Positions 1 to 50,919 of a stretch of 50,919 bases of DNA are shown piece by piece. The notes below the pieces were generated by a model, which searched no databases, was not told the DNA's origin, and saw nothing but the letters and a program-made list of their open reading frames with translations. Position 1 is the first letter of the stretch, and the number at the start of each line of letters is the position of its first letter. The DNA is from Aeromicrobium sp. (GTDB taxonomy: Bacteria > Actinomycetota > Actinomycetes > Propionibacteriales > Nocardioidaceae). The stretch spans positions 1 to 50,919 of the forward strand of contig JALRCA010000204.1 of NCBI GenBank assembly GCA_023257515.1. Reading direction: 5' to 3'. The translations under genes were made by a program, and so were the position numbers.

Positions 1-955
1 TCAGGAACGGCAGCTGCGAGAGGGCCAGACGGGTGTCGGTGAGCTGCAGCTTGTACTGGAAGAGGTTGGTGAACGACAGCAGCGAAGCGCCGTACGCAAG
101 GTTGTAGACGAGGCCGATCAGCACGGCGGCGATGAAGATGGGCCACTTCAGGAGGCCGATCGGGAAGAACGCGCTGTCGCCCGCGTGGCGCTCCCGGAAG
201 TAGAACGCCACGAGCAGGATGACCCCAACCAGCGCCGTGCCCCACGTAAGGGGCGACGAGAAGCCGGACGACGCATGCGCGATGCCGAAGAGCAACCCGA
301 TGATTCCGAGTCCCAGAAGGGCCTGGCCTGGGAGGTCCCACGGCCCGGTGTCCCGGTCGGCCTTGTCGTCGGCGGGCAGCACGAAGAAGGCCGCGAGTAG
401 CGCCAGCAGCGACACGATCGGCACGAGGATGTATGCCACGCGCCAATCAACGCCGGCGAGCACGCCGCCGAGGAACGAGAAGATCACCGCCCCAACGCCG
501 CTGACGGCCATGAAGATGCCGAGTGCCGCGGGCAGCCCCCCCTTGCCCTTGGCGAAGAGCTTCACATAGGCGAAGGCAGCGCCGAAGATGGCACCGCACC
601 CGATGCCGGCGAGGATGCGGCCGAGCAGGAACATGCCGGTGTTGGCCGCCGACAGCACCACGAGATCGCCGACGATCGTGAAGATAAGCGCCGCGCTCAG
701 CACCTTCCGACGACCGAGCTTGTCGGCCAGCATGCCGGTGGTGATCACGGTGGCGGCCAGCGCCAGCGTGCTGATGGCGGCGGCCAGCGCGGCCGTGCTC
801 CCCATGTCGAGCGCGTTGGCGGCGCGAAGCAGCGCCGTGGAGTTGATGTTCGGGTCGGAGGTCTGGATGGCCGCCAGCACGCCCAGGAAGACCAGGCCCA
901 CCATCGGGGCCACGTGGTGCGCCTTGGCGCCGCCGCCCTTGTGCGTGATGCTCAC
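1..955 (-). CDS. MFS transporter, DHA2-like, truncated by the window edge
   Basis: Proton-driven drug or metabolite exporter of the major facilitator superfamily, in the inner membrane. The frame starts at a GTG (955-953) four codons after an in-frame TGA and stays open to base 1, so the C-terminus is missing. About 318 residues are visible, with alternating hydrophobic helices and the MFS loop motif GMLADKLGRRKVL near residues 75-87. The arrangement fits the 14-helix EmrB/QacA (DHA2) group. It lies downstream of the CBS gene on the same strand. It belongs to the left block that I judge foreign to the central contig. The substrate cannot be inferred. Confidence 0.8.
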   Translation of the reverse strand, partial: MSITHKGGGAKAHHVAPMVGLVFLGVLAAIQTSDPNINSTALLRAANALDMGSTAALAAAISTLALAATVITTGMLADKLGRRKVLSAALIFTIVGDLVVLSAANTGMFLLGRILAGIGCGAIFGAAFAYVKLFAKGKGGLPAALGIFMAVSGVGAVIFSFLGGVLAGVDWRVAYILVPIVSLLALLAAFFVLPADDKADRDTGPWDLPGQALLGLGIIGLLFGIAHASSGFSSPLTWGTALVGVILLVAFYFRERHAGDSAFFPIGLLKWPIFIAAVLIGLVYNLAYGASLLSFTNLFQYKLQLTDTRLALSQLPFL

Positions 956-1148
956 GCGGAGCCCCGGAGGTCAGCATCGATGCGGAACGGCATGCGCACG
1001 AAGGGAATTCTCACTTCCGACCGGAGGGCGAACTCAAGGGAACGGTACGTGGCGCATCGGCGTCGCGCGATGGCGAACAGGCGTGCGTGGCGGCCGGCGG
1101 GACGGGGGCGCGGGCAGGCGAGGGGGAGTTCGGCGGATCCAGGCGGAT

Positions 1149-1550
1149 CTAGGCGGCGTCGGCCCGGGCGTCGGCGGCGAGGCCACCCACCCGGATGACG
1201 TCGCGCATCGAGAGGATCCCCACGAGCTCGGGGCCCTCGAACACCAACACGTGGCGGATGCCGTGGCGCACCATCTGGTCGGCCGCGGTCTGCAGCGGCC
1301 ACTCCGGCGCGGCGGTGATGAGTGAGCCGGTCATGTGATCGCCCACCACCTCGACGTCCATGTCCATTCCGGCGGCGAGCGCCTTGAGCAGGTCGCGCTC
1401 GGTGATGACGCAGGGGCCGGGCAGGTCGTGGTCCATCACGACGGCCGCACCGGTCTTGTGCTGCACCATCTTCTCGGACGCCTGGCGCAGCGTGTGCGTC
1501 GGTCCGACCATCGCATTCAGCGCGCTCATGGCGTCTCTCACCTGCTTCAT
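1149..1550 (-). CDS. Two-CBS-domain protein
   Basis: A 133-residue protein made almost entirely of a CBS pair (about residues 5-60 and 70-122), a module that binds adenosyl ligands and usually regulates a partner enzyme or channel. Visible CBS hallmarks are ..GAAVVMD..GPCVITERDLLKAL in the first half and ..HVLVFEG.ELVGILSMRDVI in the second. There is no fused catalytic or HTH domain, so it is a stand-alone regulator of unknown partner. It is divergent from the omega-like gene. The 193 bases between it and the MFS gene show nothing I can name. Confidence 0.85.
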   Translation of the reverse strand: MKQVRDAMSALNAMVGPTHTLRQASEKMVQHKTGAAVVMDHDLPGPCVITERDLLKALAAGMDMDVEVVGDHMTGSLITAAPEWPLQTAADQMVRHGIRHVLVFEGPELVGILSMRDVIRVGGLAADARADAA

Positions 1551-1648
1551 GTGCGGATAGTGTCAATCTCGTGCTGCCGCGTCAACCGGCGCTTCCGGCG
1601 CAGGGCGCTACACTCCCGCGCTGTTCATGGGATGACCTTGGAGGGTTG

Positions 1649-2160
1649 ATGCTCTACGGAAGCCGGCTGGATGACGCTCTCGAGCACGTCGACGGCAGCC
1701 GCTATGCGCTGGTGCACGCCGTGTCGAAGCGCGCGCGCCAGATCACGCTCTGGCTCACGGCCGACCCCGCGGAGCTGCGCTCCGAGGACGCCCCGCCGCC
1801 CGCTCCGGGTGAGCTGTCGTCCCGCGACCCCGTCGCCCTCGCCGAGGCGGAGATCCTCGCCGGCGAGGTGGCCGTGCACTGGAATCCCGACGGCAGCCCC
1901 GAGGAGCGCGAGCTCCCCGACACCACGGTGTTCGAGGCCGACCCGCTCCTCCTCGAGCTCGAGGACGAAGAGGTCATGGAGGCCGAGGACGACGCCGCCG
2001 AGGGCGTTGCCACCACGCTCGTCGAGGCGCTCGAAGCCGTGGCGTCCGGTGAGGCGGACACGGTCGAGGAGACCGCAGATGCCAGCATCGTGGATGCCGA
2101 GACGGCCGACGCGGTGGAGGACGTCGACGAGCTGCTCGACGGCGGCGCCGAGATCGATGC
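1649..2160 (+). CDS. rpoZ: RNA polymerase omega subunit-like protein, C-terminus replaced at the chimeric join
   Basis: Omega is the small assembly subunit of RNA polymerase. Residues 1-75 carry the Rpb6/omega signature (SRYALVHAVSKRARQI, then DPVALAEAEILAGEV). A long acidic tail (~90 residues rich in Glu/Asp/Ala) follows, which is unusual. Start ATG 1649 sits just after GGAGGG (1640-1645), a short spacing; a TACACT box lies at 1609-1614. The reading frame stays open to 2380, but from about 2160 it runs antisense to an M20 amidohydrolase, so the final ~70 residues are not omega sequence. The N-terminus does not resemble the omega expected for the central actinobacterium. Part of the left foreign block. 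Confidence 0.7.
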
Positions 2161-2170
2161 CGACCTTGTC
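2140..2170. other. Probable left chimeric junction
   Basis: On the plus strand the omega-like frame loses any omega character here. On the minus strand a good M20 amidohydrolase N-terminus loses similarity at the same place: after ..VVAAWMDKVGI the reading turns into the antisense of the omega tail. Two gene fragments, each missing its end at the same spot and pointing tail-in, is the pattern of a join between unrelated DNAs. The exact base cannot be fixed because the sequence around 2150-2165 could belong to either side. Confidence 0.7.
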
Positions 2171-2353
2171 CATCCACGCCGCGACCACGTCGGTGGTGCG
2201 CTCCTCGTGCCACGAGAGCTCCGGGCTCGCGTGCAGGTCACGACGCAGCTCGATCAGGTCTGGCGTGATGACCTGGATCGAGCGGGCGATGGCGTCGGCG
2301 TGGGGCACCGGGACAGGATACGCCCGCGACCGCCGACCCACGGGGCGTCCCAT
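2165..2353 (-). pseudogene. M20 amidohydrolase/peptidase, N-terminal fragment
   Basis: Start of a metal-dependent amidohydrolase (M20D, hippurate hydrolase-like). The fragment reads ..PDLIELRRDLHASPELSWHEERTTDVVAAWM.., the standard N-terminal helix and 'RRDLHxxPEL' motif of the family. Start is ATG 2353 or the GTG 15 codons later. It is divergent from the NTF2-like gene at 2377. Only about 60 of ~400 residues are present, because the frame ends at the left junction. The truncation is most simply an assembly artefact, so the intact gene should exist in the source genome. Confidence 0.65.
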
Positions 2354-2376
2354 CGAGGTGGCGTAGGGTCGCGGAC

Positions 2377-2709
2377 ATGAGCGATCTCGAGGTACCGGCA
2401 CCCGTGCAGGCCGTCGTCGACGCGATCAACGGCGCCGACACCGAGGCCTTCGTCGCCGCCTTCACGGCCGACGGCCAGGTCGACGACTGGGGCCGCGTGC
2501 TGAGCGGCCCGGACGGCGTCCGCAGCTGGGCCGAGACCGACGCGATCGGGGCGGGCGCGCAGATGACCGTCCTCGAGGCCACGACCGAGGGCGCCGTGAC
2601 GACCCTGCTCTTCGACTGGCGCAGCTCGGTCTTCAACGGCCAGTCGCACGCGGTCGTGACGGTCGACGGTGACAAGGTCTCCTCGTTCCGCATCCCACCG
2701 AACGAGTGA
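2377..2709 (+). CDS. NTF2-like/SnoaL-like small protein
   Basis: A 110-residue protein with the cone-shaped NTF2/SnoaL fold pattern: an N-terminal helix pair (VQAVVDAINGADTEAFVAAF), then FTADGQVDDWGRVLSGPDGVRSW and curved strands. Members bind small hydrophobic ligands or act as isomerases or cyclases; no catalytic residue assignment is safe here. The gene begins 7 nt after a TAGGGT box (2364-2369) with no Shine-Dalgarno, so the mRNA is probably leaderless. It is followed 7 nt later by the small membrane protein, likely co-transcribed. Confidence 0.75.
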   Translation: MSDLEVPAPVQAVVDAINGADTEAFVAAFTADGQVDDWGRVLSGPDGVRSWAETDAIGAGAQMTVLEATTEGAVTTLLFDWRSSVFNGQSHAVVTVDGDKVSSFRIPPNE

Positions 2710-2716
2710 CCGGGCG

Positions 2717-2926
2717 ATGAGCTGGGTGACCGCCGAGGGCGGGGCCCTGGACCGCAGCGTCGTCGTGGCGAGCCTGCTGCTGGCCCTGAGCTCGACGTTC
2801 ATGCTCGTCGTCACGGTGAGCAGCGAGTCGTGGGGTCCGGCGGTGTTCTGGACCGTCGTGCTCGTGCTGGCCGTCTGGGCCTTCGTGCGCTTCGCGCTCA
2901 AGGTGCGGCGCGCCGCTCGCTCCTAG
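2717..2926 (+). CDS. Small two-helix membrane protein, hypothetical
   Basis: A 69-residue protein with two predicted membrane helices (about residues 15-34 and 39-59) and a basic C-terminal tail (KVRRAARS). I do not recognise a family. ATG 2717 is chosen over an upstream in-frame ATG at 2669 because the latter would overlap the preceding gene and add a non-hydrophobic, low-complexity start. Its TAG stop shares the palindrome CTAG (2923-2926) with the stop of the convergent SRPBCC gene. Confidence 0.6.
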   Translation: MSWVTAEGGALDRSVVVASLLLALSSTFMLVVTVSSESWGPAVFWTVVLVLAVWAFVRFALKVRRAARS

Positions 2927-3354
2927 GCCGACTCGAGCGTCGACGTGATCTGGGCGATCGTCGTGTCGGCCAGGCGGCTCAACGGCCGGGCGAGGACGAG
3001 ACCGGCGAGGACGCCCCAGGGCGCCGGGAACTCGAAGACCGCCCGGTAGTGGATGCGGGTGCGCTCGCCCGCGGGCGTGAAGGTCATGTGGTCGGTCGCC
3101 GTCGTGCGACCGTTGACCCCGCGGCACACGAAGCGCGTCGGCACGTCGTGGGCGACGGTCTCGTACTCGAGCCTGACCTTGCGACCCATGAACCGGGAGC
3201 GGTTGTCGTACGTCGTCCCGAGCCCGCCGTCGCCGGACGTCCGCCGGGTCGAGAGGGTTCCGGGATCCCACAGCTCGGTGTTCTCGAAGTCCGACAAGAA
3301 GGCGAAGACCTCCTCGATCGGGCGGTCGACCACGAAGGTCCTCTCGACGTCCAC
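2923..3354 (-). CDS. SRPBCC family (polyketide cyclase-like) protein
   Basis: A 143-residue START/SRPBCC-fold protein. It opens with VERTFVVDRPIEEVFAFLSDFENTELWDP, the typical first strand and helix pair, and ends with the long C-terminal helix (RPLSRLADTTIAQITSTLESA) that closes the ligand cavity. These proteins bind lipids or hydrophobic metabolites; the ligand is unknown. Start GTG 3354 is the first start codon matching the domain edge. It lies downstream of the marR-MFS pair on the same strand with a 56-nt gap and may be in that transcript. Confidence 0.8.
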   Translation of the reverse strand: MDVERTFVVDRPIEEVFAFLSDFENTELWDPGTLSTRRTSGDGGLGTTYDNRSRFMGRKVRLEYETVAHDVPTRFVCRGVNGRTTATDHMTFTPAGERTRIHYRAVFEFPAPWGVLAGLVLARPLSRLADTTIAQITSTLESA

Positions 3355-3410
3355 CGGACCATCGTCGCGCCTTCGGCGCGCCTCGGCACGGGAGTGGCAG
3401 AGGGGGCGGG

Positions 3411-4709
3411 TCAGCTGGCGAGGTCGACGTCCTCGGAGGCCTGCTGGCGCCGCAGGTGCAGGACGTCGCGCGCGAGGGGCAGCACCGGCTGGTGGCGTGC
3501 CCTGAGACCGCGGGCGGCCAGGACGACGGACACCGTGATCCCGGCTGCCGTCATGAGCCCACCGCCAATGAGCGTCCACCGGGCGCCGAAGGTCTCGCCG
3601 ACCCACCCGATGAGGGGCGAGCCCAGCGGCGTACCGCCCATGAAGATCATCAGGTAGAGCGCCGCGACGCGGCCGCGCATGGCCGGTTCCGTCGTCAGCT
3701 GGATCGTGGCGTTCGCCGCCGTGACCATAGTCAGCGCGGTCAGTCCCAGCAGGGGCAGGACCACGGCGTACGAGGCGTACGTGGGCATGAGGCCCGCCGC
3801 GACCTCGACGACGCTGAACACGAGTCCGGCCAGGACCACGAGTCGCACGCGGGGGCGCTCGCGCCGCGCGGCCAGCAGCGCGCCGCCCAGGGAGCCGATC
3901 GCCATGACGGAGCCGAGCAGCCCGTACTCCCCGGCGCCCTTGTCGAACACGTCGGTCGCCATGAGGGCACTCGTCATCTGGAAGTTCATGCCGAAGGTGC
4001 CGACGAAGAACACCGTCGCGAGGATCAGCACGAGGTCCGGCCGCGAGCGCACGTACCGGGCGCCGGCCCTGACGGCGCCGCGTCCACGTGGTGCGACGGG
4101 CGCCGGGTGCAGGTGGTCCGGGTCGAGCATCTGCAACGACCCCAGCACGGCCAGGTAGCTGAGGGCGTTGGCGAGGATGACCCACCCGGTCGCGGCGACG
4201 CCCGACCCGCCTGCGGCGATCAGGACGCCCGCGAGCGCCGGCCCGACCAGACGGGCGGAGTTGAACGACGCCGAGTTGAGCCCGACGGCGTTGGCCAGGT
4301 CGTCACGACCGACCATCTCGACCACGAACGACTGTCGGGCCGGGGCGTCGAACGCCGTGCCGACGCCGAAGACGAACGCGATGACGTAGACGTGCCAGGG
4401 CTGCGCGCTGCCGGTGACCGCGAGGACGCCGAGCACGAGGGCGGGGACGGCCATCGCGACCTGGGTGAGGCGAAGGACCTGTCGCTTGGGGAACCGGTCG
4501 GCCACGACGCCCGCGAGCGGCGAGAGCAGGAGCGCCGGCAGGAACTGCAGCCCCGTCGTGATGCCGAGGGCGGTGCCGGAACCCGTGAGCTGGAGGATCA
4601 GCCAGTCCTGCGCGACACGCTGCATCCACGTGCCGACGTTCGAGACGAGGGCGCCGGCGGCGTAGACGCGGTAGTTGCGGATCCGGAGGGCCCGGAAGGT
4701 GGGGCTCAC
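3411..4709 (-). CDS. MFS exporter (MFS_3/EntS-like)
   Basis: A 432-residue, 12-helix major facilitator of the EntS/MFS_3 type (N-terminus ..TFRALRIRNYRVYAAGALVSNVGTWMQRVAQDWLI..; loop motif LAGVVADRFPKRQVL). Such proteins export siderophores or drugs; the cargo here is unknown. The GTG start (4709) overlaps the TGA of the upstream marR gene by 4 nt (GTGA), which implies translational coupling. A MarR repressor joined directly to an exporter suggests that the exporter is induced by the ligand the MarR protein senses. Confidence 0.9.
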   Translation of the reverse strand: MSPTFRALRIRNYRVYAAGALVSNVGTWMQRVAQDWLILQLTGSGTALGITTGLQFLPALLLSPLAGVVADRFPKRQVLRLTQVAMAVPALVLGVLAVTGSAQPWHVYVIAFVFGVGTAFDAPARQSFVVEMVGRDDLANAVGLNSASFNSARLVGPALAGVLIAAGGSGVAATGWVILANALSYLAVLGSLQMLDPDHLHPAPVAPRGRGAVRAGARYVRSRPDLVLILATVFFVGTFGMNFQMTSALMATDVFDKGAGEYGLLGSVMAIGSLGGALLAARRERPRVRLVVLAGLVFSVVEVAAGLMPTYASYAVVLPLLGLTALTMVTAANATIQLTTEPAMRGRVAALYLMIFMGGTPLGSPLIGWVGETFGARWTLIGGGLMTAAGITVSVVLAARGLRARHQPVLPLARDVLHLRRQQASEDVDLAS

Positions 4710-5116
4710 GAGTCGGACAGGCGCTCGAGCAGAGCGGAGGCCTCTCTGAGGACGGCGCGCTCACGCGCGTCGAGGTGGCGCAGGCGCTGGTGAAGCCAGG
4801 CGTCGCGACGCTGCCGCTCCTCGGCGAGGACCTTCTCCCCGAGGTCGGACAGCTCGACCACGACCTGGCGGCCGTCGTCCGGGTGGGGACTGCGCTCGAC
4901 GATGCCGTCCTCGACGAGGCAGTTGAGGGTCCGGGTGACGCTGGGTGCGCTGACGCGCTCGTGCTGGGCGATGGCCGAGGGCGACGTCGGACCGAGCCGA
5001 CGCAGCGTGCCGAGGACCGACATCTGCGAGGGCGTCAGGTCGGAGTGCCGCTCCTGGCGGAGCCGACGGTTGAGGCGCGCCACCGCGAGAGCGAGTCGCT
5101 GGGAGTCGGTGGGCAT
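4706..5116 (-). CDS. MarR-family transcriptional regulator
   Basis: A 136-residue winged-helix repressor. Core: LTPSQMSVLGTLRRLGP..SAIAQHERVSAPSVTRTLNCLVEDGIVERSPHPDDGRQVVVELSDLG, with the recognition helix and the D-DGR wing motif intact, flanked by dimerisation helices. I use ATG 5116 rather than the in-frame ATG at 5134, because the segment above it contains a near-perfect 9-bp inverted repeat and a TACGCT -10 box 6 nt before 5116. This gives a leaderless, autoregulated gene. It forms an operon with the MFS gene. Confidence 0.88.
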   Translation of the reverse strand: MPTDSQRLALAVARLNRRLRQERHSDLTPSQMSVLGTLRRLGPTSPSAIAQHERVSAPSVTRTLNCLVEDGIVERSPHPDDGRQVVVELSDLGEKVLAEERQRRDAWLHQRLRHLDARERAVLREASALLERLSDS

Positions 5117-5120
5117 GTTC

Positions 5121-5146
5121 TTAGCGTAGATCATTAACTATGCTAA
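5121..5146. promoter_or_regulatory. Putative MarR operator overlapping the -10 box
   Basis: TTAGCGTAG-N8-CTATGCTAA: 9-bp arms with one mismatch, in the size range of MarR-family sites. It begins 5 bases upstream of the marR start at 5116 and covers the TACGCT hexamer (5123-5128 on the complement) that would place the transcription start at the start codon. Binding here would block the marR-MFS promoter. Confidence 0.6.
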
Positions 5147-5154
5147 CCAAGTTG

Positions 5155-5520
5155 CGGGGGTGCTGATTCCCCGGCGAGCCTGGGAATCCGCACGAGGCGG
5201 GTGGTGCGATCCGGGCATCGCGCGGGCAACCGGGCCTCGCGCGGCGGCCCAGCCACCGACCACGGGAATCCTCACGAACCGCGCGTCACGACCCGGGCAT
5301 CGCGCGGAGAACCGGGCCCCGCGCGCTGATTCCCCGGCGAGCCTGGGAATCAGCGCCGCCCCGGCGGCGGACGCCGAGAACCGGGCCTCGCGTGGCGACC
5401 TAGCCACCGCCCACGGGAATCCTCACGAACCGCGCGTTACGACCCGGGCATCGCGACAGGGAACCGGGCCCCGCGCGCTGATTCCCCGGCGAGCCTGGGA
5501 ATCAGCGCCGCCGTGGCGGC
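5155..5520. repeat. Non-coding cluster of three imperfect ~150-163-bp repeat units with palindromes
   Basis: No convincing gene lies between the marR promoter and sdhB. The region holds three copies of a hairpin element, CGCTGATTCCC - 10-nt loop CGGCGAGCCT - GGGAATCAGCG (about 5163-5190 with a degenerate right end, 5324-5355, 5476-5507). They are separated by similar spacers that contain GGGAATCCTCACGAACCGCG and AACCGGGCCCCGCGCG. Centre-to-centre distances are ~163 and ~152 bp. A fourth copy of the hairpin with part of the spacer occurs at 34.25-34.33 kb. ORFs drawn through this region on both strands are repeat translations. Confidence 0.8.
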
Positions 5521-5532
5521 GGACGTGACGAT

Positions 5533-5567
5533 CCCCCGCCCGCACGGCAGGGCCGGGCGGACGGGGG
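5533..5567 (-). terminator. Imperfect GC hairpin downstream of sdhB
   Basis: CCCCCGCCCG and CGGGCGGACGGGGG face each other across an 11-nt loop. They pair apart from a small bulge. The hairpin lies 14 bases past the sdhB stop and is a plausible factor-independent-like terminator without a T-tract, as is common in actinobacteria. Confidence 0.4.
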
Positions 5568-5580
5568 ACGACGGGTGGGC

Positions 5581-6327
5581 TCAGGCCTTGCCGGCCGCCA
5601 GCGCGCCGAGCAGGTCGCGGTTGAGCCGGCTGATGACGTCGAGCGGGATGCCCTTGGGGCAGGCCGCCGTGCACTCGCCGATGTTGGTGCAGGAGCCGAA
5701 GCCCTCGGCGTCGTGCTGCTCGACCATGCCGAGGACGCGGGACTCCCGCTCCGGCTGGCCCTGCGGCAGCAGACCGAGGTGCGTCACCTTGGCGGCCGTG
5801 AACAGCATCGCCGAGCCGTTCGGGCACGCCGCGACGCACGCGCCGCAGCCGATGCACGTGGCCGCCTCGAACGCGTGGTCAGCGTCCTCCTTCGGCACGG
5901 GCAGGTTGTTGGCCTCGGGTGCCGAACCGGTGTTGACGCTGATGTAGCCGCCGGCCGCGATGATGCGGTCGAACGCGCCGCGGTCGACGATCAGGTCCTT
6001 GACGACCGGGAAGCCGCTCGCGCGCCACGGCTCGATGTCGATGACGTCGCCGTCCTTGAACGTGCGCATGTGCAGCTGGCACGTCGTGGTGACCTCGGGC
6101 CCGTGCGGGATGCCGTTGATGACGACACCGCACGTGCCGCAGATGCCCTCGCGGCAGTCGGAGTCGAACGCGACCGGCTCCTCGCCCGCGAGCGTCAGCT
6201 GCTCGTTGAGCACGTCGAGCATCTCGAGGAACGACATGTCCTCGACGACGTCGTCGAGGGCGTACGAGACCATCGAGCCCTTCGCGTCGGCGTTCTTCTG
6301 CCGCCAGACGTTGACCGTGATCCTCAC
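5581..6327 (-). CDS. sdhB: Succinate dehydrogenase iron-sulfur subunit
   Basis: Electron-transfer subunit of respiratory complex II (succinate to quinone, TCA cycle), on the inner face of the membrane. The 248 residues carry a [2Fe-2S] set (C58, C63, C66, C83; CREGICGTC) and the bacterial-ferredoxin set for [4Fe-4S]/[3Fe-4S] (C158, C161, C164, C168 in [12 protein letters not shown]213, C219, C223 in [11 protein letters not shown]). Start GTG 6327 follows GGAG at a 6-nt spacing and is 10 nt from the sdhA stop. Last gene of sdhCAB. Confidence 0.97.
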
Positions 6328-6337
6328 TTGCAGCTCC

Positions 6338-8302
<1,965 letters not shown>

Positions 8303-8303
8303 G

Positions 8304-9023
8304 TCAGCCTCCCAGTCCGAAGAAGTAGATGGAGAACGGCGGCGCGAGGAACCCGAGCGTGATGATGGCCGCGAGGCCGATCGAGACGGGGGTCGCCCTC
8401 GACGCGATGCGCGTCGAGCTGCGGTTCTGGCCGAGGGTCGTGAGCGCGCTCCAGAAGCCGTGCCACAGGTGGAAGCCGACGGCGATCATCGCGACGGTGT
8501 AGGCCAGCAGCACCCAGAAGTACTGGAAGCTGTTGTGCAGCTTCGTGAACGGCTCGTCCGACGCGCCACCGGGGTGGATGTCGTTCGTCGTGAGGTTCAG
8601 GATGTGGAAGACGATGAACAGCGCGATCGTGACGCCGCCCCAGCGCATCGTGAACGAGGCGTAGCTGCGCTGGATGCCCGTCCGGTTCTGCTTGGAGTGG
8701 TAGCGCTTGCCGCCGCTGTAGCCGGCGGCCTTCTTGTTCCGGCGCCACAGGGTGATCGCGCAGTACGCGTGCACCAGGACCGAGGCCAGGAGCACGACGC
8801 GCACGACCCAGAGCAGGCCCTCGTGCGGCAGCATCGGCTCCCCGATGGTGCGCAGGTGGTGCGCGTACTCGTTGAAGGCGTCCGGGCTGACGAAGGCCTT
8901 CAGGTTTCCGTACATGTGGACCACGAGGTACCCGACCATGATCAGGCCGCTCACGGCCATCGCGTACTTCATCGCGACGGTCGAGCGTGTGGCCGGCACT
9001 CGTTTGAGCTGGGTTGTCGACAC
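8304..9023 (-). CDS. sdhC: Succinate dehydrogenase cytochrome b subunit
   Basis: Membrane anchor of complex II, which binds heme and quinone. 239 residues with about five membrane helices; histidines suited to heme ligation appear in [26 protein letters not shown] and GFHLWHGFW. One large cytochrome b subunit instead of separate SdhC/SdhD is the type-B arrangement. Start is GTG 9023 (..[25 protein letters not shown]). TACCGT (9035-9030 on the complement) lies 6 nt upstream, so translation is probably leaderless. A 5-bp hairpin CACGG-TAAG-CCGTG covers this -10 box. First gene of sdhCAB. Confidence 0.95.
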
Positions 9024-9104
9024 GCTGCCACGGTAAGCCGTGTCGGCGATTCGCGCTAAGTCATGATGAGGCGCACCTGCATAGACATCGGGCATGATGG
9101 TCGG

Positions 9105-9980
9105 GTGCAGTTCCAACAGCTCGCGTACTTCGTCGCCGTGGCCCGGCTCCGGCACTTCACGCACGCGGCGGACCAGCTGGGCGTCGCGCAGCCGACGCTG
9201 TCCAAGCAGATCCGCGTCCTCGAGAACTCCCTGGGCACCGCGTTGTTCGTCAGGGACCGCTCCGGGATCGAGCTGACCAGCGCGGGCGAGGCCCTGCTCC
9301 CCCACGCCGAGCGCATCCTGGTCGACGTCGAGACGGCGCAGCGAGCGGTGCACGAGGTGGCCGGGCTGCGCCGGGGCCGCGTGCGACTGGGGGCCACGCC
9401 CTCGGTGTGCGACGGCCTGCTGCCCGACGTGCTCACGTACTTCCACTCCGCCCACCCCGACATCGAGCTCGAGGTGCGTGAGGCGGGATCGCCGCTGCTG
9501 ACGCGTGACCTGCTGCGCGGACGGCTCGACCTGGCCCTGCTGATCGTGCCGCTGCCCTCGGACGCCGAGGACCTGGAGACGACGCCCGTCATGCGCGAGC
9601 GGCTGGTGCTCGCGGGCCCTCCGGACTCCACGCTCCCCGACGAGGTCGACGTGGCCGACCTGCGCGACGTCCCTCTCGTCATGTTCCGCGAGGGCTACGA
9701 CCTGCGCGAGGTCACGATGCGCACGTGCCTGCAGGCGGGCTTCACGCCGCACCTCGCGGTCGAGGGTGGCGAGATGAGCGCGGTGCTGCGCTTCGTCGAG
9801 GCCGGACTCGGCCACGCGGTGGTGCCGGAGATGGTGCTGGCCAGCCGTCCCCGCCTGCGGGCGATCCGCCTGCGCCGTCCCTCGATGAGCCGACAGATCG
9901 CGTTGGCCCACCGGCCGGGCTCGTTGCAGCTCGCGGCCCTGGCCTTCCGCGACGACCTGCTCGCGCGCCTCGCCCCCTGA
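9105..9980 (+). CDS. LysR-family transcriptional regulator divergent from sdhCAB
   Basis: A 291-residue LysR regulator: N-terminal winged HTH (FQQLAYFVAVARLRHFTHAADQLGVAQPTLSKQIRVLENSLGTALFVRD) and a periplasmic-binding-like effector domain from about residue 90. GTG 9105 is chosen because it gives the standard LysR start (VQFQQLAYFV) and lies 6 nt after CATGAT (9093-9098), a -10-like box. The ATGs upstream, near 9063, are probably non-coding. Divergence from sdhC suggests control of the sdh promoter or itself, but LysR genes also act elsewhere. The effector is unknown. Confidence 0.88.
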   Translation: MQFQQLAYFVAVARLRHFTHAADQLGVAQPTLSKQIRVLENSLGTALFVRDRSGIELTSAGEALLPHAERILVDVETAQRAVHEVAGLRRGRVRLGATPSVCDGLLPDVLTYFHSAHPDIELEVREAGSPLLTRDLLRGRLDLALLIVPLPSDAEDLETTPVMRERLVLAGPPDSTLPDEVDVADLRDVPLVMFREGYDLREVTMRTCLQAGFTPHLAVEGGEMSAVLRFVEAGLGHAVVPEMVLASRPRLRAIRLRRPSMSRQIALAHRPGSLQLAALAFRDDLLARLAP

Positions 9981-10003
9981 TTCTGTTCCCAGGTGTGCGC
10001 CCT

Positions 10004-10036
10004 CATGCACCGAATCCACGCGCAGGACGGTGCATG
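10004..10036. terminator. Hairpin between convergent lysR and ligT-like genes
   Basis: CATGCACCG and CGGTGCATG are perfect 9-bp arms across a 15-nt loop. They lie 24 bases after the lysR stop and 28 bases before the convergent ligT-like stop. It could terminate either transcript. Confidence 0.4.
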
Positions 10037-10063
10037 GCCACGCAAATCTGGGGTGACGGGGGG

Positions 10064-10573
10064 TCAGGCGAGGGGGAAGGACTGGTCGGGGATCCAGCCG
10101 TCGGCGTCGTCGTGCCGGTAGAGCAAGAACTCGGTGACGCGGAAGTCGCACGTGAAGTCCGAGAGCTCGGCGTACGCCCGGTCCAGGGCCGCGTCGTCCA
10201 GGTGCTGCGCGACGGTCACGTGGGGGTGGAACGGGAAGTCGGCCGGCGGCGGCCCGACGGCGTCGCGCAGCCGGGAGGCGAGCACCTCGGTCTCGGAGAT
10301 CCCCCGGCTCACGGCCACGAACACGACCGGGGACACCGGACGGAAGGTTCCGGTCCCCTGCAGCGTCATGTCGAACGCCCGGGTCGTCGTCGCCACGTCG
10401 GCCAGCGCCTTGCGCACCACCTCGAGACAGGCATCGCCCACCTCGTCGGGCGGCAGCAGGGTCACGTGGCTCGGCACCGTCGCAGCCTGCGGGTCGCCGA
10501 ACGACGCGCGCGCCTCGCGCAGTCGGGTGCCGAAGGGCTCCGGCACCGCGATCGAGATCCCGATCCGCGTCAT
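10064..10573 (-). CDS. 2'-5' RNA ligase/cyclic phosphodiesterase superfamily protein
   Basis: A 169-residue 2H phosphoesterase-type protein. The two catalytic HxTx motifs are both present (HVTL at ~36-39; HVTV at ~119-122), as in LigT/ThpR, which open or make 2'-5' linked or cyclic phosphate RNA ends. The biological substrate is not known for actinobacterial members. Its ATG overlaps the trpS TGA by 4 nt (ATGA), so it is translationally coupled to tryptophanyl-tRNA synthetase. The RNA-end chemistry next to a tRNA synthetase is suggestive, but the link is only positional. Confidence 0.85.
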
Positions 10574-11604
10574 GCGCCCGCGGGACGAGGAGCGACGAAG
10601 CCGGAGGCCTCGTAGACGGCGGCCAGGGTCGGCACGGCGACCTCGCGGGCGCGAGCGGCGCCCTCGGCGAGGATGCGGTCGAGCTCGCCACGGTCCTCGA
10701 GCAGCTCGCGGGTGCGCGAGCCGAACTGCTGCACGAAGTCGCCCACGACCTCGCCCAGCGCGACCTTGAGGTGCCCGTACTGCTGGTCGGCGAACTCAGC
10801 GACGAGGTCGTCGACCGAGCGATCGGTGAGCACGGAGAAGATGGTCAGCAGATTCGAGATCCCGGGCTTCTGCTCCGGGTCGAAGCGGATCTCGGCGCCC
10901 GAGTCGGTGACGGCCGAGCGCACCTTCTTGGCCGCCTGCTTGGCCGTGTCGGACAGGTCGATGACGCCCGCGTGCGACGCGCTGGAGCCGCTCATCTTGC
11001 TCGTCGGGTCCTGCAGGTCGTAGATCTTCGCGGTGGCCCTGACGATGTGCGCCTCCGGCACCGTGAACGTCTCGCCGAAGCGGTGGTTGAAGCGTTGCGC
11101 CAGGTTGCGGGTCAGCTCGACGTGCTGGCGCTGGTCCTCGCCGACCGGCACCTTGTCGGCCTGGTAGACGAGGATGTCGGCCGCCATGAGGATCGGGTAG
11201 GTGAACAGCCCGACGCTCGCCGAGTCCTGGCCACCGCGCGCGCTCTTGTCCTTGAACTGCGTCATCCGGCTCGCCTCGCCGAAGCCCGTGACACCGCCGA
11301 GCACCCACGCGAGCTGGGCGTGCTCGGGCACGTGGCTCTGGACGAACAGCGCGCTGCGGGACGGGTCGACGCCGGCGGCGAGCATCTGTGCGGCGGCGAC
11401 GTAGGTGCGCTCGCGCAGGAGGGCCGGGTCGTACTCGACCGTGATGGCGTGCAGGTCGGGGATGAAGTAGAACGCCTCGAACTCGTCCTGCAGCGCGACC
11501 CACTGGCGGAACGCCCCGATGTAGTTGCCGAGGTGGTACGAGTCGGCGGTCGGCTGCGCGCCGGAGAGCACACGAGGCCGACGCCCGGGGGCAGGACTGG
11601 GCAT
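10570..11604 (-). CDS. trpS: Tryptophanyl-tRNA synthetase
   Basis: Class I aminoacyl-tRNA synthetase that charges tRNA-Trp. 344 residues: [18 protein letters not shown] (HIGH-equivalent), [19 protein letters not shown] (conserved dimer/active-site helix) and the signature loop in the form KMSGSS instead of the textbook KMSKS. ATG 11604 is the start matching the family N-terminus; CAGAAT lies 6 nt upstream, so leaderless initiation is likely. Divergent from galK, with 51 bases between the two starts. Coupled to the downstream ligT-like gene. Confidence 0.96.
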
Positions 11605-11655
11605 GTGTGCATTCTGCCAGTGACGCTCCGGTGCCCCTGCCCTAGGCTCGGCGCG

Positions 11656-12798
11656 ATGACTGATGCGATGACTGGGTCGACGCGTCCGCCCGCGACGTCG
11701 GTGCGCCGCTGGCAGGTCCCGGGCCGCGTGAACCTGATCGGCGAGCACCTCGACTACAACGGCGGCCCGTCCGTGCCGTTCGCCATCGACCGGTTCGTGA
11801 CGCTCAAGGCGCGCCGCCGGGACGACGACGCCGTCAACGTGTGGAGCACGCTGCCGGGCACGACGAGCGCCGAGCGCGCGAGCTTCACGACCGGCGTCAC
11901 CTCCGGCGAGGTCTCCGGCTGGGCCGCCTACGTCGCCGGCACGGTGTGGTCGCTCCGCGAGGCCGGGCACGACGTGCCGGGCGTGGACCTGGTGCTCGAG
12001 TCCGACCTGCCGAGCGGCGCCGGGCTCTCGTCCTCGGCGGCCCTCACCGTCGGCACGGCGTGCGCGCTCGAGGACCTGGCCGGACTCGGTCTCGACCGCA
12101 CCGCGGTCGCCCTGCTCGCCCAACGCGCCGAGAACGACTACGTGGGCGCGCCGACGGGGGTCATGGACCAGCTCGCCGTGGCGCACGGCCGTGCCGGGCA
12201 CGCCGTCCGCACCGATCCGTCGACCTCGCCGCCGGGCGTCGAGGTCGTGCCGTTCGCCGTCGCCGAGTCCGGGCTCGTCGTGCTCGTCGTCGACACCGGC
12301 GTGCACCACGCCCACGCGGGCGGCGGCTACGCGGACCGGCGCCGCGAGAGCGAGCAGGCGGCCGCCGAGCTCGGGCTCGACCACCTGGCGAAGGCCGGTC
12401 CCGACGCCGTGCTGAGGCTCGAGGACGAGACCCTCAAGGCTCGCACGCGACACGTCATCACCGAGACGGCGCGGGTCCGCGCGGCCGTGCGCGCGCTGGG
12501 CGACGGCGAGTGGAAGCAGCTCGGCACGATCCTGACGGCCTCCCACGAGTCGCTGCGCGACGACTACGCCGTCAGCTGCGCGGAGCTCGACGTCACGGTC
12601 GAGGCGGCACTCGAGGCCGGTGCTCTGGGGGCCCGCATGACCGGCGGGGGCTTCGGCGGCTCGGTGATCGCCCTGGTCCCGCGCGACCGGCTCGACGCCG
12701 TCACGGCGCTCGTCCGCGAGCGCTTCGAGGCGCTCGGCTGGGAGCGCCCGGCGGCCTTCCCGGTCGTCCCCGCCGACGGCGCCCGGCTCACCGATTGA
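11656..12798 (+). CDS. galK: Galactokinase
   Basis: GHMP kinase that phosphorylates galactose at C1 (Leloir pathway). 380 residues with the galactokinase signature [15 protein letters not shown] (~24-38), the ATP loop [13 protein letters not shown] (~118-130), and the C-terminal GHMP motif [16 protein letters not shown] 11656 lies 7 nt after TAGGCT (11643-11648), with no Shine-Dalgarno. No galT, galE or transporter is adjacent, so the rest of the pathway must be elsewhere. Followed 48 nt later by pheA. Confidence 0.95.
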
Positions 12799-12846
12799 TC
12801 CCGCCGCCGTGGGAGCAGGCGGGCGAGCGGTGACAGACTGTGCGGC

Positions 12847-13689
12847 GTGACCGCTCCACGGATCGCGTACCAGGGTGAGCCCGGCGCGAACTCCCACATC
12901 GTCATCCGCGACAACTACCCGGACGCGACGCCGATCCCGTGCGCGTCGTTCGAGGACGTGTTCGCAGCAGTCGCCCACGCGCAGGCCGACCTCGCGATGA
13001 TCCCGATCGACAACTCCATCGCGGGACGCGTGGCCGACATCCACCACTTCCTGCCGACGTCGGGCCTGCACATCATCGGTGAGCACTTCCTGCGGATCCA
13101 GTTCACCGTCGCCGGTACACCCGGCACGACCCTGGACTCGATCGAGCGGGTGCACAGCCACGTGCACGCGCTCGGCCAGTGCCGCAGGATCATCGCCGAG
13201 CACGGCTGGCAGCCGCTCATCAGCGGCGACACCGCGGGCGCCGCGCGCGAGATCGCCGAGGCGCAGGACGTCACGCAGGCCGCCATCACGCCACCGCTCG
13301 CCGCCGAGATCTACGGCCTCGACATCCTGGCGCGCGACGTCGAGGACGAGAGCCACAACACGACCCGCTTCGTCGTGCTCGCGCCCGACGCGGTCAGGGC
13401 GCCGGCGGGGAACGGGCCCGTGGTCACGAGCTTCATCTTCAACGTGCGCAACCTGCCGGCGGCTCTCTACAAGGCGCTCGGGGGGTTCGCCACCAACGGC
13501 GTCAACATGACCAAGCTCGAGAGCTACATGGTCGGCGGCCACTTCACGGCGACCCAGTTCCTCGCCGAGGTCGACGGACACCCGGACGACCCCGGCCTCG
13601 CGCGCGCGCTCGAGGAGCTCACGTTCTTCACGACCGACGTCCGCATCCTGGGCGTCTACCCGGCGGACCGGTTCCGCGCGAGCGCCTGA
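12847..13689 (+). CDS. pheA: Prephenate dehydratase
   Basis: Converts prephenate to phenylpyruvate in phenylalanine synthesis. 280 residues: catalytic domain starting [13 protein letters not shown], with [17 protein letters not shown] and the essential Thr-Arg-Phe (NTTRFVVL, ~176-183), then a C-terminal ACT regulatory domain (~195-275; [31 protein letters not shown]). It is monofunctional, with no chorismate mutase domain, and the N-terminus is of the '[11 protein letters not shown]' subtype also common in proteobacteria. GTG 12847 sits 7 nt after CAGACT (12834-12839). Feedback inhibition by phenylalanine through the ACT domain is expected from the family. Confidence 0.95.
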
Positions 13690-13691
13690 GC

Positions 13692-14813
13692 ATGGTCGCG
13701 CCACGGGGGAACCATCCGGCCATGCGCTGGCCGCTGTCGGTGCCGGTCCTGTCCGACGGCGTCGTCACGCTGCGCGCCCACGTGCCGGGCGACGTGGACG
13801 CCATGACCGAGATGGCGCAGGACGAGGCGATGGCGCGGTGGACCGCCGTGCCGGTGCCCTACGAGCGCAAGCACGCCGAGGACTACGCCTCGTCGATGAT
13901 GGCGCGGTTGTGGGACGAGGGGACGTCGCGTGGCTGGGCGATCGAGGCCGACGGCCGGTTCGTCGGCAACATCGACCTGCGCGGCTCGGGCGTGCTGGAC
14001 GTCGGTTTCGCGCTGCACCCGGCGGCGCGCGGGCAGGGATTCATGGCACGCGCCGTGCGGCTCGTCGTCGACCACGCGTTCACCGAAGGGATCGGCGAGG
14101 TCGTGCACTGGCGTGGGCACGTCGGCAACGTCGCGTCGTTGCGCGTCGCCCACGCCACGGGGTTCACGCTCCACGGCATCCAGCCGGGACTCCTGTGGGA
14201 ACGAGGGCGGGCGATCGATGCCTGGACCGCCTCGATCCGCTTCGGCGACCCGCCGGTCCCGCGGACGCGATGGCTCGACGATGTGCTCGAGACCGAGCGG
14301 CTCCGTCTGCGCCCGATGACCGAGGCCGACGTCCCACGGATCGTCGAGGCCGGCACCGATCCCGTCACGCGGCAGTACATCGCCGGCCTCCCCCGCCCCT
14401 ACACGCCCCAGGACGGCCGTGCCTTCGTCCACGCCACGACGTGGGAGGCCGCGCGCGGGACCCAGGCCTCGTGGACCGTCGCCGACGCCGCGACCGACGA
14501 GCTGCTCGGTCACCTGGCACTCATGCGGCTCGGACCGCCCGACCCGGGCCAGGGCGAGGTCGGGTACTGGATGCACCCGGACGCCCGCGGACGTGGCGTG
14601 ATGCGCGAGGCGTTGGAGGCGGTCGTCGAGCACGCCCTCTCGCCCGAGGGCCTCGACCTGCGGCGCCTGTCGCTGTGGGCGGCCGCCGGCAACGACGCGA
14701 GCAACGCCGTCGCCCGGGCCTGCGGCTTCGTCCCGACCGGGCGGGAGACGTCCGCCGAGGCACTCGGCGACGGCACGCTGGACGACGCGAACGGCTACGA
14801 GATCCTCCGCTGA
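13692..14813 (+). CDS. Tandem double GNAT N-acetyltransferase
   Basis: A 373-residue protein with two complete GNAT domains in a row (about 20-185 and 195-372). Acetyl-CoA-binding loops are visible in both: [15 protein letters not shown] in the first and [15 protein letters not shown] in the second. Both are of the RimJ/RimL type, which acetylates protein N-termini or small amines; no substrate can be assigned. Start ATG 13692 is 2 nt past pheA; ATG 13722 (..[17 protein letters not shown]), 11 nt after GGGGGA, is a good alternative start. Likely in the pheA transcript. The gene ends just before a strong hairpin. Confidence 0.85.
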
Positions 14814-14826
14814 CCCCTTGCCCCCG

Positions 14827-14853
14827 CCCCACCCACTCGCTGAGTGGGTGGGG
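14827..14853 (+). terminator. Strong hairpin after the GNAT gene
   Basis: Perfect 12-bp arms CCCCACCCACTC / GAGTGGGTGGGG around the 3-nt loop GCT, starting 14 bases past the GNAT stop. There is no T-tract, as usual at high GC. It would close the galK-pheA-GNAT transcript before the padR promoter. Confidence 0.7.
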
Positions 14854-14905
14854 GTGAGGCCCGGGCGCGGGGATGTGTCGGTGGCGGGCGTCACGATGAA
14901 TTCCG

Positions 14906-14948
14906 TTGCGCGCCACAACCGGCGTGCCATATATTCCATCTGGAATAT
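14906..14948 (+). promoter_or_regulatory. padR promoter with overlapping operator
   Basis: TTGCGC (14906-14911) and TATATT (14930-14935) are spaced by 18 bp, a good -35/-10 pair in an otherwise GC-rich region. The perfect inverted repeat ATATTCCA-TC-TGGAATAT (14931-14948) covers the -10 box and the expected start site. This is the natural place for autorepression by the PadR protein encoded 16 bases downstream. Confidence 0.65.
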
Positions 14949-14964
14949 TCACGTCGGAGGAATC

Positions 14965-15522
14965 ATGTCGCTCACGCCCCTGGCCGTCTCGGCCCTGGCC
15001 CTGCTGAACGAGCGACCCATGCATCCCTACGAGATGTACCAGCTGCTGCTCGAGCGGCACGAGGACGAGATCGTCAAGGTTCGGCCCGGCTCGCTCTACC
15101 ACGCGGTCGAGCGACTGCTGGAGCAGGAGCTGGTCGTCGCGACCGGCACCGAGCGCGAGGGCAATCGGCCCGAGCGCACCACCTATGCCATCACGCCGGC
15201 CGGCTACGACGCGCTCGTCGCCCAGCTCCGTGAGTGGCTCAGCACGCCGGTCAACGAGTACCCCCGCCTCCCCCTCGCGCTCGCCGAGGCCCATAACGGC
15301 CCCGCCGACCTCGTGGTCGAGGACCTGACCGCCTACGTCACCGCGCTCGAGGCCCACCTCGAGCACATCGACTCGATCATCGCCGGCGTCCGCGACCAAG
15401 GAGTGCCGGAGGCCTACTGGATCGAGGCCGACTTCCTGCGCACCGTCCGTCGCGCCGAACGCGACTGGATCGCCACCCTCATCGACCGCATCGAGACCAA
15501 GGACCTGCCATGGCATCCGTGA
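14965..15522 (+). CDS. PadR-family transcriptional regulator
   Basis: A 185-residue PadR repressor: winged HTH at the N-terminus (LNERPMHPYEMYQLLLERHEDEIVKVRPGSLYHAVERLLEQELV; wing ..RPERTTYAITPAGYDAL) and a C-terminal helical dimer domain (~100-180). ATG 14965 has an excellent GGAGG 4 nt upstream. The stop overlaps the following exporter by 13 nt, which makes this a regulator-exporter operon. The operator-like palindrome just upstream supports self-control and ligand-induced efflux. Confidence 0.93.
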   Translation: MSLTPLAVSALALLNERPMHPYEMYQLLLERHEDEIVKVRPGSLYHAVERLLEQELVVATGTEREGNRPERTTYAITPAGYDALVAQLREWLSTPVNEYPRLPLALAEAHNGPADLVVEDLTAYVTALEAHLEHIDSIIAGVRDQGVPEAYWIEADFLRTVRRAERDWIATLIDRIETKDLPWHP

Positions 15523-17024
15523 ACCCCACCGCGCCCCCGACGGGCAACGACCTCCCGCCCGACTACAAGCCGTGGCCGGCGCTGCTGGCCATGGTCATCG
15601 GGTTCTTCATGATCCTGCTCGACAACACGATCGTGTCCGTCGCCACGCCCGACATCATCCGCGAGCTCCGCACCGACTACACGAACGGCATCTGGGTCAC
15701 GAGCGCGTACCTGCTCGCCTACGCCGTCCCCCTGCTCATCACGGGCCGCCTCGGCGACCGCTTCGGCCCCAAGAACGTCTACCTGGTCGGTCTCGTGGTC
15801 TTCACCCTCGCCTCGCTGTGGTGCGGGCTGACCGGGTCGATCGCCGGCCTCATCGTCGCCCGCGCCGTGCAGGGCGTCGGCGCCTCGCTCATGACGCCGC
15901 AGACCATGGCCGTCATCACCCGCACGTTCCCGCCCGCCAAGCGCGGTGGCGCGATGGCCCTGTGGGGCGCGACGGCCGGGGTCGCGACGCTCGTCGGTCC
16001 GATCCTCGGCGGGGTGCTCGTCGACGCGGCCGGCTGGGAGTGGATCTTCTTCATCAACGTGCCCGTCGGCGTCGTCGCCTTCGTGCTGGCGGCCCGCCTC
16101 GTGCCCACCCTGCCCACCCACTCGCACAGCTTCGACTGGCTGGGCGTCGCCCTGAGCGGCGTCGGCATGTTCCTGCTCGTGTTCGGCATCCAGGAGGGCG
16201 AGCGCTACGACTGGGACGGCCGCATCTGGGCACTCATCGCCGGCGGGCTGGTGGTCATCGCCCTCTTCCTGTTCTGGCAGAGCAGGATCAGGACCGAGCC
16301 GCTCGTGCCGCTGGGTCTGTTCCGCGACCGCAACTTCTCGGTCGGCAACCTGGGCATCGCGCTCGTCTCGATGGCGATCACCGCGATGAGCCTGCCGTTC
16401 TTCTTCTTCGCCCAGGGCGCCCGCGGATGGAGCCCGACCGAGTCGGCCCTGTTCATGACGCCCATGGCGGTCGTGCTGATCCTGCTGTCGCCGATCGTCG
16501 GCCGACTCGTCGACAGCACGCACCCGCGCAACATCACGCTGGTCGGGTTCACGACGGCCGCGATCGCCATGACGTGGAGCAGCTCCCTCATCGACCCCGA
16601 CACGCCGGCGTGGCAGCTGCTGCTGCCCATGGCCCTGTTCGGCGTCTCGAACGCGTGCCTGTGGGCCCCCCTCAGCGCGACCGCCACCCGCAACCTGCCG
16701 CTGGCCTCGGCGGGCGCCGGCGCCGGTGTCTACAACACCACCCGCCAGGTCGCCGCGGCGCTCGGCAGCGCCGCGGTCGCCGCGCTGATCGGCTCGCGCC
16801 TGGCGGCGAACGGGCTCGGCGGCGACGCCGAGTCCTTCCAGTCCGGAGGCGGAGGCGGCTCCATGCCGGCGGAGATCGCCGAGAAGTTCTCGACCGCGAT
16901 GTCGCAGGCCTACTGGCTCCCGATCTCGGCGTTCGTGGTGGGCATCGTCGTGGTGCTGTTCTTCGCGACGCCGACCCACGAGGGCCACGGCCGTCGTCCT
17001 CAGCCGGCGAGGCAGGACGCCTGA
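15510..17024 (+). CDS. MFS exporter, DHA2/EmrB-QacA family
   Basis: A 504-residue drug:proton antiporter with about 14 membrane helices. It shows the DHA2 signature in helix 1 (MILLDNTIVSVATPDI), loop 2-3 GRLGDRFGPKNVYL, and antiporter motif C in helix 5 (WGATAGVATLVGPILGGVLVD). A soluble Gly-rich loop (GDAESFQSGGGGGSMPAE) precedes the last helix. It overlaps padR by 13 nt, so it is translationally coupled and almost certainly PadR-controlled. The substrate is unknown; quaternary ammonium compounds, dyes or antibiotics are typical for the family. Confidence 0.93.
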   Translation: MASVNPTAPPTGNDLPPDYKPWPALLAMVIGFFMILLDNTIVSVATPDIIRELRTDYTNGIWVTSAYLLAYAVPLLITGRLGDRFGPKNVYLVGLVVFTLASLWCGLTGSIAGLIVARAVQGVGASLMTPQTMAVITRTFPPAKRGGAMALWGATAGVATLVGPILGGVLVDAAGWEWIFFINVPVGVVAFVLAARLVPTLPTHSHSFDWLGVALSGVGMFLLVFGIQEGERYDWDGRIWALIAGGLVVIALFLFWQSRIRTEPLVPLGLFRDRNFSVGNLGIALVSMAITAMSLPFFFFAQGARGWSPTESALFMTPMAVVLILLSPIVGRLVDSTHPRNITLVGFTTAAIAMTWSSSLIDPDTPAWQLLLPMALFGVSNACLWAPLSATATRNLPLASAGAGAGVYNTTRQVAAALGSAAVAALIGSRLAANGLGGDAESFQSGGGGGSMPAEIAEKFSTAMSQAYWLPISAFVVGIVVVLFFATPTHEGHGRRPQPARQDA

Positions 17025-17033
17025 CGCACGCCC

Positions 17034-17066
17034 GACGCCTCCGGTCCGCCCAGGACCGGGGGCGTC
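17034..17066 (+). terminator. Hairpin after the DHA2 exporter
   Basis: GACGCCTCCGGTCC and GGACCGGGGGCGTC pair as a 14-bp stem with one G-U pair around the loop GCCCA. It begins 10 bases past the exporter stop and ends 8 bases before the purU -10 box. Confidence 0.7.
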
Positions 17067-17086
17067 GTCGTCACTAGAATCGGCGG

Positions 17087-17926
17087 GTGGCCCACACCTA
17101 CGTCCTGACGCTGACCTGCCCCGACCGTCCGGGGCTCGTCTACGCCGTCACGCGATGGATCGCCGAGGCCGGCGGCAACATCCTCGACAGCCAGCAGTTC
17201 ACCGACACCTCGGACGGCCAGTTCTTCCTGCGGGTCCACTTCGACCACCCTCACGACCTCGAGGCACTGCGGTCCTCGTTCGCCCCGGTCGCTCAGGTGC
17301 ACACGATGGACGCGCGCATCGTCGTGGCCGAGGTGCCCACGCGCACGCTCGTGCTGGTCTCGAAGGAGGGGCACTGCCTCAACGACCTGCTCTACCGCCA
17401 GAGCACCGGCGCGGTGCCGATCGAGGTACCGGCAGTCGTGTCGAACCACCGCGAGCTCGAGCGCCTGGCCGCGGCGTACGACGTGCCGTTCCACCACGTC
17501 CCGTCGGACGACAAGGCCGCATCGGAGGCGCGGGTCCTCGAGCTGGTCGACGAGCTCGAGGTCGACCTGGTCGTCCTGGCGCGCTACATGCAGATCCTGA
17601 GCGACGACCTGTGCGGCGCGCTCGAAGGTCGCGCGATCAACATCCACCACAGCTTCCTGCCGAGCTTCAAGGGGGCACGGCCCTACCACCAGGCCCATCA
17701 GCGCGGGGTCAAGCTCATCGGCGCCACGGCGCACTACGTGACGGCCGACCTCGACGAGGGACCGATCATCGAGCAGGGCGTGCTCCGCGTCGACCACCGC
17801 ATGACGTCGGCCGACCTCGCCCGCGTCGGACGTGACGTCGAGGCCCAGACGCTCTCGCGGGCCGTCACCCTGCACGCGGAGTCCCGGGTCCTGCGCAACG
17901 GGCCGCGCACCGTCGTGCTCGACTGA
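17087..17926 (+). CDS. purU: Formyltetrahydrofolate deformylase
   Basis: Hydrolyses 10-formyl-THF to formate and THF, balancing the one-carbon pool. 279 residues: N-terminal ACT domain (~1-80; LTCPDRPGLVYAVTRWIAEAGGNI) and a PurN-like formyltransferase domain. The catalytic stretch is intact: NIHHSFLPSFKGARPYHQA and GATAHYVTADLDEGPIIEQ, giving the Asn/His/Asp triad. GTG 17087 is 6 nt after a clear TAGAAT -10 box (17075-17080), so the transcript is probably leaderless. Convergent with the small membrane-protein gene. Confidence 0.95.
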   Translation: MAHTYVLTLTCPDRPGLVYAVTRWIAEAGGNILDSQQFTDTSDGQFFLRVHFDHPHDLEALRSSFAPVAQVHTMDARIVVAEVPTRTLVLVSKEGHCLNDLLYRQSTGAVPIEVPAVVSNHRELERLAAAYDVPFHHVPSDDKAASEARVLELVDELEVDLVVLARYMQILSDDLCGALEGRAINIHHSFLPSFKGARPYHQAHQRGVKLIGATAHYVTADLDEGPIIEQGVLRVDHRMTSADLARVGRDVEAQTLSRAVTLHAESRVLRNGPRTVVLD

Positions 17927-17941
17927 GGGACCGACTCTCGC

Positions 17942-18151
17942 CTAGCCGCCCGCGAGCCGCCGACGCCTCGTCTCGCGCAGCTCGCCGAGCAGCCCGTTGG
18001 CGAAGCACGCGCCCGCGAGGAGCAGCACGAGGCCGACCCAGGCCCTGGCCGACAGGTCGTCGAGCCCGACCAGGACCGCGCCCGCGACGGCCAGGACGAG
18101 GCCGAGCAGCAGGAGAAGCAGCGTGCGGCGCGGGATGAGTGGTCCGTCCAT
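17942..18151 (-). CDS. Small two-helix membrane protein, hypothetical
   Basis: A 69-residue protein with two hydrophobic helices (about 10-30 and 36-54) and an Arg-rich C-terminus (RETRRRRLAGG). Not recognised. ATG 18151 is 7 nt after TAGGGT on the complement, the same leaderless arrangement as its neighbours, which supports it as a real gene. It sits alone between purU (convergent) and the sulfate-uptake operon (divergent). Confidence 0.65.
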   Translation of the reverse strand: MDGPLIPRRTLLLLLLGLVLAVAGAVLVGLDDLSARAWVGLVLLLAGACFANGLLGELRETRRRRLAGG

Positions 18152-18225
18152 GGGCGAGACCCTAGGCCGCCGAGACCGCCGCCGCAGACGGATCGACGAG
18201 CGTCATGTCACATCGTGGTCAAGCG

Positions 18226-18249
18226 TCCCGCATGATGAGACATGCGGGA
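18226..18249. promoter_or_regulatory. Perfect inverted repeat upstream of the sulfate ABC operon
   Basis: TCCCGCATG-N6-CATGCGGGA, 9-bp perfect arms, about 76 bases before the binding-protein start. The size and symmetry fit a dimeric repressor site. No riboswitch fold was recognised in the leader. Control by a sulfur-status regulator is inference from position. Confidence 0.5.
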
Positions 18250-18325
18250 AAGATGCCGCCGGGCACCTACATTCTTCGGCGACGCACCACCCCCCGCTCG
18301 TGCACCGACCTGTGAGGACTCCCCC

Positions 18326-19360
18326 ATGACCAGCACCTTCCGCAGACGACTCACCGCGGCGATCGCGTTCGCCGCCGGCGCCGCCGTGCTGACGGCCTGT
18401 GCCCCCTCTGGCGGATCGGACGGCGACGGCACCAAGCTCTCGCTCGTCGGCTTCGCCGTGCCCAAGGCGGGCAACGACGCTGCCGAGAAGGCGTTCGCCA
18501 AGACCCCCGACGGCGAGGGCGTCACGTGGAAGCAGTCCTACGGCGCCTCGGGCGACCAGAGCCGGGCCGTCGAGGGCGGGCTCAAGGCCGACTACGTCCA
18601 CTTCTCGCTGACGCCGGACGTCACGCGTCTCGTCGACGCCGGCCTGGTCGCGAAGGACTGGAACAGCGGCGCGAACAAGGGCATCGTCACCGACTCGGTG
18701 GTCGTGCTCGTGGTCCGCAAGGGCAACCCCAAGAACATCAAGGGCTGGGACGACCTCGCCAAGCCCGGCGTCGGCATCGTCACCCCCAACCCGGGCTCGT
18801 CCGGCTCGGCCCGCTGGAACATCCTCGGCGCCTGGCAGCACGTGATCGCCGGCGGCGGCAGCGAGGCGGACGCCAAGTCGTTCCTGTCCAAGGTCTTCAA
18901 GAACGTCAAGGCGCTGCCCGGCTCCGGTCGTGACGCCACGACCGCGTTCCAGGGCGGCACGGGCGACGTGCTGATCTCCTACGAGAACGAGGCGATCCTG
19001 GCCCGCCAGCAGGGTGAGGACATCGACTACGTCGTGCCCGACGACACCCTCAAGATCGAGAACCCGGCCGCCGTCACGAAGGACGCCGACCCCAAGGCCA
19101 AGAAGTTCCTCGACTTCGTGCTCTCGCCCGAGGGCCAGGAGGAGTACGTCAAGAAGGGCTTCCGCCCGCTCGACAGCGTCAAGGGCGTCGAGGTCGGCGA
19201 GGTCGAGGGGGCCAACGATCCCCAGAACCCCTTCCCCCAGCCCAAGAAGCTGTTCACGATCGATGGCGACCTGGGCGGCTGGGACGCCGTGAACAAGAAG
19301 TTCTTCGACGAGAACGACGGCATCATCACGAAGCTGCTCTCGGCCTCCGGGAAGTCATGA
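18326..19360 (+). CDS. Sulfate/thiosulfate ABC transporter substrate-binding lipoprotein
   Basis: Extracytoplasmic receptor of the CysTWA importer. 344 residues: signal sequence with lipobox VLTAC (Cys ~26), then the Sbp/CysP fold. Family motifs visible are HFSLTPDVTRLVDAGLV, GIVTDSVVVLVVRKGNPKNI and GVGIVTPNPGSSGSARWN (ligand loop). ATG 18326 has GAGGA 7 nt upstream. An in-frame ATG 28 codons earlier would precede the signal peptide and is rejected. First gene of a four-gene operon; the stop overlaps cysT by 4 nt (ATGA). Sbp versus CysP (sulfate versus thiosulfate) cannot be told apart by eye. Confidence 0.93.
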   Translation: MTSTFRRRLTAAIAFAAGAAVLTACAPSGGSDGDGTKLSLVGFAVPKAGNDAAEKAFAKTPDGEGVTWKQSYGASGDQSRAVEGGLKADYVHFSLTPDVTRLVDAGLVAKDWNSGANKGIVTDSVVVLVVRKGNPKNIKGWDDLAKPGVGIVTPNPGSSGSARWNILGAWQHVIAGGGSEADAKSFLSKVFKNVKALPGSGRDATTAFQGGTGDVLISYENEAILARQQGEDIDYVVPDDTLKIENPAAVTKDADPKAKKFLDFVLSPEGQEEYVKKGFRPLDSVKGVEVGEVEGANDPQNPFPQPKKLFTIDGDLGGWDAVNKKFFDENDGIITKLLSASGKS

Positions 19361-20202
19361 CCTCGGAGCTCGTCGCGCCTGCTGCGGCCTCGACGCGATC
19401 GCGTCGGGGCCGCGGCAGCACCCTCACCCGGGGCTCGGGTCTCGGGCTGGGCATCGCCGTCACCTGGTTCAGCATCCTGGTGCTGATCCCTCTCGCCCTC
19501 GTGGTCGTCCAGGCCGTCGGAGGCGGCTGGTCGGTCTTCGCCGACACCCTCACGAACAGCCAGACGTGGGACGCGCTCGTCCTGACCGTGGTGGAGGCGC
19601 TGCTCGTCACTGCGGTCAACGTCGTTATGGGCACCGTGATCGCCTGGGTCCTGGTCCGCGACCGGTTCCCCGGCAAGCGCATCCTCGAGGTCGTCATCGA
19701 CATCCCGTTCGCGCTGCCGACGATCGTCGCCGGGCTGGTGCTGCTGAGCCTCTACGGTCCGGACAGCCCCCTCGGCATCGACGTGAGCAACACCCGCGCG
19801 GCCGTGTTCCTCGCGCTGCTGTTCGTCACGCTCCCCTTCGTGGTGCGCACGGTCGAGCCCGTCCTGATCGAGCTGGACCCCGAGGTCGAGGAGGCCGCGG
19901 CGTCCCTCGGGGCCTCGCGCGCCACGACCCTGCGCCGCGTCGTGCTGCCGGCACTGGCCCCGGCCATCACCGCAGGCGCCGCCCTGTCGTTCGCCCGCGG
20001 CATCAGCGAGTACGGCTCGCTCGTGCTGCTGTCGGGCAACCTGCCGCACCGCACCGAGGTCGCGTCGGTGCGCATCCTGACCTACATCGAGAACGACAAG
20101 CCGGAGCAGGCCGCCGCGGTCGCCGTGCTCCTGCTCGTCGTCGCGCTCGCCGCGATCGTCTCGCTCCAGCTCGTGAGCCGGTGGGTGGCGCGACGTGGCT
20201 AG
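19357..20202 (+). CDS. cysT: Sulfate ABC transporter permease CysT
   Basis: Inner-membrane permease of the sulfate importer. 281 residues, about six helices. The EAA loop that docks the ATPase is visible: EEAAASLGASRATTLRRVVLPALAP (~181-205). The hydrophilic Arg-rich start (STRSRRGRGSTLTRGSG) is cytoplasmic. It overlaps the binding-protein gene by 4 nt and cysW by 8 nt, so it is made from a tightly coupled polycistron. Confidence 0.93.
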   Translation: MTSELVAPAAASTRSRRGRGSTLTRGSGLGLGIAVTWFSILVLIPLALVVVQAVGGGWSVFADTLTNSQTWDALVLTVVEALLVTAVNVVMGTVIAWVLVRDRFPGKRILEVVIDIPFALPTIVAGLVLLSLYGPDSPLGIDVSNTRAAVFLALLFVTLPFVVRTVEPVLIELDPEVEEAAASLGASRATTLRRVVLPALAPAITAGAALSFARGISEYGSLVLLSGNLPHRTEVASVRILTYIENDKPEQAAAVAVLLLVVALAAIVSLQLVSRWVARRG

Positions 20203-21025
20203 GTACTCCGCTCCCCCGGTCACGACCGGCACGTGGGTCCGCCGCGTGCTCGTGGTCGGCTACCTCTTCCTGCTCGTCGTCTGGCCCGTCGCCCTCGTCG
20301 TGTCCACGACGTTCGACAACGGCCTCGGCAACCTGAGCGACGCGTTCAGCGACCCCGACGTCGTCTACGCGCTGCAGCTCACCGTCTACGCGGCCTTCTG
20401 GGCGGTCGTCATCAACACGGTCTTCGGCGTCGGCATCTCGCTGCTGCTCGTGCGCTACGAGTTCCCGGGCCGACGCACCCTGTCGGCGCTCATCGACCTG
20501 CCGCTGTCGGTCTCGCCCGTCGTCGTCGGCCTCGCGATCCTGCTCGCCTACGGCGGCGAGAACGGGTTCTTCGGGCCGGCCCTGACCGGCATCGGCCTCC
20601 AGGTGGCCTACGCCCCGCTCGGCATCATCCTGGCGACCGCGTTCGTGAGCCTGCCGCTCGTCATCCGTGAGCTCGTCCCGGTGCTCGAGGAGATCGGCGT
20701 CGAGCAGGAGCAGGCCGCCACGAGCCTCGGCGCCAACGCCTGGCAGACGTTCCGCCGCATCACGCTGCCCTCGATCAAGTGGGCCCTGCTCTATGGCGTC
20801 GTGCTGAGCCTGGCCCGCTCGCTCGGCGAGTTCGGCGCGGTCAAGATCGTCTCCGGCAACGTCGCCAGCCAGACGCAGACCGCCACGCTCGTCGTCGAGC
20901 AGAAGTACCAGGACTTCGAGCAGGGCACCGCGTACGCGACGTCGTTCCTGCTCGCGCTCATCGCCGTCGCTGCCCTCGTGGTCGTGACGATCCTGCGACC
21001 CAAGGAGGACCACGATGGGGATTGA
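20195..21025 (+). CDS. cysW: Sulfate ABC transporter permease CysW
   Basis: Second permease of the sulfate importer. 276 residues with about six membrane helices; EAA loop [25 protein letters not shown] at about 171-195; the CysW-typical end of the conserved region [21 protein letters not shown] 20195 starts inside the cysT tail (8-nt overlap), and the gene itself overlaps cysA by 11 nt. Pairs with CysT to form the channel energised by CysA. Confidence 0.93.
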
Positions 21026-21986
21026 GATCTCCGGAGTCACCAAGACCTACGGCGACTTCGTGGCGCTGCAGGACATCGACCTGTCGATCCCGAGCGGCCA
21101 GCTCACCGCCCTGCTGGGTCCGAGCGGGGGTGGCAAGTCGACGTTGCTGCGCATCATCGCGGGGCTCGAGACCTCCGACGGCGGGCAGGTGCTGATCGAG
21201 GGCGAGGACCGCACCCACGTCCCGCCGCAGAAGCGCAACGTCGGCTTCGTGTTCCAGCACTACGCCGCCTTCAAGCACCTGAGCGTGCGTCGCAACATCG
21301 CGTTCGGGCTCGAGATCCGCAAGCGCCCGAAGGCCGAGGTCGCCGAGAAGGTCGAGGAGCTGCTCGAGCTGGTGCACCTGACGCAGTGGGGCGACCGACT
21401 GCCGTCCCAGCTGTCCGGCGGGCAGCGCCAGCGCATGGCCCTGGCCCGCGCCCTCGCGATCGAGCCGTCGGTGCTGCTGCTCGACGAGCCGTTCGGCGCG
21501 CTCGACGCCAAGGTCCGCAAGGAGCTGCGCGACTGGCTGCGCCGCCTCCACGACGAGGTCCACGTGACCACGGTGTTCGTGACGCACGACCAGGAGGAGG
21601 CCCTCGAGGTCGCCGACACCCTCGTCGTCATCAACGAGGGCCGCATCGAGCAGGTCGGCACCCCCGACGACCTGTACGACAAGCCTGCCAGCGACTTCGT
21701 GCTGTCGTTCCTCGGACCCGTCACGACGCTCGGCGACCGGCTGATCCGTCCGCACGACATCGAGATCTCTCGCTACGAGCAGGCCGCCACGGTCGTCGGC
21801 ACGATCACGCGGTGGACCCGGATCGGGTTCGAGGTGCGGCTCGAGGTCACGCCGGAGGGCCCGGACGCCGGGCCGCCGGTCCTCGTGACGGTCACCCGCG
21901 CCGACGCCACGGCGCTGGGTCTCGTCGAGGGCTACCGCGTGTGGCTCAAGCCGCGCCCCGGCGCGGACCGGGTGGTCCACGCCTGA
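21015..21986 (+). CDS. cysA: Sulfate ABC transporter ATP-binding protein
   Basis: ATPase of the sulfate importer. 323 residues: Walker [10 protein letters not shown] (~36-44), Q-loop [14 protein letters not shown], signature [15 protein letters not shown], Walker [14 protein letters not shown]-loop [10 protein letters not shown] short C-terminal domain (~240-323) takes the place of the full TOBE region. ATG 21015 has AAGGAGG 6 nt upstream. It ends 1 base before the stop of the convergent gene at 21988. The operon is complete (binding protein, CysT, CysW, CysA). Confidence 0.95.
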
Positions 21987-21987
21987 G

Positions 21988-22416
21988 TCATCGCTGTCGG
22001 CTCCCCGCCCACGCCGCGAAGTCCTCTGGACGCAGGGTGACGCCCTCGGAGGAGTAGCCGAAGGACATCGCGTGGGGACCCGGCACGGCCGGGCCCTGGG
22101 CGAACGGCCGCAAGAGCAGGTGGCGGTTCAGCGGCGTGACCAGCCGCTCCCCGGCCCTGCTCTGGTGGACGACGGCGGCGACGGACGTCTCGACCGGCCG
22201 GACCTCGGTCCACGTGTCGTGCCGGCGCACGTCGAAGCGGCCGACCTGCACCGTCCAGGCGACGTCGCCCGCGACGTGGGCCAGGTGGCCCGAGCGCAGC
22301 ACCTCGACCACGACGTCGGCCGGCACGGCGTCGTCCGGCAGCTCCCAGGAGCGCACGTGGCTCACGGCGTCGTCGCCCATCGCGACGGACTCGCGGTCCA
22401 CCCACACCGTGATCAC
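21988..22416 (-). CDS. Hypothetical protein, 142 aa
   Basis: Not recognised. A soluble, Trp/Val-rich protein (..VDRESVAMGDDAVSHVRSWELPDDAVPADVVVEVLRSGHLAHVAGDVAWTVQVG..) with no signal peptide and no membrane helix. GTG 22416 is supported by CAGACT 6 nt upstream on the complement, matching other leaderless genes here. Its stop abuts that of cysA (convergent, 1 base apart). It lies 16 bases beyond the bdhA stop on the same strand but has its own -10 box. Confidence 0.65.
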   Translation of the reverse strand: MITVWVDRESVAMGDDAVSHVRSWELPDDAVPADVVVEVLRSGHLAHVAGDVAWTVQVGRFDVRRHDTWTEVRPVETSVAAVVHQSRAGERLVTPLNRHLLLRPFAQGPAVPGPHAMSFGYSSEGVTLRPEDFAAWAGSRQR

Positions 22417-22432
22417 GGGGACAGTCTGGCAC

Positions 22433-23173
22433 TCACCGCGCCGTCCAACCTCCGTCGATCGTCCACGAGACGCCCGTGACCATCGCCGCACGGTCCGAGG
22501 CCAGGTAGGCCACGACGTCGGCGACCTCGGCCGGCTCGACGAGCCGCTTGACCGCCGCCGGCGCCAGGAGCACCTCGTCGAGCACCTGCGACTCCTCGAG
22601 ACCACGCAGGCGGGCCTGGTCGGCGACCTGGTGCTCGACGAGCGGCGTGCGGACGAAGCCCGGGCTGACGCAGCTGCTCGTGACGCCGTGCGGACCGCCC
22701 TCGAGCGCGACCACCTTGCTCATCCCCTCGAGCGCGTGCTTGGCGGCGACGTAGGCCACCTTGTGCGGCGACGCCCGCAGCCCGTGCACGGACGAGACGT
22801 TGACGACGCGGCCGAAGCCCCGCTCGTACATGCCGGGCAGGGCCGCCCGCACGAGCAGGAACGGCGCCTCGACCATGACGCGCTGGATGCGGCGGAAGTC
22901 TGCCGGGGCGAGCTCCTCGACCGGCGCGACGCGCTGGAGTCCCGCGTTGTTGACCAGCACGTCGACGTCGAGCTCCAGGTCGTCGAGTGCCTCGCCCTCG
23001 GCCAGGTCGACGGCCCACGCCTCGCCGCCGACGGCCTGGGCCACCTCCTTCGCCCGACCCTCGTCGACGTCGGCCACCGTGACGTGCAGGCCGTCGGTCG
23101 CGAGCCGGCGAGCCACGGCCTCCCCGATGCCGCTCGCGCCCCCGGTGACCAGGGCGCGTCCCGTGCGGGTCAC
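22433..23173 (-). CDS. bdhA: 3-hydroxybutyrate dehydrogenase (SDR family)
   Basis: NAD-dependent oxidation of D-3-hydroxybutyrate to acetoacetate. 246 residues, Rossmann fold: TGGASGIGEAVARRL cofactor loop, NNAG (~95), catalytic Ser in NVSSVHG and YxxxK in YVAAKHALEGMSKVVALE. The C-terminal half matches the hydroxybutyrate subgroup closely (CVSPGFVRTPLVEHQVADQA, EVLL.P.AVKRLVEPAEVADVVAYL, TGVSWTIDGGWTA). GTG 23173 overlaps the transporter stop by 4 nt (GTGA). With the MHS transporter it forms a ketone-body or hydroxy-acid uptake and oxidation unit. Confidence 0.88.
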   Translation of the reverse strand: MTRTGRALVTGGASGIGEAVARRLATDGLHVTVADVDEGRAKEVAQAVGGEAWAVDLAEGEALDDLELDVDVLVNNAGLQRVAPVEELAPADFRRIQRVMVEAPFLLVRAALPGMYERGFGRVVNVSSVHGLRASPHKVAYVAAKHALEGMSKVVALEGGPHGVTSSCVSPGFVRTPLVEHQVADQARLRGLEESQVLDEVLLAPAAVKRLVEPAEVADVVAYLASDRAAMVTGVSWTIDGGWTAR

Positions 23174-24537
23174 CGCTCCCCCACCCGCACCGCCGCCGCG
23201 TCCTCGCGGTCGGCCCGGTCGAGGTCGTGCAGCGAGATGCCGCGGGTCTCGCGCGAGGCGAGCACCGCGACGATCGTCACGAGCGAGGCAGCGACGAGGT
23301 AGATCGCGATCGGGACCGAGCTGTCGTAGACGTCGAGCAGCTTGGTCGCGATGATCGGCGCGAGCGAACCGGCCGCGATCGACGTCACCTGGTAGCCGAG
23401 CGAGACACCCGAGTACCGCATCCGGGTCGGGAACATCTCGGCCATGATCGCCGGCTGCCCCGCGTACATGAGGGCGTGGATCAGCAGGCCGAGGACGATC
23501 GCCGCCAGGATCACGAGGTCGTCGCCCGTGTCGAACATCGGGAAGGCGAAGAAGCCCCAGGTGGTCGCGAGGACGGCGCCCGCCAGGTAGACGGGCCGGC
23601 GTCCGACGCGGTCCCCGAGCGAACCGACCAGCGGGATCACACCGAAGTGCACGAGGTGCGCCACCAGCATGAGCTCGAGGATCTGCGTCGTGCTCGTCTC
23701 GACCACGACCGACAGGTACGTGATCGAGAAGGTCACCACGAGGTAGTACATGACGTTCTCGGCGAAGCGCAGACCCATCGCGGTCAGCACGCCGCGGGGG
23801 TAGCGGCGCACGACCTCGAGGACGCCGAACGAGGTCTCGGCGCGCTGCTCGACCTCCTGCTGCGCCTGGACGAAGATCGGGGCGTCACTCACGTGCGTGC
23901 GGATGTAGTACCCGACCAGCACGATGACGGCCGACAGCCAGAAGGCCACGCGCCAGCCCCAGGACAGGAACGCGTCCTCGGTCAGGGTGGTCGTGAGCGC
24001 CAGCAGGACGAGCGTCGCGATCATGTTGCCGGCCGGCACCCCGGCCTGGGGCCAGCTGGCCCAGAAGCCACGTCGCTCGTCCGGGCTGTGCTCCGCCACC
24101 AGCAGCACCGCGCCACCCCACTCGCCGCCCACGGCGAAGCCCTGCAGGAAGCGCAGCCCGACGAGGATCGCGGGCGCCCAGTAGCCGATCGTGTCGAAGG
24201 TCGGGATGCAGCCCATGCCGAACGTCGCGACGCCGACGAGGACCAGGCTCACCTGCAGCAGCGTCTTGCGTCCGTGCCGGTCCCCGAAGTGGCCGAAGAC
24301 GAGTCCGCCCAGCGGCCGGGCCACGAACCCGACGGCGTAGGTGATGAAGGCCGCGATGATCGCGTCGAGCGGATTGTCGCTCGCCGGGAAGAAGACCTTG
24401 CTGAACACCAGGGTCGCAGCGGTCCCGTAGAGGAAGAACTCGTACCACTCGACGACCGTGCCGGCCATCGACGCGGCGACGACCTTGCGCAGACCGCTCG
24501 GCACGGCGCTCCCGGTGTGCTCCGTTGCGTGGCTCAT
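23170..24537 (-). CDS. MFS transporter, metabolite:H+ symporter (MHS) family
   Basis: A 455-residue, 12-helix symporter. MHS hallmarks: helix 1 AGTVVEWYEFFLYGTAATLVF, loop FGHFGDRHGRKTLL, and ..LRFLQGFAVGGEWGGAVLLVAEHSP. The family carries organic acids and betaines (shikimate, alpha-ketoglutarate, proline-betaine). The 4-nt coupling to bdhA points to 3-hydroxybutyrate or a related short acid as cargo (inference). ATG 24537 has AGGAG 7 nt upstream. Divergent from the LysR gene, probably its regulator. Confidence 0.92.
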   Translation of the reverse strand: MSHATEHTGSAVPSGLRKVVAASMAGTVVEWYEFFLYGTAATLVFSKVFFPASDNPLDAIIAAFITYAVGFVARPLGGLVFGHFGDRHGRKTLLQVSLVLVGVATFGMGCIPTFDTIGYWAPAILVGLRFLQGFAVGGEWGGAVLLVAEHSPDERRGFWASWPQAGVPAGNMIATLVLLALTTTLTEDAFLSWGWRVAFWLSAVIVLVGYYIRTHVSDAPIFVQAQQEVEQRAETSFGVLEVVRRYPRGVLTAMGLRFAENVMYYLVVTFSITYLSVVVETSTTQILELMLVAHLVHFGVIPLVGSLGDRVGRRPVYLAGAVLATTWGFFAFPMFDTGDDLVILAAIVLGLLIHALMYAGQPAIMAEMFPTRMRYSGVSLGYQVTSIAAGSLAPIIATKLLDVYDSSVPIAIYLVAASLVTIVAVLASRETRGISLHDLDRADREDAAAVRVGER

Positions 24538-24613
24538 GGAGATCTCCTCACGTGACGTGGACCACAGTGTGCCGAGTCTGACTGCGCAGCGACGCACGAG
24601 CAATGACCATTCC

Positions 24614-24630
24614 TGCACCGCGGACGTGCA
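24614..24630. promoter_or_regulatory. LysR-type operator candidate
   Basis: TGCAC-N7-GTGCA, a 17-bp interrupted palindrome that contains the T-N11-A pattern typical of LysR sites. It lies 11 bases before the lysR start at 24642 and 76 bases from the divergent transporter start, so one site could serve both promoters. Confidence 0.45.
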
Positions 24631-24641
24631 ACGATGCAGAT

Positions 24642-25547
24642 GTGCCTGCTGACCTGCGGCCCAGCGCCGACGAGCTGCTGATGCTGCTGGCGGTCGCCCG
24701 GAGCGGCCGATTCACCGCGGCTGCGGAGTCGCTCGGCGTCAACCACACGACCGTCTCGCGCCGGCTCGGCGTCCTGGAACGCCGACTCGGCGGACGACTG
24801 CTCGCCCGCGCACCCGGCGGGTGGGAGCTGACCGCCCTCGGGCGCTCGGCCGTCCACGCCGCCGAACGGATCGAACGGGCGGTCGACGAGCTGACGGCGA
24901 GCGGCGACGAGCCCAGCCTGGTCGACGTCGTCCGTCTCTCGGCCACCGACGGCTTCAGCGCCTACGTGGCGGCCCCCGCGGCCGCCCGTCTGCGCCGACG
25001 GCACCCGGGCCTGAGCGTCGAGATCGTCGCCGCGACCCGTCGTGCCGTCCAGCAGCGAGCCGGCCTCGACCTCGAGGTCGTCGTCGGCGAGCCGCAGGTC
25101 CACCGCGCCCACGCCGAGCGGCTCGCGCCGTACGCGCTGGGACTCTACGGCTCGCACGAGCTGCTCGCCGCGCACGGCCTCCCGCGCACGGGGGCCGACC
25201 TGGAGAGGCACGGACTCGTCTACTTCATCGACTCGATGCTGCAGGTCGACGATCTCGACGTCGCCCGACGCGTCGTGCCGACCATGCACGACGCGGTCAC
25301 CTCGACCAACGTGTTCGTCCACGTCGAGGCGACCCGGGCCGGAGCCGGCCTGGGTCTGCTCCCCTGCTTCATGGCCGACCGGCACGACGACCTGGTGCGC
25401 GTGCTGCCCGAGGAAGTCGAGGTCGTCCTGGACTACTGGCTCGTCACCCGCCAGGAGACGGCCCGTCGTCCTGGGGTCGCCGCGGTCGTGCAGGCGCTGC
25501 GGGACACCGCGGCCGAGATGGGAGCCGCGTTCCTCGGGCACGGATGA
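24642..25547 (+). CDS. LysR-family regulator of the MHS-bdhA operon
   Basis: A 301-residue LysR protein: winged HTH (ADELLMLLAVARSGRFTAAAESLGVNHTTVSRRLGVLERRLGGRLLAR) and effector domain from about residue 90. Start GTG 24642 is preferred to ATG 24603, because the longer form would translate the palindrome TGCAC-N7-GTGCA and LysR proteins normally begin a few residues before this HTH. Divergent orientation to the transporter-bdhA pair is the classic LysR-target layout. The effector is probably the transported acid or its product (inference). Confidence 0.85.
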   Translation: MPADLRPSADELLMLLAVARSGRFTAAAESLGVNHTTVSRRLGVLERRLGGRLLARAPGGWELTALGRSAVHAAERIERAVDELTASGDEPSLVDVVRLSATDGFSAYVAAPAAARLRRRHPGLSVEIVAATRRAVQQRAGLDLEVVVGEPQVHRAHAERLAPYALGLYGSHELLAAHGLPRTGADLERHGLVYFIDSMLQVDDLDVARRVVPTMHDAVTSTNVFVHVEATRAGAGLGLLPCFMADRHDDLVRVLPEEVEVVLDYWLVTRQETARRPGVAAVVQALRDTAAEMGAAFLGHG

Positions 25548-25623
25548 CCCCGAGACCGGACCAGGGGCGCCTCAGGGGTCGTCCCCGAGGCGTCGCGCCG
25601 GTCGTGGCGCGCAGACTGACGCC

Positions 25624-26508
25624 ATGACCACGATCTCGGGCGTGCCGACCGTCTCCGCGCGCCGTCGCCTCGTCAGCGTGCTGGCCGTCGCCGGCACCGT
25701 GCCCTACCTGACCCTCAAGGTCGCCTGGCTCTCCGGCAGCCGTGTCGGGCTGCTCGACCCTGATTTCGGCCGCGGCGCCACCATGCACCTCGCGAACGCG
25801 GCGACGCTGGTGATGGACGCCGTGGCGGTCCTGCTCGCGGTCGCGTTCGTCGCACGGTGGCGGCTGCGCGTCCCGTCGCCGCTCGTGCTCGCACCGATGT
25901 GGGTGGGTACCGGCCTGCTCGCGCCCATCGTGGTCATCCTGCCCCTGCAGATCATGATCGGCGTGCCCGAGTCGTCGGCGTCCGGTCCGACGGCGATCGC
26001 CGACTGGGTCTACCTCGTGGTCTACGCCGGCTTCTTCTGGCAGGGCGTCTTCCTCATGCTGGGCTTCGCCCTGTGGGCCCGCGAGCGCTGGGGCGAGGTC
26101 GCCGGGCGCCCGCTGGGGTCGACGCACGCGACAGCGACGACTCGCGCGGCGTGGGTCCTGCTCGCGTCCACGGCCGTGCTGCTGGCCCTCGGCGCGGACG
26201 ACCACGGAGCCATCGCGTGGCCCAACCTGGGTGGCGACCTGGCGGCCGTCCTGGCGGCAGGACTGGGCCTCGGACTGCTCCACCTGGGCACCGGTCCCCG
26301 GTGGCGCGCCGTCGTCCTCACCTGGCTCGGCTCGGGCGCGCTGCTGACGTGGGGCGTCTACCAGCTGGTGCTGCAGACGGTGCCGAACGACCTCGTCGAC
26401 GCCTCGACGGTGACGACGGTGGACGTCACGACGCAGCTGGTCCGCGTCGCGGCCGGCCTCGCCGTCCTCGCCGCGGCGCGCCAGGTGGGCCGGGCGCTGC
26501 AGCACTGA
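25624..26508 (+). CDS. Multi-pass membrane protein, hypothetical
   Basis: A 294-residue integral membrane protein with about seven or eight hydrophobic helices and short loops (..LVSVLAVAGTVPYLTLKVAWLSGSRVGLLDPDFG.., ..ADWVYLVVYAGFFWQGVFLMLGFALWARERWG..). The family is not recognised. ATG 25624 follows CAGACT (25612-25617) by 6 nt, the leaderless arrangement common in this segment. It ends at the first arm of a perfect 46-bp palindrome shared with the convergent MFS gene. Confidence 0.7.
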   Translation: MTTISGVPTVSARRRLVSVLAVAGTVPYLTLKVAWLSGSRVGLLDPDFGRGATMHLANAATLVMDAVAVLLAVAFVARWRLRVPSPLVLAPMWVGTGLLAPIVVILPLQIMIGVPESSASGPTAIADWVYLVVYAGFFWQGVFLMLGFALWARERWGEVAGRPLGSTHATATTRAAWVLLASTAVLLALGADDHGAIAWPNLGGDLAAVLAAGLGLGLLHLGTGPRWRAVVLTWLGSGALLTWGVYQLVLQTVPNDLVDASTVTTVDVTTQLVRVAAGLAVLAAARQVGRALQH

Positions 26509-26553
26509 GGATTCTGCTTCCCGCACGACCGGTCGTGCGGGAAGCAGAATCCT
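26508..26553. terminator. Perfect 46-bp palindrome, bidirectional terminator candidate
   Basis: Two 23-base arms pair perfectly about the centre 26530/26531 with no spacer (core CCGCACGACC|GGTCGTGCGG). It fills the gap between the stops of the membrane-protein gene (26508) and the convergent MFS gene (26569). The first base is the last base of the TGA. Confidence 0.75.
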
Positions 26554-26568
26554 TCGTCGGCCGGTGCC

Positions 26569-27768
26569 TCAGGTGCGGGACCGGCGGGCCACGACGAGAC
26601 CGACCAGGAAGACGAGCAGGCCGGCGACCGCCAGGCCGGCACCGACGAGGCTCGGCGCGCGGTAGCCGAAGCCGTCGGCGATGACGATCGCGCCCAGCCA
26701 GGCGCCCAGACCGTTCGCGACGTTGAGCGCCGAGTGGTTGAGCGCGGCACCGAGCATCTGCGCGTCGCCGGCGGCGTCCATGAGTCGGATCTGCAGACCG
26801 ATGGCCACGAGGCTGCCGAGGGCACCGATCGCGAAGACCCCCGCGATGGCCGGCACCACCAGGTGGGCGGTCTGGTGGAACACGAGCAGCACGAAAATGG
26901 TCGCCACGAAGCCACCGGTCACGAGGCGCGGCACGTTCCAGTCGGCCAACGGCCCGGCGAGCCACGAACCCAGCATCGAGCCCAGCCCGAAGGCCAGCAG
27001 GAACCACGGGATGGCCGAGCGCGGCAGGTCCGTGACGTCGGTGACGATCGGGTTCACGTAGCTGTACATCGCGAACAGGCCGCCGAACCCGACCATCCCG
27101 GACGAGACCGCGAACAGGACCTGCGGGCGCTTGAGGGCCGACAGCTCGCCCCGGACGCTCGCGTGCGGGTTGCCCGGGAGGTGGGGCACGAACGCGAGCA
27201 TCAGCGCACCGGCGACCAACGCGATCGCCAGGACGGCCCAGTAGGCCGCGCGCCAGCCGAGCGCCTGGCCGAGCCAGGTGCTGGCGGGCACCCCGGCGAC
27301 GGTGGCGGCCGACAGACCGAGCATGACCCGGCTGACCGCGCGGCCGCGCCGCTCCGGAGCGACCAGCGAGGCCGCGAGCAGGGAGGCGACACCGAAGTAG
27401 GCACCATGAGGCAGTCCGGCCACGAACCGCGCGAGCATCACCGGGACGTAGCCGTCGGCGAGGGCCGTGAACGCGTTGCCGACGCCGAGCGCCACGATCA
27501 GTCCGACCGCGAGCTCGCGCAGCGGGAGCCGCGCACCGAGCGCGACGATGACCGGCGCGCCGACGACGACGCCGAACGCATAGGCCGTGATGATGTGACC
27601 GGTCGTGGGGATCGACTCGTCGATGCCGTCGGCGATGTCCGAGAGCAGGCCCATCGTCACGAACTCCGTCGTGCCGATCGCGAACCCGCCGAGGGCGAGC
27701 GCCAGGATGGCCAACGAGGCGTGTCGCGCGCGCGGCGTCCGGTGCGGAGCGATGTCGAGAGCGGTCAC
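26569..27768 (-). CDS. MFS transporter, DHA1/AraJ-like
   Basis: A 399-residue, 12-helix major facilitator of the AraJ/Cmx type: ..LALALGGFAIGTTEFVTMGLLSDIADGI.. in helix 1, VALGARLPLRELAVGL in loop 2-3, and ..AGLPHGAYFGVASLLAASLVAPERRGRAV... Members export sugars, arabinosides or chloramphenicol; cargo unknown. GTG 27768 matches the family N-terminus. TTCACT, a weak -10-like hexamer, lies 6 nt upstream. Divergent from the winged-helix gene. Confidence 0.9.
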   Translation of the reverse strand: MTALDIAPHRTPRARHASLAILALALGGFAIGTTEFVTMGLLSDIADGIDESIPTTGHIITAYAFGVVVGAPVIVALGARLPLRELAVGLIVALGVGNAFTALADGYVPVMLARFVAGLPHGAYFGVASLLAASLVAPERRGRAVSRVMLGLSAATVAGVPASTWLGQALGWRAAYWAVLAIALVAGALMLAFVPHLPGNPHASVRGELSALKRPQVLFAVSSGMVGFGGLFAMYSYVNPIVTDVTDLPRSAIPWFLLAFGLGSMLGSWLAGPLADWNVPRLVTGGFVATIFVLLVFHQTAHLVVPAIAGVFAIGALGSLVAIGLQIRLMDAAGDAQMLGAALNHSALNVANGLGAWLGAIVIADGFGYRAPSLVGAGLAVAGLLVFLVGLVVARRSRT

Positions 27769-27873
27769 AGGACCAGTGAATCGCGTCGAGCCGAAAAGTT
27801 GTGCCTCGAGACGGTCCAGTGTGCGCGATCTCATGCCGAAGCGGTGTCGCCGCACGCCGCTAGCGTGTGCCGG

Positions 27874-29046
27874 GTGCGGCACATCGACGACGACGAGCGA
27901 CGAGCCCGACTCGGCGTGCGGCACGCACTGGCGCCCACGCAGCACGCGCAGGACGCGGTCGGCGCCGCCGACGCAGTCGTCGCGCTCCACGGCACCGATC
28001 CCGCCACGACGATGCTCTCGGCGCTCGCTCGCGCCCCGCACCTCGGCACGGTCGACCTGGAGCACGCGCTCTACGACGACCGCTCCCTGATCCGGGTCCT
28101 CGCCATGCGGCGCACGGTGTTCGCCGTCCGCCACGACCTGGCGACGACGTGCCTCGCGGCCTGCGACGGCGTCGACCGGTCCGAGCGCAACAAGCTCCTC
28201 GTCCTCCTGGGCAAGGCCGAGGTCCCCGACCCTCAGGGATTCCTGGACGCGGCCGAGACCGACGCGCTGGCCGTGCTCGACCGGCTCGACACCGTCACCA
28301 CGAAGGACCTGGCCGCAGCCTCCGACCGGCTCGCCACCCGCCTGGCCATCGGCACCGGGAAGTGGGCCAACGAGGTCTCGATCGCCTCGCGGGTCCTGAC
28401 GGTCCTCGCCACGCGGGGCGACGTCGTCCGCGCCCGGCCGCGCGGCGGATGGACGTCCACGCAGTTCACGTGGAGCCGCGCTCACCGGTGGCACCCGGCC
28501 CTGGCGCAGGGCCACGACCCCGAGGCCGCAGCGGCCCGGCTCGCGGCAGCATGGCTCGCCCGCTACGGCCCGGCCACTCCCGACGACCTGCAGTGGTGGA
28601 CCGGGTGGACCAAGACCCGCACCCGCGCCGCCCTGGCCGCGCTCGACGTGGTCGAGGTCGGCACGAGCGCCGGACCCGCGCTCGTCCTGGCCGACGACGT
28701 CGACCCGGTCGCGCAGCCCGAGCCCTGGGTCGCGCTGCTGCCGGCACTCGACCCGACCGCGATGGGCTGGAGGCACCGCGACCACCTGCTCGGACCACAC
28801 CGGGAGCAGGTCTACGACGTCAACGGCAACGCCGGCGCGACCGTCTGGGTCGACGGCCGGGTCGTCGGCGGCTGGACGCAGCGCGACGACGGCGAGGTCG
28901 TGACCGAGCTGCTCGAGGACGTCGGCCGCGACCGCTTCGACCTCGTCGCTCAGCACGCCGCCGCGCTCACCGAGCGCCTCGCCGACGTCCGCCTCAAGGC
29001 CCGCGCCCGCGGCTGGACCCCCGTCGAGAACCGCCTCCGCGCCTGA
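27874..29046 (+). CDS. Winged-helix DNA-binding protein, AlkZ/HTH_42 family
   Basis: A 390-residue protein of the HTH_42 (YcaQ/AlkZ) superfamily, which comprises DNA glycosylases that unhook alkylated or cross-linked bases and uncharacterised relatives. Pattern: N-terminal ..ALHGTDPATTMLSALAR.., middle winged helix (..ASRVLTVLATRGDVVRARPRGGWTSTQFTW..), C-terminal ..PWVALLPALDPTAMGWRHRDHLL... The catalytic QxQ/QxD motif of true AlkZ is not obvious, so enzyme activity is unproven. GTG 27874 is 7 nt after TAGCGT (27861-27866). Confidence 0.82.
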   Translation: MRHIDDDERRARLGVRHALAPTQHAQDAVGAADAVVALHGTDPATTMLSALARAPHLGTVDLEHALYDDRSLIRVLAMRRTVFAVRHDLATTCLAACDGVDRSERNKLLVLLGKAEVPDPQGFLDAAETDALAVLDRLDTVTTKDLAAASDRLATRLAIGTGKWANEVSIASRVLTVLATRGDVVRARPRGGWTSTQFTWSRAHRWHPALAQGHDPEAAAARLAAAWLARYGPATPDDLQWWTGWTKTRTRAALAALDVVEVGTSAGPALVLADDVDPVAQPEPWVALLPALDPTAMGWRHRDHLLGPHREQVYDVNGNAGATVWVDGRVVGGWTQRDDGEVVTELLEDVGRDRFDLVAQHAAALTERLADVRLKARARGWTPVENRLRA

Positions 29047-29123
29047 CCGGGTCGTGGCCTCGATACGTCGAGCCCACTCCTTCGTCGCGGCTCTCCTCCT
29101 TGACCACCGGGGGTCGACGTGAC

Positions 29124-29155
29124 GAGGCCCCCGGCCATGATCGGTCGGGGGCCTC
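29124..29155. terminator. Bidirectional hairpin between the winged-helix gene and icd
   Basis: GAGGCCCCCGGCC and GGTCGGGGGCCTC pair over 13 bp (one G-U) around ATGATC. The 19-base stretch GACGTGACGAGGCCCCCGG that opens it (29116-29134) recurs exactly at the terminator at 44.46 kb. Confidence 0.75.
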
Positions 29156-29166
29156 GGTCGAGCAGG

Positions 29167-31383
<2,217 letters not shown>

Positions 31384-31510
31384 GGAAAGGCGACTCCTGG
31401 GTACCGGACGGCTCTGCGCCCTTCACGGTATCGCCTGCTCCCCGGGAGCCTGGCGGCGAGGTCGGTCGCTCGAGTTTCGCGCTCGCCCGACCCGACCTAC
31501 CGTCGAGGAC

Positions 31511-33106
31511 ATGACTTCCGTGCCCCAGCCGAACGACGGCTCGTCCATCGCGAACCAGCCGAGTCCCGAGGCCCAGAAGGGCTCGACGACCACGACGGGT
31601 GCTCCGGCCACCTCGGACCGCAACTCCCTCACGATCGGCCCCGACGGACCGATCCTGCTGCACGACACGCACTTCATCGAGCAGATGGCGCACTTCAACC
31701 GCGAGCGCGTGCCCGAGCGCAACGTCCACGCCAAGGGCTCCGGCGCGTTCGGCACGTTCACGACGACCGAGGACGTGAGCGCCTACACGAAGGCGGCACT
31801 GTTCCAGCCGGGCGTCACGACCGACATGCTCGCGCGGTTCTCGACGGTGGCAGGTGAGCAGGGCTCGCCCGACACGTGGCGCGATCCCCGCGGGTTCGCG
31901 CTGAAGTTCTACACGACCGAGGGCAACTACGACCTCGTCGGCAACAACACGCCCGTCTTCTTCATCCGCGACACGATGAAGTTCCCGCACTTCATCCGCA
32001 GCCAGAAGCGTCGCGGCGGCAACGGCCTGCGCGACAACCACATGCAGTGGGACTTCTGGAGCCTCAACCCGGAGTCGGCCCACCAGGTCACCTACCTGAT
32101 GGGCGACCGCGGCATCCCGCGCACGTACCGGCACATGAACGGCTACGGCTCGCACACCTTCTTGTGGGTCAACGCCGCCGGCGAGAAGCACTGGGTCAAG
32201 TACCACTTCCACAGCGACCAGGGCGTCGAGGGACTGACCGGTGAGCAGGCCGACCGGATCGCCGGCCAGGACGCCGACTTCCACCGTCGCGACCTGTACG
32301 AGGCGATCGATCGCGGCGAGTTCCCGTCGTGGACGCTCTCGGTCCAGCTCATGCCGTACGAGGACGCCAGGACCTACCGGTTCAACCCGTTCGACCTGAC
32401 CAAGATCTGGCCGCACGAGGACTACCCGCTCGTCAAGGTCGGGACGATGGAGCTGAACCGCAACCCCGAGAACTTCTTCGCCCAGATCGAGCAGGCGGCG
32501 TTCGAGCCGTCGGCGATCGTGCCGGGCATCGGGTTCAGCCCGGACAAGATGCTGCTCGGGCGCACGTTCGCGTACTCCGACACGCACCGCTACCGCATCG
32601 GCACCAACTACCAGCAGCTGCCGGTCAACCAGGCCAAGGCGACCCAGCACCAGAACACCTACACGTTCGACGGCGCGATGGCGTACCAGCACAGCGACGA
32701 CGCCCCCGTCTACGCACCCAACAGCGAGGGTCGTGGGTACGCCGACCTGACCGGCGAGGTCGAGGACGGGTGGGAGACCGACGGCGACATGGTGCGCCAG
32801 GCGTACACCCTGCGTGAGGCCGACGACGACTTCGGCCAGGCCGGCGCCCTGGTGCGCGAGGTGTGGGACGACGCGCAGCGCGACCAGTTCGTCGAGACCG
32901 TCGCCGGGCACCTCCTCGGCGGGGTCGAGGGCGAGGTGCTGGAGCGGGCGTTCGACTACTGGCACCGCGTCGACGGCGACACGGGCAAGCGCATCGAGGA
33001 GCACGTCCGCGCCGGACAGGGTGGCGCCAACCCCGGCGGCATGCCCGAGGCGGCGGCCGCGCAGGCGTCCGACCCCGTCGTCGAGGACGACACCCACGCG
33101 GGCTGA
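31511..33106 (+). CDS. katA: Catalase (heme, small-subunit-like clade)
   Basis: Dismutates hydrogen peroxide. 531 residues. Catalytic His is in [16 protein letters not shown], Asn in [14 protein letters not shown], and the proximal heme Tyr in [21 protein letters not shown]. The C-terminal extension (~490-531) is acidic and low in complexity. ATG 31511 lies 7 nt after TACCGT (31498-31503) without a usable Shine-Dalgarno, so it is probably leaderless. It stands between icd and mdh, where the related TCA genes would otherwise be close. A strong hairpin follows the stop. Confidence 0.95.
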
Positions 33107-33113
33107 GCCACGC

Positions 33114-33142
33114 CGCCTCGGCACGCTGCGGGTGCCGAGGCG
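33114..33142 (+). terminator. Hairpin after the catalase gene
   Basis: CGCCTCGGCAC and GTGCCGAGGCG, perfect 11-bp arms with loop GCTGCGG, starting 7 bases past the katA stop. Confidence 0.7.
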
Positions 33143-33198
33143 ATGTGGTCTGCGTTACGTTGGCGGTGACGACCCGCGCCCAGATCCCGAGGAGCACC

Positions 33199-34188
33199 AT
33201 GACCACGTCCCCCGTCAAGGTCGCCGTCACCGGCGCCGCCGGCCAGATCGGCTACAGCCTGCTGTTCCGCCTCGCGAGCGGCGACCTGTTCGGCAAGGAC
33301 GTGCCCATCCAGCTGCGGCTCCTCGAGATCACGCCGGCGCTCAAGGCGCTCGAGGGCGTCGTCATGGAGCTCGACGACTGCGCGTTCCCCACCCTCGACT
33401 CGGTCGAGATCGGTGACGACGCGCGCACCGTCTTCGACGGCGTCAACCTGGCGCTGCTCGTCGGGGCGCGACCGCGCACCAAGGGCATGGAGCGTGGCGA
33501 CCTGCTCGAGGCCAACGGCGCGATCTTCACCGAGCAGGGCAAGGCGCTCAACGAGGTCGCCGCCGACGACGTCCGCATCGGCGTCACCGGCAACCCGGCC
33601 AACACCAACGCCCTCATCGCGCTGCGCAACGCGCCCGACATCCCGGCCGAGCGGTTCAGCGCCCTGACCCGCCTGGACCACAACCGCGCGATCAGCCAGC
33701 TCGCCGCCAGGACCGGTGCCAAGGTCGCCGACATCAAGCGCATGACGATCTGGGGCAACCACTCCGCGACGCAGTACCCGGACCTGTTCCACGCCGAGGT
33801 CGGCGGTCGCAACGCCGCCGAGGTCGTCGACGACCAGGCGTGGATCGAGAACGACTTCATCCCGACCGTCGCCAAGCGCGGCGCGGCGATCATCGAGGCC
33901 CGAGGCGCCTCGTCGGCCGCGTCGGCCGCGTCGGCGACGATCGATGCCGCCCGCGACTGGCTGACCGCCAGCGCCGACGACGACTGGGTCTCGATGGCGG
34001 TGCCGTCCGACGGGTCCTACGGCACCCCCGAGGGCGTCGTCTACTCCTTCCCCGTCACCACCAAGGGCGGCGACTGGGAGATCGTCCAGGGACTCGACAT
34101 CGACGACTTCAGCCGTGAGCGCATCGATGCCACGGCGACCGAGCTCGTCGAGGAGCGCGACGCGGTGCAGGCCCTGGGTCTGATCTGA
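33199..34188 (+). CDS. mdh: Malate dehydrogenase
   Basis: NAD-dependent malate/oxaloacetate step of the TCA cycle. 329 residues of the MDH subgroup with [17 protein letters not shown] (dinucleotide loop), [15 protein letters not shown] (mobile active-site loop), LTRLDHNRA and the catalytic His in [16 protein letters not shown] 33199 has GAGGAG upstream (spacing ~4). A TACGTT box (33156-33161) could be its -10. The 3' end, including the TGA, is duplicated in tandem (see the repeat at 34176). Confidence 0.96.
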
Positions 34189-34221
34189 GCGGGTCTGATC
34201 TGAGCTGGGCCTGATCTGAGC
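34176..34221 (+). repeat. Tandem 15-bp repeat spanning the mdh stop
   Basis: GGGTCTGATCTGAGC at 34176-34190 and 34191-34205, then GGGCCTGATCTGAGC at 34207-34221. The first copy includes the mdh TGA (34186-34188), so the last codons and the stop have been copied twice downstream. This gives extra stop codons and no new gene. Confidence 0.85.
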
Positions 34222-34239
34222 TGAGCTGCCCCCGCCCGG

Positions 34240-34330
34240 TTCCTTGTCACGAGGCGGGCGTTGCGACCCGGGGTTCGTGGGGACAACCGGGCTCGGTGCG
34301 CTGGTTCCCCGGCGAGCCTGGGAATCAGCG
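34240..34330. repeat. Dispersed copy of the 5.2-kb palindromic repeat
   Basis: CGCTGGTTCCC - CGGCGAGCCT - GGGAATCAGCG (34299-34330) is the same hairpin as the three at 5.16-5.51 kb, with one base changed to a G-U pair. The preceding ~50 bases (CACGAGGCGGG..TGCGACCCGGG..CAACCGGGC) resemble the spacer after the first copy (about 5191-5245). It lies between the convergent mdh and DUF3017 genes. Confidence 0.75.
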
Positions 34331-34344
34331 ACGCGCGAGGCGCG

Positions 34345-34626
34345 TCAGGACGCGGGCGGCGGGACGACGACGGCGAGGACGACGAGGCTCGCGCCGAGCA
34401 GCATCGTCCACACGACGTCGAAGGTCTTGCCGCGCACGCGGAGCATGCCGACGTGGTCCTGCGGCACGATCATGCGCAGCAGCGACGCCGCGACGAAGGT
34501 CCCGCCCAGCACGGCGAGTCCGAGGCGCCACGACCCGACGACGACCAGCCCCAGTCCGACGCCGGTGGCCAGCAGGAGGACCAGGTAGGCCTGCGATCCG
34601 CGGCTGCGCGGCATCGGGATCCCCAC
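34345..34626 (-). CDS. DUF3017-like small membrane protein
   Basis: A 93-residue protein with three hydrophobic helices (about 12-29, 33-52, 68-88) and a conserved-looking loop LRMIVPQDHVGMLRVRGKTFD. The family name comes from memory of this short membrane protein next to folD in actinobacteria; function unknown. GTG 34626 is 1 base after the folD stop, so the two are co-translated. Convergent with mdh. Confidence 0.75.
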   Translation of the reverse strand: MGIPMPRSRGSQAYLVLLLATGVGLGLVVVGSWRLGLAVLGGTFVAASLLRMIVPQDHVGMLRVRGKTFDVVWTMLLGASLVVLAVVVPPPAS

Positions 34627-34627
34627 G

Positions 34628-35491
34628 TCAGGAGTCCCGGTCGAGGATCTTCTCGGCCTCGTCGACGACGTTGCTCAGCAGCATCGCGCGGGTCATCGGG
34701 CCGACGCCGCCGGGGTTCGGGGCGACCCAGTCCGCGACGTCCCAGACGCCGGGGTCGAGGTCGCCGACGATCTTGCCCTCGTCGTCGCGGCTGACGCCGA
34801 CGTCGAGCAGGGCCGCTCCGGGCTTGACCATCTCGGGGGTGATGATGCCGGGCACACCCGCCGCCGCGATCACGATGTCGGCGCGCGCGACCTCGGCGGC
34901 GAGGTCCTGCGTGCCGGTGTGGCACAGGGTGACGGTGGCGTTCTCGGTGCGACGCGTGAGCAGCAGGCCCATGGGCCGACCGACCGTGATGCCGCGACCG
35001 ACCACCACGACGTGCTGGCCCGCGATGGGCACCTCGTGCCGGCGCAGCAGCTCGACGATGCCACGCGGCGTGCAGGGCAGCGGAGCCTCCTCGCCGAGCA
35101 CGAGCCAGCCGAGGTTGGTGGGGTGCAGGCCGTCGGCGTCCTTGGCCGGGTCGATGCGCCCGATGACCGCGTTCTCGTCGATGCCGCGCGGCAACGGCAG
35201 CTGCACGATGTAGAGCGTGCACGCCGGATCGGCGTTGAGCCGGTCGATCTCGGCCTCGATCTCGGCCTGCGTGGCGGTCGCGGGCAGCTCGACGCGGATC
35301 GACTCGATCCCCACCTGGGCACAGTCCTTGTGCTTGGCGTTGACGTACCACCGACTGCCGGGGTCGTCGCCGACGAGCACGGTGCCGAGACCCGGCACGA
35401 ACCCGCGCTCCCGCAGCGCGGACACCCGCGTCGTGAGCTCGTCCTTGATCGCCGCGGCGACCGCCTTGCCGTCCAGTGTCCGTGCCGTCAC
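34628..35491 (-). CDS. folD: Methylenetetrahydrofolate dehydrogenase/cyclohydrolase
   Basis: Bifunctional enzyme converting 5,10-methylene-THF to 10-formyl-THF, the formyl donor for PurN and PurH encoded nearby. 287 residues: substrate motif with the catalytic Lys in [43 protein letters not shown], nucleotide motif [14 protein letters not shown], and the C-terminal [16 protein letters not shown] 35491 is 7 nt after CAGACT on the complement. In an operon with the DUF3017 gene. Confidence 0.96.
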
Positions 35492-35533
35492 GGCACCGAG
35501 TCTGTCACGCGCGGGTCGCGCCGCGGCGCTCGG

Positions 35534-36469
35534 TCAGCGGATGAGCGCAGCGTTCAGGATCGCCTTCGCCGCGCGACCGCGCGCCCACGAGGCGGTGACC
35601 TTCGCGCGGTACTCGATCGTGGTCGCCGTGCCGTACCTCTTGTAGTAGCGGTTGTACCAACCGGTGAGCGTCGGACTCACCTTGTTGCTGGGCGTGCCGA
35701 CGCCCACGGTGCGCAACGGCATGTTGAGGCCGCGCGCGAGGCGACGCTCGAACGGGCGGTAGCGACCGTTCTTGACCACGACGCCGAACGGCTGGTGCAG
35801 CGAGGCGATGTAGTCCGGCTTGTGCTTGGCCAGGAACGACTTGATGATCCGCGTCTCCCGCTCGCTCGCTCGTGACGGGCCACCCCACGTGCCGGAACCT
35901 CGGTTCTTGCCAGTCCAGCCGCTCGTCGGCCAGTTGCGGTTCAGGTCGACGCCACGGGCGTTGCGCCGGGTGCCTCGCGCGTTGCCGTCGGGATTCATCG
36001 TCGGGACGATCCACAACGCGTTGCCGAGCGTGGGCTTGGCGTGCTGACGCAGCCACGCGATGGTGTGCAGGCCGCCCTTCTCGTTGCCGTGCATCTGGCC
36101 GAGCACGACGAGGACACGCTTGGTCCTGATGTTCTTCCAGCCGCGGTAGTGCGCCATGATCTTGCGACCTGTGACCGTCTTGCCCAGCACGTAGCTCTTG
36201 CTGACCCGAGCCGGTTTCGGCTTCGGGGGCGTGGGCGTGGGCGACGGGGTGGTCGCCGAGGGCGTCGGCGTCGGGCTCGGTGTCGTCTCGGTGGGGCTCG
36301 GCGTCGTGACCGTCGGCTCCGGCGTCGTGACGCTCGGCTCCGGCGTGGTCGCCGACGGCACCGATCCGCCCGGATCGTCCGCGAACGCCGGGCCGGCCAC
36401 CACCAGCCCGCCCCACGACACGAGCCCGGTCAGCACGACGGCGGTGACGATCCGCGTTGATCTCCCCAT
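35534..36469 (-). CDS. Secreted M14 family zinc carboxypeptidase
   Basis: Exported metallopeptidase of the M14 (MpaA/carboxypeptidase) type. 311 residues: signal peptide 1-30; a Pro/Thr/Ser linker at ~40-85 made of degenerate TTPEP/TTPSP repeats; catalytic domain with zinc ligands H127 and E130 (GQMHGNE) and H225 (ASLHQP); substrate residues in NARGVDLNRNWP (~170-181); general base E286 (TTIEYR). Likely acts on cell-wall peptides or extracellular protein tails (inference). ATG 36469 is 6 nt after TAGGCT on the complement. Follows the CocE-like gene on the same strand but has its own -10 box. Confidence 0.9.
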   Translation of the reverse strand: MGRSTRIVTAVVLTGLVSWGGLVVAGPAFADDPGGSVPSATTPEPSVTTPEPTVTTPSPTETTPSPTPTPSATTPSPTPTPPKPKPARVSKSYVLGKTVTGRKIMAHYRGWKNIRTKRVLVVLGQMHGNEKGGLHTIAWLRQHAKPTLGNALWIVPTMNPDGNARGTRRNARGVDLNRNWPTSGWTGKNRGSGTWGGPSRASERETRIIKSFLAKHKPDYIASLHQPFGVVVKNGRYRPFERRLARGLNMPLRTVGVGTPSNKVSPTLTGWYNRYYKRYGTATTIEYRAKVTASWARGRAAKAILNAALIR

Positions 36470-36488
36470 CCGTGGAGCCTACGTCTCC

Positions 36489-38348
36489 TCAGGGCTGCAC
36501 GGGCAGACTCAGCACACTCGGCGTCACGGACGTGGTCTGGATGTCGTAGATGCCGCCGAGCAGCTGCAGCAGCCGTGTGGGCGGCGGCAGCAGGTGCGGG
36601 GTGTCCGCGGTCTGCACGAGCAGGCGCAGCTTGTGCCCCTTCTTGACCGTCGTGTACGCCGGGCGCAGCTCGACGTCGAAGCGTGTGACCGTGTCGGTCG
36701 GCACGTCCTGCTGGGTCTCCCGCGTGTGCGGGTGGTACGGCAACGAGTAGGCGCCGCCGGCCCCGCGCCAGCTCTTGGAGGCATCGATGGCCCGGGCGGA
36801 GCCGAGCAGCGCGCCCGCGGTGATGTCGGTGACCTTGCCGTCGGGCGCGACGTCCTGGAGCGTCGTGACGAACATCGACTCGGGCCGGTTCGACCTCGCC
36901 TGCAGCGTCAGACCGATGGGGCCGGACAGCGTCAGGTCCTTGGCCAGGGTGGCGGTGTCGAAGTGCGCGTCGCCCGGCTGCGGGCCGGTGAGCGGAGCAG
37001 TGTCCTTGCAGCTCTCGTAGATCTCGCGGAACGCGCCGGCGGCCCACTGGTTGAACGACCGCTGGCACCTGAGCGACAGCGGCGCCCACGTGACGCTCGT
37101 CGAGGCCGTGGTCGACGTGGGCCTGCTGCGCGTCAGGCCCTGGCCCGGCTGCAGGTACCAGGACTGCTGCGGCGCGGTGCTGGTCGGGTAGTGCGACACG
37201 TCGCGACGCTGCTGCGTCGCGGAGTCGACGACGTGGAGCGGCGTCCTGGTGTCGAGCACACCGGTGTCGCGCCCCTTGAGCCACTGGTCGAACCAGCTCA
37301 GCTGCAGCCGGTCGAGGTCCTGACCGCTCGCGGGGTTGCTGTGGCCCCACGGACCGAACATGAGCTGGTAGCGCGGCGTGGCCGTCTGGCTCGCGGACAT
37401 GGGCGCCCACACCGAGCGTCCGGAGAACGCGTTCTGGAGCCCGCTGTAGAGCAACGGCTCACCGCGCTGGAACACGTCGTACTGACCGCCGACGAGGTAG
37501 GCCGGAACCTTGTTCTTGACGATCTTGTCGAGCACGCGCTGCGGTGCGCGCTCCTGCCAGTAGGCGCTGTCGTACGTGCGGTCGCCGCCCAGCAGCGCGT
37601 CGAGGCCGATCTTGAGCTCGAACGGGATGCCGGCGAGGGCGTGCTCGACGACGAGCCGCAGGGCGTCGAGCGGGTTGTACGGGCCACGGTCGGCGAGCGG
37701 CGTCAGGGTGCGCAGGCCGAAGTAGGCCGCGATGAGCCCGAGCCCGGACTCCATGTTGACGATGCCGCCCGCCGTGAACAGGTCGCGGTACGGGTCGGAC
37801 GAGGACACGATCGGGAAGATCGCCTTGAGCGGCGAGTTCGGGCCGACCTCCGCCGCGGTGAACAGCTGGTCGATGCCGAGGTAGGAGCCGCCGAGCGTGC
37901 CGACCTTGCCGTTGCTGCCCTCGACCTTCGAGGCCCACCGCACGAGCTCCGCACCGTCCTTGGCCTCCTGCTTGCCGAACAGCTGCGACTGGCCCTCGGA
38001 GCCGCCGGTGCCGGCGACGTCGACGACGACGCCGATGTAGCCGCGCTTGACGAGGTAGGGGTTCACGGCGCCGACGCCCACGTTGCCGACGGTCTTGCTG
38101 TAGGGCGTCTGCACGAGAATGACGGGGAACGGCCCCGTGGCCGGGGTCTTCGTGCCCTTGACGACCGGACGATGGATGGCGGCACGCAGCACCCGACCGT
38201 CGGGCATGCGCACCGGGACGTCGGTGGTGACCGCGATGTCGTAGCGTTCCGGCCCGGGCGTCCACCCGGGCGCCGCGCTCGCCGGCACCGGTGGGACGAG
38301 CGTCAGCGCCACGAGCATGCCGACCAGTGGGACCAGAAGACGACGCAT
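36489..38348 (-). CDS. Secreted CocE/NonD-type X-prolyl-peptidase-like hydrolase
   Basis: A 619-residue alpha/beta-hydrolase of the S15/CocE family, exported by a signal peptide (1-26, ..ALTLVPPVPASAAPG). Nucleophile S155 in GGSYLG, acid D291 in GGQYDVF, base H336 in GPWGHS. The C-terminal jelly-roll domain (~420-619) has the family pattern (LSGPIGLTLQARSN, PYHPHTRETQ). Members cleave X-Pro dipeptides or acyl esters; the substrate is not predictable. ATG 38348 has GAGGAG about 5 nt upstream. Divergent from tetR. Confidence 0.9.
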   Translation of the reverse strand: MRRLLVPLVGMLVALTLVPPVPASAAPGWTPGPERYDIAVTTDVPVRMPDGRVLRAAIHRPVVKGTKTPATGPFPVILVQTPYSKTVGNVGVGAVNPYLVKRGYIGVVVDVAGTGGSEGQSQLFGKQEAKDGAELVRWASKVEGSNGKVGTLGGSYLGIDQLFTAAEVGPNSPLKAIFPIVSSSDPYRDLFTAGGIVNMESGLGLIAAYFGLRTLTPLADRGPYNPLDALRLVVEHALAGIPFELKIGLDALLGGDRTYDSAYWQERAPQRVLDKIVKNKVPAYLVGGQYDVFQRGEPLLYSGLQNAFSGRSVWAPMSASQTATPRYQLMFGPWGHSNPASGQDLDRLQLSWFDQWLKGRDTGVLDTRTPLHVVDSATQQRRDVSHYPTSTAPQQSWYLQPGQGLTRSRPTSTTASTSVTWAPLSLRCQRSFNQWAAGAFREIYESCKDTAPLTGPQPGDAHFDTATLAKDLTLSGPIGLTLQARSNRPESMFVTTLQDVAPDGKVTDITAGALLGSARAIDASKSWRGAGGAYSLPYHPHTRETQQDVPTDTVTRFDVELRPAYTTVKKGHKLRLLVQTADTPHLLPPPTRLLQLLGGIYDIQTTSVTPSVLSLPVQP

Positions 38349-38415
38349 AGACTCTCCTCACGCCCGACGGCGTCCAGGGGTTTCGACCAAAGCAGTACGA
38401 ATGTCCAACTAGCGT

Positions 38416-38431
38416 GTCAACGTACGTAGAC
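38416..38431. promoter_or_regulatory. TetR operator candidate
   Basis: GTCAACGTACGTAGAC is a 16-bp palindrome with one mismatched pair, with core ACGTACGT. It lies immediately after TAGCGT (38410-38415), a -10-like box for tetR, and 67 bases from the start of the divergent CocE-like gene, so binding would act on both. Confidence 0.5.
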
Positions 38432-38446
38432 CTCAAGGATGTGTCA

Positions 38447-39103
38447 ATGGCCACACGAGCCCAGCTCTCCCAGGAGCGCAGCAGGCAGCGTCGCGAAGAG
38501 CTTCTCTCGGCCGCGATCGAGCTGTTCGCCGAAGGAGGGTCTCGTGCGGTGACGCACCGTGCGGTGGCTAAGCGCGCCGGGCTGCCGCCGGCCACGACCA
38601 CCTACTACTTCGAGTCGATCGACGACCTGCTGCGCGAGGCGCTCGCCGACCACATCACGAGCTGGCGCAACGAGCTCGACCTGCTGTCGGGCATGGACCA
38701 GCTGCCTCGCATGGGCGGCAGGATCACCGACGCCACCCAGGTCATCGCCACCGTCTGGGCCGCCCGTCCGCCGGAGGTCGCGGCGCTCGAGCTGTCGATC
38801 TTCCTGGCCGCCACGCGCGACGCCGCGCTCCGGGAATCGGCCCGCGAGGCCCTCGTCGGCTTCGAGGAACTCGCCAGCCGCTGGCTCGGGCTGCTCGGCA
38901 TCCCCGACGCGGACCGCCTCGCCCCCGCGCTGCTGGCGGTCATCGCAGGCACCGCGTTGCGGCGCCAGACCGGTCAGTACAGCGAGGACGACGAGGCACG
39001 TCTCATGAGCGAGGCCATCCGCGACCTCGTCGGCGCCCACCTGCTGGGCCGCGAGAAGGTCGACGAGATCATCGCCGACACGACCGGCGCCGAGACGGAC
39101 TGA
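38447..39103 (+). CDS. TetR-family transcriptional regulator
   Basis: A 218-residue repressor. HTH: RREELLSAAIELFAEGGSRAVTHRAVAKRAGLPPATTTYYFESIDDLLREAL (~15-65), then an all-helical ligand domain. ATG 38447 is chosen over GTG 38414: AAGGA lies 8 nt upstream, and the longer form would translate the ACGTACGT palindrome. Divergent from the secreted CocE-like hydrolase, which is the likely target. Confidence 0.88.
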   Translation: MATRAQLSQERSRQRREELLSAAIELFAEGGSRAVTHRAVAKRAGLPPATTTYYFESIDDLLREALADHITSWRNELDLLSGMDQLPRMGGRITDATQVIATVWAARPPEVAALELSIFLAATRDAALRESAREALVGFEELASRWLGLLGIPDADRLAPALLAVIAGTALRRQTGQYSEDDEARLMSEAIRDLVGAHLLGREKVDEIIADTTGAETD

Positions 39104-39120
39104 CCGCCCACCATCGGACT

Positions 39121-39170
39121 CAGGGCCCGGGCCGGCTCAGGGCCCAGGTCGGCTGAGGGCCCAGGTCGGC

Positions 39171-39171
<1 letters not shown>
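39121..39171. repeat. Three tandem 17-bp repeats at the 3' end of purH
   Basis: CAGGGCCCGGGCCGGCT, CAGGGCCCAGGTCGGCT, GAGGGCCCAGGTCGGCT in direct succession. The last base is part of the purH TGA (complement of 39171-39173). GGGCCC palindromes inside each unit could pair. Like the repeat after mdh, it starts at a stop codon. Confidence 0.85.
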
Positions 39172-40736
<1,565 letters not shown>

Positions 40737-40770
40737 GAGGGGTCCTCCCAAGGGGGGTCGGGGCTGCAGG

Positions 40771-41427
40771 TCAGGTGGTCGGGGCCGGGTGCGCGCCGCC
40801 GAGGACGATCGCGCGGTCGTGGATCGTGAAGGACTCCCGGGCGAGCCGGCCGACCCACTCGACCAGCATCGCGCGCTCGGAGACCTTGATGCGCTCGTGC
40901 AGGGTCGTCTCGTCGTCGCCGCCGAGCACGGGCACGGCGACCTGGGCGACGATCGGGCCGGTGTCCACGCCCTCGTCGACCACGAACAGCGTCGCCCCGG
41001 TGATCTTGACGCCGTACGCGAGCGCGTCACGCGGCCCGTGCATGCCCGGGAACGCGGGCGAGAGCGCGGGGTGGGTGTTGAGGACGCGTCCGCCGAAGCG
41101 GGCCAGGAACCGCGGACCGGTGAGCTTCATGAAGCCGGCCAGGACCACCAGGTCGGGGTCGTGCACCGCGACGGCGTCGGTCAGGGCCTGGTCCCAGGCC
41201 GCGCGGTCCGGGTGGTCGCCGAGGCGCTCGACGAACGTGGCGATGCCCGCACGCTCGGCGCGGGCGAGACCCTCGATGCCCGGACGGTCGGAGCCGACGG
41301 CCACGACCTCGGCCCCGAAGTCAGGCTGCGCCGTCGCCTCGACCAGCGCCTGGAGGTTGCTTCCGCCACCGGAGACGAGGACCACGAGACGCGCGGGCCT
41401 TCGTGGCGTCGTCGCTGGTGCTGGCAC
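40771..41427 (-). CDS. purN: Phosphoribosylglycinamide formyltransferase
   Basis: Formylates GAR in purine synthesis. 218 residues: [16 protein letters not shown] (phosphate loop), [31 protein letters not shown] (catalytic Asn and His), [13 protein letters not shown] (catalytic Asp). The segment [11 protein letters not shown] replaces the common HPSLLPSFPG form but keeps the key residues. GTG 41427 is 7 nt after TATCGT on the complement. The 5' end overlaps the upstream DUF6350-like gene by 107 nt in another frame. Confidence 0.96.
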
Positions 41428-42547
41428 GCGCCCCACGATAGTGGGCCAGCGCCGCCCCGATCGCACCGCCCGCGGCCAGGACGGGCACCGCGACGAGCAG
41501 CGGGGAGAGCACCGGTGGACCCGCGTCGGCGAGCCGTCCCGGACCGACCGCGCCACCCGACAGGCCCACGAGGACGCCGACCACGAGACCGGCCAGCGCA
41601 CCGGCCCCCGCACCGAGGCCGACGCGGCGCCAGGGATCGGCCGAGCGTGCCTCGACGGCCCAACCCGCGATCGCCCCGGCGACCGGGGGCAGCAGGGCGA
41701 GCACCACGACCCAGTCGTCGAACCTGCCGGGCCCCGGCAGCGCGGCGAGGACGGGGAGTCCGGGGACGGGACCCAGGTGCGCGCCGGTCAGGTCGACCGA
41801 CGTCGAGCTCCCGAGCGCGAAGCCCGGACCGATCAGCACCGAGACCGACCACAGGGCGAGCGTGGGCACGGCCGCGAGGCACAGGATCCCCAGTGCGAGA
41901 CCGCCTCCGAGGCCCGGGTCGAGCAGGGCCCACAGGTCCCCGGCCCGGTCGAGCCGGAACGCGAGCATCGCCAGGACCAGGACGAATCCCCCGGCCAGCA
42001 TCACCGCCACCCCGCGGACAGCGGCGCGCACGACCGACCTGATCTCGCCATCCTCGGTGAACCAGAGCGCGTCGCGTCGACCAAGTCGCGTCGCGGCCCC
42101 GACCGCAGCCCCGGCTCCGGTGATCGCGAACGCGCCGAACGCGGCTCGCACGGGGCTCGTCGAGACCTCGTCGGTGCTCGTGAGCACCGATCCCAGGGCC
42201 GCCAGGACGCCCGCGGCGCCCGCAGCGGTCGCCGCGAACCCTCCGAGCTCGAGCTCCTCACCGGGCTCCACCGAACGTGCTGCGACCCACGCCGTGAGCA
42301 GCCCGACGGCCACGACACCACCCCACGGGACGAGGCCGACGGTCGTGCCCTGCACGTCGATGCCACTGCCGACGGAGACCAGCCAGCCGCGCACGGTGGT
42401 GCGCAGGACGGGGGCGACACCGCTCGCGCCGGACACGAGCGAGAGCACGAGGGAGATCGTGAGACAGGCTCCCACCGCGACGAGAGCGGTCACCGCTCCG
42501 CGGCGGACGTAGGGGACGGTCTCGGCCTCAGGCACCCTCCCATCCAA
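41321..42547 (-). CDS. DUF6350-like polytopic membrane protein
   Basis: About 408 residues, roughly ten membrane helices, rich in Ala/Gly/Val. The position between sucD and purN is that of the DUF6350 membrane protein in actinobacteria (family number from memory); function unknown. The listed start is TTG 42547; GTG 42535 is an alternative, and neither has a spaced Shine-Dalgarno. The hydrophilic, basic C-terminal tail (..[18 protein letters not shown]..) is encoded across the purN start, an overlap of 107 nt. Confidence 0.8.
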   Translation of the reverse strand: MDGRVPEAETVPYVRRGAVTALVAVGACLTISLVLSLVSGASGVAPVLRTTVRGWLVSVGSGIDVQGTTVGLVPWGGVVAVGLLTAWVAARSVEPGEELELGGFAATAAGAAGVLAALGSVLTSTDEVSTSPVRAAFGAFAITGAGAAVGAATRLGRRDALWFTEDGEIRSVVRAAVRGVAVMLAGGFVLVLAMLAFRLDRAGDLWALLDPGLGGGLALGILCLAAVPTLALWSVSVLIGPGFALGSSTSVDLTGAHLGPVPGLPVLAALPGPGRFDDWVVVLALLPPVAGAIAGWAVEARSADPWRRVGLGAGAGALAGLVVGVLVGLSGGAVGPGRLADAGPPVLSPLLVAVPVLAAGGAIGAALAHYRGARASTSDDATKARASRGPRLRWRKQPPGAGRGDGAA

Positions 42548-42611
42548 CCGGTAAGGTCGTGGTGTTTCATCCAGGCACGCCGAACCCCCTACCCCCGAGG
42601 AGGCCGGAGCG

Positions 42612-44432
42612 ATGACTCGCGTCGACGAGTTCAGCAGCTTCTACACCTCCACCGCCGCTGACGCGCTGCGCGTCACGTACGCCGTGAGCGGCGACCGGCA
42701 GGTGGCGCTCGACGCCACGATCGACGCGTACCGGCGGGCCTGGCGCGACTGGTCCAAGATCCGTGAGCGCGAGCCCCTGGCCTACGTGCGGAACGAGGCC
42801 TGGAAGGCCACCGTCCTCAGCCGCGGCACGCACCCGCTGCGCCGCCGCCACGAGGAGGACGCCGACACCGAGCTCCTCGAGGCGCTGCACGAGCTGCCCA
42901 CCGACGACCGCCGCCTCATCGTGCTGCTCACGCTCGGCGACACCGACCTGGAGCACGCGTGCCACGAGGTCGGGGTCGGCGCCGAGGACGGCATCGAGAT
43001 CGTCACCAACTCCCTCGACCGGCTCGAGACGTCGCTCGGCGTCCCCCTCGACGAGCTCGAGTCCCGCCTGCGGGCCCTCGGCAGCATCACCGGCCAGCTC
43101 GCGATGCCGCCGGTCGCCAGGCTACGACAGCGCGCCGACCGCGGCCGCCGGCTGAACACCGTCCTCCTGGTGGCGGTCGCGATCGTCGCCGTGCTGGGGG
43201 GCGCCGCGGCCGCCGTCGACGAGGGCGAGCTGACCGCCACGGCCGGTGTCCCCCACCGCGAGAAGATCGGCGACGAGAGTGCCGACGTCGTGCTCGAGGC
43301 CCGCAAGCTCAGCTCCGAGAACCTGCTCAGCGCCCGTCAGGTCGGTGGTCTCGACACCGGGCGCACCTGGCGGACGACCCAGACCGACGAGGACCGCGAG
43401 GAGCGCTCCCCCTACGCCACGTGCCCCACGCGCCGCTTCGCCGATCCCGACCCGCTGCGCGTGTTCGTGCGCACCTTCGCCGCCAAGGGCCAGGGCACGC
43501 CGCGCGCCGCACAGGCCATCGAGGTCAGCCGCAACGAGCAGGACGCCACCAAGGCCTATCGCACGACCGTGGGCTGGTACGCGAACTGTCAGCAGCCGCG
43601 CGTCCAGCTCGTCGGGTCCTACGTGCTCAAACGACCCTTCGGCGACTTCAAGATCCTGCAGCTGCGCTCGAACCGCAGCCCCGAGCGCACCATCTCGGTC
43701 GGACTCGCTCACTCCGGCCGCGTCACCTCGACGCTCGTCCACGAGGTCGCCGCCGACAAGGGTCCCGACGTGCGCAAGTTCGCCCGCGCGCTCAACGCGT
43801 CGGTGGCCAAGATCTGCCGCGACAGCGGTGGTCGCTGCAGCAACGACACCGAGGTCGAGGCCGCACCACCGCCGCGCACCTCGACGGCCCCGGAGTTCCT
43901 CGGCATCGTCGACCTGCCGCCCATCGGCGACATCGACCGCGTGTGGGCCGGTGTCGACCCGTTCACGCCGCAACCGAAGCAGAACCCGGCTGCCACCGTG
44001 TGCGAGGCCGCCGACTTCTCCGGCAAGGACGTCCGCACGGCGAGCTCGCGCCTGTTCGTGATCCCCGGCGCCAAGCAGCTGCCTCGCGAGTTCGGCGTCG
44101 CCGAGACCGTCGCGCGCTTCGACAGCGGGCGGGCCGCCAAGAAGTTCGTGGGCGGCGTCGTGGACAACATCGCCGCGTGCCCCGACGTCAACCTCTCGGC
44201 GAAGGTCACCGACAAGAAGTCGTTCTCCGGCCCCGGCTACACCGGCACGTCGTGGCGCATCGGGTTCGAGATCCGCAAGGGTGAGTGGGTCTACTACCGG
44301 ATGGCCATGATCCGTCGTGGCTCCGTCGTCGCGCAGACGACGTTCACCCCGGCCGGCGACCACGACATCGGCCGGGCCACGTTCGTCGACCTGGCCTCCC
44401 GCGCCGGCACCCGCCTCGTCTACGCCGACTGA
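42612..44432 (+). CDS. Membrane-tethered sigma-70-like protein with extracellular sensor region
   Basis: 606 residues. The N-terminus (1-150) resembles an ECF sigma factor: region-2-like FSSFYTSTAADALRVTYAVSG..ALDATIDAYRRAWRDW, then LHELPTDDRRLIVLLTLGDTDLEHACHEVGVG as a degenerate region 4. One membrane helix is at ~183-202 (VLLVAVAIVAVLGGAAAAV). The C-terminal ~400 residues are extracytoplasmic, with paired cysteines C271/C326, C402/C409 and C464/C523 and two PknH-sensor-like halves. GAGGAGG lies 8 nt before ATG 42612. Topology implies a signal-sensing regulator in one chain; whether it binds RNA polymerase is untested. Divergent from the DUF6350-like gene. Confidence 0.72.
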   Translation: MTRVDEFSSFYTSTAADALRVTYAVSGDRQVALDATIDAYRRAWRDWSKIREREPLAYVRNEAWKATVLSRGTHPLRRRHEEDADTELLEALHELPTDDRRLIVLLTLGDTDLEHACHEVGVGAEDGIEIVTNSLDRLETSLGVPLDELESRLRALGSITGQLAMPPVARLRQRADRGRRLNTVLLVAVAIVAVLGGAAAAVDEGELTATAGVPHREKIGDESADVVLEARKLSSENLLSARQVGGLDTGRTWRTTQTDEDREERSPYATCPTRRFADPDPLRVFVRTFAAKGQGTPRAAQAIEVSRNEQDATKAYRTTVGWYANCQQPRVQLVGSYVLKRPFGDFKILQLRSNRSPERTISVGLAHSGRVTSTLVHEVAADKGPDVRKFARALNASVAKICRDSGGRCSNDTEVEAAPPPRTSTAPEFLGIVDLPPIGDIDRVWAGVDPFTPQPKQNPAATVCEAADFSGKDVRTASSRLFVIPGAKQLPREFGVAETVARFDSGRAAKKFVGGVVDNIAACPDVNLSAKVTDKKSFSGPGYTGTSWRIGFEIRKGEWVYYRMAMIRRGSVVAQTTFTPAGDHDIGRATFVDLASRAGTRLVYAD

Positions 44433-44467
44433 CCCACCCGCGGACCCTGAGCCGGTTCCCGACGTGA

Positions 44468-44501
44468 CGAGGCCCCCGGACCCACGGGTCCGGGGGCCTC
44501 G
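44468..44501. terminator. Bidirectional hairpin between the sensor gene and sucD
   Basis: CGAGGCCCCCGGACC and GGTCCGGGGGCCTCG, perfect 15-bp arms around CACG, located between the convergent stops at 44432 and 44512. It shares 19 identical bases with the terminator at 29.12 kb. Confidence 0.8.
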
Positions 44502-44511
44502 CGTCAGGCGC

Positions 44512-45423
44512 TCAGAGCGACTGCAGGATCTCGCGCATGAGGGCGGCGGTCTCGGACGGCGTCTTGCCGACCTTGACCCCGGCGGCCTCGAGGGCCTCCT
44601 TCTTGCCCTGCGCGGTGCCCGCACCGTCGGAGACGATGGCGCCGGCGTGGCCCATCGTCTTGCCCTCGGGAGCGGTGAAGCCCGCCACGTAGCCGACGAC
44701 CGGCTTGGTGACGTTCTCCTTGATGTAGGCCGCGGCCTTCTCCTCGGCGTCGCCACCGATCTCGCCGATCATGACGATGGCCTTCGTCTCGGGATCGGCC
44801 TCGAACGCCTCGAGGGCGTCGATGTGCGTCGTGCCGATGATCGGGTCGCCACCGATGCCGATGGCGGTCGAGAAGCCGAAGTCACGCAGCTCGAACATCA
44901 TCTGGTAGGTCAGCGTGCCCGACTTGGAGACGAGACCGACCGGGCCCTTGCCCGCGATGTTGGCGGGCGTGATGCCGGCCAGCGCCTCGCCCGGCGTGAT
45001 GATGCCGGGGCAGTTCGGGCCGATGATGCGCGTCTTCTTGCCCTGTGCTGCTCGGGACTGGGCGTAGGCCCAGAACTCGGCCGAGTCCTGGACAGGGACG
45101 CCCTCGGTGATGATGACGAGCAGGCCGATCTCGGCGTCGATGGCCTCGACGACGGCGTCCTTGGTGAACGCCGGCGGGACGAACGCGACGGAGACGTCGG
45201 CGCCCGTCTTCTCGATGGCCTCGGAGACCGAGCCGAAGACCGGCAGCTCCACCTCGGCGCCGGAGGCGTCGGTGTGGGTGACGGTCGTGCCGGCCTTGCG
45301 GGCGTTGACGCCGCCGACGACGTTCGTGCCGGCCGCGAGCATGCGGGCGGTGTGCTTGGAGCCCTCGCCGCCGGTGATGCCCTGGACGATGACCTTGGAG
45401 TCCTTGGTCAGGAAGATCGACAT
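44512..45423 (-). CDS. sucD: Succinyl-CoA synthetase alpha subunit
   Basis: Catalytic subunit of succinate-CoA ligase (substrate-level phosphorylation in the TCA cycle). 303 residues: CoA-binding Rossmann domain ([29 protein letters not shown]), [12 protein letters not shown], and the phospho-histidine in [24 protein letters not shown] 45423 follows GAAGGGG. 10 nt after the sucC stop on the same strand; the operon ends at the hairpin 44468-44501. Confidence 0.97.
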
Positions 45424-45433
45424 GTCAGCCCCT

Positions 45434-46600
45434 TCAGCCGTTCGCCAGCTCGGCGGCCTTGTCGGCCGCACCGTCCATCGTGTCCACCTGCGTCACGAGC
45501 GGGTGGTTCAGCTCGTCGAGGATCGCGCGACCCTCGTCGACGTTGTTGCCGTCGAGCCGGACCACGAGCGGCTTGGTGGCGTCGTCGCCGAGCAGCTCCA
45601 GCGCACCCTTGATGCCGTTGGCGACCGCGTCGCACGACGTGATGCCGCCGAAGACGTTGACGAAGACCGACTTGACCTGCTCGTCGCCGAGGATCACGTC
45701 GAGGCCGTCGGCCATGACCTGCGCCGAGGCGCCACCGCCGATGTCGAGGAAGTTGGCGGGCTTGACGCTGCCGTGCTTCTCGCCGGCGTAGGCGACGACG
45801 TCGAGGGTGCTCATGACGAGTCCCGCGCCGTTGCCGATGATGCCGACCTCGCCGTCGAGCTTGACGTAGTTGAGTCCCTTGGCCTTCGCCTTGGCCTCGA
45901 GCGGGTCCGCCTCCTCGTGGATGACGAACTCCTCGTGCTCGGGGTGGCGCACCTCGGAGGCGTTGTCGTCGAGCGACACCTTGCCGTCGAGGGCCTCGAG
46001 CTTGTCGCCCTCGAGACGCGCGAGCGGGTTGACCTCGACGAGGGTGGCGTCCTCCTCGGTGAAGACCGTCCAGAGACCCTGGATCAGGGTGACGGCCTGC
46101 TCGACGAGCTCGGCCGGGAAGCCGGCCTCGTTCACGATGGCGCGCGCCTTGGCCTCGTCGACGCCCTCGCCGGCGTCGACCGCGATCTGCTTGACCGCGT
46201 CGGGGTTGGTCTTGGCGACCTCCTCGATCTCGACGCCGCCCTCGACGCTCGCGATCGTGAGGTAGCTGCGGTTCGAGCGGTCGAGCAGGAACGAGAAGTA
46301 GTACTCCTCGATCGGCGGCGTCGCGGGCGTGACGAGGACGCGGTTGACCGTCAGTCCCTTGATGTCCATGCCCAGGATGTTCGACGCGTGCTCGTAGGCC
46401 TCGTCAGCGGTCTTGGCGATCTTGACGCCGCCGGCCTTGCCGCGACCTCCGGCCTTGACCTGCGCCTTGATGACGGTCACGCCGCCGATCTCCTCGGCAG
46501 CGGCCTTGGCCTCGTCGGCGGTCGTGACGACCTTGCCGAGCGTCGTGGCGACGCCATGCTTGGCGAAGAGCTCCTTCGCCTGGTACTCCATCAGATCCAC
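45434..46600 (-). CDS. sucC: Succinyl-CoA synthetase beta subunit
   Basis: ATP-grasp subunit of succinate-CoA ligase. 388 residues: start [24 protein letters not shown]-grasp elements ([20 protein letters not shown]), metal/nucleotide site [27 protein letters not shown], and C-terminal [23 protein letters not shown] 46600 gives the canonical [11 protein letters not shown] start; ATG 46591 is too short. Heads the sucCD operon. Confidence 0.97.
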
Positions 46601-46747
46601 GGTGATGTCCGTCCTTGGTTGTCCGTTCGCTGCGCCTCGCGCGAGGACCGCGCGCAGGCGCCGAAACCACCGGCGACTCTAGCCCTCGCACGCCGATGAG
46701 GGCTCGTCGGGTCGGTCACACCGGGCCCTCGTCGGCGCAGCCCGTGC

Positions 46748-47029
46748 TCAGTCGCCGGGGCGGTCGGCGACCGGCGTGACGTGGGCCACGGCGGCCTGCA
46801 ACGACGCGAGGAGCGCCTCGACCCGCGCCGCTCCGGCAGCCGGTCCCGCCAGGTGGACCTCGACGACGTCCTCGGCCACGGCGGCGTGGGCGACCTGCTC
46901 GGCCGTGGCCCCGGTCCCGAGGTAGACGACCTCGAGGCCGTCGTCACGGAGGCGGCGCGCGGTCGCGAGGACGGGCACGACGTCCTCGCCCGTCGAGGCC
47001 ACCAGCACGCGTCTCACCACGTCGGACAT
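46748..47029 (-). CDS. Small B12-binding-domain-like protein
   Basis: A 93-residue single domain with the core of the cobalamin-binding fold of mutases: RRVLVASTGEDVVPVLATARRLRDDGLEVVYLGTGATAEQVAHAAVAEDVVEVHLAG. The DxHxxG motif that supplies the cobalt-ligating His is absent (TGEDVVP in its place), so base-off B12 binding is not expected. It might be a fold relic or a protein-interaction domain. It lies 147 bases upstream of sucC on the same strand, next to succinyl-CoA metabolism, and is divergent from the M23 gene. Confidence 0.7.
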   Translation of the reverse strand: MSDVVRRVLVASTGEDVVPVLATARRLRDDGLEVVYLGTGATAEQVAHAAVAEDVVEVHLAGPAAGAARVEALLASLQAAVAHVTPVADRPGD

Positions 47030-47041
47030 GGTCCCAGATCA

Positions 47042-47057
47042 TGTGAATCGGCTCACG
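47042..47057. promoter_or_regulatory. CRP/GlxR-like site
   Basis: TGTGA-ATCGGC-TCACG matches the TGTGA-N6-TCACA consensus of CRP/GlxR-type cAMP regulators at 9 of 10 arm positions. It lies 12 bases upstream of the B12-like gene start and 60 bases upstream of the M23 gene's -35 box. Assignment rests on the motif only. Confidence 0.5.
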
Positions 47058-47116
47058 AGCGGCGCCCGATTCTCGCGGGGATCCCCGCACGGGAGCGTCG
47101 GACGTGTGAACTTCGG

Positions 47117-47145
47117 TTGGAGCCGGACCCGACGTCCTCTAGACT
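47117..47145 (+). promoter_or_regulatory. M23 gene promoter
   Basis: TTGGAG (47117-47122) and TAGACT (47140-47145) with a 17-bp spacer. The predicted start is near 47152, giving a leader of ~28 nt that contains CGGAGG (47167-47172). This is one of the few conventional leadered promoters visible in the window. Confidence 0.65.
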
Positions 47146-47179
47146 CGACGGGTCCTGCCCACCACCCGGAGGTTCCTGC

Positions 47180-47953
47180 GTGAGTTCGTCCGCGCCCCGA
47201 CGCCGTCTCGACGTGCGTCAGGCGACCCCACGGGGTGGCCGCCGAGCGAGTGCCCGGCCAGGACGACGTCGTCGCAGCTTCCGCCCGACCCCGGCGATGG
47301 TCGGTGCGCTGGCGCTGGTGGTCGCGGGTATCGGCACGGCAGCGTTCTCGTCGCACTCCGATCGCGACACGCTCCGCGCGAGCTACCAGACGATCTCGGC
47401 CAGCTACTCCGGTGACGGCAACGAGGTCCAGACGACCCGCAGCTTCGATCGCGGCCAGCTCGAGCAGCAGGCCAAGCAGCAGGCCGAGCAGAAGCTCGCC
47501 GCGCAGGCACAGACCAAGCAGAAGGTCGAGGCCGCGGCCCGGCAGCTCGAGAAGAACCAGTGGGTCCTCCCCGTCACCGGCTACCACCTGACGGCGCGCT
47601 TCGGCCAGAGCAGCGGCCTCTGGGCCCGCACCCACACGGGGCTCGACTTCGCCGGTCCGTCCGGATCGACGATCGTCTCGGTCGCTGCGGGCACGGTCAA
47701 GGAGACCGGCTACGAGGGCGCCTACGGCAACCGCACGATCATCACGCTCGAGGACGGCACAGACATCTGGTACTGCCACCAGAGCCGCATCACGGTCCAG
47801 GCGGGCGAGCGCGTCGGCCCCGGTGACGTCATCGGCTACACCGGCTCGACCGGCAACGTGACCGGCCCCCACCTCCACCTCGAAGTGCACCCCGGCGGCG
47901 GCGACCCCGTCGATCCCGAGCCCGTGCTCCGCGACCACAAGGTCAACCCCTGA
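47180..47953 (+). CDS. Membrane-anchored M23 (LytM) peptidoglycan endopeptidase
   Basis: Cell-wall peptidase held in the membrane. 257 residues: basic cytoplasmic tail 1-37, membrane helix ~39-57, coiled coil ~92-125 (QLEQQAKQQAEQKLAAQAQ), then a full LytM domain with zinc ligands H152 and D156 (HTGLD), H200 and H231/H233 (HLHLE). All catalytic residues are present, so it is probably active. GTG 47180 follows CGGAGG at 7 nt. Its place near pcrA and sucCD is conserved in actinobacteria. Convergent with pcrA; the DUF559 element separates them. Confidence 0.92.
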   Translation: MSSSAPRRRLDVRQATPRGGRRASARPGRRRRSFRPTPAMVGALALVVAGIGTAAFSSHSDRDTLRASYQTISASYSGDGNEVQTTRSFDRGQLEQQAKQQAEQKLAAQAQTKQKVEAAARQLEKNQWVLPVTGYHLTARFGQSSGLWARTHTGLDFAGPSGSTIVSVAAGTVKETGYEGAYGNRTIITLEDGTDIWYCHQSRITVQAGERVGPGDVIGYTGSTGNVTGPHLHLEVHPGGGDPVDPEPVLRDHKVNP

Positions 47954-47970
47954 CCCTCCCCTCCCCGGGC

Positions 47971-48035
47971 CCAACTCCCCGCGATTTGTCGAGTTCGATC
48001 GCAATAGGGAGTGCTTTTCGAGCGCAAACTCGTCA
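47971..48035 (+). repeat. Left 65-bp terminal inverted repeat
   Basis: Begins CCAACTCCCCGCG 17 bases after the M23 stop and ends ..AACTCGTCA. It differs from the inverted right arm at four positions. Internal pairing ACTCCC/GGGAGT and GCGAT/ATCGC can form a hairpin that may also terminate the M23 transcript. Confidence 0.85.
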
Positions 48036-48043
48036 GATCGCCA

Positions 48044-48090
48044 TCCACAGGCTCGGCTGGCGGCACGCTGGTGTCCACAGGCGTGCCGCC
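48044..48090 (+). repeat. Hairpin and TCCACAGGC direct repeats upstream of the DUF559 gene
   Basis: Perfect 10-bp arms GGCGGCACGC (48059-48068) and GCGTGCCGCC (48081-48090) with a 12-nt loop. TCCACAGGC occurs twice, at 48044-48052 and 48074-48082, 30 bp apart. GTGTCCACA around the second copy is one base from the DnaA-box form TTGTCCACA. Lies between the left arm and the gene start. Confidence 0.6.
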
Positions 48091-48131
48091 GGCCTCTGTC
48101 CGGCCGGCTGCACGACGGCTGGGCTGGGTGC

Positions 48132-49061
48132 ATGCCCGCCACCCGCGCCGTCCCGCCGCAGCTCTGCGGGCGCCCCGTCACCCGCGAGGAGCTGCTCACC
48201 GCCGGCCTGTCCTGGGCCTACGTCCGCGCGCACTTCACGGCACTCTTCCGTGGCGTGTGGTGGCACGGACCGCCGCCCGAGAGTCTGGTTCCCTGGCTGC
48301 ACGCCGCGCTGAGGATCCTTCCGCCAGGATCGCTCGTCAGCCACGTGAGCGCACTCCAGCTGCGAGGCATCGACCTCGGCGGCCGGTTCCCGGTGCACTT
48401 CTCGACCCGATCGAGTCACCACACGGTCCGCGACGGGCTCGTCCTGCACCGGCGGATCGGGACGATCTGGCTCGACGAGGTGCGCGGCCTCGCCACCACG
48501 ACGCCGGAACGGGCCTTCGTCGACAGCGCGACGCTCCTGGGTCTGCGGGACCTGGTCCGGGCGGGTGACGCGCTCGTGCACGCCGGGCTCGTGACCCTGG
48601 ACCAGCTGCGCGACTTCTGCGTCCAGAGCCATCTCGACGGCGTGGTCCGCGCCCGCCGGGCCGTCGCGCTCGTGCGCGAGGGCGTCGAGTCGTTCCTCGA
48701 GACGGACGTGCGACTCATCCTGGTCTTCGCCCGTCTACCGGTCGACGGGTGCAACGTCGACATCCTCGACGACGCCGGGCGCTTCGTCGCGCGCGGCGAC
48801 ATCCTGTTCAGCCGCTTCAAGGTCTTGGTCGAGTACGACGGGTGGCACCACGAGCGCGACGCCCGCCAACGCCAGAAGGACCACCTGCGCCGTGAACGAC
48901 TCGAAGCCGCCGGCTGGATCGTCGTCGTCGTCACGATCCAGGACATGAAGGACCCGCTCGGCATCGTCCGGCGCGTCGCCGCAGCACTGGACCGCCGCGG
49001 CTACCGCGGCCCGCGCCCCGTCATGAGCGTGACGTGGGGGTCGTGGTTCGGCGCGAAATGA
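48132..49061 (+). CDS. DUF559/Vsr-like endonuclease-domain protein with AbiEi-like N-terminus
   Basis: 309 residues. The N-terminal ~100 resemble the winged-helix start of AbiEi-type antitoxin/DUF559 proteins (VTREELLTAGLSWAYVRAHF..LFRGVW). The C-terminal ~120 show a PD-(D/E)xK/Vsr-like nuclease core: E190 (ESFLETDVR), D223 (RGDILF), E234 and D236 (VLVEYDGWHH), then RQRQKDHLRRERLEAAGWIVVVV. The potential active-site residues are kept, so activity is plausible. Such genes are often multicopy in actinobacteria (general knowledge). No toxin partner is adjacent. Its TGA lies in the right inverted repeat. Confidence 0.75.
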   Translation: MPATRAVPPQLCGRPVTREELLTAGLSWAYVRAHFTALFRGVWWHGPPPESLVPWLHAALRILPPGSLVSHVSALQLRGIDLGGRFPVHFSTRSSHHTVRDGLVLHRRIGTIWLDEVRGLATTTPERAFVDSATLLGLRDLVRAGDALVHAGLVTLDQLRDFCVQSHLDGVVRARRAVALVREGVESFLETDVRLILVFARLPVDGCNVDILDDAGRFVARGDILFSRFKVLVEYDGWHHERDARQRQKDHLRRERLEAAGWIVVVVTIQDMKDPLGIVRRVAAALDRRGYRGPRPVMSVTWGSWFGAK

Positions 49062-49123
49062 CGAGTTCGCGCTCGAAGAACACTCCCTATCGCGATCGAA
49101 CTCGACAAATCGCGGGGAGTTGG
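49059..49123 (-). repeat. Right 65-bp terminal inverted repeat
   Basis: Opens with the TGA of the DUF559 gene and ends ..GGGGAGTTGG, 14 bases before the pcrA stop. Inverse of 47971-48035 with 61/65 identity. Confidence 0.85.
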
Positions 49124-49137
49124 ACTCGAGGTGGGGG

Positions 49138-50586
49138 TCAGAGCTTGGTGACGGGGGCGTAGCGCAGGAGGAGGCGCTTGACGCCGGCGGAGCCGAAGTC
49201 GACGCTCGCGACCGCGTTGTCGCCGCCGCTCTCGAGAGCGACGACGGTGCCGAGGCCGAAGGAGTCGTGGGTGACGCGGTCGCCGGGCTCGAGCGAGGGG
49301 ACCTCGCGCTTGGACTTCGAGCGCGCCGCGACCGCCTGGGAGCGGAACGCCGGGGCCGACGACGAGCGCGACGTGGCCGTCATCGACCGGCTCCACGACG
49401 TGGGGGCCTGGGCCTCGCGGCGCCAGTCGACGAGGTGCTCGGGCAGCTCGTCGAGGAAGCGGGACGCCGGGTTGTAGCTGGGCGCACCCCACGCCGAACG
49501 ACTCGCGGCGCGCGTGACGTACAGCCGTGACCTGGCGCGCGTGATACCGACGTAGGCCAGGCGGCGCTCCTCCTCGAGCTCGGAGGAGTCGCCCAGCGAG
49601 CGCATGTGCGGGAACACCCCCTCCTCGAGGCCCGTCAGGAAGACGACCGGGAACTCCAGGCCCTTGGCGGTGTGCAGCGTCATGAGCGTGACGACGCCGT
49701 CGCCCTCGTCGGGCACCTGGTCGGCGTCGGCCACGAGCGCGACCTGCTCGAGGAACGCCTCGAGCGAGCCCGGCGTCAGGTCCTCGGCCTCGACCTGGAC
49801 CGCGGGCAGATCGCCCTCGGGCTCGTCGACCGTGGCCGCATTGACGACGAACTCGCGCGCCACCGCGACGAGCTCGGCGAGGTTCTCGACGCGCGTCTCG
49901 TCCTGCGGGTCACGGCTCTGCTCGATCGTGGACAGGTAGCCCGACTGCGTGAGCGCGGCCTCGAGCACGGCGTCGGCCGGCTCGCCCGAGGCGGCGAGGT
50001 CCATGAGGCCCTGGACGACCGTGGCGAACTCCGCGATCGCGTTGCGCGAGCGCGTGGCCAGGTCGTCGACCTCGTCGACCCGCTGCATGGCCTGCCAGAA
50101 GGTGATCCCCTCGCGCGAGGCGAACCGCTCGAGCGCCGCCTGCGCGCGGTCGCCGATGCCGCGCTTGGGCTCGTTGACGATGCGGCGCAGCGAGACCGTG
50201 TCGGCCGGGTTGACGAGGATGCGCAGGTAGGCGAGCGCGTCCTTGATCTCCTTGCGCTCGTAGAAGCGGACGCCCCCGACGACGCGATAGGGCAGGCCGA
50301 CGCGGATGAACACCTCCTCGAACACCCGGGACTGGGCGTTGGTGCGGTAGAAGACCGCGACGTCGGCGGGCCTGGCCCGCCCCTCGTCGGTCAGCGTGTC
50401 GACCTCGTCGGCCACGAACTGGGCCTCGTCGCGCTCGTCGTCGCCGACGTAGCCGACGATCTTCTCGCCGTCGCCCTCGGCGGACCACAGCTTCTTGTCC
50501 TTGCGCCCCTCGTTGCGGCTGATGACGGCGTTGGCCGCGGTCAGGATCGTCTGCGTGGACCGGTAGTTCTGCTCCAGCAGCACGGT
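49138..50586 (-). CDS. pcrA: UvrD/PcrA superfamily-1 DNA helicase, N-terminus lost at the chimeric join
   Basis: 3'-5' helicase for repair and for removing RecA or stalled complexes. About 483 helicase residues remain: [14 protein letters not shown] (motif III/IV area), [51 protein letters not shown] (motif V) and [15 protein letters not shown] (motif VI), plus the C-terminal Tudor-like segment [20 protein letters not shown]. Motifs I and II (Walker A and B, ~250-300 residues) are absent, replaced in frame by an RpiA N-terminus. This is an assembly product; the intact gene should exist in the source genome. Confidence 0.88.
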
Positions 50587-50600
50587 GGAGGCTTCGGAGC
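50580..50600. other. Probable right chimeric junction
   Basis: On the minus strand ribose-5-phosphate isomerase sequence (..[12 protein letters not shown]) changes within a few codons to PcrA ([10 protein letters not shown]..). Both families are cut in conserved interior regions. Base composition falls on the rpiA side. A short stretch that could belong to either gene (GCCTCCACCG on the complement) may have caused the join. Confidence 0.85.
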
Positions 50601-50754
50601 TGGACACCGCGCCCTTGATCTGGTCTTTCATGGTGGCCAAGGCGTCGATGAATTTGTTCACCGTCGAGCCCGTGCCCACGCCGACGATCTCGCCAGGGAC
50701 AACGTATTTCAGGGCGGCTTGGCCCACCAGGGCTTTGAGTTCGTCTTGGGTCAT
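50587..50754 (-). pseudogene. rpiA: Ribose-5-phosphate isomerase A, N-terminal fragment
   Basis: First ~56 residues of RpiA (ribose-5-P/ribulose-5-P, pentose phosphate pathway): [35 protein letters not shown] and the SSSEAST turn. The wording is that of Burkholderiales/Comamonadaceae enzymes, not actinobacteria. Start ATG 50754; the in-frame ATG at 50805 is less likely. Fused in frame to pcrA only through the junction. Divergent from the pyrD start, an order seen in Comamonadaceae. Confidence 0.85.
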
Positions 50755-50859
50755 GAAAGGGGCTCGGTTTGGGAGTGAAAAAAGACAGGCCGGGGTTTGC
50801 GACAATCAGGGCAACCGATTCAAACGCCGCAGACCTCTGCGCCAGCCCGGAATTATCCA

Positions 50860-50919
50860 ATGTCCCTGATCCCTTACGCCCTCGCCCGCTCGTTTTTGTT
50901 CAAGATGGACCCTGAAGAG
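50860..50919 (+). CDS. pyrD: Dihydroorotate dehydrogenase (quinone), first 20 codons
   Basis: MSLIPYALARSFLFKMDPEE is the start of class 2 PyrD of Burkholderiales (pyrimidine synthesis). The frame begins at ATG 50860 and runs off the window end, so only 20 residues are visible. It supports a beta-proteobacterial source for the right end together with the divergent rpiA. The ~105 bases between the two starts are AT-richer than the rest of the window. Confidence 0.75.
   Translation, partial: MSLIPYALARSFLFKMDPEE

Follow-up and report, generated by a model that had tools for sequence, protein, structure and literature searches.

A DUF559 nuclease gene enclosed by its own dispersed palindromes in Aeromicrobium: a candidate repeat-and-enzyme element

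A small gene for a predicted nuclease in the soil actinobacterium Aeromicrobium sp. lies between two inverted copies of a long DNA palindrome that is also found at 14 further places in the same genome; related genes carry other palindromes, and between some close species the unit from palindrome to palindrome appears to be swapped as a block. Of 54 loci of this gene family 43 are flanked by inverted repeats, compared to 1 of 187 other ORFs, and the palindromes diverge along with the protein. The association between enzyme and repeat is well supported, whereas cleavage of the palindrome by the protein is inferred. No description of such an element was found in our searches of the open-access literature, which lacks most subscription journals, and it looks like an undescribed kind of repeat-and-enzyme element.

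The window, i.e. the whole stretch of DNA analysed here, comprises 50,919 nucleotides (assembly GCA_023257515.1, contig JALRCA010000204.1, positions 1 to 50,919). Its relevant features are as follows.
46781..47953 (+), left neighbour, an M23 peptidase ORF (start codon not settled; family name from reading), convergent with pcrA
47971..48041 (+), upstream arm, a 61-bp palindrome (halves 47981-48002 and 48020-48041) of the GCGATTTGTCGAGTTCGATCGC family, with 10 more matching bases on its outer side
48044..48050 (+), first TCCACAG motif, just inside the upstream arm
48074..48080 (+), second TCCACAG motif, 30 bp further on
48132..49061 (+), nuclease gene, 309 aa, with an AbiEi-like N-terminal part and a predicted Vsr / I-Bth0305I-like (DUF559) nuclease domain at residues ~185-291
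49053..49123 (-), downstream arm, inverted copy of the palindrome (halves 49053-49074 and 49092-49113), holding the last codons and the stop codon of the gene
49138..50600 (-), right neighbour, the C-terminal part of pcrA (name from reading)
At about 50,600 the pcrA ORF turns into the start of another protein, an RpiA-like N-terminus, and the contig therefore looks chimeric in its last stretch (50600-50919).

The first-pass annotation of this region had described two 65-bp inverted arms, identical at 61 of 65 positions, around a single DUF559/Vsr-like nuclease gene, and this observation is confirmed. An inverted-repeat search returned 47958-48041 and 49053-49136, 84 nt with 88% complementarity, and the 65-nt core (47971-48035 and 49059-49123) differs at four positions; the TGA of the gene (49059-49061) is indeed the first triplet of the right core. 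Two corrections are required. The edges, claimed to be abrupt, are softer because similarity continues to 84 nt, and the unit within each arm is a 61-bp palindrome of two 22-nt halves starting 39 nt apart (47981-48041; 49053-49113), whose right copy reaches 6 nt into the gene before the stop codon. The arms had also been proposed to fold internally like REP sequences; taken alone this fold is modest (DNA z-scores -1.0 to -2.7), because the two halves of these arms differ in the inner stem. A search for structured RNA families gave only a sub-threshold snoRNA match. The acidic residues proposed as the nuclease core, E190, D223, E234 and D236, are invariant in 12 aligned proteins.

A uniqueness of the arms to this locus had been named beforehand as grounds for rejecting a mobile unit, and the arms are not unique. 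A search of the same genome with the arm returned hits on 11 other contigs, at six of them on both strands of the same place, and a half-site scan of these loci together with a pattern search gives the 14 places besides the two arms, with the halves 38-39 nt apart wherever both were scanned. One copy starts 4 nt after a tRNA-Leu gene, one 11 nt after a tRNA-Gly gene, and several follow stop codons. The two arms resemble each other over their whole length (88%), whereas the best other long matches are 79% and less. In 49 Aeromicrobium genomes (designated by G numbers, G000 being the genome of the window; individual loci are designated by L numbers) the half-site, with up to three mismatches, occurs 22 times in G000, once each in G020 and G026 (the same 3-mismatch string) and in none of the other 46; the reversed-pattern control gave 0.

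Relatives of the protein lie in 63 of 118 genomes searched at E <= 1e-20, the window genome included, and many of these genomes hold several copies; 11 named relatives come from Aeromicrobium records and one from 'actinobacterium LLX17'. For 54 distinct loci, the window included and ten duplicates removed (locus L031, for which no hit was obtained, was not taken in), we compared the 300 bp before with the 300 bp after the gene, and 43 contain an inverted repeat scoring above 22, the 95% point of 200 mismatched upstream/downstream pairings (median 13; maximum 98); 11 loci do not pass. Twenty regions were picked by hand from five genomes. Of 188 ORFs tested in 400 kb of G026 only two exceed the same score, one of them the DUF559 gene at 608228, so a chance inverted repeat is rejected by these control ORFs and by the mismatched pairings; a second DUF559 gene of that stretch was hidden by an overlapping ORF and not tested. 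Of the 43 loci, 38 combine a clear hairpin in the repeat with an intact protein (of the 54 genes, 2 lacked an intact protein over 200 aa and 14 more lacked a strong inverted repeat with a clear hairpin). The arm sequence differs from gene to gene but is alike on both sides of a gene; close relatives mostly share an outer GATTTG-like motif, and a distant clade has GCGGTG-like motifs. In these 38 genes protein distance and arm similarity go together (Mantel r -0.40, 0 of 5000 permutations), although shared loci and relatedness inflate the test.

Three palindrome families sought in the 49 genomes lie almost only where a cognate gene exists. The second family, CCAACTTTTGAAGCGTTGCG, gives 22, 21, 11 and 4 hits in G026, G035, G019 and G023, in each with hits on both sides of a DUF559 gene by coordinates (the arms were read in three), 1 hit in G001 and 0 in the other 44, with 1 control hit in all. 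The third, GAGATTTGCGGCCTCATGCACC, gives 28 hits in G000, whose second gene, on contig C173, carries it, and 8, 2 and 1 in G012, G029 and G043, whose genes carry similar palindromes; 44 genomes have none. The exception so far is G011, with 7 half-sites of the third family although the two of its four matched genes whose arms were read are not cognate. A further family in G017 and G041 gives 55 and 59 half-site hits, with controls of 0. A de novo scan of 400 kb of G026 lists solo members of several of these families among 40 hairpins, the rest being terminator-like or inside coding sequence by eye; one other hairpin repeat (CCTTGGGCTTGTCG-like), at G026 535864 and 545366 (L093, L094), is not linked to any DUF559 gene seen here.

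Palindromy is kept by paired changes. We aligned 22 hairpins of the G017/G041 family (those for which loci were returned, out of 114 half-site hits; one is a gene's own arm). Columns 1-9 and 18-23 are nearly constant (column 4-54 breaks in 4 rows), whereas columns 10-17 vary with compensation: 40 cells are changed on both sides (shuffled 25.4, 0 of 500 as high), and covariation is 0.186 against 0.121 shuffled and 0.028-0.073 when slid. The count of pairs with a two-sided change is less striking (79 of 500 shuffles reach it), columns 11 and 12 are unpaired in half the rows, and the shuffles do not control for relatedness of copies.

The solo palindromes turn over slowly. Between G017 and G041, which are about 92% identical, 12 of the 25 palindromes listed for G017 lay inside the stretches examined and 10 of these had both flanks mapped; 8 are shared and 2 are absent from G041. 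At 482933 the other genome has a short spacer after the same stop codon, and three G041 palindromes have other sequence at the matching place in G017. These presence/absence sites show no evident target duplication, and the comparison does not tell gain from loss. Four gene-sized indels between the two genomes were inspected as possible moved nuclease units and read as ordinary genes.

The genes themselves occupy about eight fixed loci; 45 of the 54 fall in eight syntenic groups (grouped by hand), and no whole unit was caught jumping to a new site. At the M23-pcrA junction, read in 30 of the 48 genomes with a pcrA match, 6 genomes have the gene (one, G011, in opposite orientation), 1 has a decayed gene still enclosed by both palindromes (G027, L141), showing that the arms outlive the gene, 15 have a spacer of 11-129 bp, 1 has a solo palindrome of another family (G015), 2 have tandem arrays of short repeats in place of the cassette (G018, L114; G034, L139), 1 has other coding sequence (G014) and 4 gave no M23 match. 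No target duplication was evident at this junction. In a tree of 51 proteins the copies at this junction need 3 changes of the label (shuffled mean 9.3), and they are therefore clustered but not a single clade.

Where flanks are similar the cassette is either about as similar or much more different. G026 and G035 have 95% and 92% protein identity at two loci but 57% at the M23-pcrA locus, with flanks at 87 and 91%; L051/L073 have flanks at 93 and 95% and protein at 65%; L068/L078 have flanks at 90-91%, opposite orientation and protein at 56%. G017 and G041 have 93.6 and 92.0% at two loci (dN/dS 0.135 and 0.137) and 54.2% at a third (0.489), where flanks are 85-97% in 150-bp windows and identity drops to 52-67% between the arms. 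Empty sites that never coincide with the arm edges had been named as a second ground for rejection, and replaced cassettes do end at the arms. In 60-bp windows of four such pairs the drop falls between about -240 and -130 before the gene and identity is back by +50 to +110 after it, where the arms lie, and the G017/G041 profile provides a fifth case. In two control pairs with similar cassettes identity stays high except for dips in the arm windows (62% and 43-40%), so arms change fast even without replacement; replacement rather than steady fast divergence is our inference from this bimodality. G026 also keeps a solo palindrome (667044), 84% and 80% identical to the arms of the cassettes that G020 and G035 hold at the locus where G026 now has a different cassette, as if left behind, and by eye another matching solo palindrome lies at 596057; for the present G026 cassette's own arms no copy was found in the 400 kb.

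A Pfam search gives DUF559 and MTES_1575 in 12 of 12 proteins (E <= 0.01; for the window protein DUF559 is above and MTES_1575 below its cut-off) and no transposase family, PADLOC AbiEi models match 12 of 12, NCBIfam gave no family, and a PDB sequence search with the alignment found nothing. The AlphaFold model (pLDDT 88.9, pTM 0.85) matches I-Bth0305I (3r3p, Z 12.3 over 96 residues, rmsd 2.3), NGO0050 (Z 10.9) and Vsr (1cw0, Z 9.7) over residues ~185-291, and AbiEi (6y8q, Z 8.8) over residues 3-182; the latter has an rmsd of 5.9, near the middling level of the method, though Foldseek gives E 1.2e-4. H239 and H240 are invariant in the 12 proteins alongside the four acidic residues; the residues were not mapped one by one onto 3r3p, which leaves open whether the full EDxHD active-site pattern is present. 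In two ortholog pairs, the G017/G041 loci above, dN/dS points to purifying selection. Across the phylum, 70 of 296 genomes match a search with the alignment. Of 30 loci read, 16 exceed 20, the 99% point of 300 mismatched pairings (maximum 22); two of the 16 are from the genus, leaving 14 of 28 outside it. The pairing thus extends beyond Aeromicrobium but is not universal, or is missed by the simple test.

We consider it more likely than not that this is a palindrome-bounded nuclease cassette with a cognate family of dispersed palindromes, functionally like a REP/RAYT pair but with an unrelated enzyme. Sequence comparison shows that the unit is arm, gene and inverted arm with arms that are ~60-bp palindromes, that different genes carry different palindromes, each copied from a few to about 30 times in the same genome (between genes as far as read) and absent from most other genomes, that protein and palindrome diverge together, and that in several close pairs of genomes the unit differs as a block, once inverted, at a fixed locus with edges at the arms. 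The mechanism, on the other hand, is inferred, as neither binding nor cutting was measured: the AbiEi-like part would read the palindrome, as a dimer on duplex DNA or on an extruded hairpin, the Vsr / I-Bth0305I-type domain would cut it, and repair of the break from another copy would spread palindromes to new places and let one cassette overwrite another at the same locus in a homing-like gene conversion. I-Bth0305I, of the same fold, dimerises on a target of nearly 60 bp (PMC3943268), the size of these palindromes. Palindromes downstream of genes may act as terminators or RNA-stabilising hairpins as a side effect. The first-pass interpretation, a transposon-like or RAYT-like unit in which the nuclease takes the place of the transposase, is thus supported in part: the RAYT-like idea is strengthened, whereas simple transposition is not shown. 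A bolder reading, about as likely as not, is that these AbiEi-Vsr fusion nucleases form a second, independently evolved class of REP-type element spread through Actinomycetota, each nuclease lineage homing through its own ~60-bp palindrome code, spreading palindromes through the genome and overwriting, even flipping, rival cassettes at a handful of fixed chromosomal sites.

The nearest described systems are the RAYT/REP pairs (REPtrons), in which the enzyme gene is flanked by two inverted palindromic repeats, cognate repeats are dispersed, presence of gene and repeats goes together, both diverge together and several families occur per genome (PMC2817692; PMC3733652). These features recur here, with the exception of G011. 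However, the enzyme is not an HUH Y1 tyrosine transposase; the palindromes, of about 57-66 bp, lack a GTAG or CGTC foot and by eye begin with GATTTG-like, AACTTTTG-like or GCGGTG-like motifs; copies number from a few to about 30 rather than more than 100; and cassettes are replaced as blocks at fixed loci. The EDxHD homing endonuclease I-Bth0305I and Vsr share the predicted nuclease fold, but the gene is not in an intron or intein, it is flanked by rather than interrupting its putative target, and its N-terminus is AbiEi-like; block replacement at the arms is compatible with homing but indirect, site-specific cutting not having been assayed. With Vsr repair endonucleases only the fold was compared, and T:G mismatch nicking next to a Dcm-type methylase was not examined. 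The AbiE type IV toxin-antitoxin systems share the N-terminal ~180 residues, but here a nuclease domain is fused on and no second gene lies between the arms; the neighbours read as an M23 peptidase ORF and pcrA, both convergent on the gene, and no profile search for the AbiEii nucleotidyltransferase was run. TIR transposons likewise have one gene between inverted repeats, and block replacement ends at the repeats, but each arm here is itself a whole palindrome and the loci are mostly fixed; no transposase lies between the arms and no target-site duplication was evident, yet the compared genomes are diverged, which leaves membership of this class undecided.

Among the alternatives, a host-serving regulator or nuclease is possible but unlikely. 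AbiEi antitoxins bind inverted repeats at their own promoter, and the palindromes could be operators, terminators or chromosome-structuring sites that spread only by ordinary duplication and are kept by selection; the AbiEi-type N-terminus, the position of several palindromes directly after stop codons or tRNA genes and the purifying selection agree with this. Yet a copy also lies downstream of the genes, more copies lie far away, the families are lineage-specific, orthologous sites lack the palindrome in the 92%-identical relative at 2 of 10 places, and cassette replacement at the arms is not expected of plain operators. It is more doubtful still that the gene serves conflict or defence, as a nuclease with self-marking palindromes exchanged under diversifying selection like restriction specificity modules, with dispersed palindromes as by-products. 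The allele-like turnover at fixed loci (protein identity of 92-95% at two loci and 54-57% at another within one genome pair, with flanks near 90%) and the AbiEi matches in a defence library speak for it, but the unit has no partner gene, dispersed cognate palindromes have no obvious role in such a system, and a search of plasmid and phage records found only 4 plasmid records, all under 60% identity, and no phage record, which also rejects spread on plasmids or phages.

That the enzyme acts on RNA hairpins made from transcribed palindromes, in RNA processing or stability, is improbable. Several palindromes follow genes, pairing is kept by compensating changes, and Vsr-like RAP domains of FASTKD4 and mitoribosomal proteins are among the fold matches, though we did not take the mitoribosomal ones as functional evidence; the best fold matches are DNA endonucleases, the acidic core is invariant, and RNA processing does not explain flanking of the gene, genome-specific spread or block replacement. 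Least likely of all, despite the REP-like anatomy, is that a separate HUH/RAYT transposase moves the palindromes and the nuclease genes merely happen to lie among them: no Y1_Tnp (PF01797) match was found in the window genome, which is 87.7% complete, while 5 of 14 control genomes gave matches (other genomes were not searched for it), and palindrome and nuclease match gene by gene.

In the papers examined, REP sequences with a dedicated enzyme were tied to HUH tyrosine transposases, and the CGTC families have no known enzyme (PMC3733652). Here an uncharacterised protein family, DUF559 fused to an AbiEi-like part, is tied gene by gene to its own dispersed palindromes. This gives a testable function to genes present in several copies in many of these genomes, supplies dozens of natural protein/target pairs for working out a DNA-recognition code for ~60-bp sites, and lets one ask whether enzyme-plus-palindrome elements arose more than once.

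A putative regulatory motif, TCCACAG, lies upstream of the gene in 41 of 54 loci (shuffled mean 0.5, maximum 3; 0 of 54 downstream), often in pairs, 22 of 25 neighbouring TCCACA pairs being 28-30 bp apart. It resembles the DnaA-box core. As it occurs in only 4 of 30 loci of the phylum sample, we do not regard it as an essential part of the element. A further palindrome family with CCGCTGAG-type feet encloses a distant DUF559 gene in G000 (L030) and is the solo palindrome at the M23-pcrA junction of G015 (L136), with CCCGCTGAGTGTGACG in both, and a similar one lies in G026 at 827312.
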